NCBI GenBank assembly: GCA_016124665.1
Contig: WGNH01000027.1
Span: forward strand, 33,036-97,035
Source: Alphaproteobacteria bacterium
GTDB taxonomy: Bacteria > Pseudomonadota > Alphaproteobacteria > Caulobacterales > Maricaulaceae
Direction of reading: 5' to 3'
DNA length: 64,000 nucleotides
A program made the translations under genes and the position numbers. The notes beneath the pieces were generated by a model that ran no database searches, was not told the DNA's origin, and saw only the letters and a program-made list of their open reading frames with translations. Shown here in pieces: positions 1 through 64,000 of the stretch. Position 1 is the first letter of the stretch. The number at the start of each line of letters is the position of its first letter.

Positions 1-37
1 TCGCTTCGCCGATTTGAAGGGGATTATGAACCTGCAT

Positions 38-159
38 ATTTATCTCCGATCGGCGATAAATTACAGGGATTCATCTGCATTGCAACAAATATCGTCGATC
101 GGAGATATTTTCGGCCATCGGCATCGGATAGGCAGATTTATCGTCGATCGACGATAAAT
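38..159. promoter_or_regulatory. Cluster of three 24-bp near-palindromes (38-61, 87-110, 136-159), consensus-like A(T/A)(T/A)TATC..CGATCG..GATA(T/A)(T/A)T; candidate operator array
   Basis: ATTTATCTCCGATCGGCGATAAAT, AAATATCGTCGATCGGAGATATTT, ATTTATCGTCGATCGACGATAAAT (last one a perfect palindrome); centres 49 bp apart. Confidence 0.6.
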
Positions 160-812
160 CAAATCGCCCCCTTGCCGGCCTCGGCCCAGTCTTTCAGGAA
201 GGCGTCCAGCCCCTTGTCCGTCAGCTCGTGCCGGATCATCGCATCGAAGATTTTCGGCGGAATCGTGCAGGCATCGGCCCCGGCCAGGGCGGAGCCTTCG
301 ATATGCGCCATCGTCCGGATCGAGGCCGCGAGGATATAGGTGACAAAGCCATGCTCGTCATAGAGCGTGCGGATGTCCTTGATCAGGCCCAGCCCGTCCT
401 GTCCGATATCGTCCAGACGGCCGATAAAGGGCGAGACAAAGGTCGCACCCGCTTTCGCGGCCAGCAGCGCCTGTGCCACCGAGAAGCAGAGCGTGACATT
501 CGTGGGGTGACCCTCATCGCTCAGCGCGCGGCAGGCTTTCAGCCCGTCCACGGTCAGGGGCAGCTTGACGACGATATTGTCGTGAAGGGCGCGCAGCTTC
601 TTGCCCTCGGCAATCATCGTCGCGGCATCGGTGGCCACGACCTCGGCGCTGACCGGACCGTCAACAGCTTCGCAGATCGACCTCAGGCCGTCGAAGAAAT
701 CACCGCCAGCCTTGGCCACCAGGGACGGGTTGGTCGTCACGCCATCGACCAGCCCGCCGGTGGCACGATCAGCAATCAGTCCGGCATCGGCGGTGTCCAG
801 AAACAGCATCAT
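159..812 (-). CDS. tal: Transaldolase / fructose-6-phosphate aldolase family
   Basis: MMLFLDTADAGLIADR...VDGVTTNPSLVAK...VSAEVVATD...NIVVKLPLT...TLCFSVAQALLAAKAGATFVSPFIGRLDD; start placed at internal MM of ORF 159..1004. Confidence 0.9.
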   Translation of the reverse strand: MMLFLDTADAGLIADRATGGLVDGVTTNPSLVAKAGGDFFDGLRSICEAVDGPVSAEVVATDAATMIAEGKKLRALHDNIVVKLPLTVDGLKACRALSDEGHPTNVTLCFSVAQALLAAKAGATFVSPFIGRLDDIGQDGLGLIKDIRTLYDEHGFVTYILAASIRTMAHIEGSALAGADACTIPPKIFDAMIRHELTDKGLDAFLKDWAEAGKGAI

Positions 813-968
813 GGCAGCATCTCCTCTTGTCTTGCTCCCCCGCTTATCGCCTGCCGGTGAAGGAAACGTGACGAGACGGCTTGGAGGATGCCCCCCACAT
901 GCGCTAACTAGCCGCCACACCAATTCATGCGTCCCGGACGGGCACGCTGCAAACGGAGGCGACCGGAT

Positions 969-1718
969 ATGGCCGGACACTCGAAATGGGCAAACATCCA
1001 GCACCGCAAGGGCCGTCAGGACAAGGCCCGCGGCAAGTTGTTTTCTAAGCTATCCAAGGAAATCACTATTGCGGCCAAGATGGGCGGCCCCGACCCGGAC
1101 ATGAATCCGCGCCTGCGTCTGGCGGTGGCCAACGCCAAGGGCCAGTCCATGCCCAAGGACAATATCCAGCGCGCCATCGACAAGGCGTCGGGCAATGATG
1201 TCGATGCCTATGAGGAAATCCGCTATGAGGGTTTCGGCCCCGGCGGTATCGGCATCATCGTGGAATGTTCGACCGACAACCGCAATCGCGCAGCGTCCGA
1301 TGTGCGCACCGCCTTCTCGAAAAATGGCGGCAATCTCGGCGAGACCGGTGCCGTCGCCTTCATGTTCGATCAGGTGGGCGAGATCCGCTATTCCGAAGAG
1401 GTTGCCGACGAGGAGGCGATGTTCGAGGCCGCGATCGAGGCTGGCGCCGAGGACGTCATCTATGAAGAGGGTGATGAGGACGAGGGCGAGCCCGGCGAGC
1501 GCATCGTCTTTTGCGCCCGCGATGATCTCGCCGAAGTGGCCGCCAACCTCCAGACCGCACTGGGCGAACCGAAATCCGTCAATATCATCTGGAAACCCCA
1601 GACCTTGACGCCGGTCGAGGCCGACAAGGTCGACAGCGTCGTCCGTCTGCTCGAAGTGCTGGATGATCTCGACGACGTCCAGAATGTCTACGCCAATGCC
1701 GACTTCCCGGACGAATAG
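969..1718 (+). CDS. yebC: YebC/PmpR family regulatory protein
   Basis: [37 protein letters not shown] signature. Confidence 0.95.
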
Positions 1719-1720
1719 GC

Positions 1721-2599
1721 GTGCAACCCGGTCTGACCTTCCTTGATGCCGTCAACGTCCCGTCCGGTCCCGGCACGGGCGATGACCGCTATGGATTTGA
1801 TGAAGGGCAGGGCACAGCCTGGGTCATTGATGGCGCCACCGATGTCGGCACGCGGCGGTTGTTTCCGGACATTGGCGAGACTCCCGATGCGCCCGATTTC
1901 GGCTGGGCAAGCGATGCAGCCTGGTATGCCGACTGTCTCTCCGGACAATTTCTGAATCCGCCGCAACCGGATGAAACGGCCACAGCCTATCTCGAACGCG
2001 TCATCGCAGATATTGATCGTCTGGCCCGCCGGGACGCCGTCGTCCCCATTGATGAACAGCCCCGTCACAATCTGCCCAGCGCGGGCGGCATCTGGATGCG
2101 GCGCGTCGATGACCGGCTGGAATTTGCCGGGCTGGGCGATTGCGTGGCCATTGTCCGCACCGGCGGACACACGCAATTCGTCGGTCAGCTGGATCTGATC
2201 AGGGCCGAACACGCGCTCAACCGCAAGCAACTGGCCGAGCCGGCGGGCAAGGCGGGCGGCTATGCCAGTGCCCGCGACGCCCGCAACCGGATGAATACCG
2301 AGGGTGCACACTGGGTGTTTTCCCTGCACCCGGAAGCAGCGGCCCATGCCGAGGTGACGCAAATGCAGATCCGCGGCGAGGCCCATGTGCTCCTGATGTC
2401 GGACGGTTTCTTCCGTCTGGTCGAACCCTATGGGCTTTATGACATCAACACGCTGATGGACCGGGCGCTTGAGGATGATGCCCTGCCGGACCTGACGGCG
2501 CAATTGCGCGCCGCCGAACAGAATCCGGAAGACGATATCCGCCTCGGCCGGTTGAAAACCTCCGACGATGCCTGCGCTGTACTCGTGGAAATCAGCTAG
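1721..2599 (+). CDS. PP2C-like protein phosphatase family protein
   Basis: DDRYGFDEGQGTAWVIDGATDVG..., FAGLGDCVAIVR, LLMSDGFFRLVE. Confidence 0.6.
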   Translation: MQPGLTFLDAVNVPSGPGTGDDRYGFDEGQGTAWVIDGATDVGTRRLFPDIGETPDAPDFGWASDAAWYADCLSGQFLNPPQPDETATAYLERVIADIDRLARRDAVVPIDEQPRHNLPSAGGIWMRRVDDRLEFAGLGDCVAIVRTGGHTQFVGQLDLIRAEHALNRKQLAEPAGKAGGYASARDARNRMNTEGAHWVFSLHPEAAAHAEVTQMQIRGEAHVLLMSDGFFRLVEPYGLYDINTLMDRALEDDALPDLTAQLRAAEQNPEDDIRLGRLKTSDDACAVLVEIS

Positions 2600-3690
2600 T
2601 CTGCGGGCAGCTCATACCGGCCGATAACGGGCCGCGTCAGCGAGCCGAGCCAGAGATTGCCCTCATCGTCCGGCACCACATTCGCCAGCATGCCAAAGCG
2701 GCTGTCCGGATCATGGAAGCTGTCGAGATAATTGCCCTCCTCATCGACAACGAGCACGAAGGCTTTTGTTTCGCCGGGGCGCAGCCACACCCATTCCGGC
2801 AATTTGGTAATCATCCGCGTCCAGAATGGGTTGCGGTGTAAAAACCGCATGATCGGCACGCGTTGTGTATCCATGGTGATGTAGAGACGGCCCTGACCAT
2901 CCCCCATCAGCCCGTCGGGTATGCCCGGCAAATTCTCGGCCAGGATTTCGAACTCGCCGGCGCGCGGCCCCTGCAGCCAGTAACGCGACAGCCGGTAGCG
3001 ATAGGTTTCGAGAACGAAAACGGCGCGATTATCTGCCGACATGGCCACGCCATTGGCGAAATACAGCCCGTCCGCCAGTACCTCCATCTCGCCCGTTGCC
3101 GGATCAAGCGCATAGAGAAGGCCATAGGGGCGGTTCTCTGCCATGTCATAAGCGTATTGCGGCGTGCCCTGACCCGCACCCCAGCGGTAAGAGGCTTCGG
3201 AAAAATAGATCGTCCCGTCCGGCCCGATATCGAGATCATCGGCAAAGGCCAGCGGATATTCGGTTTCACCCGTGGACAGCAGGGTGACCTCCCCCGACTC
3301 CACATTCACGGCATAAATCCCGTCAATCGCGGCGGCGATGAGCCGGCCTTGAGCATCCCATTGCAGCCCCAGCACGGAATAGCCGTCCGTCACCTGTGCC
3401 ACCGTGTCGCCGGCCCAGTCATCCCCGTCACGTATCAGCCGGAGGATCGATCCGTCATGCTGGCCGGAATAGACGGCCCCATCGGCACCGATCGCCACAT
3501 CCTCGGAGGTGTGCAGTAAGGGGTGGGAGATCAGCTCGGCATCGGCCAGCCGTCCGCGCGGTTCCAGAGCGCCGGTGAGGGCCGGGGGTTCGGGTTCGTC
3601 CCAATGGGCAGGGTCGACCTGTGCCGGCCACGCCCACCATAGCAGAAACAGCACGCCGAAAACGCCCAGAATGATTGCCAGTGTCCGCAT
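2596..3690 (-). CDS. SMP-30/gluconolactonase/strictosidine-synthase-like beta-propeller protein
   Basis: N-terminal membrane anchor; GPEDVAIGADGAVYSG-like, YPLAFADDLDIGPDGTIYFSEAS, LYALDPATGEMEVLADGLYFANGVAMS. Confidence 0.75.
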   Translation of the reverse strand: MRTLAIILGVFGVLFLLWWAWPAQVDPAHWDEPEPPALTGALEPRGRLADAELISHPLLHTSEDVAIGADGAVYSGQHDGSILRLIRDGDDWAGDTVAQVTDGYSVLGLQWDAQGRLIAAAIDGIYAVNVESGEVTLLSTGETEYPLAFADDLDIGPDGTIYFSEASYRWGAGQGTPQYAYDMAENRPYGLLYALDPATGEMEVLADGLYFANGVAMSADNRAVFVLETYRYRLSRYWLQGPRAGEFEILAENLPGIPDGLMGDGQGRLYITMDTQRVPIMRFLHRNPFWTRMITKLPEWVWLRPGETKAFVLVVDEEGNYLDSFHDPDSRFGMLANVVPDDEGNLWLGSLTRPVIGRYELPAD

Positions 3691-3835
3691 GATCCCCGCC
3701 TCCCATTGATCCGGCAGCCTAGCTGCAAGTGCGCGCCTGCGGAAGCACCGCTATTAACTGTGGGAAATCGGGCCGTCGCGCGTTAGGGCACAAGCCGAAT
3801 CTCTTTATAGGTTTCGCCAGTCACATCACCCGGGA

Positions 3836-5824
3836 ATGGCCGCCATGACGTCTCTTGATCTCAACACCCTGAAACCCATGGCAAATGCCGTTCGCGCCCT
3901 GGCGATGGATGCGGTCGAAGCCGCCAATTCCGGTCATCCCGGCATGCCGATGGGCATGGCGGATGCCGCCACCGTCCTCTGGGCCCGCCATCTGAAGTTT
4001 GATCCGGCGGATCCCGACTGGCGTGACCGCGACCGCTTTGTCCTCTCGGCGGGGCATGGCTCCATCCTGATCTATGCCCTGCTGCATCTCACCGGTTATG
4101 CGGATGTTACGCTGGACGAGATCAAGAATTTCCGCCAGCTCGGTTCGAAAACACCGGGCCACCCCGAATTCGGCCACACCACCGGCGTCGAGACCACGAC
4201 CGGGCCGCTGGGACAGGGCATTTCCACTGCGGTCGGCATGGCGCTGGCCGAACGCATTCTCAACGCCCGTTTTGGCGATGATCTTGTCGATCACCGCACC
4301 TGGGTGATCGCCTCTGACGGTGATCTGCAGGAAGGGATTAGCCATGAAGCCATCTCGCTGGCCGGCCATCTCGGGCTCAAACGCCTCACTGTCCTGTGGG
4401 ACAATAATTCCATCCAGATCGACGGCGATACGGCGCTGGCCGAGACCTCTGACGTGCTCAAACGCTTTGAAGCAGCCGGCTGGACCACCGATTCCGTGGA
4501 CGGTCATGACATGGAAGCGGTCGATGCCGCGCTGGCCCGCGCCAAAACCTCTGATAAGCCGGTCCTGATTTCCTGCAAGACAGTGATCGGGTTCGGAGCC
4601 CCTACCAAGGCCGGAAAGGCCTCCAGTCATGGTTCGCCGCTGGGCGGTGACGAGCTGGCCGGGGCCAAACAGGCGCTGGGCTGGCCGCATATCGCGTTCG
4701 ACATCCCTGAAGAGATCCGCGCCAACTGGACCGCCGTCGCCGAAGGCGGAGCCATCGCACGGAAAGCCTGGGAAGGACGTTACAGCAACACGTCACGGCG
4801 CGAGGAATTCGACGCCGCCTTCAAGGCCGGACTGCCCCTTGAAGCCGCCCGCAAACTGGCCGACTGGCGCCGTGAAGTGGCCGCCGAAAAGCCGAATCTC
4901 GCCAGCCGCGCCTCCTCGGGACGGGTTCTGGAACAGATTGTGCCCGTCATGCCGGAGCTGGTCGGCGGCTCGGCGGACCTCACCGGTTCCAACCTCACCA
5001 AGACACCGGATCAGTCGCCCATTCAGGCCGGCGATTATGGCGGCCAGTATATCTATTACGGCGTCCGCGAGCACGGCATGGCGGCGTGCGCCAACGGCCT
5101 GTCCCTGCACGGCGGCGTGCGGCCCTATATCGGCACCTTCCTGGTCTTTGCCGATTACTGCCGTCCGGCCATCCGTCTTGCGGCGCTGATGGACCAGCCC
5201 GTGACCTATGTGTTCACCCACGATTCCATCGGCCTTGGCGAGGATGGCCCCACCCACCAGCCGGTCGAGCATCTCGCCTCCTTGCGGGCCATGCCCAATG
5301 TCCGCGTCTTCCGTCCGGCCGATGCGATAGAGACCGCAGAGAGCTGGGAGCTGGCCCTGTCGCACCAGACCGGACCAACGCTTCTGGCGCTGTCACGGCA
5401 GAAACTGCCCTTTGCGCGGCAGGATGACGGGTTGGAAAACCTGTCGGCACGCGGGGCCTATGTGCTGCGCGACATCGAAGCGGCAAAGGCCGTGATCATT
5501 GCGACCGGCTCGGAAATCGGTATTGCCCTTGAAGCGGCGGACATTCTCGCCGGGAAGCAGATTCCGGTTCGTGTTGTCTCTGCGCCTTGCGTGGAAATCT
5601 TCCTCGAGCAGGACCGCGCCTATCAGGACAGCGTGTTGCCGGAGGGATTGCCGCGCATCGCGGTCGAGGCCGGGCTGCGCTATGGCTGGGACGCCCTTAT
5701 CGGCCGAGAGGGCGGCTTTGTCGGCATGACCGGCTTTGGTGCCTCGGCACCTGCCGAAGCGCTCTACGAGCACTTCGGCATCACCGCGGACAACATTGTC
5801 AAGGAGGTGCTGGAACGCGTCTAG
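3836..5824 (+). CDS. tkt: Transketolase
   Basis: [77 protein letters not shown]. Confidence 0.95.
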
Positions 5825-7008
5825 CCGACGCGTTCAATCACGCCATAGCCGAAGAGCTGGTTCAGCGCCTTCTGGGCCTCTTCCTCTCCGGCCGCCTCGA
5901 AGGCGGAGAGGTTGAACACTTCGCCATCCAGTACCTTGTCGAGCCCGGCTTCAGCCGCAGACGGGAAGATCAGTTCACCGCCAGCCGTGATCAGCACAAG
6001 CCGGTCCTCATCCTCCGCCAGACGCCAGGGAATGTCGGGACGAATCCGGAATTTCGCACCCGGCGTTGTCGCCGCTCCCCGACCGGTAATGGCGCCTTCG
6101 GAATAGGGCGGCCGCGAGCGGATGAAATTGTCGACAAACAGGTCGAAGGCATTCTCGAGATTGGCTTCTTCCGCAATGATTTTGACCAGCGAGTTGAAAT
6201 GCGCCTCGGCCTGCGCCCGGTCATAGTCGGCGCGCGCATAGCCGGGCGGCAGCGACTGCCGGAATTCCGGATGCCGCAAAGCGACTTCGGACACGGCTTC
6301 CAGCATCAGGTCCGCCCAGGTTTTCACAATCATGCCAACCGTGATGTGCAGGCTGTCGGCCGAGCCCTGTGCCTGCGCATCATGCATCAGGCCGCGTGGA
6401 ACATAGGCGCAATCGCCCGCCTTGAGGACGAATTCCTCGACCAGTTCCCCGGGCTGGACATGATCCGGGTTGAAGCCTTCGCCACGATAGGGCTTGTCGA
6501 CCGATTGATCATAGAGCCGCCACAGCTTCTCGCCTTCGACCTGGAGCACGAAGACATCATGGTCGTCATAATGCGTCCGGAAGCCCTGATTGTTCGGCGG
6601 CGTCAGATAGATATTGGTCTGCACATGGCTGGTGAAGACCGATTCCATCGCCCGGCAGAAACTTTTCAGCCCCAGATCGGCCTGGTGCAGATGCGGCAGG
6701 ATCAGCGTGCCACCTTCCTGGTAGAGATTGGCGATCGCGCCGCGGTCCGCATATCCATTCGAGAGCAGGAACTGGTCGCGAGTGATCGGAGGATCGGCGC
6801 GGGCCATATCGACGTCATCGCCGTGGAAATCACGGCTGGCGAGCAGGGTATCGACCCGCGCGACCGACAACAGCTCCTTGTAGCGGTCAGGCTCGTTGCG
6901 CGAAACGATCAGCGCCTTCTGCTCGAAATAGGTCTTGAAGAAGTCCTCAGACCCGTTCGGGCCGATGCAGTAATCCAGAACGTCGCGTCCCCAAGGATGG
7001 TCAGCCAT
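5821..7008 (-). CDS. JmjC/cupin (ribosomal-oxygenase-like) Fe(II)/2-oxoglutarate-dependent oxygenase
   Basis: [37 protein letters not shown] (HxD) and [13 protein letters not shown] (distal His); start taken at [16 protein letters not shown]. Confidence 0.8.
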
Positions 7009-7243
7009 ATTGTCCCCACGCATTTGATGATGTCGCAGAGCGGTTGCGCGGCGACTTTGTTCCAGTGAAATCAGGAATGAAGCAACTGTCCAGCCATGTT
7101 TGCCGAAAATACCGCAGCCAGCGGGCATTGGCGTCGATTGGCCGCATCACCCCCCATTTCGGAGCATGCCGCCGGGCGTTGCATGCGGCTGGCCAGTCAG
7201 GGGACCGGCCAGCTCCCACGCCATAAAGGCAGTTATGTCGGAA

Positions 7244-7717
7244 TTAACAGCGGCGGCCGCGGCCGATCGGATCGCCATAAGTCCCGGTATCGCTGTCTGT
7301 GCAATTACGGCGGCGGCCACCCCGGCCATTACCAACAGGATCGGCATAAGTGCCCGTATCGCTGTCCGTGATGCCGGATGTCCGCCCGCGACTGCCGCGG
7401 CCATTGCCCACCGGGTCGGCATAGCTGCCGGTATCATTGTCGGTGATTCCCGATGTGCCCCTGCCGCGTCCGCCACGGCCATTGCCCGCCGGATCCGCGT
7501 AAGGACCGGTATCACTGTCGGTGATGCCGGTCGTACGTCCTCCTCCCCGCCCGTATCCGGCGGCGTCGGCATAGGCACCGACATCAGCATCGGTAATGCC
7601 GGTATAGCTCCCGGTCGTGGCACAGCCGGTGACCAGGCCTGCAGCACCTGTCGCCAGCCCGGCCCCGGCGACTTTCGTCAGAAAGGACCGGCGGCTGAGT
7701 TTTGATTTCCTGGCCAT
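7244..7717 (-). CDS. Tat-signal repeat protein, 5 units of (GI)TDSDTGxYADPxGNGRG
   Basis: MARKSKLSRRSFLTKVAGAGLATGAAGLVTGCATT (Tat/lipobox-like) followed by Asp/Gly-rich repeats, C-terminal unit bracketed by two Cys. Confidence 0.85.
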   Translation of the reverse strand: MARKSKLSRRSFLTKVAGAGLATGAAGLVTGCATTGSYTGITDADVGAYADAAGYGRGGGRTTGITDSDTGPYADPAGNGRGGRGRGTSGITDNDTGSYADPVGNGRGSRGRTSGITDSDTGTYADPVGNGRGGRRRNCTDSDTGTYGDPIGRGRRC

Positions 7718-7756
7718 GTCATACTCCTTGCCGGCACGCCGTCCGGCATCAAATGA

Positions 7757-8332
7757 TTAGCAGCGATCACCCCGGCCGATCGGATCGCCATAGGTGCCGG
7801 TATCGGAATCCGTGCAACGGCGGCCTCCGCGGCCATTGCCCACCGGGTCAGCATAGGCACCGGTATCGCTATCGGTGACGCCTGTCCGGCGGCTGCCGCG
7901 GCCATTTCCGGCCGGATCGGCATACGTACCGGTATCGCTGTCGGTGATACCCGACCGGCGGCTACCGCGGCCATTCCCGGCCGGATCGGCATACGTACCG
8001 GAATCGCTGTCGGTGACGCCAGTCCGGCGGCTGCCACGGCCATTTCCGGCGGGATCGGCATAGGTCCCTGTATCGCTGTCGGTGATGCCGGAATTGCGCC
8101 GCCCGCGGCCATAACCGGCGCGATCGGCATTGCTGCCACTATCGCTATCGGTCACACCCGTGCGCCCGTATCCGGCGCGGTCCGCATAACTGCCGCTGTC
8201 GGAATCCGTGCGTCCGGTGTAATTCTGCGCGAGCGCACTGCCGGTCACGGTTCCGGCGGCACCGAGCGCAACGCTGGCACCGGCCACGCGCGTCAGGAAT
8301 GAGCGCCGGCTGAGTTTACCCTTTTTGGCCAT
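7757..8332 (-). CDS. Tat-signal repeat protein, 7 units of TDSDTGTYADPAGNGRGSRR
   Basis: MAKKGKLSRRSFLTRVAGASVALGAAGTVTGSALAQN then tandem units; start placed at internal Met of ORF 7757..8440. Confidence 0.85.
   Translation of the reverse strand: MAKKGKLSRRSFLTRVAGASVALGAAGTVTGSALAQNYTGRTDSDSGSYADRAGYGRTGVTDSDSGSNADRAGYGRGRRNSGITDSDTGTYADPAGNGRGSRRTGVTDSDSGTYADPAGNGRGSRRSGITDSDTGTYADPAGNGRGSRRTGVTDSDTGAYADPVGNGRGGRRCTDSDTGTYGDPIGRGDRC
7800..8220. repeat. Intragenic tandem repeat, ~69-bp period (23 aa)
   Basis: Units such as ccggtatcgctgtcggtgatacccgaccggcggctaccgcggccattcccggccggatcggcatacgta recur with few changes. Confidence 0.8.
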
Positions 8333-8474
8333 GATCCGGCCTCCCCTGTTGTCTGTCATCCGGACGGTGCCGGGTCCCTCGCAGCGAAATACTATTCCTG
8401 TGAAAGGGTTGTGGTCAAATGGAATCAAGTATTTCATCAAATAAATCGGCTATTTAACCTGCATTATATAAGAC

Positions 8475-8489
8475 TGATAATCACTCGCA
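8475..8489 (-). promoter_or_regulatory. Weak Fur-box-like half site upstream of the second repeat gene
   Basis: TGATAATCACTCGCA: left arm matches TGATAAT fully, right arm partially. Confidence 0.3.
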
Positions 8490-8548
8490 AAAAAGAAGGC
8501 GTTGCAGATCAGCCTGTAATTGGTCAGGGGCCGTGTCCGGACAAGAAA

Positions 8549-8576
8549 AAACCGGCAGCCCGAAAGCCGCCGGTTT
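8549..8576 (-). terminator. Rho-independent terminator for the third repeat gene
   Basis: AAACCGGC...GCCGGTTT stem; on the minus strand followed by a T-rich tract (ggttttttcttg). Confidence 0.75.
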
Positions 8577-8600
8577 CTTCAATTCCAACGGTCGAGCGGA

Positions 8601-8954
8601 TTAGCCCCCGCGACCGCGTCCTGCCGGATCCGAACAACCCGATGTGTCGCTGTCGGTATAGCCGGAATTGCCGCGGCCATGCCCGGCATTGTCGGCGCAG
8701 CCACCGGTATCGCTGTCGGTGTAACCGGTATAGCCGGTACCGCGGCCAGCCTGGTCGGCGTAGGAACCGCTGTCATTGTCGGTGATACCGGTGCGGCCAT
8801 TGCCTGCCGGATCCGAATTGCCACCGCTGTCGGAATCGGTACGGCCACGGATCATGGTGGCACCCGCGACGGCACCAACGGCGCCGGTGATGGCAACGCC
8901 ACCCACAACGCGTGTCATGAATGAACGGCGGCTGAGTTTACCTTTTTTGGCCAT
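8601..8954 (-). CDS. Tat-signal repeat protein, 4 units of TDSDTGxxADxAGxGRG
   Basis: MAKKGKLSRRSFMTRVVGGVAITGAVGAVAGA... then repeats; start placed at internal Met of ORF 8601..8996. Confidence 0.85.
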   Translation of the reverse strand: MAKKGKLSRRSFMTRVVGGVAITGAVGAVAGATMIRGRTDSDSGGNSDPAGNGRTGITDNDSGSYADQAGRGTGYTGYTDSDTGGCADNAGHGRGNSGYTDSDTSGCSDPAGRGRGG

Positions 8955-9077
8955 GAGAAATGGACCTCCCTTGAACTGACTGAATAAGCTGCGCATCCCC
9001 CGCGGAGCTGATTTCGCGGTGCAGTTATGCGGCGAATTGTCCCTGGGTCAAATGGAAATTTGTATTTACTTGGTATC

Positions 9078-9186
9078 TGATAGTCATTCTCATAAAAAAG
9101 CGCTCTCAGGTTGAAAATAATGGCTAAATTCTCGCTTCTGATAATCATTATCAGAATCAATGCTTGATTACTGATACTCATTCTCA
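9078..9186 (-). promoter_or_regulatory. Three Fur-box-like sites (9078-9092, 9139-9153, 9172-9186)
   Basis: TGATAGTCATTCTCA, TGATAATCATTATCA (perfect 7-1-7 inverted repeat matching the classical Fur consensus), TGATACTCATTCTCA. Confidence 0.75.
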
Positions 9187-9250
9187 ATTCTGATGCAGCG
9201 TCAGAACGGGGAGTGTGCGATGCGGATCAATCAGCGCTAGTCTCTCCCGC

Positions 9251-9751
9251 ATGAGCTCAGCGATTCGCATTCTCGGCATTGATCCCGGCCTCCGCCACAC
9301 CGGCTGGGGCATCATAACACTGGAGGGGTCGCGCTTGCGGCGTGTGGCCGACGGGTGCATTTCGGCGAAAGCCGGTCTGCCGCTTTCCGAGCGCCTGATG
9401 GTGATTCACGCCGGGCTCGAAGCCGTCATTGCCGAGCACGAACCACATGAGGCAGCGGCCGAGGAAACCTTCATGGCCACCAATGCCGCCAGCGCGCTGA
9501 AACTGGGCCATGCCCGGGCGGCGGCCCTGCTGGCCCCGGCCCGCGCCGGATTGCCGGTGGCGGAATATGCGGCGCGCCTGGTCAAGAAGGCCGTGGTCGG
9601 GACCGGCCGCGCGGAAAAGGCGCAGGTGGCCGCCATGATCGCGATCCTGTTGCCGGGCTGTACGGCCCGTGACGATGCTGCGGATGCGCTGGCCGTGGCC
9701 ATCTGTCATGCTCATCACCGCACTGCGCATAAGCTGGGGAGTGCCGCATGA
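9251..9751 (+). CDS. ruvC: Holliday junction endonuclease RuvC
   Basis: AIRILGIDPGLRHTGWGII, AAEETFMATNAASALKLGHARAAAL. Confidence 0.95.
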   Translation: MSSAIRILGIDPGLRHTGWGIITLEGSRLRRVADGCISAKAGLPLSERLMVIHAGLEAVIAEHEPHEAAAEETFMATNAASALKLGHARAAALLAPARAGLPVAEYAARLVKKAVVGTGRAEKAQVAAMIAILLPGCTARDDAADALAVAICHAHHRTAHKLGSAA

Positions 9752-10389
9752 TCGGAAAACTGCGCGGCATCGTCGATGCCATCGGCGAAAGCGAGGCGGT
9801 AATCGACGTCAATGGCGTGGGCTATCTGGTTGGTATGGGCGGGCAGGCGCTGGCCCGGCTGACGCAAGGGGCCGAAATCGAGGTCCATATCGAGACCTAT
9901 GTCCGCGAGGATTCCTTCCGGCTCTGGGGCTTTCTGTCGGAACGCGAGCGCGCCTGGTTTGCCCGGCTTCAGCTCATCCAGGGCGTGGGCGCCAAGGCGG
10001 CCCTCGCCATACTCGATGCGCTCGGCGTGGACGAGCTGGAAAGCGCCGCCGCGCTCGGTGATGCAGCGTCCTTCGGCAAGGCCAAGGGTGTCGGGCCGAA
10101 GCTTGCTGCCCGGCTGGCGCTGGAAATGAAGGACAAACCCCCGCCCACAGGCCGCGCCTTTGCCTCGGGCTTCAGCGTCGCCGCCCATGCCGGGCTCGCC
10201 TCGGCGCAGACGGGCGACACCCCGTCCCACAGCAGCAATGCCGCGCGCGAGGAAACCGTGTCCGCCCTGCTCAATCTCGGCTATGGGGAAACCGAGGCGC
10301 GCCGCGCCGCCGCGGCGGCCACCCGTGCCAGCCCCGGCGCCGATATTGCGGCTCTGATCCGGCTGGCCCTGAAGGAGTTGTCGAAATGA
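9748..10389 (+). CDS. ruvA: Holliday junction helicase subunit RuvA
   Basis: MIGKLRGIVDAIGESEAVIDVNGVGYLV...EDSFRLWGF...IQGVGAKAALAIL. Confidence 0.95.
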   Translation: MIGKLRGIVDAIGESEAVIDVNGVGYLVGMGGQALARLTQGAEIEVHIETYVREDSFRLWGFLSERERAWFARLQLIQGVGAKAALAILDALGVDELESAAALGDAASFGKAKGVGPKLAARLALEMKDKPPPTGRAFASGFSVAAHAGLASAQTGDTPSHSSNAAREETVSALLNLGYGETEARRAAAAATRASPGADIAALIRLALKELSK

Positions 10390-11165
10390 GGGTTTTGCTG
10401 ACCGCAGCCCTGCTCGCTGGCAGCCCCGCCATCGCCTCTGCCGATGTCACCATCCGCTTCATCGCCAATGAAGGCGTCCATATCAGCGACGGTGAGACCG
10501 GCGTGCTGATCGATGCGCTGACCTGGAATTCCTATGACGGCACTTACGCTCTGCCTTCAGATGAAGCCCGCACCGCCATGATCAATGGCGAGGCCCCTTA
10601 TGATGATGTCGTGGCCCTCCTGTTCACGCATATTCATGGTGATCATTCGGATCCGGCCGCGGCCGTCGAGTTCCTGAACGCACAGACCGGCGCGATTGTT
10701 GCCGCATCCTCCCAGATCACCGATGCGATGCGAAATAATGAAACCGCGCTGGATGAAAGTGCGGACCAGAGAATGATTCCTGTTGATTTGTCGGCCTCGG
10801 AGCCTGGCCCCTGGCCGCTGCCCGGATATGAGTTCATCAAAGGCGCATGGCTGTATCACACTGAGGGCGTCGACAATATCACCTGGCATGTCGAAATCGG
10901 CGGCGTCTCCATCCTCCATCTCGGCGATACCCAGCCGCAGGCTGAGTTCCCGGTCTGGGCGGACACGGACTTCGACGTCATCCTCTACCCTTACTGGTTC
11001 GCGCAGACGCCTGAAGGCATTGCCTTCCTCGATTCGCGCCCCGAAGCCCGCGCCATTGCCTTCCACATTCCCGCGGCTGCCACCCCGCTGACCATTCGTG
11101 CCGGGCTGGGAGAGCGGGAATATCTGTTCGGCGAAGGCAGTGAAGTGGTGATTGAAACCGAATGA
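10386..11165 (+). CDS. Secreted metallo-beta-lactamase-fold hydrolase
   Basis: Signal peptide [32 protein letters not shown] (HxHxDH); SILHLGDTQ. Confidence 0.75.
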
Positions 11166-12193
11166 CGGACGCCCGCGATATCTCCTCCGAACTGCAGCCG
11201 GAAGACGGACGCGACAAGGCGATGCGGCCCCTGTCCTTTGCGGAATTCGTGGGGCAGCCGGCGGCGATTTCCAATCTGAAGGTTTTTGTCGAGGCTGCCC
11301 GCCGCCGCGAGGAAGCGCTCGACCATGTCCTGCTCTCCGGCCCGCCGGGCCTGGGCAAGACCACGCTGGCGCAGATCGTCGCCCGCGAGCTCGGCGTCAA
11401 TTTCCGCGCCACTTCCGGCCCTGTGATTGCCAAGGCCGGCGATCTCGCCGCCATCCTTACCAATCTGGAACCGCGTGATGTGCTGTTTATCGACGAGATT
11501 CACCGCCTCGCCCCCGTCGTCGAGGAAATCCTCTATCCGGCGATGGAGGATTACTGCCTCGATCTGGTGATCGGGGAGGGACCTTCGGCGCGCACTGTCC
11601 GTATCGACCTGCCACCCTTCACGCTCGTTGGGGCCACAACGCGCGCCGGCCTGCTGGCCACGCCTCTGCGCGACCGTTTCGGCGTGCCGGTCAGGCTCGA
11701 ATTCTATGACACGGCCGAGCTGGCCGGCATTGTCGGCCGTGCCTCGCACAAGCTCGGCCTCGCCATGACCGAAGAGGGTGCCACCGAAATCGCCCGCCGC
11801 GCCCGCGGAACACCGCGCGTCGCCGGCCGCCTCCTGCGCCGGGTGCGGGATTTCATCGAGGCCGATGGCGTCACACGGATTGACGCAGACGCCGCCGACC
11901 GGGCGCTGAAAAGGCTGGAAGTCGATGAAATCGGCCTCGACAGCCTCGACCGCCGCTATCTCAACGCCCTGACCGGGCATTTCGGCGGCGGGCCGGTGGG
12001 GCTCGATACGCTGGCGGCGGCTCTGGCCGAGGCCCGTGATGCACTGGAAGATGTGGTCGAGCCCTTCCTCATCCAGCAGGGCTTTATCCAGCGCACGCCC
12101 CGCGGCCGGGTTGCGGCCGCCCGCGCCTGGTCGCATCTGCGGCTGAACATGCCGCAATCGCTTCAGAACACGCTGTTTGACGAGGGCAAATAG
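11162..12193 (+). CDS. ruvB: Holliday junction helicase RuvB
   Basis: [39 protein letters not shown]. Confidence 0.97.
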
Positions 12194-12195
12194 CG

Positions 12196-13524
12196 TCAGG
12201 CCGCCTTTGTGTCCCGGCGTGCGCCCGCCTTGAGCAAGGGCAGCCGCGCCACAAAGCGCGAGCCGGTGCCAGGCAGGCTGGTTGCGGTCAGCTGCCCGCC
12301 CATCAGCCGACAGAGCTGGCGCGAGATCGACAGGCCCAACCCGGTCCCGCCATGCAGGCGGGTGGTCGAGGCATCGGCCTGAGTGAAGGGCTCGAACAGG
12401 CGCGCCAGTTTTTCCGGCGCTATGCCCATGCCGGTATCCTGCAGGATAAATTCCACCGCCTCCGGCTCGACCAGGACCGACAGCCGCACCTGCCCCATGG
12501 AAGTGAATTTGACAGCGTTGGAGACGAGATTGTTCAGAATCTGGCTGGTGCGCAGGGGGTCTCCGACAAACTGGCCATAGACCTGTTCGGGCAGGTCGGT
12601 TGAAAAGGCCAGGCCCTTTGCCTCTGCCGTCAGGCCGTGAAGCGAGACCACAGTGTCGATGATATCCGCGAGGTCGAAACACACCTCCTCGACCTGCAAC
12701 TCCCCGGCCTCGATCTTCGACATGTCCAGAATGTCATTGAGCAGCGAGAGCAGCATCTCGGCGGATTTCTCGATGATCTCGACCTGACCGCGCTGCGCCT
12801 CTCCAAGGTCCGACTGTTTCATCAGGGCTGCCATGCCCAGAATGCCATTCATCGGCGTCCGGATTTCGTGACTCATATTGGCGAGAAATGCGGATTTGGC
12901 CGCATTACCGGCATTGGCCGCCTTTCGCGCCAGATCCAGCCGCTTGTTCGCCCGGTCCATTTCCCGATGGAAAAACACAACAAATAGCGACAGCATGACG
13001 ACGAAAATGCTGAGCGTAATAGTGTTCCAGCGCGCCGCCACGGCTTCATCAAACCCGCCGGGAAGCCCCGGCAGGTGCGACCGGAATAGATATAGTCCAG
13101 CCACGGTGCCAATCGTCACCACACCGGCCGCAAATCCCGCCCGGTAGCCGATAAGAAAAGTCGCCAGAACCGGAATCCCGGCAAAATACAGTATCACCGG
13201 ATTGGCCGGCCCGCCCATGGTCGTGGCCGGAAACAGGATCAGCAGGAAGATCAGGGCGACAACCAGGGCGGAAACCAGTTTCAGCCGGCCGGTCCAATAA
13301 AAGGCGAAAGGGGCTGCGAGACACAGCATAGGACCGATTGACCCGACCCAGGTCTGCACCGGATAGGCGTCGATCGTCTCTCCAAAGGTGGCCAGAGACG
13401 GCAAAACCCCCATAAGACCGATCCCGGTCGACAGCACGGCCAGCAATCTTTCCTGAGTGGTGCGGACCACATCGCCCTGGCGCTGTGACGGCCAGTAAAC
13501 CTGTTTCAGCTGAGAAAGCCCCAT
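12196..13524 (-). CDS. Membrane-bound sensor histidine kinase
   Basis: Six-TM-like N-terminus; [25 protein letters not shown] (H-box); [37 protein letters not shown]. Confidence 0.9.
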
Positions 13525-13594
13525 GGATCGCGCCGCGCCCGTCTGCCAATCTGGCAAAGCTACAGGCCGCCCGGCTACGAGGGAGTTAATCCGG

Positions 13595-14056
13595 ATGTCA
13601 AAACTCGATCCGTCCTGCGGTAGATGGGATGATGACCTCATTCACCGTCTGCCCGTGCGCGTCTATTATGAAGACACAGACTTCTCGCAGATCGTCTATC
13701 ATGCCCGCTATCTGCATTTCTTCGAGCGCGGCCGCACCGAAAGCCTGCGGGCGCTGGGCGTGCACCATTCCGAACTGATCAATTCCGGTGATCCGGTCGC
13801 CTTCGCCGTCCGCTCCATGGACATTCAGTGGATCAAACCGGCGCGGGTCGATGAAGCCCTTGTCGTTGAAACGGTCTATCGCCCGAATAAAGGACCACGC
13901 TTGCGCATGGACCAGACCATATTGCGCGGAGAGGACACGCTGTGCACGGCAAAAGTCGAGGCGGTCATCATCGATCCGGCCGGCCGCCCGCGCCGCCCGC
14001 CGAAATGGATGGTCGAGGTCTGGACGCCTGTTGTGCAAAAGGTGACGGACAGCTGA
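13595..14056 (+). CDS. ybgC: Tol-Pal-associated acyl-CoA thioesterase
   Basis: [35 protein letters not shown]; precedes tolQ. Confidence 0.92.
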
Positions 14057-14205
14057 TCTCACAATACTGCCGTATTCTGAAACATATTTAAGACGCGTTT
14101 CACGTGCATTGGCTTGACGTGCCGCACCCGGTCCGGTTGGAAGCACAGGATTAACGCTTATCGGCGAAACCAGTGGCGTGTTTGCCGGGATGGAAAGGAC
14201 GACGG

Positions 14206-14874
<669 letters not shown>

Positions 14875-14877
14875 TCC

Positions 14878-15333
14878 ATGGCAGGTTCTGTCTCTTCAGG
14901 CCGCCGCCGCGGGCGCTGGCAGCCCAAGGCCGAGATCAATGTGACGCCCTTTGTGGATGTCATGCTGGTCCTGCTGATCGTCTTCATGATCACAGCCCCG
15001 CTTCTGACCGTCGGCGTGCCGGTGGAATTGCCGGAAACCGAGGCCCGCAGCATGGCGGCTGATGACGAGCCGCTGACCGTCACTATTGGCGCCAATGGCG
15101 AGATATTCCTTCAGGAAACTGCCGTCGAACTGGACCAGTTGGTGCCGCGCCTGCAGGCGATTGGCGGGGCGGGCTTCGAAGGCCGCATCTTCATCCGTGC
15201 CGATGAAGCCGCCGACTATGGCTCCGTCGTGCGCGTGATGGCCCGGATTTCGTCTGCAGGCTATAGCAATCTCGGCCTTGTCACCGATCCGCTCAGCACG
15301 GGCAATCGGACGCGCGGCACAGCAGACAATTGA
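14878..15333 (+). CDS. tolR: TolR
   Basis: AEINVTPFVDVMLVLLIVFMITAPLLTVGVPVELPE. Confidence 0.95.
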   Translation: MAGSVSSGRRRGRWQPKAEINVTPFVDVMLVLLIVFMITAPLLTVGVPVELPETEARSMAADDEPLTVTIGANGEIFLQETAVELDQLVPRLQAIGGAGFEGRIFIRADEAADYGSVVRVMARISSAGYSNLGLVTDPLSTGNRTRGTADN

Positions 15334-15343
15334 CGGGCGGGGT

Positions 15344-16135
15344 ATGCGCACAGCTCTCGTAGTTCTCGCGTCGCTGCTCGTGCATGCCGGCTTCATCCTG
15401 GCGGGTCTGTTCTATTTTCCGCAGACCGTCCGCCAGTTTACGACCAGCCAGATCGTTCCGCTGGAGCTGATCACCGAGATCGCGGAAGTGACCAACCTCC
15501 CCGAGGAAGAGATCGAGGAAGAACCCGTCGAGGAAGAGGCACCGCCGCCGGAACCGGAGCCCGAACCCGAACCGCCTCAGCCCGAGCCGGAAATCGACAT
15601 GACCGCGGCGCCGGAAACAGAGCCGGCACCGGAACCGGCACCCGCAGCCGAATCTGTGCCCGATCCGGAGCCCGAGACACCGCCAGCGCGGTCCACGCCG
15701 CAACAGCCCGCGCCAAGCCGGGAGCAATCCTTCGACGACATGCTGCGGGACCTGGCCAATTCCGTCGACCGCGACCGGTCTTCATCCTCGTCCGGCCGGG
15801 CGCAGGATTCGGCCTCTTCCTATGAGGCGATCGGGGTCACCCTTGCCGACAGCATCCGCAGCCAGGCCCAGCGCTGTTATCGCGGGTCTGCCGACGCGCC
15901 GGATCCGGAACGGCTCATCGTCGTGGTGCGGGTTCGCCTCAACCGTGACGGCACACTTGATGGTCAGCCGGATATCCTGAACCGTCAGGCGATCGATGTT
16001 TCCAGTGATCGCTACTGGCGTGTTGCACGGGATCGGGCCCTCGCGGCGATCATCGATTGTGCGCCCTATCGTCTGCCTGCCGAACATTTTACCATCTGGC
16101 GCCGCATAGATGTCACTTTTCGCAACGAGACTTGA
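15344..16135 (+). CDS. tolA: TolA-like protein
   Basis: Single TM, Pro/Glu-rich linker, C-terminal domain RVRLNRDGTLDGQPDIL; between tolR and tolB. Confidence 0.85.
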   Translation: MRTALVVLASLLVHAGFILAGLFYFPQTVRQFTTSQIVPLELITEIAEVTNLPEEEIEEEPVEEEAPPPEPEPEPEPPQPEPEIDMTAAPETEPAPEPAPAAESVPDPEPETPPARSTPQQPAPSREQSFDDMLRDLANSVDRDRSSSSSGRAQDSASSYEAIGVTLADSIRSQAQRCYRGSADAPDPERLIVVVRVRLNRDGTLDGQPDILNRQAIDVSSDRYWRVARDRALAAIIDCAPYRLPAEHFTIWRRIDVTFRNET

Positions 16136-16173
16136 TGCTACCCTGCTCGCGCGTTTCCGGAGACCCGAAACCC

Positions 16174-17526
16174 ATGACCCGTATTTTCAGACTTTTATCC
16201 GCCCTGATCCTTCTGTCCGTGCCATCGGCAGCGTTGGCCCAGCAGCCGCTGCAAGTCGATATCGCCCGGGGCCACCTTGAGCCCACGCCCATCGCCATCC
16301 CGGACTTCATCGACGCGGGCGGCACGGATTCCCGCGGTGCCGATATTGCCGGCGTGATCGCCGCCGACCTTGAAAGCTCCGGCCTGTTCACCACCGTCGA
16401 TGAGCGCGCCTTCATCGAGGACATCCAGGACTTCAATCTGCGCCCGCGCTTTCAGGACTGGCGCGTCATCAATGCCGATGCGCTGCTGATCGGGCAGGTC
16501 ACACGCCAGAGCGATGGCCGCCTGCTGGTCGGCTTCCGGCTCTGGGACACACGGCTGCAGGAACAGCTGGTCGGCCTGCAATTTGTCACCGCGCCGGAAA
16601 ACTGGCGCCGGGTGGCGCACCGTGTCGCCGATGCGGTCTATGAGCGCCTGACCGGCGAGAGCGGCTATTTCGACACCCGCGTAATTTATGTCTCCGAAGG
16701 GCTCGACCCGCGCGGCGAGCCCGTGCGCCGGCTCGCCATGATGGATCAGGACGGGGCCAATCCGTCCTTCCTGACTGACCGCTCCTACTGGTCACTTTTG
16801 CCCAATTATTCGCCAAGCGCCCAGCAGATCACCTATGTGTCCTTCCTCGACGGGCAGGCCACGACCTGGGTCTACGATCTGGAAAGCGGCCGCCAGGAAG
16901 CGCTGTTTGCGTCCGGCGGAACCGGTCTTGCGCGGGTCGATCCCGACGGACAATCCCTGTCCGCGCGGTTTTCGCCGAATGGAGAACAGCTCGCTGTCTC
17001 GATCGAATTACAGGCCGGTCACGACATTCACCTGTTTGATCTGCGATCACGCAATCTGCGCCGTCTCACCGAGCACCCCGCCGATGATGTCGAGCCCAGC
17101 TTTTCCCCGGATGGCGATCAGATTGTCTTTTCGTCCAGCCGCAGCGGCGGGTCGCAGCTCTATGTGATGCCGGCCAATGGCGGCGAGGCGCAACGCGTTT
17201 CCTTCAGTCAAGGCCGCTATACCGCGCCGGTCTGGTCGCCGCGCGGCGATCTCATCGCTTTCGTCAAACAGCATAATGGCCAGTTCTCCCTTGGCGTCGT
17301 CGATGCCGATGGGTCCGGTGAGGAACGCATCCTCTATCAGGGCTATTATGTCGACACACCGGCCTGGTCGCCCAATGGACGGGTGATCCTGTTCACACGG
17401 GGGGATCGCGGCCGTGAGGGAACCGAGTACGAAATCTGGAGCGTGGATCTGGCCGGGTTCAATTTGCGGCGCATGCCGATCAGTGGACAATCGTCCGATC
17501 CGGCCTGGTCGCCCTTGATCGAATAG
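16174..17526 (+). CDS. tolB: TolB
   Basis: Signal peptide, WD-like repeats FSPDGDQIVFSSSRSGGSQLYVM; position in tol operon. Confidence 0.95.
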   Translation: MTRIFRLLSALILLSVPSAALAQQPLQVDIARGHLEPTPIAIPDFIDAGGTDSRGADIAGVIAADLESSGLFTTVDERAFIEDIQDFNLRPRFQDWRVINADALLIGQVTRQSDGRLLVGFRLWDTRLQEQLVGLQFVTAPENWRRVAHRVADAVYERLTGESGYFDTRVIYVSEGLDPRGEPVRRLAMMDQDGANPSFLTDRSYWSLLPNYSPSAQQITYVSFLDGQATTWVYDLESGRQEALFASGGTGLARVDPDGQSLSARFSPNGEQLAVSIELQAGHDIHLFDLRSRNLRRLTEHPADDVEPSFSPDGDQIVFSSSRSGGSQLYVMPANGGEAQRVSFSQGRYTAPVWSPRGDLIAFVKQHNGQFSLGVVDADGSGEERILYQGYYVDTPAWSPNGRVILFTRGDRGREGTEYEIWSVDLAGFNLRRMPISGQSSDPAWSPLIE

Positions 17527-17689
17527 GGGTTTTGGCGCTAGCGTAGCTTAAGGGTACGCAAGACAGGCTGGTTTCCGACAGGAATGATGTCTGGAATCAA
17601 TGCTCTGTCGCAAATTTGGCGTAATCGTGCGTATTGGTGGAGGCTCCGGGATCTGGCTCAGACTCGGCTAAATGAGGGATAGAACTCCA

Positions 17690-18211
17690 ATGAAGTTCAA
17701 ACTTTTGATAATTGCGGGCATGTCGGCGGTTCTGGCCGCTTGCGCGTCCACGCCGCCAGCCACAACCGAAGCGCCGGATTCGGAACCGCCCCAAACCACG
17801 CGGACCGAAACACCGGGTACGGTTGACCAGGGGCCTGTTCCGGGAACGGAAGCCCATTTCGTGGCCACCGCCGGTGACCGGGTTTTCTACGATCTCGACC
17901 GCTCGACGCTGACCGCCGCAGGCCGTGAAACCCTGCGCCGTCAGGCCGACTGGCTGAACGCCTATCCGGGCACCGACATCCTGATCGCAGGCAATTGCGA
18001 CGAGCGCGGCACCCGCGAATACAATCTCGCACTCGGCGCGCGCCGGGCCAATGCGGCCCGTGACTATCTGGTCAGCCTCGGCGTTTCGCCGTCGCGCATC
18101 CAGACGGTCTCCTACGGCAAGGAACGCCCGACCTGCCGCGAGTCCAGCGAACGCTGCTGGGCGCTGAACCGCAATGCCACCACCATGATATCCGGTGGCG
18201 TCACGGGCTAG
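17690..18211 (+). CDS. pal: Peptidoglycan-associated lipoprotein Pal
   Basis: MKFKLLIIAGMSAVLAAC lipobox; ILIAGNCDERGTREYNLALGARRANAARDYLVSLG. Confidence 0.95.
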   Translation: MKFKLLIIAGMSAVLAACASTPPATTEAPDSEPPQTTRTETPGTVDQGPVPGTEAHFVATAGDRVFYDLDRSTLTAAGRETLRRQADWLNAYPGTDILIAGNCDERGTREYNLALGARRANAARDYLVSLGVSPSRIQTVSYGKERPTCRESSERCWALNRNATTMISGGVTG

Positions 18212-18232
18212 GTCCGGACATTCGTCCAGAAC

Positions 18233-18261
18233 AACGCCCGCAGCTGCCCGCTGCGGGCGTT
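18233..18261 (+). terminator. Rho-independent terminator after pal
   Basis: AACGCCCGCAG-ctgcccg-CTGCGGGCGTT followed by TTTTCTTT. Confidence 0.85.
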
Positions 18262-18337
18262 TTTCTTTGTTAATCCGGCCGCCGTATTTTCGCCGCCTCC
18301 ATGACCTATCCCGTGCCGGAACCGGCCGAAGACAGGG

Positions 18338-19270
18338 ATGACCCGCACCATGATCCGATATCTTCTTCTCCCCCTTGTGATTTTTGTGTTCAGCGCCCCT
18401 GCGGACGCGCAATCGCGCCGCGAGCTGGCGCGCCGTCTGGATGCCGTCGAGGCGCGGCTCGCCGAAATGGAAACACGGCGGATTGCCCAGAATGATCAAC
18501 TCTTGACCCGTATCGCCGACCTGGAATTCCAGGTGCAGGAAGCCACCGGCCAGACTGAGCGGCTGGAGTTTGAAAACCGGCAACTCGGCCAGCGCATCGA
18601 CTCCCAGGACCGGGAAATCCAGCGCCTGCGCACGCAGCTGGAGGCCTATCGCAACCCGTCAGAGCCGCAATTTGATGCCGAAGGCAACCCGGTCGATCCG
18701 GTCGTTGAAGACGCTGCCATGAACGGTACGGGAGAGCGCACGTCGAACAGTGGTGGCCCGCGGGACCTGACCGGGGGCCGGCTCGCCGTGACCGATTCCG
18801 GCGACCCATACGCGGTGGAGCGGGCCGCGGCGACCCGGCCGCTCGGCAGCAATCTGGCGACAGCCGCCGATGCGGCCCCTTTGATGAATGCGGATCAGGC
18901 CTATGGCCAGGCACGGGCGCGGCTTCTGGACGGCGATTTCGACGGTGCCCAGGAGGATTTTACGGATTTCATCGCCGATTTTCCGGAGGACGGGCGGATG
19001 GACGAGGCCTGGTTCTGGCTGGGCGAGACCCATTATGTGCGCGGCGATTACGCTTCGGCGGCAGAGGCCTATATCACCTCCCTGCGCGAAGAGCGTGATG
19101 GCGCAGTGGCGCCGGATGCGCTGGTGCGTCTCGCCTCGTCGCTGGGCGCGCTGGGCCGCAATGAAGAAGCCTGCCAGACGCTGGCGCGCTTCTCGCGGGA
19201 ATTTCCGTCCGCCGGTCCCAATGCCACGGCCCGCGCCGAGCGCGAGGCCTTGCGCGCCGGGTGCCGCTAG
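18338..19270 (+). CDS. ybgF: Tol-Pal system protein YbgF/CpoB
   Basis: Signal peptide, coiled coil, TPR: AYGQARARLLDGDFDGAQEDFTDFIADFPED...AWFWLGETHYVRGDYASAAEAY. Confidence 0.9.
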   Translation: MTRTMIRYLLLPLVIFVFSAPADAQSRRELARRLDAVEARLAEMETRRIAQNDQLLTRIADLEFQVQEATGQTERLEFENRQLGQRIDSQDREIQRLRTQLEAYRNPSEPQFDAEGNPVDPVVEDAAMNGTGERTSNSGGPRDLTGGRLAVTDSGDPYAVERAAATRPLGSNLATAADAAPLMNADQAYGQARARLLDGDFDGAQEDFTDFIADFPEDGRMDEAWFWLGETHYVRGDYASAAEAYITSLREERDGAVAPDALVRLASSLGALGRNEEACQTLARFSREFPSAGPNATARAEREALRAGCR

Positions 19271-20595
19271 ACTTCAATCCCGATACCGTCCGCCGCCGGC
19301 TCGAAGGGCTGGGCCCGGCCCCCTGTCTTCTCGGACTGTCAGGCGGCGGTGATTCCACTGCGCTTTTGCTGATCGCAGCGGGCTGGGCCCGCAGACAGGG
19401 CGCCACCCTGATCCCGGTGGTCATCGACCATGCCATCCGGCCGGAAAGCGCCGGTGAGGCGGACCGGGCGGCGCGGCGCGCGCGTCAACTCGGCCTGTCG
19501 CCCGCCATCATCCGGTGGGAGGGTGAAAAACCGGCCACCGGACTGCAAGCGGCGGCGCGTGATTTCCGGCTTCAAACCTTTGCCCGCCTGGCACACCGGC
19601 ACGGCGCAAAAACCGTCCTGCTTGGCCATACACGGGATGACCAGGCCGAAACCGTCTGGATGCGCCTGCAGGCGGGCGGTGGTCCGGACGCACTCTGCGG
19701 AATGGCCATGCACAGCGCCTTGCCGCTCTGGCCGGAGGGCAGGGGCGTGTCCATCTACCGGCCCCTGCTCGATATTTCCCGTGCGCAATTGCGCGCCTGG
19801 CTGACGGAGCAGGATGAAAGCTGGGTGAATGACCCCTCCAATGACAACCGCACCTTTACGCGGGTCCGTAACCGCCAGACGCTCGCCCGTCTCGCGGCAG
19901 AGGGGTTTGACCCGGACGCCCTGTGTGCCCTGTCAGAGAAGTTCCGGGCTGTCCGGACGCAGATATCAGAGGCGGCGGCAAGGGAAATCATGACGTCCAT
20001 GACCCTGCTGGGCTGGGGCGGCGTCAGATTGCCCCCGGATATGGCGGTGGCCCCTCACGCTTTGAAAATCATGGACGCGGCGCGGTCGGCGGCCAGCGGT
20101 GATCCGGTTTCACGGCCGGAGGCATCGAGGCGCTTGCTGGCAGCCTTTCAGGCGGGAAAACCGGCCACCGCCGGGGGCGCAGCACTGACCCGGCACAGGG
20201 AAGACTGGTATCTGGTCCGTGATCCCGGCGCGGTCAGCGGCCGTGCCGATGGCACTTCAGACCCGGTCAGCTTCATTGAAGCCGGAAATGTCCGGATCTG
20301 GGACGGCCGGTTTGAAATCTCCGGCCGGAATGCACAGATCAATTGCTTAGGAAAAGCCTATCCGCGCGAAATCAGTGCGGAAAGTCTGGCCGGCATTCCG
20401 CCCGTCGCCCGCCCCGGCCTGCCCCTGATGCGTCCGCCCGGCGGCGTGGCCGGCATTCCGGGAATCACAGCAGAGACCGGCGGATTGGCGAAATGGCTTG
20501 CGCCGGAGCTGATTTGCCGGAATCTGTTTGAGGACAGGCCGCCCGCATGGTTTGATATGCAACTGCGCGACGAAACGGCGCAAGGCTCGCAATAA
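19261..20595 (+). CDS. tilS: tRNA(Ile)-lysidine synthase TilS
   Basis: LLGLSGGGDSTALLLIA; LLGHTRDDQAETVWMRLQAG; YRPLLDISRAQLRAWL. Confidence 0.92.
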   Translation: MPLDFNPDTVRRRLEGLGPAPCLLGLSGGGDSTALLLIAAGWARRQGATLIPVVIDHAIRPESAGEADRAARRARQLGLSPAIIRWEGEKPATGLQAAARDFRLQTFARLAHRHGAKTVLLGHTRDDQAETVWMRLQAGGGPDALCGMAMHSALPLWPEGRGVSIYRPLLDISRAQLRAWLTEQDESWVNDPSNDNRTFTRVRNRQTLARLAAEGFDPDALCALSEKFRAVRTQISEAAAREIMTSMTLLGWGGVRLPPDMAVAPHALKIMDAARSAASGDPVSRPEASRRLLAAFQAGKPATAGGAALTRHREDWYLVRDPGAVSGRADGTSDPVSFIEAGNVRIWDGRFEISGRNAQINCLGKAYPREISAESLAGIPPVARPGLPLMRPPGGVAGIPGITAETGGLAKWLAPELICRNLFEDRPPAWFDMQLRDETAQGSQ

Positions 20596-20649
20596 CCGCT
20601 TTTATACCCCATATCGGGACAGAGACGACGTATAGCGACGGAAAATGAC

Positions 20650-22575
20650 ATGAATATTCGCAATCTGATGATCTGGGCCATCATGATCCTCCTCCTTGTG
20701 GCGCTCTTCAATCTGCTGCAGCCCTCGCAGGCGGGAACCGGTTCGGAAGAAGTGAGCTATACCCGCTTCATCCAGCGGGTGGAGAATGACCAGATCAACA
20801 GCGTGGTCATTGATGGCGGCACGATCATCAGTGCCGATGGCACTGTGCGCGCCTTCATCCCGGAAAACGATTCCGGCATGTATGAAATTCTCCGCGCCAA
20901 CGAGGTCGACGTCACCACCCGTCCGGCCGATTCCGGCTTCAGCTTGTTCAGTGTTCTGCTCGGCTGGTTCCCCTTCCTGCTGCTGATCGGGGTCTGGATC
21001 TATTTCATGCGCCAGATGCAGGGCGGCGGCCGCGGTGGTGCGATGGGCTTTGGCAAGTCCAAGGCCCGCCTGCTGACCGAGAAATCCGGCCGCGTCACCT
21101 TTGACGATGTCGCCGGTATCGATGAAGCCAAGGAAGAGCTCCAGGAAATCGTCGAATTCCTGAAAGACCCGTCCAAATTTCAGCGCCTCGGCGGCAAGAT
21201 TCCGAAAGGGGCCCTGCTGATCGGCCCGCCCGGAACCGGCAAGACGCTGACCGCGCGCGCTGTCGCCGGTGAGGCCAATGTACCCTTCTTCACCATTTCC
21301 GGTTCGGATTTCGTCGAAATGTTTGTCGGCGTCGGCGCCAGCCGCGTCCGCGACATGTTCGAACAGGCCAAGAAAAACGCCCCCTGCATCATCTTCATTG
21401 ACGAGATTGATGCCGTCGGCCGCTCACGCGGTGCCGGTCTTGGCGGCGGCAATGACGAGCGCGAACAGACCCTCAACCAGCTGCTGGTCGAGATGGACGG
21501 GTTCGAGGCCAATGAAGGCATCATCCTGATCGCCGCGACCAACCGCCCCGATGTGCTAGACCCGGCGCTGCTTCGCCCGGGCCGCTTCGACCGTCAGGTC
21601 GTCGTACCCAATCCGGACATTATCGGCCGTGAGAAAATCCTCAAAGTGCATATGCGCAACGTGCCGGTGGCCGATGATGTCGAGCCCAAGGTCATTGCCC
21701 GCGGCACGCCCGGCTTTTCCGGTGCCGACCTCGCCAACCTGGTCAATGAGGCCGCGCTGCTGGCCGCCCGGCGCAACAAGCGCATCGTCTCCATGGCCGA
21801 GTTCGAGGATGCCAAGGACAAGGTGATGATGGGACCGGAACGCCGCTCCATGGTCATGTCCGACAAGGAAAAGGAACTGACCGCCTGGCACGAGGCCGGT
21901 CACGCCATTGTCGCGCTCAACGTGCCGGAAACCGATCCCGTACACAAAGCCACCATCATTCCGCGTGGCCGCGCACTGGGCATGGTCATGCGTCTGCCCG
22001 AAGCCGACAAGCTGTCGGAAAACTACACCCAGATGACCTCCCACCTGGCCATCGCCATGGGCGGCCGCGTCGCCGAGGAGCTGAAATTCGGCAAGGAGCG
22101 TATTACCTCCGGTGCGTCATCGGACATCAAGCAGGCGACGCAGGTTGCCCGCGCCATGATCACCCAGTGGGGCTTCTCCGATAAGCTCGGCACCATCGAT
22201 TATTCCGATGGTGATGGCCAGAACGTCTTCCTCGGCCAGGAGCTGACCCGCTCCAAATCCGTGTCCGGTGAAACCGCGCGCATCATCGAGGAAGAGGTTC
22301 GCCGCCTGATCGACGAGGCCAATGAGACCGCGCGCAAGATCCTGACCGAGAAGCGCAAGGACTGGGAAACGCTGGCCGAAGGCCTGCTCGAATACGAAAC
22401 CCTGTCGGGCAACGAAATCACCGAACTCCTGAAGGGCAATCCGCCCGTCCGCGAGACCAGTGAACCGCCCTCCAGGGATGATACGCCCTCCGGTGCCGTG
22501 CCGGTGACCGAGGATGACGAGGCCGGCGACAAGGGCTCCGAACCCTCCGGCGGCCCGGCTCCGCAAGGGGCGTGA
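20650..22575 (+). CDS. ftsH: ATP-dependent zinc metalloprotease FtsH
   Basis: [51 protein letters not shown]. Confidence 0.98.
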
Positions 22576-22579
22576 TAGC

Positions 22580-22605
22580 GAAAGGGCGCCCGAAGGCGCC
22601 CTTTC
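22580..22605 (+). terminator. Hairpin terminator after ftsH
   Basis: GAAAGGGCGCC-CGAA-GGCGCCCTTTC. Confidence 0.7.
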
Positions 22606-22647
22606 CTGACATGACTCCCGGCATGCTCGTGGGTCCGGGGCGTCACA

Positions 22648-23796
22648 TCAATCGATCGTCAGCCCGGTCCGGTCCGGCAGATCGGCCATGAACGCCCAGC
22701 CGCCGAATGTTTCGGACACCACGGCGACCAGCTCATTCTCGCCAGCGCGAAGGGGCAGGCCGACTGAATCAAACAGGCCGACACGCCCGTAAAAATCCCA
22801 GTCGCGCGATTGCCAGCCATTATTTGCGGCATAAAGAAAGTCACCGTTGAGATAGAGGCGGACACGGTCGCTGTAGCCGAAACGCAATTCATGCAGGCCG
22901 GTCGCTTCGGCATGGATTCGGGTACGCACCATCACCGTATTGGCTTCGCTCGTCCGGCCGGCCAGACGGGCCAGATTGGCAATGCCATTGGTCTCGATCT
23001 CGAGCGTCTGCCAGCTCAGCCTGTCGATGGCATCACCGGGGAGCCGCAAGGCGTTGGCAAAACGGTTCTCTTCGAACACTGAAGACACGGTAAAATGTGT
23101 GATCAACGTGTCAGGCAGTGTCTCGACAAAAAGATGATCGGGCATACCTTCCCGGTCAAATGGTGTGTATCGTCCCGCTATGGCATCACTCGGCCCGGCT
23201 TCCCGAATGGAGAAATCCGCAAACCGGGCAGCGGAGGACTCGGTTGCGCGCAGGCTGAAGTAACCACTCGCAGGGTCGCGCTGAAGATCGGGAATGTGCA
23301 GGACCGGTTCGTCGTCGATATAGACATCGGCCGTGTCGCCGATCACCACCAGCCGCACCCGGACCCACTGTCCGGCCTCGAATTCAGGCGCTGAATTATA
23401 GCGGGCATCGGTATAGATCTGCCAGCCGGACACCCCGTTGATAATCGGCATGTATTGCAGGGCATCGACGGTGCCCGGATAGGCATTGCGCAAATAGATA
23501 TCCTCGAAATTGCGGTCGTCTTGAACCCGGAATCCGACCCCGAAAAAGCCGGCAGGTTCGAACATCACATCGAATTCGGCCACGAAATTTTCGAAATCGG
23601 CCGTGTCCAGCCAGGCACGCCCCGCGAAGGTCAGCGCTTCACGGCCCCGATAGGTCGAGACAGACGCATTGTCATCGGCAATACGCCAGTCATGGCCGGA
23701 AAAGGACAGGGATTGCGGAGCATTGTCTTGAGCCTGCACGGGCGTGGTGATCACGCTTACGGCCATGAGCGCCAGCGCGGCGAGAGATAACTTCAT
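22648..23796 (-). CDS. Secreted protein with concanavalin-like (DUF1080-type) domain
   Basis: Signal peptide MKLSLAALALMAVSVITTPVQA; RDDRNFEDIYLRNAYPGTVDALQYMPIINGVSGWQIY. Confidence 0.55.
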   Translation of the reverse strand: MKLSLAALALMAVSVITTPVQAQDNAPQSLSFSGHDWRIADDNASVSTYRGREALTFAGRAWLDTADFENFVAEFDVMFEPAGFFGVGFRVQDDRNFEDIYLRNAYPGTVDALQYMPIINGVSGWQIYTDARYNSAPEFEAGQWVRVRLVVIGDTADVYIDDEPVLHIPDLQRDPASGYFSLRATESSAARFADFSIREAGPSDAIAGRYTPFDREGMPDHLFVETLPDTLITHFTVSSVFEENRFANALRLPGDAIDRLSWQTLEIETNGIANLARLAGRTSEANTVMVRTRIHAEATGLHELRFGYSDRVRLYLNGDFLYAANNGWQSRDWDFYGRVGLFDSVGLPLRAGENELVAVVSETFGGWAFMADLPDRTGLTID

Positions 23797-23841
23797 TAAA
23801 AACCCTCCAGATCGGATCGAAGATCCGTGTTTCTGGCAGGC

Positions 23842-24663
23842 TCAGGCGGCTACCGTATTGGATATTTCGGACTCGGCGCGGCGTTCGGCATGAAGCCGGG
23901 CCGGGCTGGTGCCGGTCAGCTCCCGGATATCGCGGATCATGTGGCTCTGGTCGAAATATCCGGCCATGCAGGCAATGTCGGCCCAGTCGGGAATCGCCTG
24001 ACGATCCGCCAGGCTGACTGCGGTCAAATGCCGGATCAGCCGGGCATAGGCTTTTGGCGTGATCCCCATGACGGCTTCAAACCGGCGCCGCAATTGACGT
24101 TCACAGAGATCCAGCCGGCGCGCCAGGTCCGCGACCCGAATACGGCCGCCGCTTTTACGGATCATCGCGGCGGCCCGGTGCTCTGGCCGTAATGTCACGT
24201 CGCGGGCCTGCGACAGGAAGCGGCTGACCAGTTGTGCCACAACAGCGCCGGAGGGAAGGCCGGCACCGGGGTCCGTCAGAGGTTCCAGGTGACGGCCCAT
24301 GCCCTCAGGCGGCGGTTCGGACATCCCCCGGAAATCCCGCGGGCAGATTCCGGCGCATTCCGCCGCCAGTTCGGGATAGAGCCGCAATCCCGTCTGACAA
24401 TCGCCCGCAGCAGGCCGGTACCATTCAGCCTGCATACGGCTGCCGCTTACGACAATGGAGCTGTCAGTCACGCGGCCAAGTGCATCATGCCGGGTATAGA
24501 GAATCAGAGAGGGCTTGTTGTCGGGCAAGAGGCGGTGCGGCGGTGCAGCGCGGCGGCCATCATAATGCCAGACGGCTTCGCAATACCGGGCGAGTGGACC
24601 GGCTGGCCGCCATTCGCGATAGCCGCCAAGACTGGCCGATATGTCATGCGTCCCGATCACCAT
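23842..24663 (-). CDS. AraC family transcriptional regulator
   Basis: RIRVADLARRLDLCERQLRRRFEAVMGITPKAYARLIR...AGYFDQSHMIRDIRELTGTSPARL. Confidence 0.88.
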   Translation of the reverse strand: MVIGTHDISASLGGYREWRPAGPLARYCEAVWHYDGRRAAPPHRLLPDNKPSLILYTRHDALGRVTDSSIVVSGSRMQAEWYRPAAGDCQTGLRLYPELAAECAGICPRDFRGMSEPPPEGMGRHLEPLTDPGAGLPSGAVVAQLVSRFLSQARDVTLRPEHRAAAMIRKSGGRIRVADLARRLDLCERQLRRRFEAVMGITPKAYARLIRHLTAVSLADRQAIPDWADIACMAGYFDQSHMIRDIRELTGTSPARLHAERRAESEISNTVAA

Positions 24664-24713
24664 GCCGGCTTTTGTAGACGCTTCCGGCTCGAAAATCGTA
24701 TCACTAAATCGCG

Positions 24714-25532
24714 ATGAAATTTCCTGCCACCCACCCTGATCGCCCGCTTGTCATGGGCATTGTGAATGTCACGCCGGACTCGTTCTCCGATGGCGGGCAG
24801 TTTGCCGACAGTGATGCCGCGATTGATCATGCGCTGCAACTGGTCCGCGACGGGGCGGACATGCTCGACATTGGCGGCGAATCTACGCGGCCCGGAGCAA
24901 ACCCCGTTGGGGAGGATGAGGAGCTGCGCCGCATCCTTCCGGTCATCAGGGGCATAAGGCGGCACAGCCAGATTGCCCTTTCCATCGATACGATGAAGCC
25001 CGGCGTCGCTGAAGCCGCCATCGGCGCGGGCGCGGATATCTGGAATGATGTAAACGCCCTGCGTGCGCCGGGCGCGTTGACAATGGCAGCAAAACTCGGC
25101 TGCGGTGTGGTGTTGATGCACATGCAGGGCGAGCCGCAAACCATGCAGCAAAACCCCCGCTATGATGATGTGGTCGGGGAGGTATCCGCCTGGCTGTCAG
25201 AGCGCGCCGTTGCCGCCATTGCGGCGGGCGTAACAGCCGGAAATATCTGGCTGGATCCCGGCATCGGTTTCGGAAAAACGCTGCAGCATAACCTGCAATT
25301 GCTGCGCAGCATTTCCGGTCTGCCAAAAGGGTTTCCGGTTCTGATCGGCGCGTCCCGCAAGCGCTTGATATCCGATTTGGACCCGGGCGCAGGCACCGGT
25401 AACCGCCTCGGCGGATCGCTCGCCATCGCGCTGTATGCTGCGCAGAAAAATGCGGTTTGCGTGCGCGTGCATGATGTCCGGGAAACTGTTCAGGCGTTGA
25501 AAATACAGGCGGCGATCAGCCGGGAGTCCTGA
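24714..25532 (+). CDS. folP: Dihydropteroate synthase
   Basis: VMGIVNVTPDSFSDGG; DMLDIGGESTRPGA; IWLDPGIGFGKTLQHNL; LIGASRKR. Confidence 0.95.
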   Translation: MKFPATHPDRPLVMGIVNVTPDSFSDGGQFADSDAAIDHALQLVRDGADMLDIGGESTRPGANPVGEDEELRRILPVIRGIRRHSQIALSIDTMKPGVAEAAIGAGADIWNDVNALRAPGALTMAAKLGCGVVLMHMQGEPQTMQQNPRYDDVVGEVSAWLSERAVAAIAAGVTAGNIWLDPGIGFGKTLQHNLQLLRSISGLPKGFPVLIGASRKRLISDLDPGAGTGNRLGGSLAIALYAAQKNAVCVRVHDVRETVQALKIQAAISRES

Positions 25533-27363
25533 CCCGCGAGGCCTCCAGCGTGACGATCGCCAGGTCCAGCGCATCGCCTTTCACGAGATTCATCCCCTCG
25601 ACCCGGCCGAGTGTGCGCACGGCTTCACCGGACAGTGCGGTATCAAAAGCCGCGCGCTCTGAAGCATCGACCACGGCAATGCCGCATTCGGGATGCAGGA
25701 GCAGACTGGCCGCCGCTCCGGCCCCGTCGGTCAGTGCCACATCCGTTCCCAGATAGAAGACGTTGGAAGGTTCGCGATATCCTGCCGTCGCCGCCGGAAA
25801 CGCCTCGCAGCCTTCCAGCGTCTCAACGATTCGCGCCACCCGGTTCGACGGCCAGGCGGCATCGACCGCGGGAATGGCAATACCGAAGGCCGCAAGATAC
25901 TGGATCGCGACAATCCCGCTCAGGGGCAGCAATCGCGCCAGTCCGGGTTTCAGCACAAACCAGATCAGCACCGCCACGCTGATAACGCCGAGAGCCGCGG
26001 CGATCAGCACCCACAAGAGCTGATCCTCGCCGAGCTGGAGCGCGCCCATGAGCGGGAAGGCCGCAATCGCCAGCCCGGCGATGACGGCCAGCACGATCCA
26101 CAGCCGGTGCAGGGTTTTTGCTTTCCAGCCCGTGAGCAGACCCGCCGCCTGCATCATCCCGGCGGCCGCGAGGATGGCCAGCGCCGGAAAAGCCGGCAGC
26201 ACATAATGCGGCAGCTTGGTCTGGACGAATTCAAACACGATCCAGGTCATCATCGCCCACAGGATCAGAAACCGGATTTCCGGTTTGTCGCGCCCCGCCC
26301 ATGCGGCCAGAATGGCCAGGCCCAGCAGGGCCGAGCCGGGCCAGAACATCGCCGGTGACAGCAGGGTGTGATAGAGGAAGGGCCCGCCATGACTGTCATC
26401 CGCCTCGCCCACCTTGCCGAACAGGGCGTGACCGACGGACTCCTGCAGGAAAGCCCCGTCCGTGGCGATATTGATCGCGATCAGCCAGGGCAGGGCGATG
26501 GCGGACAGGACCACCAGTCCTTTCAGCCAATGGAACTTCGCCAGTGTGGCGCGCATCGGGCTTTGAAGGATCAGGTCGAAGACAAAAACGCCGGCCAGAC
26601 CGCCCATCATCACGGCGATGCCGCCGGGCAGAAAGCCGAGCCAGGCAAGCTTCAGGATTTCGATCAGAAAGGCCGCGGCGATAATCCAGAGCAGCCATTT
26701 TGCATGATGCTTGAAGACGAAATATCCCACCAGGGTCAGCGCCGAGACCATGGCGATGATCGGCCCCTTGATCATGATCGCCGCGCCGCTCGCCGCCCAG
26801 AACAGCAGCGGCCAGCCGATGAATTTCAAGCGTTCGCCGGCCTCCGCTTTCAGCAGCATCATCATCAGGCCAATCTGGGCCAGCACGCCTGCGGCCAGCA
26901 ACATGGCATCGGTCTTGGCCGTGCGCGCCTCGACCTGCATCATCAGCGCGGTGGCCATCAGCAATCCGGCCGCCAGCCCCGCCTGCGGGCCGAACAGGCG
27001 CGCCGCCAGCCAGGCCGTGCCGAAGACCGCGATCATCCCGCCGATCAATGAGGGCAGGCGGAAGGCCCAGATACCCGCCTCCGCCCCGCCGAACGGTGTC
27101 GCAGCGATCACCTGCATCCAGTAGATGCCGGCAGGCTTCACATGCCGGGGGGCATCCTGAAAGCGGATATCGACATAATCGCCGGTCTCCATCATCTGCG
27201 AGGCGGCCTGAGAGTAGCGCGCCTCGTCCCGGTCCATCACCGGCAGGGACGATATCCCGGGTGCCATTGCGAGAATGGCAATTACGGCGAGCACCAGCCA
27301 GGCACGATTGGGCATGCCCCAGCGCGTCTCACCTGACGAGACCCAGTTCATCAGACCGTTCAT
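25516..27363 (-). CDS. ArnT-like/GT39 family membrane glycosyltransferase
   Basis: MDRDEARYSQAASQMMETGDYVDIRFQDAPRHVKPAGIYWMQ; many TM segments. Confidence 0.85.
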   Translation of the reverse strand: MNGLMNWVSSGETRWGMPNRAWLVLAVIAILAMAPGISSLPVMDRDEARYSQAASQMMETGDYVDIRFQDAPRHVKPAGIYWMQVIAATPFGGAEAGIWAFRLPSLIGGMIAVFGTAWLAARLFGPQAGLAAGLLMATALMMQVEARTAKTDAMLLAAGVLAQIGLMMMLLKAEAGERLKFIGWPLLFWAASGAAIMIKGPIIAMVSALTLVGYFVFKHHAKWLLWIIAAAFLIEILKLAWLGFLPGGIAVMMGGLAGVFVFDLILQSPMRATLAKFHWLKGLVVLSAIALPWLIAINIATDGAFLQESVGHALFGKVGEADDSHGGPFLYHTLLSPAMFWPGSALLGLAILAAWAGRDKPEIRFLILWAMMTWIVFEFVQTKLPHYVLPAFPALAILAAAGMMQAAGLLTGWKAKTLHRLWIVLAVIAGLAIAAFPLMGALQLGEDQLLWVLIAAALGVISVAVLIWFVLKPGLARLLPLSGIVAIQYLAAFGIAIPAVDAAWPSNRVARIVETLEGCEAFPAATAGYREPSNVFYLGTDVALTDGAGAAASLLLHPECGIAVVDASERAAFDTALSGEAVRTLGRVEGMNLVKGDALDLAIVTLEASRVRTPG

Positions 27364-28112
27364 TTTGTATCCTGCCCCGGCGTGAACAACAGCGCCTTCG
27401 CGGGGATATGCGTCCGCCGCATCAGCCAGTTCACACCCATCAGATCGAAGAAGCCGGCAAAGGCGCGGCCGAGATTGGTATATTTGGTTTCGCCGGAAAT
27501 CCGCGCCCGGTTCACCACATCAACATAGATCTGGTCAAAGCCGAGATGGCGCGTGAAGGGCGGCAGATAGCGGTGCAGGGAATCAAAGAAGGGCAGCGCC
27601 AGAAACAGGTCCCGCGGGATCAGTTTGAGGCCGCAGGCCGTGTCCGGACAGTCATCGCGCAGCATGGCGCGGCGGATGCCATTGCCGATTTTCGACGCCC
27701 ATTTGCGGTTCGCCCCGTCCGTCCGGTTTGTGCGGCAGCCACAGACCAGCGCCGGAGCCTCCAGCGAGGTGAGGTCGATGCGCGAGGCCATGTCCACAAC
27801 CGATTGCGGATCATCCTGGCCATCGCCATCCATCGTCGCCACCCACAGCGTCTTCGCAGCCAGAAAGCCGGTGCGCAGGGCGGCGCTCTTGCCGGCTCTA
27901 TTAGGGTGCTGGATGGCGGTAATTTGCGGATATTGCTCTTCGAGCGCAGAGAGCTTGCCCCAGGTGTCATCTGTCGACCCGTCTTCGATGGCGATGATGT
28001 GAAAATCCTCGAACGCCGCCGAAAACACTCCGGCCGCCTCTGCGATCACCGCGTCGATATTTCCCGCCTCGTTATGAACCGGGATAACGATGGAAAGTGT
28101 GCCTGCCTGCAT
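27360..28112 (-). CDS. Family 2 glycosyltransferase
   Basis: LSIVIPVHNEAGNIDAVIAEA; IIAIEDGSTDDT; VATMDGDGQDDP. Confidence 0.92.
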   Translation of the reverse strand: MQAGTLSIVIPVHNEAGNIDAVIAEAAGVFSAAFEDFHIIAIEDGSTDDTWGKLSALEEQYPQITAIQHPNRAGKSAALRTGFLAAKTLWVATMDGDGQDDPQSVVDMASRIDLTSLEAPALVCGCRTNRTDGANRKWASKIGNGIRRAMLRDDCPDTACGLKLIPRDLFLALPFFDSLHRYLPPFTRHLGFDQIYVDVVNRARISGETKYTNLGRAFAGFFDLMGVNWLMRRTHIPAKALLFTPGQDTK

Positions 28113-28195
28113 GCCCGCCCGCTCTGTGTTGTTGCGTCGTGAATAGCGCGTTTCGGCGTAAGGGGATACAGGCAGAGTTCAGCAAGCCGGGCGGA

Positions 28196-28975
28196 TTACT
28201 CGCTGCCCGGCACGGGCGGCAGGATGCGCTCGAACATCAGCTGCCAGTAGATTTGCGAACTGCTTTCGATCGAGGTTTCCACGGCGCGCTGACGCAGCAA
28301 GGGCAGCAGGTTTTCGTCCGCGCGCAGGCGAGCCGCCATTTCCGCAATGGCGGCGTCATGGCCCTCGACCTCACACGGAAAATCGAGGATTTCCGGCAGC
28401 GCCGCGTAATCTCCGATTTCCATTAACCGCGGTTCCGCGCAAGTCGCCGCAAGGACGTTATACAGGCCACGATCAGACAGGCGGAAAAAGGCGTACCGGT
28501 AGGTCCGGTCCCGGTCCTGAAAACTCAGATCATCCTGTCCGGTTTCATAGTATTCAACGGCGGCGGCCATCAGCGCTTCATCGGCGATGAGGTTGATCGT
28601 GCCGGTCGCGACCAGCTCTTCATAGGTTGTGCGGATCACCGGGAAGCTGAAAATCTGGGTCGCGCGGAAGGCTTCGATCACCAGCGTTTCATCATTGACC
28701 TCGCGCCGCCCTTCCAGTGCGTCGATAGCGCGCTGGGCATTCTCGGAAACCTGGGCGTAGTAAACGGCATTGCCCTCCACCCGCCATTGCTCGTCGCGCA
28801 AATCCGCGATCAGCCGCTCCGTCAGTATGTCTGCGCGCTCGGCGGCGGCCCGGTCCGCATTCCACGCCGTGATCTGGAAACCGATCACCACACCGGCAAT
28901 GACAATGACGAATTCCAGCACAACGGCGAACCAGTTCTGCTGCCGGATGGCGTGGGAGAGGCGGGCGAGGATCAT
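28196..28975 (-). CDS. DUF6090-like single-TM protein, array copy 1
   Basis: MILARLSHAIRQQNWFAVVLEFVIVIAGVVIGFQITAWNAD; motif TTYEELVATGTINLIADEALMAAAVEYY. Confidence 0.8.
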   Translation of the reverse strand: MILARLSHAIRQQNWFAVVLEFVIVIAGVVIGFQITAWNADRAAAERADILTERLIADLRDEQWRVEGNAVYYAQVSENAQRAIDALEGRREVNDETLVIEAFRATQIFSFPVIRTTYEELVATGTINLIADEALMAAAVEYYETGQDDLSFQDRDRTYRYAFFRLSDRGLYNVLAATCAEPRLMEIGDYAALPEILDFPCEVEGHDAAIAEMAARLRADENLLPLLRQRAVETSIESSSQIYWQLMFERILPPVPGSE

Positions 28976-29757
28976 GGGGTTTCCGAGTTTGTATCAAGCT
29001 GTTCAAGGGTCGCGAGCACACTGACGCGCAGGGCGACCAACCAGCTGAGATAGGTATTGTTGAGGTCGCGGCTGGCCACGAACATATCGCGCAGGGCAGG
29101 ATCAGCCTGCAGGGCCTCCAGATCATAGTGTTCCAGCGTGCTGCGCACACCCTGGGCCGCGCGATAATTGTCGGAACTCAGAAAGGCGCCGGATTCACGC
29201 GCGCGCTCCAGATCAGCGACACTACCAGGCTCCAGAGACACAGGAAGCGGGGCGCGCTGCGCATTGTTGAAGCGGGCTTCAACAAGCCGGTTCGCCATGC
29301 CGTCGACGGCCTCATACCGTTCCATGAATCGTGCCAGCGCCGCCCGCAAATCTGCGTCCGACAAGCGTGACAGGCCGCCCGAACTGACCAATTCCTGCAA
29401 CGTGCTCGGTGATTGCGGTGGCTGCACCGCCCAGACCAGTGAAATCAGTCCCTCTTCAAACTGGCCGGCGCGGTCTTCCGGAACCACACCGCTATCGATC
29501 GCTTCCACGACCACTGTGGCATTACGGGCGATCTCGAAGGTCCGTTCGATGACGTCGTCGGTCTCGCTGACCAGGGTCTGAAAGTCCACTTCCAGATTGG
29601 CCAGAATGACAGCCTCCTGGATACGCGCCGTCCGCGCCTCGTTCCACGCCGTGATCTGGAAGCCGATCACCACACCCGCAATGACGATCACGAATTCAAG
29701 CGCAACGGAGAACCAGTTCTGCTCGCGGATGGCGCGGGAGAGGCGGGCGAGGATCAT
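28972..29757 (-). CDS. DUF6090-like single-TM protein, array copy 2
   Basis: MILARLSRAIREQNWFSVALEFVIVIAGVVIGFQITAWNEA; motif STLQELVSSGGLSRLSDADLRAALARF. Confidence 0.8.
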   Translation of the reverse strand: MILARLSRAIREQNWFSVALEFVIVIAGVVIGFQITAWNEARTARIQEAVILANLEVDFQTLVSETDDVIERTFEIARNATVVVEAIDSGVVPEDRAGQFEEGLISLVWAVQPPQSPSTLQELVSSGGLSRLSDADLRAALARFMERYEAVDGMANRLVEARFNNAQRAPLPVSLEPGSVADLERARESGAFLSSDNYRAAQGVRSTLEHYDLEALQADPALRDMFVASRDLNNTYLSWLVALRVSVLATLEQLDTNSETP

Positions 29758-30512
29758 TCCGCGGTCTCCTGCGGCCTTCCCAGTGCGGCGAGGGTTGCGT
29801 CGGTTTCGATTATGGCTTCCCTCGCGAGGATGCGCACGGAGTAATGGCGAGTCTCGATGCTGCGGACGAGGCGCCCCACCTCCTCGTCGGCTTGAAGCCG
29901 CACAGCGAGATCAACCGCCTCGTCTGGGGTGAATAGTCCATGGGGCTCGCCGGAAACACGCGCGTCAATGATCGCGGCGATCTCTGCCCTCGTGAAATAG
30001 GCCTCCAGCGAAATATTGTATCGGCTCCAAGGGTTCCAGCCATTAACCATGATTGCCTCCCAATTGGCCAGTTCGCGGTAGAAGGCGCGGATCTCGTGCA
30101 CCGCCGCCTCATCCTCGATGAGTGCGATCCGGCCAGAGCTTTCCATACCGTCATAGATCGTGCGGTTCGCGTCCGTAAAGGACCGGTACCGGCTGAACCA
30201 GACCGCGCTGACAAACCGGTCAGGGTCGCTGCGGACGCTTTCAGGATCGTCTATCGCCAAGGCAACAACTTCAACCTCCGAGATGATCCGTTCGGCGTTG
30301 ATTATCATGCGTTCATATGCGGCCCGCTGGCGTTCGATCTCGCCTACGATCAGTGCTTGGTAGGTGCGACCCAGCTCGCGCTCCGCCTGCCTCTCATTCC
30401 AAGCCGTGATCTGGAAGCCGATCACCACACCGGCAATGACAATGACGAATTCCAGCACAACGGCGAACCAGTTCTGCTGCCGGATGGCGTGGGAGAGGCG
30501 GGCGAGGATCAT
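29754..30512 (-). CDS. DUF6090-like single-TM protein, array copy 3
   Basis: MILARLSHAIRQQNWFAVVLEFVIVIAGVVIGFQITAWNER; motif TIYDGMESSGRIALIEDEAAVHEIRAFY. Confidence 0.8.
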   Translation of the reverse strand: MILARLSHAIRQQNWFAVVLEFVIVIAGVVIGFQITAWNERQAERELGRTYQALIVGEIERQRAAYERMIINAERIISEVEVVALAIDDPESVRSDPDRFVSAVWFSRYRSFTDANRTIYDGMESSGRIALIEDEAAVHEIRAFYRELANWEAIMVNGWNPWSRYNISLEAYFTRAEIAAIIDARVSGEPHGLFTPDEAVDLAVRLQADEEVGRLVRSIETRHYSVRILAREAIIETDATLAALGRPQETAE

Positions 30513-31255
30513 GGCAAGCGCTCCAGTTCGGCCTGCAGCATGGCTCTCAATTCACGGGCCTGCATGGCCGCTTCCGTGTAGGTGTTTTCATTGTGACGTT
30601 GCCAGAACTCGACGGTCGGCAGCCATGCGATCATCTCCGTCCGCTGCGAGATCTCCGCGAGCGCGGCCTCCACATCCGCCGGCGTATAATACTCCGTCGC
30701 AGCCGGTTCCGATTGCAGGCGCTCCTGTGCGGGCGTCAGCACCCCGGCGCGCAGCGTCATGTATCGGGTCTGCACATGGGCGCGAAGATAGTCCCATTGG
30801 GATTTGTTTTCGAGGTCCTGATAATAGGCGGCAATTTGTGACCGTATTCCCTCTTTGCGGATAAGGCCGATATGCCCGCGATTGATCATCTCGTCATAGG
30901 CAATGCGATCGATATTGGGCGTGTAGGTATAGGCGGCGGTAATGATACCGCGGAGAAATGTGTCCGGATTCGCGACCGCCTGCGCCGGGTCTTCCAGTGC
31001 ATGGAGAATTTGCCGGGCCTGTTCGCCGCGTTGTGCGGCCAGATTGGAAGCGTCCTGAAATTCATCCGCGTCGGCGGTCACCGATTCGATCAACCGCTCC
31101 AGATACCGCTGTTCCAGTTCGCGTTCACCACGCTCCGCATTCCACGCGGTGATCTGGAACCCGATCACCACGCCCGCGATGACGATGACGAATTCCAGCA
31201 CGACCGCGAACCAGTTCTGCTGCCGGATGGCGGATGAGAGGCGGGCGAGAATCAT
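30509..31255 (-). CDS. DUF6090-like single-TM protein, array copy 4
   Basis: MILARLSSAIRQQNWFAVVLEFVIVIAGVVIGFQITAWNAE; motif IAYDEMINRGHIGLIRKEGIRSQIAAYY. Confidence 0.8.
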   Translation of the reverse strand: MILARLSSAIRQQNWFAVVLEFVIVIAGVVIGFQITAWNAERGERELEQRYLERLIESVTADADEFQDASNLAAQRGEQARQILHALEDPAQAVANPDTFLRGIITAAYTYTPNIDRIAYDEMINRGHIGLIRKEGIRSQIAAYYQDLENKSQWDYLRAHVQTRYMTLRAGVLTPAQERLQSEPAATEYYTPADVEAALAEISQRTEMIAWLPTVEFWQRHNENTYTEAAMQARELRAMLQAELERLP

Positions 31256-31992
31256 AGTTCAAGTTCCGGCAAGTCGCACTCAAGCGGGCCGGTGTCCGCG
31301 CCGATTTCTTCGGCGATGGTGATCCGCAACCGGTCAGCTGTCTCGGCCATATTCTCCAGCCAGAGAACGTTGACATGTGTGATCCGCAGCGCATGTCCGA
31401 GGGCATTGAGGAAAGTGTCGTCCGCCGCCAGCGCCTCGAAATCATAGGTGATGCCGTAGACCTCGCCTGGCGCCGGCCGCAGCCGGTTCTGGACGTCACG
31501 CACGAAGCTATTCTGCGCGCCGATCAGAACATTGATCAATTCATCCAGTGACGAGAAATGGGCGTCGGCACTGGCAATCCGCGCCCGCAAGCGATCATCG
31601 GAAATCAGATTCATCTGCCCGCCATTGATCAGTTCGTTCAATGTCGCGCGGCTCAGCGAGCTTGTTCGGACACGTGTGGATGCGATCAATTCGAAACCGG
31701 TATCGGTCACCGATTCCGGATCATTGGTCAAAAGCGCATCCAGCGTCCGCCGCGCCCGCGTGTGCCAATTATTGCTCGCATAGACATCGACTTGCAGACT
31801 GCAGACCGATTGCACCATGTCTTGATGGAGGCGGTTCAGATAGGTCCGCTCGCTTTCCCGGTCGGTCTGATCACCTCGCCATTCCGTAATCTGGAAACCG
31901 ATCACCACACCGGCGATGACGATCACGAATTCGAGCGCAACGGCGAACCAGTTCTGCTGCCGGATAGCGCGGGTGAGGCGGGCGAGGATCAT
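31252..31992 (-). CDS. DUF6090-like single-TM protein, array copy 5
   Basis: MILARLTRAIRQQNWFAVALEFVIVIAGVVIGFQITEWRGD (start internal to ORF 31252..32085); motif ATLNELINGGQMNLISDDRLRARI. Confidence 0.8.
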   Translation of the reverse strand: MILARLTRAIRQQNWFAVALEFVIVIAGVVIGFQITEWRGDQTDRESERTYLNRLHQDMVQSVCSLQVDVYASNNWHTRARRTLDALLTNDPESVTDTGFELIASTRVRTSSLSRATLNELINGGQMNLISDDRLRARIASADAHFSSLDELINVLIGAQNSFVRDVQNRLRPAPGEVYGITYDFEALAADDTFLNALGHALRITHVNVLWLENMAETADRLRITIAEEIGADTGPLECDLPELEL

Positions 31993-32768
31993 GGCGCGGC
32001 CTCCCTTGCATCCGTCTCGAATATCACGAGTGTGTAGGGCTCTGCGTCGCAGGGTCGGTCCACGGCGAGGGCGACGGCCTGGCACAGGTTGAAAGCTTCC
32101 TCGCGAACGTGATCATAGTAACGCAGCATGATGATCTGCCCGTAGATTGAACCTGTGATCTCCCGGACAAAAGCCTCGTTTTGTGCCAGGGCGTCGAAAT
32201 CAGCCTGCGTCTCGCGTCGATCAGGCAGGTCCGGCCGATAGATGGATGAGAAGGCTGCGCCGCCAATGTCGTCCGGTTGCACCGCGACCTGCCTGAAATA
32301 GGGCAGCTGCTGGGCGAAGCGGTCAAGGCTCCGATTATAGCGCGAGATCGCCTCGCGTACGCCGGCATCGGAGAGCGCGCCGATCCGTCCTGAGGCGATC
32401 AACTCGTCGGTGACGGCGCGTGGGGGTGTCAGGGCCGGGAAGCGTGTCGAGCCCCACACGCCGTTCTCGAAATCATCTATGCTCAGCCCGTTCAGAGCGC
32501 CTTCATTGAGCGCACGGATCGCCCGGTCCAGAAGATGTGTTGACGCCAGGCTTGCAGAAATCCGGTTGTCCAGATAGGTGACCGCGCCCTCTGCCTCCGA
32601 GAGTAGCCGCAACAGGTTCGCATGTTCTTCAGCTTGGGCGCGGCGGGTGTCAGCCAGGCTGGAGAGCTGGAAGGCGAACAGGACCCCTGCGACCACGATG
32701 AAGAACTCGACAGCGACGGCGAACCAGTTCTGCGTCCGGATGGCGCGGGAGAGGCGGGCGAGGATCAT
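31989..32768 (-). CDS. DUF6090-like single-TM protein, array copy 6
   Basis: MILARLSRAIRTQNWFAVAVEFFIVVAGVLFAFQLSSLADT; motif AVTDELIASGRIGALSDAGVREAISRY. Confidence 0.8.
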   Translation of the reverse strand: MILARLSRAIRTQNWFAVAVEFFIVVAGVLFAFQLSSLADTRRAQAEEHANLLRLLSEAEGAVTYLDNRISASLASTHLLDRAIRALNEGALNGLSIDDFENGVWGSTRFPALTPPRAVTDELIASGRIGALSDAGVREAISRYNRSLDRFAQQLPYFRQVAVQPDDIGGAAFSSIYRPDLPDRRETQADFDALAQNEAFVREITGSIYGQIIMLRYYDHVREEAFNLCQAVALAVDRPCDAEPYTLVIFETDAREAAP

Positions 32769-33502
32769 GGGGCACCGTCCAGATCACAGGCGCGTCCTGT
32801 CTCGTCAGCTAGGCGGTTGCACAGCTCGGCCGAATGGGCTTCGAGCGCGACGACATACTGCGCGAAAATGGCGTGCATGCGGGCGATCTGGACGAGCGCA
32901 CTTTGGCGGCGCGGCTCCGCGAGCAGGCCTTCCAGATCCACCCGCACCCGGGTGACAGTCGGGTCATCCGTCGGTTCATGGAAGGTGAATTCGCTCAGGG
33001 TATCGGAAAAGGTTGTCAGCCCCCGGCGGAAACTGCCGTGTTGGCTCTCGGTCCATTCCAGCCGTCCCCGGTAACGGTTCAGCTCGGTTACAAGGCCGCG
33101 GTCGGTGATCAGCGCGAGATCACCGGATTGCTCGAGCGCCTCGTAGGTGCTCTGCTGTACTGGCACCCGAGAAAAATACATCACCTGCGCGATCGCACGT
33201 TCAAAGGCCTCCCGGTTTTCAGGCACCAGCTCACCGCCCATCGCAACACGCACCATTACCGACTGATCGGCCTGACGCGCGGCATTCATCGCAATGCGCT
33301 GCCGCAGGGCACGGATTGTCTGTTCGGTTTCTGCCTGAAGCCGGATCAGGGCCTGGTCGACCCGCGCCGCATTCTCGCGTTCCGCATTCCACGCCGTGAT
33401 CTGGAAACCGATCACGACACCGGCAATGACGATGACGAATTCGAGCGCAACGGCGAACCAGTTCTGCTGCCGGATGGCGCGGGAGAGACGGGCGAGGATC
33501 AT
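32765..33502 (-). CDS. DUF6090-like single-TM protein, array copy 7
   Basis: MILARLSRAIRQQNWFAVALEFVIVIAGVVIGFQITAWNAE; motif STYEALEQSGDLALITDRGLVTELNRY. Confidence 0.8.
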   Translation of the reverse strand: MILARLSRAIRQQNWFAVALEFVIVIAGVVIGFQITAWNAERENAARVDQALIRLQAETEQTIRALRQRIAMNAARQADQSVMVRVAMGGELVPENREAFERAIAQVMYFSRVPVQQSTYEALEQSGDLALITDRGLVTELNRYRGRLEWTESQHGSFRRGLTTFSDTLSEFTFHEPTDDPTVTRVRVDLEGLLAEPRRQSALVQIARMHAIFAQYVVALEAHSAELCNRLADETGRACDLDGAP

Positions 33503-34266
33503 TGTCCGTTCTCCTCCTCAAGGATTGCGAGAACAGCGAGCGTTTCCTCGTGCGTATAGCGGTACCAAACTTCATTATACGTCTTCACCCCGGCAAAGGT
33601 CCGCAGGCCGCCGGCGAATGCCGGCCGGGCCATGGCGGCGTCCAGCGTGGCAACCGGATCCGGCGATCCGGCCTGGAAGATGGGTTCCAGAAAGCCTTCG
33701 GCCATCGGCATGTTGCTGGCCGCACTGTTGCGCTCAAGCGCGGCGACGGACTGGATCCTCTGGACATCACGCCGCGTGAGCGCCGCGCGCAACCGCTCTG
33801 ACCGGATGAGCCGCAGATCGCCGCTGGCGACCAATTGCTGGAACACAACCGAAGCAGCGGGCTGTCTTTCTCCGCCGATCGGATCGGTGAAGACATTGTG
33901 TATCGGCCCGCTGGCCAGCACCCCGCCGCGTTCGGGATCTTCGCTATCATAGAAATCCAGCACAATCGCGCGCAACCGGGCCATATCGACGGGGGCGGGG
34001 TCTTCCAGAGCCTCAATCCAGAGCGCGATCAGGCGCCGTTGTTGCGCGGTTCGCGCCAGATAGGTCAGCTCGATCGCCTGCAATTCCTGGAATTCCTCAT
34101 GGAGCTGCAGAAGTATGGCCCGCTCGGCGGCCCGGTCCTGCCGCCCCTCATTCCACGCCGTGACCTGGAAGGCCAACAGCACACCGGCCACGACGATGAC
34201 AAACTCGAGCACAACCGCGAACCAGTTCTGTGTCCGGATGGCGCGGGAGAGGCGGGCTAGGATCAT
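33499..34266 (-). CDS. DUF6090-like single-TM protein, array copy 8
   Basis: MILARLSRAIRTQNWFAVVLEFVIVVAGVLLAFQVTAWNEG; motif VVFQQLVASGDLRLIRSERLRAALTR. Confidence 0.8.
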   Translation of the reverse strand: MILARLSRAIRTQNWFAVVLEFVIVVAGVLLAFQVTAWNEGRQDRAAERAILLQLHEEFQELQAIELTYLARTAQQRRLIALWIEALEDPAPVDMARLRAIVLDFYDSEDPERGGVLASGPIHNVFTDPIGGERQPAASVVFQQLVASGDLRLIRSERLRAALTRRDVQRIQSVAALERNSAASNMPMAEGFLEPIFQAGSPDPVATLDAAMARPAFAGGLRTFAGVKTYNEVWYRYTHEETLAVLAILEEENGQ

Positions 34267-35054
34267 TCGGCTTCGGCCTCTACTTCGTCGTCATGCGTGA
34301 CGCCCAGCTCGGCGTCGATGGCGGCGTGCAATTCAGAGAGGGAAAGGCCGACGAAGTCATAGTTGAAGCGCAGGATGCTGCGGAACTCGCCGATATTCTC
34401 CGCCGCGGCCGTCTGGAAATCCGGGTTGGACTGCATGGCGGCGAGGTCGCAGACCGAGCGCCTGTCCCAACCATCTTCCTCACGGTCTGCTCCGGCTTCC
34501 TGTGTTTCGTCCGGGTCGGCGATCAACTCGGTCCGCATCAGTCCGGGAAAGGCGCGGGGCAAGTTAGTGATATTGGCGAGGTTCACCGCGAACTGGGCGC
34601 GCGCAGATTGCCGCTTCTGAAGGAAATCGCTTGCCGCGGCGCGGATTCGCGAATTGCGGATCGCTTGCATGCGGCCGGTCGCGACCAGCTCGTCCAGCGC
34701 CGGCAGCGTGTCGGGCGGCGCCGCGACATAGTGAGACTCCATCAAAACGCTGCATTCCTGTGCGGTTAGCGCGTCGCGCGCCTCGACGCCGAAAATGACA
34801 GGCCGCATCTCGAGCATTACGCTGCGATACCGGTTCAACCATTCCTGCTGGTACCGCCGCCCGTTCTCGATGTTGACGACTTCCGCATCAAGACGTTGCA
34901 GCAGGTCGCGTTCGTAGGCCCGGTCTGCCGCCCTTTCCCCGAAGACGCTGATCTGGAAGCCAAGGGTCACACCCGCGACCACGATGAAGAATTCCAGCAC
35001 AACCGCGAACCAGTTCTGTTCGCGCACGGCCCTGGAGATGCGGGAAAGGATCAT
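34263..35054 (-). CDS. DUF6090-like single-TM protein, array copy 9
   Basis: MILSRISRAVREQNWFAVVLEFFIVVAGVTLGFQISVFGER; motif PALDELVATGRMQAIRNSRIRAAASDF. Confidence 0.8.
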   Translation of the reverse strand: MILSRISRAVREQNWFAVVLEFFIVVAGVTLGFQISVFGERAADRAYERDLLQRLDAEVVNIENGRRYQQEWLNRYRSVMLEMRPVIFGVEARDALTAQECSVLMESHYVAAPPDTLPALDELVATGRMQAIRNSRIRAAASDFLQKRQSARAQFAVNLANITNLPRAFPGLMRTELIADPDETQEAGADREEDGWDRRSVCDLAAMQSNPDFQTAAAENIGEFRSILRFNYDFVGLSLSELHAAIDAELGVTHDDEVEAEAE

Positions 35055-35791
35055 CAGAACCCTCTTGATTCTATTTCATTCACCACCTGAAATCGGATGG
35101 CCTCGATTTCAGTGCGATAGCGCATGAAATGAGCGGCCTGGAAACGGTTTTGCAGCGCGGCGTAGTTAATTCGTCTCAGCAACTCGTCATTCTGCGAAAC
35201 GGCGTCAAAATCGAATTCGATGGTTTGAGTGCTATAGCCGCCCTCTGAAATCTCGCGGACGTCATCCAGGCGAGCGGCGAAATGACCCGATATTTCGAAA
35301 GCGATCGGGGTCAGATCCGATGCCATCTGTTCCTGTGACGCCTGCGAGTTGCTTTGCATTTGGGGAATCGACGCGAGCGCAGACCGAAGCGTGTCATTGC
35401 GGATGATCGTCAGTTCGCCGGCGCTGATCATCTCGCGCAATGCTGCCGGCTCCAGATTGACGATCTCAACGCTTGTAATGGCATTCAGGCCCCAGGAGCC
35501 CTCTTGCGCACGGTCCGCGTCGCCGGTCTCCACACCATCAAGAAACAAAGTAATCCAGTTGAAATAGGCATCGATTGACTGTTTTGCAGTATCGAGGTCT
35601 TCGGTTACGGCGCTTAATTCAGCCTCAAGTCGATGTAGATAGGCCGCCTCGCGCGAGATTTCGGCGCGCCCCTCATTCCACGCTGTGATCTGAAAACCGA
35701 TCACCACACCCGCAATGACGATCACGAATTCGAGCACTACGGCGAACCAGTTCTGCGTCCGGATGGCGCGGGTGAGGCGGGAAAGGATCAT
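35054..35791 (-). CDS. DUF6090-like single-TM protein, array copy 10
   Basis: MILSRLTRAIRTQNWFAVVLEFVIVIAGVVIGFQITAWNEG; motif AALREMISAGELTIIRNDTLRSALASI. Confidence 0.8.
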   Translation of the reverse strand: MILSRLTRAIRTQNWFAVVLEFVIVIAGVVIGFQITAWNEGRAEISREAAYLHRLEAELSAVTEDLDTAKQSIDAYFNWITLFLDGVETGDADRAQEGSWGLNAITSVEIVNLEPAALREMISAGELTIIRNDTLRSALASIPQMQSNSQASQEQMASDLTPIAFEISGHFAARLDDVREISEGGYSTQTIEFDFDAVSQNDELLRRINYAALQNRFQAAHFMRYRTEIEAIRFQVVNEIESRGF

Positions 35792-35822
35792 GGGGCGTTT
35801 CCGGTTATGACAGGGTCCGGCC

Positions 35823-36548
35823 TCATTCCGGCGGTGGCCCGATCATCAGGAGAATACCGATATAGACCAACGTCAGGCCCAGACCGGCAAGGGTGGCCGC
35901 CTTGATCTTCCGTTCACGGATCAGGTCGTGGGCGGGTAGCGCAAACAGCAGAACCAGCCACATCGGCAGGACGGCAAACGGGTTCAGATCGAGCACATAT
36001 CCGATCCGGGCGAGCGCCGGAAACATGAGCGAGAGACTGGCCAGCATCATGAAGCGCTTGTGCAGGGCTGGCGTTTTCCGCCAGTTCAGGGCCATCAGAT
36101 AATAGAGCGCGAAAAACGCCGCATTGACGCAGTTTCCGTAGAAGATTTGCGGCGCGCCGGTGCGCAGCATGTTTTCGTAACTCACCCAGATCCCGGCCGG
36201 CAGCATGACGGCGACAAGCAGAAGGCTTGCTGCGCCGAGTGTCCTGTGCAGTGAAACCCGGCCCCGTCCGATCAGTCCGGCCTGTGCCACCAGCAGGGCG
36301 AACCAGCTTCCCGTCAGAACCGCATGCACGTGCAGAAGCGGCCGCATCGGCGGCAAATAGTCCGAATTGACCAACCCGTGCAGCGGAAAAAACACCGCGA
36401 CGATCCCGAACAGTACAAGGCTGTAAAAGAAAAAGAAGCGCTCACCGCGTTGTGGCTGGCTCAATGTCCGTCCCCCATTCCCCGGATAGAAGTGAATACG
36501 GTCCGGAGGGCCTGTCAATGTGGAAATTGAATGGGCGGGGCCGGACAC
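35823..36548 (-). CDS. Multi-pass membrane protein (DUF2306-like), start uncertain
   Basis: RFFFFYSLVLFGIVAVFFPLHG...LHVHAVLTGSWFALLVAQAGLIGRGRVSLHRTLGAASLLLV. Confidence 0.7.
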   Translation of the reverse strand: MSGPAHSISTLTGPPDRIHFYPGNGGRTLSQPQRGERFFFFYSLVLFGIVAVFFPLHGLVNSDYLPPMRPLLHVHAVLTGSWFALLVAQAGLIGRGRVSLHRTLGAASLLLVAVMLPAGIWVSYENMLRTGAPQIFYGNCVNAAFFALYYLMALNWRKTPALHKRFMMLASLSLMFPALARIGYVLDLNPFAVLPMWLVLLFALPAHDLIRERKIKAATLAGLGLTLVYIGILLMIGPPPE

Positions 36549-36552
36549 GCGA

Positions 36553-37302
36553 TCATTCGAATGTCCGTTCCGGCGGATCGCAAGACTGTCCGGTCAACCG
36601 GCTGGTCTCCGCGCACAGGACGAGAGCGCTTTCCAGCGTGTCGCGCCACCAGTCTGCCATGGCTCGCATGCTGTTATTGCCAATAATGAGCCGGTCCATG
36701 AAGTCCGGGTCTTCGGATGCGGCCCCCCAGTCGAGGACGTTACGGATCTCGCGGCTTGTACCGGGCGCGTATTCGATCCGGAAGGGGTCGAATGAGGAGA
36801 GTCGTCCTTCCGCCACGGCAACGGCGCGTAGATAGTCGATCTGTCCTTTCAGAAAGTTGGCCTCGGATTGATAAGCGCCGAGTGCGTCTCTGAACGCTTC
36901 GTCGCCCAGGCTCGATAACATGCCGGAACTGACGATCTCGGTATAAACGCCTTCTTGCGGAGAAAAGGCGGGGAAGAGCATGATGCTAGTGATACCAAAG
37001 GTCAGCTTGGCCTCGTCCATGCCGTCGAAATCGTGCGCGATAAGGCGTTCGATCGCTTCGGTTCGCGCCTCATTCTGAATGTCATAGAGCTCCGTCATGC
37101 GGGCGAGCAGACCGACGGTATCCTCGACCTCGGCGTGAAGCCGGTCGAGGGCGATGGCACGCCGCTCCGCTTCGGCGGCCCGTTCGGCGCCGGCCGTGAT
37201 CTGGAAACCGATGACCACACCGGCGATGACGATGACGAATTCGAGGACGACGGCGAACCAGTTCTGCTCGCGGACGGCGCGGGAAAGGCGGGCAAGGATC
37301 AT
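36553..37302 (-). CDS. DUF6090-like single-TM protein, array copy 11
   Basis: MILARLSRAVREQNWFAVVLEFVIVIAGVVIGFQITAGAER; motif GVYTEIVSSGMLSSLGDEAFRDALGAY. Confidence 0.8.
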   Translation of the reverse strand: MILARLSRAVREQNWFAVVLEFVIVIAGVVIGFQITAGAERAAEAERRAIALDRLHAEVEDTVGLLARMTELYDIQNEARTEAIERLIAHDFDGMDEAKLTFGITSIMLFPAFSPQEGVYTEIVSSGMLSSLGDEAFRDALGAYQSEANFLKGQIDYLRAVAVAEGRLSSFDPFRIEYAPGTSREIRNVLDWGAASEDPDFMDRLIIGNNSMRAMADWWRDTLESALVLCAETSRLTGQSCDPPERTFE

Positions 37303-38063
37303 TCTGTTACCTCCGGATCGACGCCCCAACGCGTTTCGACCTCCTCGGCGATCAGGCCCAGAAAATCGCCATAGACATCAATGAGCGGCCGGTAGGCATC
37401 CATTCGCTCGCGGGTCAGATAGCTGACGGACGAGACGGAGTTGATCAGGCTCTCATTTTCGCAAAGCGTTGTGATATCGTAGATGACGCGCCCCCGGTGG
37501 CCGGGCACGAAAGAGTTTTCCAGCACCTGGTCCAGTTCGAAGCGCAGGTGCGGTTCGATGCGCTGGCGGTTGTTCTGCATGCTGTTCATCGTGTCGTCAA
37601 AGGCGGAAGCACGCCACTCCACCGTGGCCACGATATCTGCAAGCCCGTCGAGGATGACCCGGTTGCTGATGATACGGGTGTGGCCGGATGCCAGCATTTC
37701 ATCGATCGTCCGCCGGTTGAGGCGTGGCGGGTTGATCCATCCGAGCGTCGAGATGCCGCGTTGAAACACCATTTCGTCCTCGGGCGCGACACGGCACGCG
37801 TCGAGCGCGGCCAGGACGACAGCCTGGTCCGCCAACTGCTGCTCGATATGACCGATGTCGCGAATCTGCGCCGTTCGGCTGGCATCTATGTCCTGGTAAA
37901 GCCGGATCAGCGTGTCGCGTTCCGCGGCCCGTTCCTGCCTGTCCGTATTCCACGCCGTGATCTGGAAACCGATGACCACACCGGCGATGACGATGACAAA
38001 CTCCAGCGCAACGGCGAACCAGTTCTGCTCGCGGATTGCTTTTGAGATGTTCTGAAGGATCAT
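37299..38063 (-). CDS. DUF6090-like single-TM protein, array copy 12
   Basis: MILQNISKAIREQNWFAVALEFVIVIAGVVIGFQITAWNTD; motif RTIDEMLASGHTRIISNRVILDGLADI. Confidence 0.8.
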   Translation of the reverse strand: MILQNISKAIREQNWFAVALEFVIVIAGVVIGFQITAWNTDRQERAAERDTLIRLYQDIDASRTAQIRDIGHIEQQLADQAVVLAALDACRVAPEDEMVFQRGISTLGWINPPRLNRRTIDEMLASGHTRIISNRVILDGLADIVATVEWRASAFDDTMNSMQNNRQRIEPHLRFELDQVLENSFVPGHRGRVIYDITTLCENESLINSVSSVSYLTRERMDAYRPLIDVYGDFLGLIAEEVETRWGVDPEVTE

Positions 38064-38857
38064 GGTGAAGCCTCCCTCATCTCATCGTAATAGACCCGTA
38101 CGGCTGTGAGCTGTTCGCGCCCGTCTTCGGCGGTGGCGCAGGTCTCGCCCTGTGCGGCAGAGAGTGCCTCGCACATTTCATAGGCCCGTCTTAGCGCGCC
38201 CATTCGGAAAAACAGAAAAACCCGCTGATTTCGCACGGCGTCGACCACCGAGCTGACGAATTCACGGTCCTGAGAAAGGCTGGCGATGTCATAATCGAGA
38301 CGCCGTAGCGTGTAGGCACTCAGATCAACTTCGCTGAACACTCGCCCGTCGAGCATGCGAAGGCCATCCGGGCTTGACGACCGGAACTGGTCCAGCTGGC
38401 CGGTGATGAAGGTCAGCTGGTCGGCATATTCCGAAACAGCGGCGTTGGCACCGGGATCGGAAATCCGGCTTAGCCCGCCGGAGGCCAGAAGTTCGTCGAA
38501 CACGGTACGCGGCGGCGTGATCGCGGCATAGAAATAAAGGCCCTCAATCCCGTCATAGACCGCCTCTTCATATCCGGGCTCGACTTCACCGTCCCGAAGC
38601 GCGCGCAATAAGGCGATCCTGTTCCGGTCGTTCTCCATGGCGTCGCCCACGTCCGCGATCCAGAAGTTGACCACGGCTTCCGACTCCGCGCGAAGCCGCG
38701 ACAAGGTTTCGGCCTCTTCGGCGCGCTCCCGCGCCGCGTTTGCCAGCGCGGTGACCTGAAAACCGATCACCACACCCGCCACGACGATGACGAATTCGAG
38801 CGCAACGGCGAACCAGTTCTGGGCGCGTATAGCCGTGGTCAGGCGCTGTAAAATCAT
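38060..38857 (-). CDS. DUF6090-like single-TM protein, array copy 13
   Basis: MILQRLTTAIRAQNWFAVALEFVIVVAGVVIGFQVTALANA (start internal to ORF 38060..39163); motif TVFDELLASGGLSRISDPGANAAVSEY. Confidence 0.8.
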   Translation of the reverse strand: MILQRLTTAIRAQNWFAVALEFVIVVAGVVIGFQVTALANAARERAEEAETLSRLRAESEAVVNFWIADVGDAMENDRNRIALLRALRDGEVEPGYEEAVYDGIEGLYFYAAITPPRTVFDELLASGGLSRISDPGANAAVSEYADQLTFITGQLDQFRSSSPDGLRMLDGRVFSEVDLSAYTLRRLDYDIASLSQDREFVSSVVDAVRNQRVFLFFRMGALRRAYEMCEALSAAQGETCATAEDGREQLTAVRVYYDEMREASP

Positions 38858-38939
38858 GTCCCCGATACTCCCCGATCCGGACGCTAGCGGCAGAGCGGGA
38901 AAATTACAAAAGGGAAAGATAGGGTGCAGGTCCCGTGCG

Positions 38940-40175
38940 CTATCCGTCTGAAACCGCCAGCCGTCCCTCGAACCAGTCACGCGCTTCTGTCCCCGCAACC
39001 TCCTCCAGCATCGCCAGCAGATCCGGCGTCGTATCGATGCCGTCCACCATATACCGAACCAGGAACGCTTCGAAGGCCGGCCGGCCCAGACAGGTCTCCA
39101 GATGCCAGAGGGCGATGGGTTCCGCCCGGTAATTGACGAGATAGGGCCTGCGCTCAGTGGCACCCGGCACCCAGACCGGCGGCAAATCCTGTCCGGCCAC
39201 CTGGTCTCGAAATCCGTTCATGCGGTCGAGGAAGGCCGCCTCGCCATGACGCTCGCGCAGCGCCATCACGCCGGTATATTCGGCAAAGCTCTCATTCAGC
39301 CAGTTCTCGACGGTCATGAAGTCCGCACCGGCACTCCAGTGATGGGCCAGCTCATGGCAGACAAACTGTGTCAGGCGGTCATCAGGGGTATCGGAAATAT
39401 CCGTCAGCGTGATGTAGGCTCGCCGGTTATAGGCGCTCTCCGAACGGCGGTGAATCACGAAGCTGATCTGCGGCAGCGGATCGCGCGCGCCAAAGCGGGC
39501 ATTCAGATAATCAAGGCAGAAATCGGCAGCAACGATCAGCCGGTCCCTGCCCTCATCATGATCGCGCAGGTCAAAGAGGGTATAGCCCTCCTGCCCGGAC
39601 ACGCGGAAGTCCGGGGCCAGTGTGAAGGCAATGTCCAGCGATGGCCCGGAATTGATGATGCGCGCGCCCGTCGGCAGCTGCGTCACCTCGCCATTGGCAA
39701 CCGCCCGCCAGGCCGCGCCAACATCCACTGTCAGGTCAGCCGTGAAAAACCCGCGGAAGCCGGCATCCACCGGCAGCCAGAAACTGTCGATGGTCAGCTC
39801 CACCCGTTCCGGCGAAATGGCGTTGATGTCATTGTCCATCGGCTCGGGCAGAAGCACGCCATCATACCGTATGCCGATTTGCCGGGCATCGTCCTCCAGC
39901 TGGATGGTGAGGGATTGAAACGGTCCTTGCTCACCCGTTTCAAAACCGGTGACATCGCCGCTGACGGCGATATTGCCGAGGCTCGGGGCCAGCACGAAGG
40001 TCAGGGCCCCGCTCTGGCCCGCCAGAAGATCAATCTGCCAGTCAGCCGCGATATGGCCGGTGTCCGGATCGACCTTCAGCGCGCCCTGGTAATGATAGAC
40101 CGGCGCATCGAATGGCGTGGCCTGCGATGGAGCCGTCAGCACATAGGTGAGCAATAATAGTCCAAGCACGCGCAT
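38940..40175 (-). CDS. Secreted M1-like (gluzincin) metallopeptidase
   Basis: Signal peptide MRVLGLLLLTYVLTAPSQA; FVCHELAHHWSAGADFMTVENWLNESFAEYTGVMALRE (HExxH...E). Confidence 0.8.
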   Translation of the reverse strand: MRVLGLLLLTYVLTAPSQATPFDAPVYHYQGALKVDPDTGHIAADWQIDLLAGQSGALTFVLAPSLGNIAVSGDVTGFETGEQGPFQSLTIQLEDDARQIGIRYDGVLLPEPMDNDINAISPERVELTIDSFWLPVDAGFRGFFTADLTVDVGAAWRAVANGEVTQLPTGARIINSGPSLDIAFTLAPDFRVSGQEGYTLFDLRDHDEGRDRLIVAADFCLDYLNARFGARDPLPQISFVIHRRSESAYNRRAYITLTDISDTPDDRLTQFVCHELAHHWSAGADFMTVENWLNESFAEYTGVMALRERHGEAAFLDRMNGFRDQVAGQDLPPVWVPGATERRPYLVNYRAEPIALWHLETCLGRPAFEAFLVRYMVDGIDTTPDLLAMLEEVAGTEARDWFEGRLAVSDG

Positions 40176-40249
40176 GAATTCTCTCCCGTGTTGGACGAAA
40201 GATGCGCAAGTGGCCGGGATTGGATGCAAAACCCCGATCCCGGCCCGGT

Positions 40250-42028
40250 TTATGCCGCCGCCAGCGCTGCCAGCCGGGCATAGAGTCCATCGCCCTGCGC
40301 CGCGAGCTCGTCATGCGTGCCCTGTTCGACGATCCGGCCCCGGTCGAAGACCAGAATCCGGTCGGCATCGCGGATCGTCGACAGCCGGTGGGCGATGACA
40401 ATGGTGGTCTTGCCCGCCGTCGCGCTTTCCAGCGCCGCCTGAACGTCCCGCTCCGTCTCGTTGTCGAGGCTGGACGTGGCCTCGTCGACGACCAGGCTCG
40501 GCGCATCCGACAGGATGGCGCGCGCAATGGCGACGCGCTGCCGCTCCCCGCCCGACAGCTTCACCCCGCGCTCCCCCACCAGCGTGTCATAGCCTTGCGG
40601 CAGACGCTGGATGAAGTCATGCGCATTGGCGCGGACCGCGGCCGCCTCTACCTCCGCGCGGCTCGCTGTTGGCCGGGCATAGGCGATATTTTCCGCGATC
40701 GTGCGGTGGAACAGGGCCGGGTCCTGCGGCACCAGCGCCACGGCCTGCCGCAGGCTCGCCTGGGTGACCGAACGGATATCCTGGCCATCGATCCGGATCG
40801 CCCCGTCCTGCACGTCATAGAGGCGCTGCAGGAGTTTCACGAAGGTCGACTTACCCGAGCCCGTCGGTCCGACCAGCGCCACACGTTCCCCCGGCGTGAT
40901 ATGCAGGGAAAACCCGTTATAGAGCCGGGCCTTCTGGTTCTCATAGGCAAAGCCGACCCCATCGAACACGATATCGCCCGCGCCGGGCGTGAAATCCGGC
41001 GCGTCTTCGGCATCGGCAATCTGCACCGGCAATTCGTCGAAGCCGGCAATGTCCTGGATCTCGTCGAGACCGCGCTGGACATTCTGAACCTCTTCGCCGA
41101 AGCGGCGCATATAGCCGGCCATCATCATGAAGGCCGTGATCGCGAAGACGACATCGCCCGGACTGGCCCGGTCGGCCATCCACATCTGGATCAACAGCCC
41201 GGTCAGCCCGGCCTGCAGCCCGAGAATGGCGATGATCTGGATCAGCCAGGTATTCACAAAGCGCAGCCAGGTCTTCTTGACCTCCGCCCGCCAGCGCCAG
41301 GCCAGCCGTGAAAAGCGCGCATCCTCGCGCGATTCCGCACCGAAACTCTTCACCGTCGCAATGCCGCCAATGGCATCGGCGACCGCACCGCCCAGCTCGG
41401 AATCAATCGCGTTGGAGCGGATATTCTGTGGCCGGATATAGCTATTGGCCGCCCACACCGTCGCGGCCACGAACAGCACGGTGATGCTCAGCGAGAACAG
41501 GCCGACCACCCACCACTGGGTCAGCATATAGACGCCCAGCCCCAGCATGACGAAAATCGACGGAAACAGGCCGAACCACATGGTCGCGGTGATCGTGTCA
41601 TACGCCCACATGCCGCGTGTCACCTTGCGGACCACCGAGCCGGCAAAGGTATTGGCATGCCAGTCCAGCGAGAAGCGTTGCACCTTGGCAAAGGCCTCCG
41701 AGACCATGTCCGCCATGTTGGCCGAGGAGAAACGCACCTCGAAGCGCACGGCGATCTGGCGGAACAGATTCACCGTCGCCGCCAGCCCGATGAAAGCCGC
41801 ATAGGCGGACCAGTGCAGGCCATTGCCGGTATTCAGGGCATCGATCAGCGCCCCGGCCGCGATGGGGATAAAGACATCCGCGCAGGTGGCGATGACGGTA
41901 AAGCCGACCAGCGCGGCAAAGAACCACGGACGGCGGCGCCATTGCCGGAACAGGAATCGGACAACGGAAAGATTGGACAGGATGCGCGGGGCGCGATGAG
42001 CAGTCTGGGTCATTTCAGAATCGGACAA
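40250..42028 (-). CDS. ABC exporter, fused permease-ATPase
   Basis: VALVGPTGSGKSTFVKLLQRLYD; LSGGERQRVAIARAILSDAPSLVVDEATSSLD. Confidence 0.95.
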   Translation of the reverse strand: MSDSEMTQTAHRAPRILSNLSVVRFLFRQWRRRPWFFAALVGFTVIATCADVFIPIAAGALIDALNTGNGLHWSAYAAFIGLAATVNLFRQIAVRFEVRFSSANMADMVSEAFAKVQRFSLDWHANTFAGSVVRKVTRGMWAYDTITATMWFGLFPSIFVMLGLGVYMLTQWWVVGLFSLSITVLFVAATVWAANSYIRPQNIRSNAIDSELGGAVADAIGGIATVKSFGAESREDARFSRLAWRWRAEVKKTWLRFVNTWLIQIIAILGLQAGLTGLLIQMWMADRASPGDVVFAITAFMMMAGYMRRFGEEVQNVQRGLDEIQDIAGFDELPVQIADAEDAPDFTPGAGDIVFDGVGFAYENQKARLYNGFSLHITPGERVALVGPTGSGKSTFVKLLQRLYDVQDGAIRIDGQDIRSVTQASLRQAVALVPQDPALFHRTIAENIAYARPTASRAEVEAAAVRANAHDFIQRLPQGYDTLVGERGVKLSGGERQRVAIARAILSDAPSLVVDEATSSLDNETERDVQAALESATAGKTTIVIAHRLSTIRDADRILVFDRGRIVEQGTHDELAAQGDGLYARLAALAAA

Positions 42029-42319
42029 AACCTGTCCGCCTCATGCTGGTTCGGTCTTTGAAAGGTGGAGGGGATCGCGGGGAAAACCGGGGCGGGCGCG
42101 ATGCTGGCATCAACGCGGATAGCTCCGGCAGAAGGCGATCGATCAGCCGCCTTTTAAAGTCGAATCTTGTGCATGGGTCTGAAACGCGCTCCAATGACTG
42201 TCTGGGGAAGCGGCTCTTACACACGCAAATTGGCAAGGGCCAGAAAAAGCTGCGGCGCAATACGCCTTTGGCACGAAAGCGCGGCAATGAGGTCACACCT
42301 GGTGTGGCCGGAGGGCAAT

Positions 42320-43120
42320 ATGGCTGAGTTCAAAGGACGGGTGCTGATCATTGCCGGATCGGATTCCGGCGGCGGTGCGGGCATTCAGGCCGATATCAAG
42401 ACAGTGACCGCGCTGGGCGGCTATGCGGCGACCGCCATCACCGCCATCACCGTCCAGAATACGCTTGGCGTGTCCGCGGTTCATCCTGTGCCCGTGGATA
42501 TTGTTCTGGCGCAGGCGCGGGCCGTGCTCGATGATATCGGTGCAGACATCATCAAGACCGGCATGCTGGGCACGCCCGAACTTGTCGAAGCCGTGGCAGA
42601 TCTGCTTGCAGATTATCCCGCCATTCCGCTCGTGCTCGACCCGGTCATGATCGCCACCTCCGGCGATCAGCTGGTCAGCGAGGCCGCCGCCAGGGCCATC
42701 GGCACCCGCCTGGTGCCGCGCGCCGCCCTGGTCACACCCAATGCGCCGGAAGCGGAAAAACTGACCGGTCTGCCGGTGGCCACGATCGGGCAGCAGGCCG
42801 AAGCCGGCAAGGCGCTGGTGCAAGCGGGCGCACAGGCGGCGCTGGTCAAGGGCGGGCATCTGGCGGGGGACCTCATCACCGATGTGCTGGTAACGCCGCA
42901 AATGACCATGATGTTTGAAACCGGACGCCAGCACACCACGAATACACACGGCACGGGATGCACGCTGGCATCGGCGATTGCGGCGCATCTGGCACAGGGA
43001 CATGATCTGCCGGATGCCATCGAACAGGGTGGCCGCTATCTTTCGGAAGCCATTCGCCGCGCGCCCGGCTTCGGTTCGGGCCACGGACCGGTCCATCACG
43101 CCTGGAAGGCGGACCGGTAA
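42320..43120 (+). CDS. thiD: Hydroxymethylpyrimidine/phosphomethylpyrimidine kinase
   Basis: LIIAGSDSGGGAGIQADIKTVTALGGYAATAITAITVQNT; HTTNTHGTGCTLASAIA. Confidence 0.95.
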   Translation: MAEFKGRVLIIAGSDSGGGAGIQADIKTVTALGGYAATAITAITVQNTLGVSAVHPVPVDIVLAQARAVLDDIGADIIKTGMLGTPELVEAVADLLADYPAIPLVLDPVMIATSGDQLVSEAAARAIGTRLVPRAALVTPNAPEAEKLTGLPVATIGQQAEAGKALVQAGAQAALVKGGHLAGDLITDVLVTPQMTMMFETGRQHTTNTHGTGCTLASAIAAHLAQGHDLPDAIEQGGRYLSEAIRRAPGFGSGHGPVHHAWKADR

Positions 43121-43139
43121 CACTGCGGGGGGGCGGGCG

Positions 43140-44402
43140 ATGAGGCCCAAATTGCTGACCACGCTGAAGGACTATTCCTTCGCGGATTTTCTGCGCGATT
43201 CGGCCGCCGGCCTGACCGTCGCCATGATTGCCATACCGCTCAGCCTCGCCATCGCCATTGCCTCGGGCGCGCCGCCGGAAACCGGTTTGATCACGGCCGC
43301 GATTGGCGGGCTGCTGATCTCCCTGCTGGGGGGCAGCCGCGTCCAGATCGGCGGACCCACCGGGGCTTTCATCGTGGTCGTCTACAGCGTCATCCAGGAT
43401 CATGGCTATGACGGTCTTGTGCTGGCGACGCTGATGGCCGGGGTGATCCTGGTCATCGCCGGATATCTGCGCGCCGGAAAACTGGTCGCCTATGTGCCCG
43501 AAGCGGTCATCAACGGCTTCACCATCGGCATCGGATTGCTGATCGCCACCAGCCAGCTCAAGGATTTTCTGGGTCTCGATCTGGGCGCTGTTCCGGCCGG
43601 CTTTTTCGAGACCGTTCGGGCGCTGTGGGAGGCGCGGGCGAGCGTCTCCGCGGTCAGCGTGGGACTGGCGATCAGCGCCATGGTGCTGATTGTCGCCGCC
43701 CGGCGGTTCATCCCCTGGTTTCCGGGGCTGATTGTGGCCGTGCTTGTGGTGTCGCTGGCGGTCTGGGGATTCTCCCTTGATGTCGACACGATCGGCTCGC
43801 GTTTCGGTGAAATCTCCGGGCAGGTGCCGATGCCGTCCCTGCCGCAAATAAGTGCCGGTCGTTTCGTCGAATTGCTGCCCTCGGCACTGATCATCGCGTT
43901 TCTGGCAGGCGTTGAATCGCTGTTGTCCGCCATCGTGGCCGACCGCATGATCGGTGGCAAACACCGCCCCACGGCCGAGCTCGCCGCGCAGGGATTTGCC
44001 AATATCGGCTCGGCCCTGTTTGGCGGCCTGCCCGCCACCGGGGCCATTGCCCGCACCGCGACCAATGTCCAGGCCGGCGGACGCACGCCGGTGGCCGGGA
44101 TCGTCCATGCCCTGACTGTGCTGGCGGTGACGCTGCTGGCGGCGCAATGGATCGGCTATCTGGCCATGCCGGCGCTGGCGGCGCTCCTTCTGCTGACCGC
44201 GTGGAACATGTCGGAACCGCACAAATGGCCCTCCTACTGGCGCGGGCGGCGGTCGGACTTCTTGCTGCTTTGCCTGACCTTCATCCTGACCGTCACCGTC
44301 GATCTCACCGTCGCCATCGGCGTCGGCGTGTCGGTCGGACTGGCGCTGCGGATGCGCCGCCGCAATGTTGAGCCCGAGGACTGGACCCCGCCGCGCCGCT
44401 AG
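43140..44402 (+). CDS. SulP/SLC26-type anion permease
   Basis: LTVAMIAIPLSLAIAIASGAPPETGLITAAIGGLLISLLGGSRVQIGGPTGAFIVVV. Confidence 0.92.
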   Translation: MRPKLLTTLKDYSFADFLRDSAAGLTVAMIAIPLSLAIAIASGAPPETGLITAAIGGLLISLLGGSRVQIGGPTGAFIVVVYSVIQDHGYDGLVLATLMAGVILVIAGYLRAGKLVAYVPEAVINGFTIGIGLLIATSQLKDFLGLDLGAVPAGFFETVRALWEARASVSAVSVGLAISAMVLIVAARRFIPWFPGLIVAVLVVSLAVWGFSLDVDTIGSRFGEISGQVPMPSLPQISAGRFVELLPSALIIAFLAGVESLLSAIVADRMIGGKHRPTAELAAQGFANIGSALFGGLPATGAIARTATNVQAGGRTPVAGIVHALTVLAVTLLAAQWIGYLAMPALAALLLLTAWNMSEPHKWPSYWRGRRSDFLLLCLTFILTVTVDLTVAIGVGVSVGLALRMRRRNVEPEDWTPPRR

Positions 44403-45298
44403 AGCGGAGGGCGCGGGATTTGCCGCCGTGCAATCGCAATCCCGGCAAGAATGATGAACAGGCCGAGATAGGCGTTCCAGCCGATCGCTTCGCCGAACGC
44501 CAGGCCGGTGAACAGCGCCACGATCGGCACCAGATAATTGACCAGCGACATGAAGCCGGCCCCCGCCCGCGCGATCAGGCCGACATAGAGCACCGTCGCC
44601 AGGGCCGTCGGCCCCAGCGCCAGCCAGATCAGCGACCCCCATCCCGACGCCGTGGCCGGCAGATCATTCACCGCCAATTGCCAGATCCCGAAAGGCGCGC
44701 CCCAGAGCGAGGAGCAGATCAGCGCGCCCGAGGCCAGCACGGCCGGATCGGTCCGCGGCGTGCGGCGCGTCATGATCGCATTCAGCGCATAGGACAGGGC
44801 GGCACCGAGAATGGCGAGCTGCGCCAGAAAGGTGGGACCGCCCAGCCCGGCGAGGGCGGCGGGCCCGATGAGGATGACGGCCCCGGCAAAGCCGACCGCG
44901 AACCCGGCCAGCTTCCAGGCCGTCATCCGCTCATTGGCGAAGAAATGGGCCAGCGCCACCGTCGACAACGGCATGATCGCCAGCAGGATTCCGGCCAGTG
45001 CCGACGGCAATTGCGTCTGTCCCAGCGGGATCAGGAAAAAGGGCAGGGCATTCCCGAAAAAGCCGAGAAAGGCGAAATACAGCCAGCGCGGATCGGAAAG
45101 CGGCGGCAGCCGGTGGCCGCGCAAATGCGCAAAAGCCGTCACGCACACGGCGGCAATCGTCAGCCGCGAGAAGGACAGAGCGGCCGGCGGCAGGCTTTCC
45201 AGCGTGAATTCGATGAACAGGAATGCCGTGCCCCACATAGCTGCGAGGAAAAGGAGCAGCGCCCAGTCCCTGGGTCCGGCGTGTTCGATGTCGCTCAT
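44399..45298 (-). CDS. EamA/DMT family transporter
   Basis: Ten-TM EamA-like pattern; LLFLAAMWGTAFLFIEFTLESLPP. Confidence 0.88.
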   Translation of the reverse strand: MSDIEHAGPRDWALLLFLAAMWGTAFLFIEFTLESLPPAALSFSRLTIAAVCVTAFAHLRGHRLPPLSDPRWLYFAFLGFFGNALPFFLIPLGQTQLPSALAGILLAIMPLSTVALAHFFANERMTAWKLAGFAVGFAGAVILIGPAALAGLGGPTFLAQLAILGAALSYALNAIMTRRTPRTDPAVLASGALICSSLWGAPFGIWQLAVNDLPATASGWGSLIWLALGPTALATVLYVGLIARAGAGFMSLVNYLVPIVALFTGLAFGEAIGWNAYLGLFIILAGIAIARRQIPRPPL

Positions 45299-46434
45299 GC
45301 GATTGCGGCCGCCATGGCATCGGCGAAGCGCGCAATATCCGCGTCATCGGTGTAGAGATGCGGCGTCACACGCAGGCGCGCGCCGCGCTGGGATACGGAG
45401 ACGCCTTCCCGGCTCAGGCGCTGTGCCATATCGCCCGGCGCATCCGATGGCAGGGCGAGGCAGAGATAATGTGCCGCCCGCTCCGGCGTATCGCAGGTCA
45501 CGCCCAGCGGGCGCACCGCCTCTTCCAGCGCCCGTGTGCGCTCCAGCAAGGCCACGTTGAGCGCTTCCGGGCCGAGCGCATTCAGCCATCTCAGCGATTC
45601 CAGCGCCGCCGGGACCAGCTGGAAGCCGGACCGCTCACCCATGTCGAAGCGCCGGGCCCCGTCCTGATAATGATCGGAATAGTCCACCAGCCGGGCAAAA
45701 TCCTCGGCCCCTTCGCGGACAATCCATCCCTCTTCGAGCGGCCGCCCGCCCTGATGCTCCGGTGCGATATAGGCATAACCCAGCGTGTACGGGCCGAGCA
45801 GCCATTTATAGCCTGCGGCCACCGCAAAATCCGGCCGGATCGCCGCCAGATCAAATCGCGCCGTGCCCAGCGATTGTGTCAGGTCCAGCACCAGCCGCCC
45901 GCCCTGCGCGCGCAGCTTGTCCGAGACCGCCGCCAGATCCAGACGTCCGCCATCCGCCCAATGGGTCTCGGGCAGGGCAGCGATCGCGGTCTGCGGGCCG
46001 ATGGCGTCCAGCACCGCCTCGGTCCAGCTCTGATTGGCGGAGCGCGACACGGTTTTCATCCGGGCACCGGCCTGCGCCGCCTTTTCCCGCCAGATATAGA
46101 CATTGGACGGAAACTGTCCGGCGAGGGTGAGGATGTCCTGTCTCGGTGCCAGCGCCAGATTCTGCGCGGCGAGGGCGAGGCCGTAGCTGGCGGCCGGCAC
46201 CAGCGCGATATCGCCCGGCGACGCGCCGAACAGGCGCGCAGCTTCTGCCCGCAGCGCTTCCGGCTGATCGAAGAACTGGTCCTGAACGCCCATTTCCCAC
46301 GGCCTCATGCGGCGGTCATAGGCGGCTTTGCCGGCCGCGGCGGCGGCGCGCGGCATCGGTCCCATATAGGCGCAATTGAGATAGGCGAGATCACGCGGCA
46401 GATCGAAGAGCGGGCGGTAGTCGGAATTCATCAT
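45295..46434 (-). CDS. Class V aminotransferase-like PLP protein
   Basis: MNSDYRPLFDLPRDLAYLNCAYMGPMPRAAAAAG...DFAVAAGYKWLLGPYTLGYAYI. Confidence 0.85.
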   Translation of the reverse strand: MMNSDYRPLFDLPRDLAYLNCAYMGPMPRAAAAAGKAAYDRRMRPWEMGVQDQFFDQPEALRAEAARLFGASPGDIALVPAASYGLALAAQNLALAPRQDILTLAGQFPSNVYIWREKAAQAGARMKTVSRSANQSWTEAVLDAIGPQTAIAALPETHWADGGRLDLAAVSDKLRAQGGRLVLDLTQSLGTARFDLAAIRPDFAVAAGYKWLLGPYTLGYAYIAPEHQGGRPLEEGWIVREGAEDFARLVDYSDHYQDGARRFDMGERSGFQLVPAALESLRWLNALGPEALNVALLERTRALEEAVRPLGVTCDTPERAAHYLCLALPSDAPGDMAQRLSREGVSVSQRGARLRVTPHLYTDDADIARFADAMAAAIA

Positions 46435-46557
46435 GCGCGAGCATCTGGACCGCCGCGCCCATCGCGTCAAATCAACAAAGCCGGAGGTTTGAAACACATT
46501 GCGAATTGACCGTCCGTATGCGGCGGGGCTAGTCCGGAGAAAACGCCGGGACCCGTC

Positions 46558-47727
46558 ATGACCGAATATTCCAAACCGCATCTTCGCCCTTTTGATCCGC
46601 GCTTTTCCTGCGGCCCGACCAAGAAGCATCCGGGCTGGTCTGCCGATCAGCTCGCCAATGGCATGCTGGGGCGCAGCCACCGTGCCAACGGGCCCCGCCA
46701 GCGCATCGTTGAAGCCTATGAGCGCACCGCCGCCCTGCTGGAATGTCCGGCGGATTACAGGGTGTCGATGGTCGCCGGATCCGATACCGGGGCCATGGAA
46801 TCGGCCATGTGGTCGCTGCTCGGACCGCGCGGCGTGGATGTCTTCGCCTGGGATGTGTTCGGCGGACGCTGGACCAAGGACGCCCGCGACGAGCTGAAAT
46901 TGCAGGATTTGCGGATTTTCGAGGCCGAAGGCGGCAACACCCCGGATTTCAGCCAGGCCGACCCGTCGCGGGATATCGTGTTTACATGGAATGCTACCGC
47001 GTCCGGTGCACGTATTCCGCATACGGACTGGCTCGGCGACAGCCGCGAGGGCCTGACCATTGTTGACGCCACCTCAGCAGCTTTCGCCATGGAGCTCGAC
47101 TGGTCGAAAATCGACGTGCTGACCTATTCCTGGCAGAAATCTCTCGGCGGCGAGGCCCAGCACGGCATGATCATTCTCGGCCCCCGCGCCATCGAACGCC
47201 TGTCACAGTATCGGCCGGCCTGGCCGGTGCCGCGCATCCTGCAGCTGCACAATACCGAAGGCACGGGCGTCAACGAGGACATCTTTGACGGCAAGACGCT
47301 GAACACGCCGTCCCTGCTCTGTTTTGAAGACTATCTGATGGCGCTGAAATGGGCGGCGCGGGAAGGCGGGCTTCCGGCCCTCACCGGGCGTGTGAACCGC
47401 AATTTCGAAGCCCTCTCGAAATGGGTCGAGCGCACGCACTGGATTGACTGGCTGTGTGAAGACGCGGCCACGCGGTCACCGGTCTCGGTGACGCTCAAAT
47501 TTGCCGAGCCCGACATCGCCGCGCTGGATCAGGCCACACAATGGCTGCTGACCCGCAAGATGGCGGCCCTGCTGGAGCGCGAGAATGCGGCACTGGATGT
47601 CAATCCGCATCCCTCGGCTCCGGCCGGACTGCGCATCTGGTGCGGACCGACCGTGGATGCCGATGATATTGCGGCGCTCGGCCCCTGGCTCGACTGGGCC
47701 TATGCCGAGGCACGAAAGGATTTCTGA
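46558..47727 (+). CDS. serC: Phosphoserine aminotransferase
   Basis: FSCGPTKKHPGW...LGRSHRANGPRQRI...VLTYSWQKSLGGEAQHGMIILGPRAIERL. Confidence 0.92.
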   Translation: MTEYSKPHLRPFDPRFSCGPTKKHPGWSADQLANGMLGRSHRANGPRQRIVEAYERTAALLECPADYRVSMVAGSDTGAMESAMWSLLGPRGVDVFAWDVFGGRWTKDARDELKLQDLRIFEAEGGNTPDFSQADPSRDIVFTWNATASGARIPHTDWLGDSREGLTIVDATSAAFAMELDWSKIDVLTYSWQKSLGGEAQHGMIILGPRAIERLSQYRPAWPVPRILQLHNTEGTGVNEDIFDGKTLNTPSLLCFEDYLMALKWAAREGGLPALTGRVNRNFEALSKWVERTHWIDWLCEDAATRSPVSVTLKFAEPDIAALDQATQWLLTRKMAALLERENAALDVNPHPSAPAGLRIWCGPTVDADDIAALGPWLDWAYAEARKDF

Positions 47728-47802
47728 CTTTTACTTGCCTGCGGACCGCTCTAGGGTGCAGGCCAAGCGCTCGCGGAGCGCCTTTTTCGAGGGGATTGTT
47801 TC

Positions 47803-48375
47803 ATGAAGACCTGCGTTCTCGCCACGCTCGGGGCTGTGCTTCTGGCCGTTCCGGCCATGGCGGATGACCATGACTGGGAATTCCGGCTCGGCGTGACGGC
47901 CCACGACCTGTCTGATCATGTCGAGGATGGCCCGAACATCACGCTTGGCCTGGTCGGTCCGCAGATCGAGGCCTTGCGGATGATCTGGACCCCGCGCCCC
48001 TATCTCTATTTCTCTCACAATACGAATGGCCTGACCAATTTCGGCGGCACCGGCCTGGAATGGGATTTCGATATCACCGAAAACCTGTCCTTCCAGCCCG
48101 CCTTCGGCCTGTCCTACAATGACGGTGTCCGTGATATCGACCGCACGGCCCCGCCCAGCGATCCCAACCGCATCCGTCTGGCCACCACGCGGTCACTGAT
48201 GGGCGAGCACATTCTCTTTCACACCACATTCGGCCTGAATTACGAGCTCTCCGACCAGATAACGGTCGGCGCCTATTACGAGCACATTTCCCATGGCCAG
48301 ATTCTCGGCAGCGGCCGCAATCAGGCGCTCGACAATGCCGGTATCCGATTCGGCTATCGCTGGGGTGGCCGCTAA
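47803..48375 (+). CDS. Acyloxyacyl hydrolase / lipid A deacylase (PagL-like)
   Basis: Signal peptide; beta-barrel pattern; ITVGAYYEHISHGQILGSGRNQALDNAGIRFGYRW. Confidence 0.75.
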   Translation: MKTCVLATLGAVLLAVPAMADDHDWEFRLGVTAHDLSDHVEDGPNITLGLVGPQIEALRMIWTPRPYLYFSHNTNGLTNFGGTGLEWDFDITENLSFQPAFGLSYNDGVRDIDRTAPPSDPNRIRLATTRSLMGEHILFHTTFGLNYELSDQITVGAYYEHISHGQILGSGRNQALDNAGIRFGYRWGGR

Positions 48376-48406
48376 CCCGTTCCGCAATGCCGGCCGGATG
48401 CAAGAG

Positions 48407-48438
48407 CGCCGCTGATCCGGGGGTGGATCAGCGGCGCA
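48407..48438 (+). terminator. 13-bp perfect hairpin downstream of the PagL-like gene
   Basis: GCGCCGCTGATCC-ggggggt-like loop-GGATCAGCGGCGC; no T-tract, so terminator role is tentative. Confidence 0.45.
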
Positions 48439-48475
48439 ACGCATTCCGGGAGGACAGACAAAGGGACCGGGAGTC

Positions 48476-49015
48476 CTACTCGCCGGAATGCGTGTCCGGA
48501 TCATCCTGCTGACGGACATAACGGCCCGTAAACCAGACATCCCAACTTTCGGTTTCAGCATTATACTGTGTGAAATGCTGTGTCACGCTGCCATCCTCAT
48601 TCGGGGTCCACAAGCCCCGGAAGGGAGCGCGATTACCATTGCCATGGTAAAAAATTTCACCTTCCAGCGCCATCGCGCCGTCTCCATTCAGCCCGCCCGT
48701 GTAATCGATATAGGCACCAGCGCTCATCCAGGTCTGCCGCCAGGCCTCCTGAAGCGGATCATAGTAATTCATCGAATACCCGCTCGAACCGCCCGTGCCT
48801 GACCAGCTTTCCTCGATCAGACAACCGCCTTGCGTTTTGCGGATGGAGTTTGTGCCCGCCAGCTGACCCTGTGGAGTGTAGACATCCCATTCTCCAACCC
48901 AGAAATCGAAATCACCACGGTGCTCCAGCCCGTCGCATCCCGGCGGGGTCTGGGCCCATGCGGCGGGTGAGGACAGGGCGAGCAATCCGGCAACGGCCAG
49001 CATTTTCCGGTACAT
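48476..49015 (-). CDS. Secreted DUF1579-like protein
   Basis: Signal peptide MYRKMLAVAGLLALSSPAAWA; FDFWVGEWDVYTPQGQLAGTNSI. Confidence 0.6.
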   Translation of the reverse strand: MYRKMLAVAGLLALSSPAAWAQTPPGCDGLEHRGDFDFWVGEWDVYTPQGQLAGTNSIRKTQGGCLIEESWSGTGGSSGYSMNYYDPLQEAWRQTWMSAGAYIDYTGGLNGDGAMALEGEIFYHGNGNRAPFRGLWTPNEDGSVTQHFTQYNAETESWDVWFTGRYVRQQDDPDTHSGE

Positions 49016-49124
49016 GATATCTCCTTCGGTTCTGGAGGCTTTCAGAACCCAGATTAGGCTGATAGACCGCGCTTGGCGTCTCACATTCCCGTGAGGCGGT
49101 GCGGCATGAGCGGAGAATTTCCAG

Positions 49125-50414
49125 ATGGCCAATGTGACCGTCGTCGGGGCGCAATGGGGAGATGAAGGCAAGGGCAAGATCGTCGACTGGCTTTCGCATC
49201 GCGCGGATGTCGTCGCCCGTTTTCAGGGCGGGCATAATGCCGGGCACACGCTGGTGGTCGGCGACAAGACCTACAAGCTCTCTCTGTTTCCATCGGGAGT
49301 CGTGCGCGGCAAGTTGTCCTTCATCGGCAATGGCGTGGTCGTGGATCCCTGGGCCTTCCGTGACGAGAAAAAGCGGCTCGAGGACCAGGGGGTGAACATC
49401 ACGCCGGAACTGGTGAAAGTCTCCGAAACCGCCAGCCTTATCCTGCCGGTTCACCGCGAGCTCGATGCCCTGCGCGAGAATCGCGATGACGGCATGGCCA
49501 TCGGCACCACGCGCCGCGGCATCGGCCCGGCCTATGAAGACAAGGTCGGCCGCCGCTCCATCCGCGTCTGCGACCTGGCCGATCCGGCCTCGCTCCCCGC
49601 CAAGGTGAAAGACCTGCTGCATCACCACAATGCCATCCGCAAAGGCCTCGGCCAGCCGGAATATGAAGCCGCCGAGCTGATCGCCGCGCTGGAAGAGATC
49701 GCCCCGGTCATCCTGCCCTTTATGGCACCGGTCTGGCGCGATCTCGATACGGCGATAAAGGACGACCTGAAAATCCTGTTCGAAGGCGCACAAGGCACCA
49801 TGCTCGACGTCGATCATGGCACCTATCCCTACGTCACCTCGTCCAATACGGTGGCGGGGCAGGCATCGGCCGGAACCGGTGTCGGACCCAAGAGCGCCGG
49901 CTATGGGCTGGGCATTGTGAAGGCCTACACGACCCGCGTGGGCGAAGGCCCGTTCCCGACCGAACTGAAGGATGAAACCGGGCGGCTGCTGGGCGAAAAA
50001 GGCCGCGAATTCGGCGTCGTGACCGGCCGTCAGCGCCGCTGCGGCTGGTTTGACGCCGTTTTGGTGAAACAGGCGGTCACGGTCGGCGGGATTGACGGCG
50101 TGGTGCTGACCAAGCTGGACGTGCTCGACGGCTTCGACGAGCTGAAAATCTGCATCGCCTACGAGATTGATGGCGAGCGCTATGACCGCCTGCCGCCGGA
50201 ACGCGGCCTGCAGGCGCGCGCCAGACCGGTCTATGAGACGATTGAAGGCTGGTCGGATTCTACCTTCGGCGCCCGCGAATGGGGCCAGCTTCCCGCTGCT
50301 GCCGTCAAATATGTGCGCCGCGTCGAGGAGCTGATCGGCGTACCGGTGGCCATGCTGTCCACCAGCCCCGAGCGCGAGGATGTCATCCTCGTCACCGACC
50401 CTTTCCGGGGCTGA
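49125..50414 (+). CDS. purA: Adenylosuccinate synthetase
   Basis: [39 protein letters not shown]. Confidence 0.98.
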
Positions 50415-50482
50415 TTTTCTGCCCGCTCATGGCCAAAATCTCCTGCCTCTGTTAGGCTGTCCGCCAACAGGGGAGGAATCCG

Positions 50483-51100
50483 ATGACTGACAAGCAGAAG
50501 AAGAATCGCCGCCTGTTTCTGAAATCCGCAGCAGCCATGGGCCTGGCGGGCATGGGCGCGAAGGCGGGTGCCCAGGAGATTCAGCGTGTTCCCCGTCCGG
50601 TTCTTTCCGGGCGTGAATTGCCGCAATTAAATCGCGGACGTGTTTCGCAATCACGTAACTATGCCATGGTCAGCCCCCGGCAAGGCCTTGACGCGGTGAG
50701 CCGTCAGGCAGCGAGTCTGTTGCGCAATGACAGTCTCGTGCCACAGGGAGAAGCCGAGCGAACAACCGGGCTGGTGCGCGAGCTGGTATCGCAACTTGAT
50801 GATGACTTTGCCGGCGTTATCCGTATCGATCTGGCCTATGGCCCTGATGGCGATCCCCGCGTGTTCAGCTGCGGAAACAATACGTGCGGAAGCAATACGT
50901 GCGGAAGCAATACCTGCGGAACCAATAATTGCGGGTCGCAGACCTGTGGCTCGAATTCCTGCACTTCTAACGCGTCAGCCCGCATGATCAGCGAAGGCCG
51001 GATACCCGAAGCCGGGCGTGAACAATGGCGGATCATGCAACAGATGGAGCGTGAAATGGACAACCGCTATATCGAGCTCAATGTCATACAGGTCGATTAG
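50483..51100 (+). CDS. Tat-signal Cys-repeat protein; candidate radical-SAM-modified precursor
   Basis: KKNRRLFLKSAAAMGLAGMGAKAGAQ Tat motif; CGNNTCGSNTCGSNTCGTNNCGSQTCGSNSC; good Shine-Dalgarno (ggggagg). Confidence 0.85.
   Translation: MTDKQKKNRRLFLKSAAAMGLAGMGAKAGAQEIQRVPRPVLSGRELPQLNRGRVSQSRNYAMVSPRQGLDAVSRQAASLLRNDSLVPQGEAERTTGLVRELVSQLDDDFAGVIRIDLAYGPDGDPRVFSCGNNTCGSNTCGSNTCGTNNCGSQTCGSNSCTSNASARMISEGRIPEAGREQWRIMQQMEREMDNRYIELNVIQVD
50870..50962 (+). repeat. 15-nt tandem repeat encoding C-x4-C (7 Cys codons at exact 15-nt period)
   Basis: tgcggaaacaatacg tgcggaagcaatacg tgcggaagcaatacc ... Confidence 0.9.
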
Positions 51101-51108
51101 ACCGGCTG

Positions 51109-52517
51109 TTGCTGCCAATGCATGATGGTCAACCCACAGCCGTGACCGGCGATCAGCTGGTCGCTTCGCAATTCAATTGCTTTGTGCCGTCGGCCTTCGA
51201 CGGGATAATCCTCATGTACAATACGGCCAGCGGGGCTTTTGCGGCTGTCAGCGCCAGTGAATTCGAGGACATTGCAGCTCTGTTCGACAATCCGGACTCC
51301 GCATCTCCGGATGATCTCGCCGGTCTGGTTGAAGCCGGTTTCCTCGTGCCTGCCGGTTATGATGAGCGCGAAGCGGTGCGCCAATCCTATTTCGAGGGCC
51401 GTGCGGCCGAGACCGGGCTGAATCTGACGATTGCGCCGACGGTGAGCTGCAATTTCGCCTGCTCCTATTGTTTCGAGGAACATCCCAAGCGCCATTTCTC
51501 CGATGCCGACTTGCGCGCCGTATCCGCCTATGTCCGGGACAATCTGGAAGCAGGCGCGCCGCTCAATGTGACCTGGTTCGGCGGCGAACCGCTGGCAGCC
51601 TTCCGGCAGCTCACCGAACTCGATGCCGCTTTGCAGGAAATCACGGAGGAGCGCGGCTCGGCCTACACACAATTCATGATCACGAACGGGTCGCTTCTGA
51701 CGGAAAAACGCATTTCCTATTTCGCTTCGCGCCCGGGCTTTACCGGAGTGCAAGTGACGATTGACGGCCCGGCGGACATTCATGATGGCCGCCGGTTCAC
51801 CAGCGCCGGCAAGCCCAGCTTTGACAAGATTCTTGCCAATCTGAAAGCCATCGAAGGCCGCTTCCCGGTCAGCCTGCGGATCAATCTCGACCGTGAAAAT
51901 GTCAATCGCATTCCCGAACTTATTGATCAGGTCATCGCGGAAGGCCTGGCGGGCTATGTCAGCCCCTATTTCGGACATGTGGTTGATTACACGGATGAGT
52001 GCGGCGATCTCGGCGAGACCATGTTGTCCCGGGAAGAATTTGCAGCTGCAGAAGTGAGATTGTTGAACCTTATGATCCGAAAGGGGTTGCGCCCCGGCTT
52101 CGAATTGCCGCGCCCGCATGCCGGAAGTCTTTGCGTCGGCGATGCGCCGGGCGGAGCGGTGATTTCACCCGGAGGACTGGTCTTCCGTTGCTGGAACGAG
52201 ACGGCTCTGCCGGAAAGCGAAGCCTATGCCCGCATCGGCGAGAACGGAGCGGTCGCTGTGAATAGTGTGAAGGAAAGCCGTAACCAATTCTGGAAAGATT
52301 ATGACCCGTTCACGCATGCTGAATGCCGGACCTGTGCCGTTCAGCCCCTGTGCAAGGGCGGCTGCCCATGGGAGGCGGAAAAGCGTCCGGTGGACGGGCC
52401 AGGGCATTGCACGCCGCTTCGCTATAACTTGCCGGACATGCTGCGTTTGATCCATCTGCGCGACAGTGTCGATGAGATCGGCTCAACGGATTTGCCACCC
52501 CTGCCTCGTCAGACCGT

Positions 52518-52521
<4 letters not shown>
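51109..52521 (+). CDS. Radical SAM/SPASM peptide-maturase-like protein (start TTG 51109 or ATG 51118)
   Basis: TIAPTVSCNFACSYCFEEH (CxxxCxxC); SPASM-like SLCVGDAPGG...VFRCWNE...CRTCAVQPLCKGGCPWEAE. Confidence 0.9.
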
Positions 52522-53933
<1,412 letters not shown>

Positions 53934-54095
53934 GCGGGCCGTCCTGCGAATGGAAGATTGGGCGGAAATTGCGGCGAATTGGGATCAGCGGCAATCCCGG
54001 TATCGGTCTTGTGATCCCGCAATGCTCAAATCTGTCGGTAATTTAATCATCCGGCAGCATCCCGGTTGGCATCACAGGGATGAAAGTGAGGGCAG

Positions 54096-54842
54096 ATGAC
54101 TCATCGGCGCGTTAGAACCCTGCTGTCAGATCCGGATCTGACACTCCGTCTCAGCTGGTATGAGCCGGGTGAGACCATGGCCGCCCATGCCCACGGCCAC
54201 GGGCAGGTCTCCGTGCTCATGGCCGGCGGTTTCCGGGAAATTTCCGATGCCCGCACCGCCGATATCGCCACGGCCCATATTGGTTACAAGGCAGCAGGGC
54301 TGGATCATGCCAATCATTACGGAGAGACCGGGGCGTTGATCCTCTCCCTGAATTTCGAAACCGGCCGGCAGGTAACACAAAGGGCCTGGAACTGGCGTCA
54401 TGCCGACGCTGATGAAGTCGCACTGACCCGGCAGATTGTGGGTGCGGCGCTCATGCCCGGCGAGCTGCGCAATGCTGCTGCGGACCTGATTGCCGCGGCC
54501 GCCACGTGCGCCTCGCCCTCGGGCCCGCCCCCCGGATGGGCGCTCCGGCTGCGCGATCAATTGAGGGCAAATGAGTGTATCGACCTCGACCGGGCGGCCG
54601 ATGGTTTCGGCATTCATCGCGGGCATTTGTCCCGCGGGTTCCGCAAATGGTTTGGCGTGCCGCCCAGCCTCTATGGCCTGCGCTGCCGCATGAGCCATGC
54701 CGTGCGTGAACTGGCGCGCGGAGAAACCGCAGCACAGGCGGCGGTCACGGCGGGCTTTTCCGATCAGAGCCACATGATCCGGATCCTGAAACGCGAAACC
54801 GGGCTGACACCGCAACGTCTGACCCGGATGCTCGCCGCCTGA
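54096..54842 (+). CDS. AraC family transcriptional regulator
   Basis: FGIHRGHLSRGFRKWFGVPPSLYGLRCRM...AGFSDQSHMIRILKRETGLTPQRLTRM. Confidence 0.88.
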   Translation: MTHRRVRTLLSDPDLTLRLSWYEPGETMAAHAHGHGQVSVLMAGGFREISDARTADIATAHIGYKAAGLDHANHYGETGALILSLNFETGRQVTQRAWNWRHADADEVALTRQIVGAALMPGELRNAAADLIAAAATCASPSGPPPGWALRLRDQLRANECIDLDRAADGFGIHRGHLSRGFRKWFGVPPSLYGLRCRMSHAVRELARGETAAQAAVTAGFSDQSHMIRILKRETGLTPQRLTRMLAA

Positions 54843-54918
54843 GGTGAAATCTGTTCAATACGGTCTCGCCAGTAGCGTTGATTATGGCATGGTATTTAGT
54901 CATCCGGAGGCCCGTCCC

Positions 54919-56439
54919 GTGAAACATCTTTCCCTTTACGCATGCGCCGCAGTCATCGCCCTTGCACCATCCGCTTCGGCGCAGGACATTCCGTCCGCAA
55001 CCGAGCGGATGAACGCCTATCTGGATAATTTTTCCGGCGTGGTCGGTCCCGGCTTTGCCGTTGTCGTGGTGACCGAAGATGATGTGCTGATCAACCGCGT
55101 TGAGGGTGTCCGCAATGCAGCGACCGGCGCGCCGCTAACGGGTGACACGCCGATCTATATCGCCTCCCAGACCAAGGCTTATATGGGCCTGGTTGCCGCG
55201 TCGCTGGATGAGCGTGGAATCCTGCCGCTGGACACGCCGATCGACACCTGGCTTCCCGGTGCTGAATGGCCGGACAATATCGACCCCGCGAATTACACGC
55301 TGCGCGATCTTCTCTCTCACCAGGTACCCTTCGAGAATGGCACGATTACCTTTCTGGAAGCCTATGTAATGCGCGTTGATCCGGCGGATTATGCCAATCT
55401 GATCAGCCAGCATTCCGAACCGCGTGAAGCCGGATTCCAGTATGATAATCTTGGCTATAACGTCTATGCGGCCATTCTCGAGAACGCCACCGGCCGGTCC
55501 TGGCAGGACTGGCTGGACGAGATCATCTTCGATCCCATGGGGATGGATCACACCTCAGCCCGCACCTCGGATTTTTCGCTGGATGACCTGTCATGGAGCC
55601 ATATCTGGCAGGGCGATGAGCTCGGTTGGGCGGCGATCACGCCCAAGACCGATGGCATGATGCAATCGGCTGGCGGTCTCGTTACATCGCCGAATGACAT
55701 GATCACCTGGCTGCAATTGCAATTGCGGGGCAGTGCGCCCGCGGCCGGTATAACGGACAGCATGGTGACGGCTGCGCAGACATCCTATGCCGAGACCGGC
55801 ATGGAAGACGGCCGCAATCCATACGAAATGAGTTGTTCCGGCTATACTCTGGGCTGGAATGTCTGCGAATATCAGGGCTTCGAAGTGCATATTCATGGCG
55901 GCGGCTATACCGGCGCGCGCACCGGCATGTTGTTTTCTCCAGACGCCGGTGTGGGCATTGCTGTATTCGGCAATTCCGACAATATGACCGGCTGGTGGAC
56001 ATCCGCCACCGTCCGTATGTTCTTCCAGTTCCTCGCCGGCGATGAGACCGCCGATCAGATGGTCGAGGTGCGCCGGCAATTCTATGCAGACCGCACAGCC
56101 CGGCTTCTGGAATACCGCCAGACCGCCATCGCCGAGCGCAATGCAGAGGACTATTGGGAGGGCTGGGCCTGGATGCCGGACAGTGTGGAACTCGCCCGTT
56201 ATGCTGGTGAATATGTGTCGGACGGCATCCCGGCCCCGGCCATCATCCGTGTCAATGGCAACGGGCTGGTCTTTGAGCTGGGGGATCTGGTTTCCAATCT
56301 CCGTCCGGCGCGACCGGACCTGTTCGGCGGTACCGGCGAGGACCCCTTCGATGGCGCGGCCCGGTTCGAGTTCCAGCGCGATGCAGGCGGCGAGATCGTC
56401 TCCTTCACCTGGAATGACGAGACCTTTGTGCGGCGCTAG
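54919..56439 (+). CDS. Secreted serine hydrolase, beta-lactamase/PBP class C family (GTG start proposed)
   Basis: IYIASQTKAYMGLVAASL (SxxK); QYDNLGYNVYAAILE (YxN-like); ggagg 8 nt upstream of GTG. Confidence 0.85.
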   Translation: MKHLSLYACAAVIALAPSASAQDIPSATERMNAYLDNFSGVVGPGFAVVVVTEDDVLINRVEGVRNAATGAPLTGDTPIYIASQTKAYMGLVAASLDERGILPLDTPIDTWLPGAEWPDNIDPANYTLRDLLSHQVPFENGTITFLEAYVMRVDPADYANLISQHSEPREAGFQYDNLGYNVYAAILENATGRSWQDWLDEIIFDPMGMDHTSARTSDFSLDDLSWSHIWQGDELGWAAITPKTDGMMQSAGGLVTSPNDMITWLQLQLRGSAPAAGITDSMVTAAQTSYAETGMEDGRNPYEMSCSGYTLGWNVCEYQGFEVHIHGGGYTGARTGMLFSPDAGVGIAVFGNSDNMTGWWTSATVRMFFQFLAGDETADQMVEVRRQFYADRTARLLEYRQTAIAERNAEDYWEGWAWMPDSVELARYAGEYVSDGIPAPAIIRVNGNGLVFELGDLVSNLRPARPDLFGGTGEDPFDGAARFEFQRDAGGEIVSFTWNDETFVRR

Positions 56440-56444
56440 GCCTG

Positions 56445-57551
56445 TCAGGTAGCAGTGGCGGGCATGGACGTTGCCGCCCGCCGCCGCTGCGGCTTCAGCG
56501 CCATGGCCGGTTTTTCGACCCCCACCCGCATCAGCCAGCCGCTGACCAGCGCGCCGGGTACCATGACGGCAAACAGCAAGGCCGCGCCCGCGCCGGGAAA
56601 CAGCGCCAGCGTCATCTGGCCGATCGGCCAGTGCAATATATAGACGCCATAGGAGACATCCTCGACGTCGCGGATGGCCGTACCGGCCCGTCCCGGGATC
56701 CGCGCAAAACCGGCCCACAGCGTGACATAGGCCATGGCAATTTGACCGGCGATCATGGATGAGGGCGTGTCGCGCAAGATGAAGGCGGTCAGGACCAGCA
56801 GGACGGCCCAGCCCGGCGCCAGCGGAATCCGGTCGCGCCAGGCAAACATCACCGCACCGGTCATGAAAGCGCCGCCAAAGCGTGCCGCAGCGAACAGCGT
56901 GCCTTCACCAATGCCGTTATAGGGCATCAGCAGCTCGAAATCGGACAGAAGCGCCGCTGCGGCGAAAATGGCGAGGATGCCCCACTTGTTCCGGAACAGG
57001 CCGACAGCCGCGAGCAGGCCCGCTGCCAGATAGGCCAGCAATTCATAGCGGATCGTCCAGAGCGGGCCATTCATGTCGGTCAGGGGATGATCCGCAAATA
57101 CGCCGGGCAGGCTCGCCTGCGGGTCCAACTGGAAGACAATCAGCAGGGGAAACAGCCAGGTCTCCGGCGCGCTCCAGTATTGCGCCGGGGTCAGGCCGGT
57201 AAACAGCGGCCCCACCACCAGCCACAGGATCAGCATGGCGGCGATCAGGCCCGGAAAGATCCGGAACACCCGCGCCAGCGCATAATGTGTCATGTCGCCC
57301 GAGCGCATCAGGCTGGCCGCGATCATATAGCCGGACAGAATGAAGAAGCCGTCGAGCGCAAACTGCACTGCGCCATCGACGAATTCTGGGAAGGCACCGG
57401 TGACCGGCAAGCCCATGGGCAGCATGATGGCGTGCCCGGCCAGCACCAGAAAGGCAAAACCGATACGGATCGCGGTGAAATTATTGGCACGGTCTTCCAG
57501 CCGCCCGTGGGCGCCGGCAAACAGCTTTCCGGTCCGGTTTGATACGCGCAT
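56445..57551 (-). CDS. Acyltransferase family 3 membrane protein
   Basis: NNFTAIRIGFAFLVLAGHAIMLPMGLP...FFILSGYMIAASL. Confidence 0.88.
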   Translation of the reverse strand: MRVSNRTGKLFAGAHGRLEDRANNFTAIRIGFAFLVLAGHAIMLPMGLPVTGAFPEFVDGAVQFALDGFFILSGYMIAASLMRSGDMTHYALARVFRIFPGLIAAMLILWLVVGPLFTGLTPAQYWSAPETWLFPLLIVFQLDPQASLPGVFADHPLTDMNGPLWTIRYELLAYLAAGLLAAVGLFRNKWGILAIFAAAALLSDFELLMPYNGIGEGTLFAAARFGGAFMTGAVMFAWRDRIPLAPGWAVLLVLTAFILRDTPSSMIAGQIAMAYVTLWAGFARIPGRAGTAIRDVEDVSYGVYILHWPIGQMTLALFPGAGAALLFAVMVPGALVSGWLMRVGVEKPAMALKPQRRRAATSMPATAT

Positions 57552-57612
57552 AAGGCGCCTCCGCTTCAGGGAGGGTTGGCACGCAAGAAACGCGCCGCGC
57601 GCCAGAAGGTGC

Positions 57613-58350
57613 TCAGTTCATTGCCTGATGGCGGACCTCGATGCCGTCTGCGGTCCAGGTCAGAATCTGCCAGACCCATTGGCCATCCGCCTCGACCGGT
57701 GCCGCAAACCGGGCCCCGGCGGGCTGTCCGGAATCCGCCAGGACCCAGTCGAACCAGGCAAGGCCGTCCAGAATGACCTGGCCGCCTTCCGGCATGACGG
57801 AAGCTGCTGAGGCGGCGAGATTCGGGCTCCATGTGGCGTTGAGCGGTTCCGGCGGATGGGCGGTTTTCAGGGCCTCGATGATATTGGTGGGCGATTCCCA
57901 GCTTTCGCCGCCGTCAAAGGAGCGGTCCATTTCGAACCGGTAATCGCCGCCCGGCGCGAACTCATAGCGGGCGCGTTCCAGAAACCGCCCGCCCGTATCA
58001 AAGCCCTCGCCGGTCGTCACCAGCACATCCCCGTCCCAGTGCTGCACGATCTCGGTATAGCCGGCATCGCCGACCATGGCCCACAGCGTCCGTCCCTCGG
58101 TGCGGTCTGCATTCCAGACCGTCAGCGAGACCCCGAAAAAGACGGGCTGATTGTCCGGCCCCAGCGACCGGTATTCCGCCAGTTCCGCGCGCCCGTCATG
58201 GAAACAATAGCGGTTCGAGCGGTCGTGATTGCCGCTCATTTCACCCTGCGCATTGCGCGTCTGGCTCAGCGCCTCCCAGACCCCTTCCGTGCAGCCCTCC
58301 GCATAGGGCATTGATTGCAGGACAAGCGCGCTGAATGCCGCAATGATCAT
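57613..58350 (-). CDS. Secreted protein of unknown function
   Basis: Intact ORF with N-terminal hydrophobic signal; no confident family. Confidence 0.6.
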   Translation of the reverse strand: MIIAAFSALVLQSMPYAEGCTEGVWEALSQTRNAQGEMSGNHDRSNRYCFHDGRAELAEYRSLGPDNQPVFFGVSLTVWNADRTEGRTLWAMVGDAGYTEIVQHWDGDVLVTTGEGFDTGGRFLERARYEFAPGGDYRFEMDRSFDGGESWESPTNIIEALKTAHPPEPLNATWSPNLAASAASVMPEGGQVILDGLAWFDWVLADSGQPAGARFAAPVEADGQWVWQILTWTADGIEVRHQAMN

Positions 58351-58499
58351 GAAAAACCTCCGGATTGCCAGATGATGCAGGCGCGATCATCCTGACGAGC
58401 CGCGCCTGCACAAGCCGGATCACGCCATTGTGAGGATGCTGCCAAGAGTGCCCGCTACCCGCCTTGCATCGCGCCATCGTCTCTGCGATGGTCATGGTA

Positions 58500-58587
58500 T
58501 CCAGGGGGTGTCTGCGCAGACGGACTGCACGGGCTGAGATCTTACCCTTAACAACCGGATCCGGGTCATGCCGGCGGCGGGATGGAG
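58500..58587 (+). ncRNA. TPP riboswitch (THI element)
   Basis: ccagggggtgtctgcgcagacggactgcacgggCTGAGATcttACCCTTaacaACCGGATCCGGGTCATGCCGGCGgcgggatggag matches conserved THI-box blocks. Confidence 0.9.
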
Positions 58588-58597
58588 TAAAGACGCG

Positions 58598-58972
58598 ATG
58601 ACGCGCGAGGACTTCGATGAGTATTGCCGCGGCCTGCCGCACACCACCCATGTGGTGCAATGGGGCAATGCTTCCGTCTGGAAGGTCGGCGGCAAGGTCT
58701 TCACCGTCGGCGGCTGGAATGACGAGAAGGACGCCTTTTGCGTCTCCTTCAAGACCTCTGACACCTCCTTTGAAATCCTGTCCGAGCAGCCCGGCTGCCG
58801 CCCGGCGCCCTATCTCGCCTCGCGCGGCATGAAATGGATCCAGCGCACCAGCGAAGAAACCCTGTCGGATGCGGATCTGAAAGCCTATCTCGCCGAGAGC
58901 CACCGCATTGTCGCGGCGGGCCTGACGAAGAAATTGCAACGCGAACTCGGATTGATGGAGAGCAAATCATGA
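58598..58972 (+). CDS. MmcQ/YjbR family protein
   Basis: MTREDFDEYCRGLPHTTHVVQWGNASVWKVGGKVFTVGGW...VSFKTSDTSFEILSEQPGCRPAPYLASRGMKWIQ. Confidence 0.9.
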   Translation: MTREDFDEYCRGLPHTTHVVQWGNASVWKVGGKVFTVGGWNDEKDAFCVSFKTSDTSFEILSEQPGCRPAPYLASRGMKWIQRTSEETLSDADLKAYLAESHRIVAAGLTKKLQRELGLMESKS

Positions 58973-59415
58973 CCGCGATGAAAGCCCTGGCAATGGCGGG
59001 CCTGGCCGGCCTTCTCGCCGCCTGCAGCCCGGCCCCTGAGACGGATCAGGACGCGGCTGCCAGCCTGTCCGGCGAGGCCGCCGCCCTTCACGCCCTGCTG
59101 CTGGACGAAGCGGACAATCTTGTCCCGTCCGACTGGCAGTCCGGCGCACCTGTCCCGGAAACCGCCCTGGCCTACTGGCACCTGCCGGAGCTGGATCTGG
59201 CCGGACAGGTCTCCCGCACGGCGGAATGCACCGCCTATCCGGGCCCGGGCAATGCCCATGACTGCACCCTGACCTTCATCTCCGACAATTCCGCGGCGGA
59301 AGACGAGGAGGACCGGCGCACGGTGACCGCGTATTACCGCTTTGATGTCCGCCAGAATGAAGATGACAGCCTCACCCTGCTCAGCCCGGCCGTGCGCTGG
59401 GCAGTGCAGGGCTGA
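58969..59415 (+). CDS. Small lipoprotein of unknown function
   Basis: MTAMKALAMAGLAGLLAACSPAP lipobox; 4-nt overlap with upstream gene. Confidence 0.75.
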   Translation: MTAMKALAMAGLAGLLAACSPAPETDQDAAASLSGEAAALHALLLDEADNLVPSDWQSGAPVPETALAYWHLPELDLAGQVSRTAECTAYPGPGNAHDCTLTFISDNSAAEDEEDRRTVTAYYRFDVRQNEDDSLTLLSPAVRWAVQG

Positions 59416-59421
59416 CGATAA

Positions 59422-61326
<1,905 letters not shown>

Positions 61327-61419
61327 CCCCTCACGGCTCATTCGGCGTGCCGGAAAAGCGCAGGAGACCGTAGGGGGCACCGGTTCGCGGCGAAGAATAG
61401 CGTTCATGAAAACAGGATT

Positions 61420-62697
61420 TCATGAATCGAGATAGGCCGTGAGAGCCGCCAGATCTGCGGGGCAATCCTCCGCCTGCATTGGCCGGTCGAGCACGGCAGA
61501 AAGCGTTGCAGGTGGATTGATCGCTTCACCGGTGACCGGCTCGACAATATCGGCGAATTTGTACGGGTGCGCCGTTGCGGCGATCAGCCAGTTCTGCCCC
61601 CGCCGCTCCTGACGAAGGCGGGCATACGCTTCCGCTCCGCAGGCAGAATGCGGGCACCAGGTATAACCGAGGCGCGCATGATCGGCTCTGATCCGGTTCC
61701 GGATGGCATCATCATCAACCCGTACGACGATCAGGCCGGACGAATCGGGATGACCGGCTTCCAGGCGCTCGAAATTGCTCGGTGTGCCGACATCCATGGC
61801 ATTGGCAATCGTAACCACGGAGGGCCGGGGCATATAACGACCGCTCCTTGCCCAGTCATGCAGCGTCGCATTGGCATTGGTCGCCAGGACAATGGTACTG
61901 ATCGGCGCCCCGCAGGCCCGCGCGATCAGGGCGGCCACGCCATGGCCCAGATTGCCGCTCGGTATAATCAGGCTCGGTGTGCTGCCGGTCCGGGCCTGGT
62001 GCCGTACCGATGTGAAGGCAAGATAGGCGGCCTGCGGCAGGAGCCGGGCGATATTGATGGAGTTCGCACTGGTCAACCGGTGCCGCCGGGTCAGGCCAGG
62101 ATCACCGAAGGCGGATTTCACCAGTTTCTGACAGGAGTCGAAATCGGCATTGACCTTGAGTGTTGTGACGGGTTTTCCCCAGCAGGAAAGTTGATGCGCC
62201 TGATACGGGGATACGCGGCCATCCGGATACAGGATCACAGCGCGCAGGCCTGACCGGCCTTCGGCAGCGCAACCAACGGCCCCTCCTGTATCGCCGGAGG
62301 TTGCCGCCAGAACGGTAAATGGCGCGGCCGGGTCACCGAGCCGGTCCAGGCAAGCCATGAGAAAGCGGGCCCCGAAATCCTTGAAAGCCCCCGTGGGTCC
62401 GTGAAACAGCTCCAGCACGGAGAGATCGTCCGCAAGACAGATTTCCGGAAGCGGAAAATCGAAAGCTTCACTGCAAATGGATGCCAGGGCCTCTTCAAGC
62501 ACGTCGCCAGCGAAGAAGGGAGTGAGAAACGCGGTGGCGAAAGCGGCGAGATCTCTGGCCCCCTCTGCGCCCTGCACCGCATCCTCTGGAAACGTCTCGG
62601 GCATGAAAAGTCCGCCATCTGCCGCCTGACCGGCACAAATCGCCTCACTCAGGGAGGCAGGACTCGCCCTGTTGCGCGTGGATCGGAATTTCATCAA
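61420..62697 (-). CDS. thrC: Threonine synthase
   Basis: MKFRSTRNRASPASLSEAICAGQAADGGLFMPE; LELFHGPTGAFKDFGARFL; LAATSGDTGGAV. Confidence 0.93.
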   Translation of the reverse strand: MMKFRSTRNRASPASLSEAICAGQAADGGLFMPETFPEDAVQGAEGARDLAAFATAFLTPFFAGDVLEEALASICSEAFDFPLPEICLADDLSVLELFHGPTGAFKDFGARFLMACLDRLGDPAAPFTVLAATSGDTGGAVGCAAEGRSGLRAVILYPDGRVSPYQAHQLSCWGKPVTTLKVNADFDSCQKLVKSAFGDPGLTRRHRLTSANSINIARLLPQAAYLAFTSVRHQARTGSTPSLIIPSGNLGHGVAALIARACGAPISTIVLATNANATLHDWARSGRYMPRPSVVTIANAMDVGTPSNFERLEAGHPDSSGLIVVRVDDDAIRNRIRADHARLGYTWCPHSACGAEAYARLRQERRGQNWLIAATAHPYKFADIVEPVTGEAINPPATLSAVLDRPMQAEDCPADLAALTAYLDS

Positions 62698-63638
62698 ACC
62701 GTCTCCGTCACGGTTTCCAGACGCACGCCGTCGCTGGCCAGGGGTGCGCGATATGCCCTGGCCTCGCGCCCGGCGGCAGCAAAAGCGGCGGCCATTGCCG
62801 TCTCGACCTCATCTGCCGCGTCATCGTCCGCCCAGGCAAAGACAGACGGGCCGGAGCCGGAAAAGGAGCAACCGAGCGCCCCGGCATTAAGGGCGGCCGC
62901 CTTTATGGATGGCAATTCGGGGAGCAGGAAGGCGCGCTGGGGTTCGACCAGGACATCATCCAGGCCGGCGCGGATCAGTGCGCGGTCACCGGTTGCGCAG
63001 CCCAGGGTGAAGGCGCTGATACGCCTGGCATGCTCGACCGCCGTTTGCATAGGAACCTTTTCGGCCAGCACCTTGCGGGCGGCAGCGGTTTCTGTTTCGG
63101 CTGCGGGGTGAAACAGCACGGCGGTTATCCCGGCCGGCACCGGCAGCGGTGCAATCAGTGCCGGTTCGAGGCGCGCGGCAATGACCAGACCGCCGAACAG
63201 GGCGGCCATGACATTGTCCCAGGGCGGCGGATCGGCGGACACACGCTCTCCGGCCAATGCAAAGGCCAGAAGATCAGCGGTATCAAAGGGCCGCTCCAAG
63301 AGCGCATTGACGGCCGTCGCAGCGGCGACTGCGGAAGCCGCCGAGCCCCCCATGCCGGCGCTGACCGGTATCTGCTTGTCGATATCGATGCGGACACCGA
63401 AATTGGCTCCGGCCGCTTCCAGAACGGCTGCAGCAGCTGCGAGCGCCGTGTTGGCATCTGGCGCAGCAGGCAGGCGGTCAACCAGCCCCGTCACACGTCC
63501 CAGACGAATGCCGGACTCGGATTCCCGCCGCGCCAGGACCGTATCGCGCGCGACATCGAAGGCTTGTCCCAGAACATCATAGCCGACACCGATATTGCCG
63601 ATGCTGGCCGGTGCGCTGGCCCTGGCGGACTGGATCAT
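62694..63638 (-). CDS. thrB: Homoserine kinase (GHMP family)
   Basis: ASAPASIGNIGVGYDVLG; IPVSAGMGGSAASAVAAATAVNALL. Confidence 0.92.
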   Translation of the reverse strand: MIQSARASAPASIGNIGVGYDVLGQAFDVARDTVLARRESESGIRLGRVTGLVDRLPAAPDANTALAAAAAVLEAAGANFGVRIDIDKQIPVSAGMGGSAASAVAAATAVNALLERPFDTADLLAFALAGERVSADPPPWDNVMAALFGGLVIAARLEPALIAPLPVPAGITAVLFHPAAETETAAARKVLAEKVPMQTAVEHARRISAFTLGCATGDRALIRAGLDDVLVEPQRAFLLPELPSIKAAALNAGALGCSFSGSGPSVFAWADDDAADEVETAMAAAFAAAGREARAYRAPLASDGVRLETVTETV

Positions 63639-63659
63639 GTCGACGTCCTCGCTGACAGG

Positions 63660-64000
63660 TCAGGCGTGTTGCAGGCGTGCCGGCCCGCGCGCAGACCGGT
63701 CCGGCTTTCGGATATTATGCGCCGGATTATCACAGGCAGATTGACGCTGCATGTCCATAATGTCCGCGAACACGGCCGCCGCTGTCGGCCAGCGGCCCGC
63801 CCCCTTGCCGTATACGGTGTGAACGCGTCCTTTGATGTCGGTGACGCGCGCCCGGTTCTGTTCATTGCGGGCCCCTGCAAAGGGATGGGACAGGAAAACA
63901 GGCTCAATTACCACTTCGGCATCGATCGCATTTCCGGATATCCGGCGGGCGCGTGCGATCTGCTTGTAGACCTTGCCGTCCTTTGCAGCGGCCCGGCACA
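63660..64000 (-). CDS. Homoserine dehydrogenase, C-terminal part, truncated by window edge
   Basis: VYKQIARARRISGNAIDAEVVIEPVFLSHPFAG...DIKGRVHTVYGKGAGRWPTAAAVFADIMD. Confidence 0.75.
   Translation of the reverse strand, partial: CRAAAKDGKVYKQIARARRISGNAIDAEVVIEPVFLSHPFAGARNEQNRARVTDIKGRVHTVYGKGAGRWPTAAAVFADIMDMQRQSACDNPAHNIRKPDRSARGPARLQHA

Follow-up and report, generated by a model that had tools for sequence, protein, structure and literature searches.

Known systems related to the locus

β-Hydroxy-Asp is found in NRPS-made siderophores such as alterobactin and cupriachelin. To our knowledge, all siderophores containing this residue come from NRPS assembly lines. The locus described here resembles these systems in its proposed ligand chemistry and in having an Fe/2OG hydroxylase under apparent iron control. 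It differs in that the siderophores are non-ribosomal, whereas its own backbone is gene-encoded and repeated.

Likenesses also exist among RiPP systems. According to the available text on the biphenomycin RiPPs (PMC12707348, PMC12257519), BipG and PbsQ are JmjC-type 2OG oxygenases with a ribosomal precursor encoded alongside, as is the case here; however, their target is ornithine, their precursors are short and macrocyclic, many other enzymes take part, and that text reports no Tat leader, repeats or iron context. Bufferins and MNIO (DUF692) RiPPs (PMC12452194) likewise combine an exported ribosomal precursor, whose leader is a signal peptide, with a tailoring enzyme that depends on iron, and they bind metal, a property that is putative here. 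Yet their enzyme is an MNIO and not a JmjC protein, their chemistry is Cys-based, export is by Sec and not Tat, and the metal is copper and not iron. The present locus does not belong to that class: in place of an MNIO enzyme, a Sec signal and Cys motifs, it has Tat leaders and precursors with few or no Cys.

No description of an Asp-repeat peptide paired with an oxygenase was found in the open-access literature, although such an absence is not proof. For this marine bacterial pair of exported repeat peptide and oxygenase, iron-shortage switches in several lineages, together with an adjacent iron-reduction gene in one lineage, suggest an undescribed, ribosomally made iron binder. On balance, we favor a RiPP-like multi-core system in which the repeat Asp residues would be β-hydroxylated before export to yield peptides that bind Fe(III) outside the cytoplasm.

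Organization of the locus

The window, a stretch of 64,000 nucleotides, holds three precursor genes (A, B, and C) followed by an oxygenase gene (Table 1). The leaders of the three precursors conform to MA[KR]K[GS]KLSRRSF[LM]T. The original prediction of three minus-strand repeat proteins with Tat leaders therefore stands, and its counts of 5, 7, and 4 units are correct in coordinate order (C, B, A). Gene A, which has no evident signal peptidase AxA site, is of a type conserved as the first gene in many Maricaulales loci.

Table 1. Features of the repeat-peptide and oxygenase locus in the window.
Feature	Position	Strand	Details
Oxygenase, Fe(II)/2OG-dependent JmjC_2	5821-7008	-	395 aa; NO66/MINA53-type fold
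Gene C, Tat-leader lipoprotein precursor	7244-7717	-	157 aa; 5 units; lipobox VTGC
Gene B, Tat-leader precursor	7757-8332	-	191 aa; 7 units; ALAQ signal peptidase site
Promoter-like TTGCGA-16-TATAAT	8463-8490	-	Overlaps a weaker Fur-like site at 8476-8488 (3 mismatches)
Intrinsic-terminator-like hairpin after gene A	8545-8580	-	16-bp stem; U-rich 3' arm
Gene A, Tat-leader precursor	8601-8954	-	117 aa; 4 Asp-triad units
Fur-box-like site GATAGTCATTCTC	9079-9091		2 mismatches
Fur box, overlapping 19-mers centered on GATAATCATTATC	9134-9158		Exact 13-mer at 9140-9152; 16/19 at 9134 and 9140
Fur-box-like site GATACTCATTCTC	9173-9185		2 mismatches; 14/19 to Fur consensus at 9167-9185

The hairpin between genes A and B has a folding energy of -35.8 kcal/mol (z -4.6), and the pattern scan that gave the promoter-like site did not list it. 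Because this hairpin is joined by a promoter-like site overlapping the Fur-like site at 8476, the genes are probably organized in two transcription units, A and B-C-oxygenase. Four positions in the window reach 14/19 or better against the Fur consensus, and three of these fall upstream of gene A, at 9134-9185. Fur-like boxes had been predicted before the genes; they are present upstream of gene A and, in weaker form, at 8476-8488, but none directly precedes gene C.

The oxygenase is of the NO66/MINA53 type

A Pfam profile search matched the oxygenase to PF08007 (JmjC_2) with an E value of 1.3e-30, and it is the sole PF08007 protein in the window's genome. In an alignment of 42 homologs, the HxD...H triad is invariant, in line with the expected same-strand oxygenase with an intact active site after the repeat genes. 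The AF2 model (pLDDT 90.7) has the NO66/MINA53 fold. Indeed, NO66 (RIOX1) and MINA53 (RIOX2) are the closest proteins in both sequence (E about 1e-35) and structure (TM 0.70 for NO66), sharing JmjC_2 and a C-terminal helical part; YcfD, the example originally cited, is more distant. The window oxygenase has the HxD..H triad and the NxYLTPP stretch, in which Asn326 and Tyr328 of NO66 lie. The residue aligned with Ser421 of NO66, however, is an invariant Gly among the homologs. There are two further differences from NO66/MINA53: the genes to which the window oxygenase is linked are repeat genes and not ribosomal ones, and its putative repeat substrates are almost without His. Thus, domain family, triad and best structural match place it within the NO66/MINA53 type, but a histidyl hydroxylase function does not fit, assuming that the repeats are the substrate.

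YcfD/RoxA, the hydroxylase of L16 Arg81, is a protein hydroxylase of the same JmjC_2 superfamily. However, it forms a separate clade with long branches in the tree, its TM value is about 0.55, and none of 30 YcfD-like loci has a Tat Asp-repeat gene nearby. Tree, structure search and neighborhood together rule out a canonical L16/YcfD identity, and neither sequence nor fold groups the enzyme with the arginyl hydroxylases; the clustering with L16-type oxygenases that had been named in advance as evidence against the system was not found.

Repeat proteins and oxygenase are inherited together

Among 249 genomes of the window's order, repeat proteins occur in 50/50 genomes with an oxygenase ortholog and in 0/199 without one. 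In a second alphaproteobacterial order, which has a divergent gene order, the corresponding numbers are 12/12 and 0/185. The co-occurrence of repeat Tat proteins with the JmjC enzyme, until now only predicted, is borne out by these counts, and chance neighborhood is ruled out by its recurrence in two orders. The pairing was also found in Erythrobacteraceae and Gammaproteobacteria. At the locus level it is seen in four clades, the gammaproteobacterial evidence being at that level only.

Adjacency was called automatically in 58 of 62 loci; of the remaining four, three proved to have repeats when read through. The precursor may lie upstream of the oxygenase, downstream of it (L028) or divergently (L161-L166), with the pairing kept, and orphan precursor loci occur only in oxygenase-holding genomes. 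Apart from precursor and oxygenase, no neighbor is conserved across clades. As is typical of RiPPs, the precursor is co-localized and co-inherited with its tailoring enzyme, and these genomic patterns make it very probable that oxygenase and repeat peptides are an enzyme-substrate pair.

The repeat units and the candidate modification site

In the window, each unit contains exactly three Asp residues, the totals being 12 in four units (A), 22 in seven (B), and 15 in five (C). Across Maricaulales, the Asp count is a multiple of three in 47/67 cases (p 8e-10). The precursors also show the conserved leader and repeated core of RiPPs, as the SRRSF Tat leader is kept and the cores are repeated. Asp, Ser/Thr, and Gly are common to the repeats of all clades, with Asp as the shared conserved acceptor; Arg, Asn, Tyr, and Pro are not, and most gammaproteobacterial units (e.g., TDSSDQSGG) lack them. 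GxGR is conserved in alphaproteobacterial repeats. His makes up just 0.3-0.9% of mature repeats, and Lys is likewise nearly absent; this scarcity of His rules it out as the target residue.

Since the diverged repeats keep the core [ST]DxD(x2-5)DxxG, Asp is likely to be the modified residue. Two points count against the proposed system: a unit of the Pseudohongiella type holds just two Asp, and the precedent for Asp hydroxylation, FIH, is a distant JmjC enzyme. The repeats matched no family in Pfam or NCBIfam except for weak Tat-signal matches. The AF2 model of gene B indicates disorder (pLDDT 38.8), a value that is uninformative about a folded Ca2+ solenoid and does not refute one.

Iron-related context across lineages

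Fur sites across loci were scored against the E. coli-type box with a threshold of at least 14/19. They were found in 5/27 Maricaulales loci versus 0/162 AT-matched controls and in 8/15 gammaproteobacterial loci versus 5/90 controls. The operon has Fur boxes upstream in the window's genus, in some Maricaulis, and in many Gammaproteobacteria (about half); in Hyphobacterium they are strong. Several Maricaulis loci score at background, and the E. coli-type box is present in 0/14 Erythrobacteraceae loci; both observations count against the proposed iron-starvation system.

In 14 gammaproteobacterial loci, most of those from this class, a PepSY_TM gene related to FoxB lies directly downstream, and its product matches the FoxB structure 7ABW in a profile comparison (E 1.9e-6). 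A TonB receptor gene comes next in two of them (L048 and L049). Together with the Fur boxes of these distant bacteria, the PepSY_TM gene strengthens the iron link that had been drawn from the window. Weighing against it, the gene is absent from alphaproteobacterial operons. The window's genome has no close homolog of the gammaproteobacterial protein, only remote PF03929 matches without Fur boxes nearby, and neither a TonB receptor nor any uptake partner was found beside the orphan precursor genes.

In Caulobacter, ferrioxamine use requires HiuB (PepSY) and HiuC, a small membrane protein (PMC12424826). The gammaproteobacterial loci resemble HiuABC/FoxB in having the PepSY_TM protein; some add a small membrane protein, and two a TonB receptor. 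However, HiuABC serves the use of foreign siderophores, and its operon has neither peptide nor oxygenase gene (PMC12424826). Searches of defense and phage libraries gave no PADLOC match and PHROG matches solely to families of unknown function, and Rfam gave no match.

Proposed function and alternative explanations

Under iron shortage, Fur would leave both promoters, the one before gene A and the one serving B-C-oxygenase. With Fe(II), O2, and 2-oxoglutarate, the NO66-like oxygenase would then act on every repeat in the cytoplasm and hydroxylate side chains, most likely those of the triad Asp at Cβ. Tat would export the modified chains, A without evident cleavage, B in soluble form, and C anchored by lipid. 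Each unit could present up to three α-hydroxycarboxylate (β-hydroxy-Asp) ligands, enough for one Fe(III). Outside the cytoplasm, the peptides would trap ferric iron or pass it on, and in Gammaproteobacteria a FoxB-like PepSY_TM reductase would release it. We regard an iron role of some kind as fairly likely, although inducing an Fe(II)-dependent enzyme under iron starvation is a mild paradox that counts against it. More tentatively, the locus may represent a widespread class of gene-encoded chelators, in which Tat-exported Asp-triad chains, hydroxylated on Asp by NO66-like enzymes, carry a hexadentate β-hydroxy-Asp site for Fe(III) per unit, and uncleaved, soluble, and lipid-anchored forms make up a capture and relay chain to a FoxB-like reductase.

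If this holds, it would provide a new gene-encoded, repeat-based route to iron ligands that is readable from DNA and engineerable. In addition, bacterial NO66-like oxygenases would gain a natural substrate, the relatives known so far being hydroxylases of ribosomal proteins, and Tat would prove able to export a multi-core peptide modified in the cytoplasm.

The same enzyme-substrate pair might instead produce a peptide that buffers iron outside the cytoplasm, or serves as a protective sink there, and is not involved in uptake, with the gammaproteobacterial PepSY_TM protein recycling the iron. Bufferins set a precedent as modified peptides that sequester a metal, copper (PMC12452194), and the lipid-anchored and periplasmic forms, the many putative binding units per chain and the lack of a TonB receptor in alphaproteobacterial loci are consistent with this role. 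We consider it unlikely, since Fur boxes predict expression at low iron and not in excess, and gammaproteobacterial operons hold PepSY_TM and TonB receptor genes.

Oxidation of another residue (Ser, Thr, or Gly, or, in Alphaproteobacteria, Arg, Asn, or Tyr) by a RiPP-like pair, with a role in, e.g., signaling, adhesion, or competition, also appears improbable. It would agree with the conserved GxGR of alphaproteobacterial repeats, with oxygenase homologs in lasso-like clusters and with ornithine hydroxylation by BipG and PbsQ, JmjC enzymes of RiPP pathways, as given in the available text (PMC12707348, PMC12257519). But Arg, Asn, Tyr, and Pro are missing from most gammaproteobacterial units, whereas Asp, Ser/Thr, and Gly are common to all clades, and the iron-linked context also counts against it.

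It is very doubtful that the units are Ca2+-binding or structural surface repeats whose affinity for Ca2+ is adjusted by hydroxylation of Asp, as happens in EGF-like domains. Their DxDxG spacing is similar to that of Ca2+ loops, and β-hydroxy-Asp/Asn does occur in Ca2+-binding EGF domains; yet TDSSDQSGG units misfit an EF-hand or RTX loop, Fur control and PepSY_TM neighbors point elsewhere, and the gene B model shows no fold, itself weak evidence, and the repeats no Pfam match. Finally, an ordinary ribosomal-protein hydroxylase beside repeat genes by chance, as its fold and its standing as the genome's single JmjC_2 protein might suggest, is scarcely credible, given that enzyme and repeats are present or absent together without exception in two orders, that several gene orders occur, and that the oxygenase clade stands apart from YcfD.

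Organization of the locus in the window

As originally predicted, three paralogous genes for Tat-leader precursors (A, B, and C) lie on the minus strand and are followed by the gene for an Fe(II)/2OG oxygenase, each with a purine-rich stretch ahead of its start codon. The precursors share the leader MA[KR]K[GS]KLSRRSF[LM]T, with a typical Tat motif, and, C-terminal to it, units of the type TDSDTGxYADPxGNGRG. Each unit contains exactly three Asp residues, and outside the units Asp is almost nil. The leader of B ends in ALAQ and C has the lipobox VTGC; no evident cleavage site was found in the sequence of A. Such a trio recurs in many Maricaulales loci, and most Maricaulales relatives also have a gap before the oxygenase. 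The window's genome holds an orphan fifth precursor paralog, distant from any oxygenase and followed by the gene for an acyltransferase-like membrane protein.

The Fur-like boxes originally noted were confirmed ahead of gene A: only four positions in the 64 kb match the Fur consensus at 14/19 or better, and three of them lie there. Because a strong hairpin and then a promoter-like site separate A from B, gene A and B–C–oxygenase are probably separate transcription units.

Features of the window and of related loci
Feature	Location	Strand	Description
Fur-like sites	9134–9185		three sites upstream of gene A
Gene A	8601–8954	minus	Tat-leader precursor, 117 aa, 4 units
Hairpin	8545–8580		U-rich 3′ arm; between A and B
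Promoter-like site	8463–8490		overlaps weaker Fur-like site; between hairpin and B
Gene B	7757–8332	minus	Tat-leader precursor, 191 aa, 7 units
Gene C	7244–7717	minus	Tat-leader precursor, 157 aa, 5 units
Gap, C to oxygenase	7009–7243		235 bp; no clear gene
Oxygenase	5821–7008	minus	395 aa
Orphan precursor	G000:C15:7359–7820		loci L004, L159
Tandem precursor	L063:6933–7931		Erythrobacteraceae
Small membrane protein	L045:6803–7207, L048:7010–7423, L041:2899–3348, L027:4195–4611		near PepSY_TM gene
JmjC_2 enzyme	L073:7983–9209		Pedobacter alluvionis
Cupin/JmjC protein	L176:6031–7188		Streptomyces clavuligerus megaplasmid

Co-occurrence of the oxygenase and the repeat proteins

Oxygenase orthologs (E < 1e−60) occur in 50 of the 249 genomes surveyed in the window's order. 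Repeat proteins were detected in 49 genomes, all among these 50, and in the remaining one TDSDPTDASGYGRG repeats lie directly upstream of its own oxygenase; 18 genomes with merely weaker oxygenase matches had no repeats. The anticipated co-occurrence across genomes therefore holds at 50/50 versus 0/199 without the ortholog, and at 12/12 versus 0/185 in a second alphaproteobacterial order (Fisher p = 2e−51 and 2e−19, computed ignoring shared ancestry). Patchy presence within families and changed gene order weigh more than these p values. Orphan precursor genes elsewhere are restricted to oxygenase-holding genomes.

A Tat-leader Asp-rich ORF lies immediately upstream of the oxygenase, on the same strand, in 58 of 62 alpha- and gammaproteobacterial loci from public contigs, collected by degenerate-pattern scans biased toward close relatives. 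The exceptions are one partly masked yet readable locus (L033), one at a contig edge with repeats still readable (L046), one with the precursor downstream (L028), and a truncated gene with no precursor (L040). For Gammaproteobacteria, the pairing is known at the locus level, the genome-wide tallies covering the two alphaproteobacterial orders. Judged from these sequences, oxygenase and repeat proteins are very probably enzyme and substrate.

The six second-order loci read have short precursors (two units, TDADNGSITDAAGWGRG) divergent from the oxygenase. Ahead of the Tat motif, these precursors have the cytoplasmic segment KTLTDxxIxT, which is conserved among paralogs and which the enzyme may recognize. 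One Erythrobacteraceae locus has its precursor in tandem duplicate, the usual copy number being one.

Oxygenase family and the likely modified residue

The oxygenase matches PF08007 (JmjC_2, E 1.3e−30) and is the sole JmjC_2 protein of the window's genome. Its HxD...H Fe(II) motif is indeed intact: the HYD...H triad and surrounding motifs are invariant across 42 homologs. A structure search with the AF2 model (pLDDT 90.7) placed human NO66 (TM 0.70) and MINA53 nearest and YcfD next (about 0.55), and sequence search ranked them likewise. In a tree whose deeper branching order is unsure owing to some long branches, repeat-associated enzymes form one supported group apart from 30 YcfD-like proteins. 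The clustering with L16-type (YcfD) oxygenases that the original prediction had named as speaking against it did not occur, and such an identity is rejected on the basis of tree, structure search, and sequence search.

The repeats diverge strongly among clades: TDSDTGxYADPxGNGRG in Maricaulales, TDSDPNDRAGYGR in Erythrobacteraceae, SDSDSSDRSGR and GTDSSDQSGGE in Gammaproteobacteria, and TDADNGSITDAAGWGRG in the second order. Their common core is [ST]DxD(x2-5)DxxG, shrunk to DxxDxxG in the Pseudohongiella type. They are nearly free of His and Lys, and Arg, Asn, Tyr, and Pro are each missing from some repeats and hence not universal. In alignment to NO66, Asn326 and Tyr328 are kept, and the Ser421 position is an invariant Gly. 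Since Gly replaces Ser421 and His is near absent from the repeats, His is disfavored as the target. In Maricaulales, 1267 of 1365 Asp residues lie within triads of the core type, and total Asp is divisible by three in 47 of 67 precursors; Asp is likely the modified site. Because JmjC protein hydroxylases act mostly at C-beta and FIH accepts Asp (PMC9814778), beta-hydroxy-Asp would be the likeliest product.

Iron context and proposed mechanism

In Maricaulales (5/27 versus 0/162) and Gammaproteobacteria (8/15 versus 5/90), the region ahead of the first precursor has Fur sites (14/19 or better) more often than AT-matched windows from the same loci, some of which are near-duplicates; Erythrobacteraceae show no such enrichment (0/14). 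In 14 gamma loci, a PepSY_TM protein gene (PF03929; about 60% identity conserved) lies directly 3′ of the oxygenase, and its profile matches the ferri-siderophore reductase FoxB (7ABW, E 1.9e−6). A TonB receptor gene is next in L048/L049, and a haem-uptake operon adjoins L046. Because the alpha operons have no PepSY_TM gene and the window's genome no close homolog, gene neighborhood points to a reductase step in the gammas only. An iron role for the pair is reasonably probable.

Five gamma loci also encode, near PepSY_TM, an undescribed small membrane protein of about 135–150 aa, starting WW..MG.WRW.N and ending GRL[YF]. Ferrioxamine use in Caulobacter requires HiuB (PepSY) and HiuC, a small membrane protein (PMC12424826); by size and place, the gamma protein may be a HiuC-like partner.

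The most economical reading of this wholly sequence-derived evidence, which we favor slightly, is a RiPP-like system: iron starvation would induce precursors and oxygenase, the oxygenase would hydroxylate the Asp triads in the cytoplasm, Tat would export the product, and this would bind Fe(III). Our estimates for the pairing, the Asp site, the iron role, and the whole are not mutually independent. More speculatively, the three localizations of the A, B, and C products may form a relay.

Comparison with other peptide pathways

BipG/PbsQ, which target ornithine (PMC12707348, PMC12257519), are a precedent for JmjC hydroxylases in RiPP pathways, and bufferins (PMC12452194) for modified, exported, metal-binding peptides; yet neither is reported to combine the present enzyme type, export route, repeat, and metal. 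Because remoter oxygenase relatives also lie within peptide clusters, namely cyanobacterial lasso-like loci and beside a lanthipeptide-synthetase-like gene in Pedobacter, bacterial NO66-like enzymes are suggested to be broadly peptide hydroxylases.

The cyanobacterial clusters (L067–L069, L071, and L072) harbor the nearest outgroup of the oxygenase. Those that were read encode an asparagine-synthetase-like protein, an HprK-like protein, an ABC transporter, and precursors, YEQPSLKKYGTMKLLT among them, which suggests that a JmjC enzyme tailors cyanobacterial lasso peptides. The Pedobacter alluvionis gene directly follows that of a LanM-like synthetase. The Streptomyces clavuligerus protein (32% identical) is encoded after a 48-aa hypothetical ORF, near S9 peptidase and ABC transporter genes, and possibly belongs to another peptide pathway.
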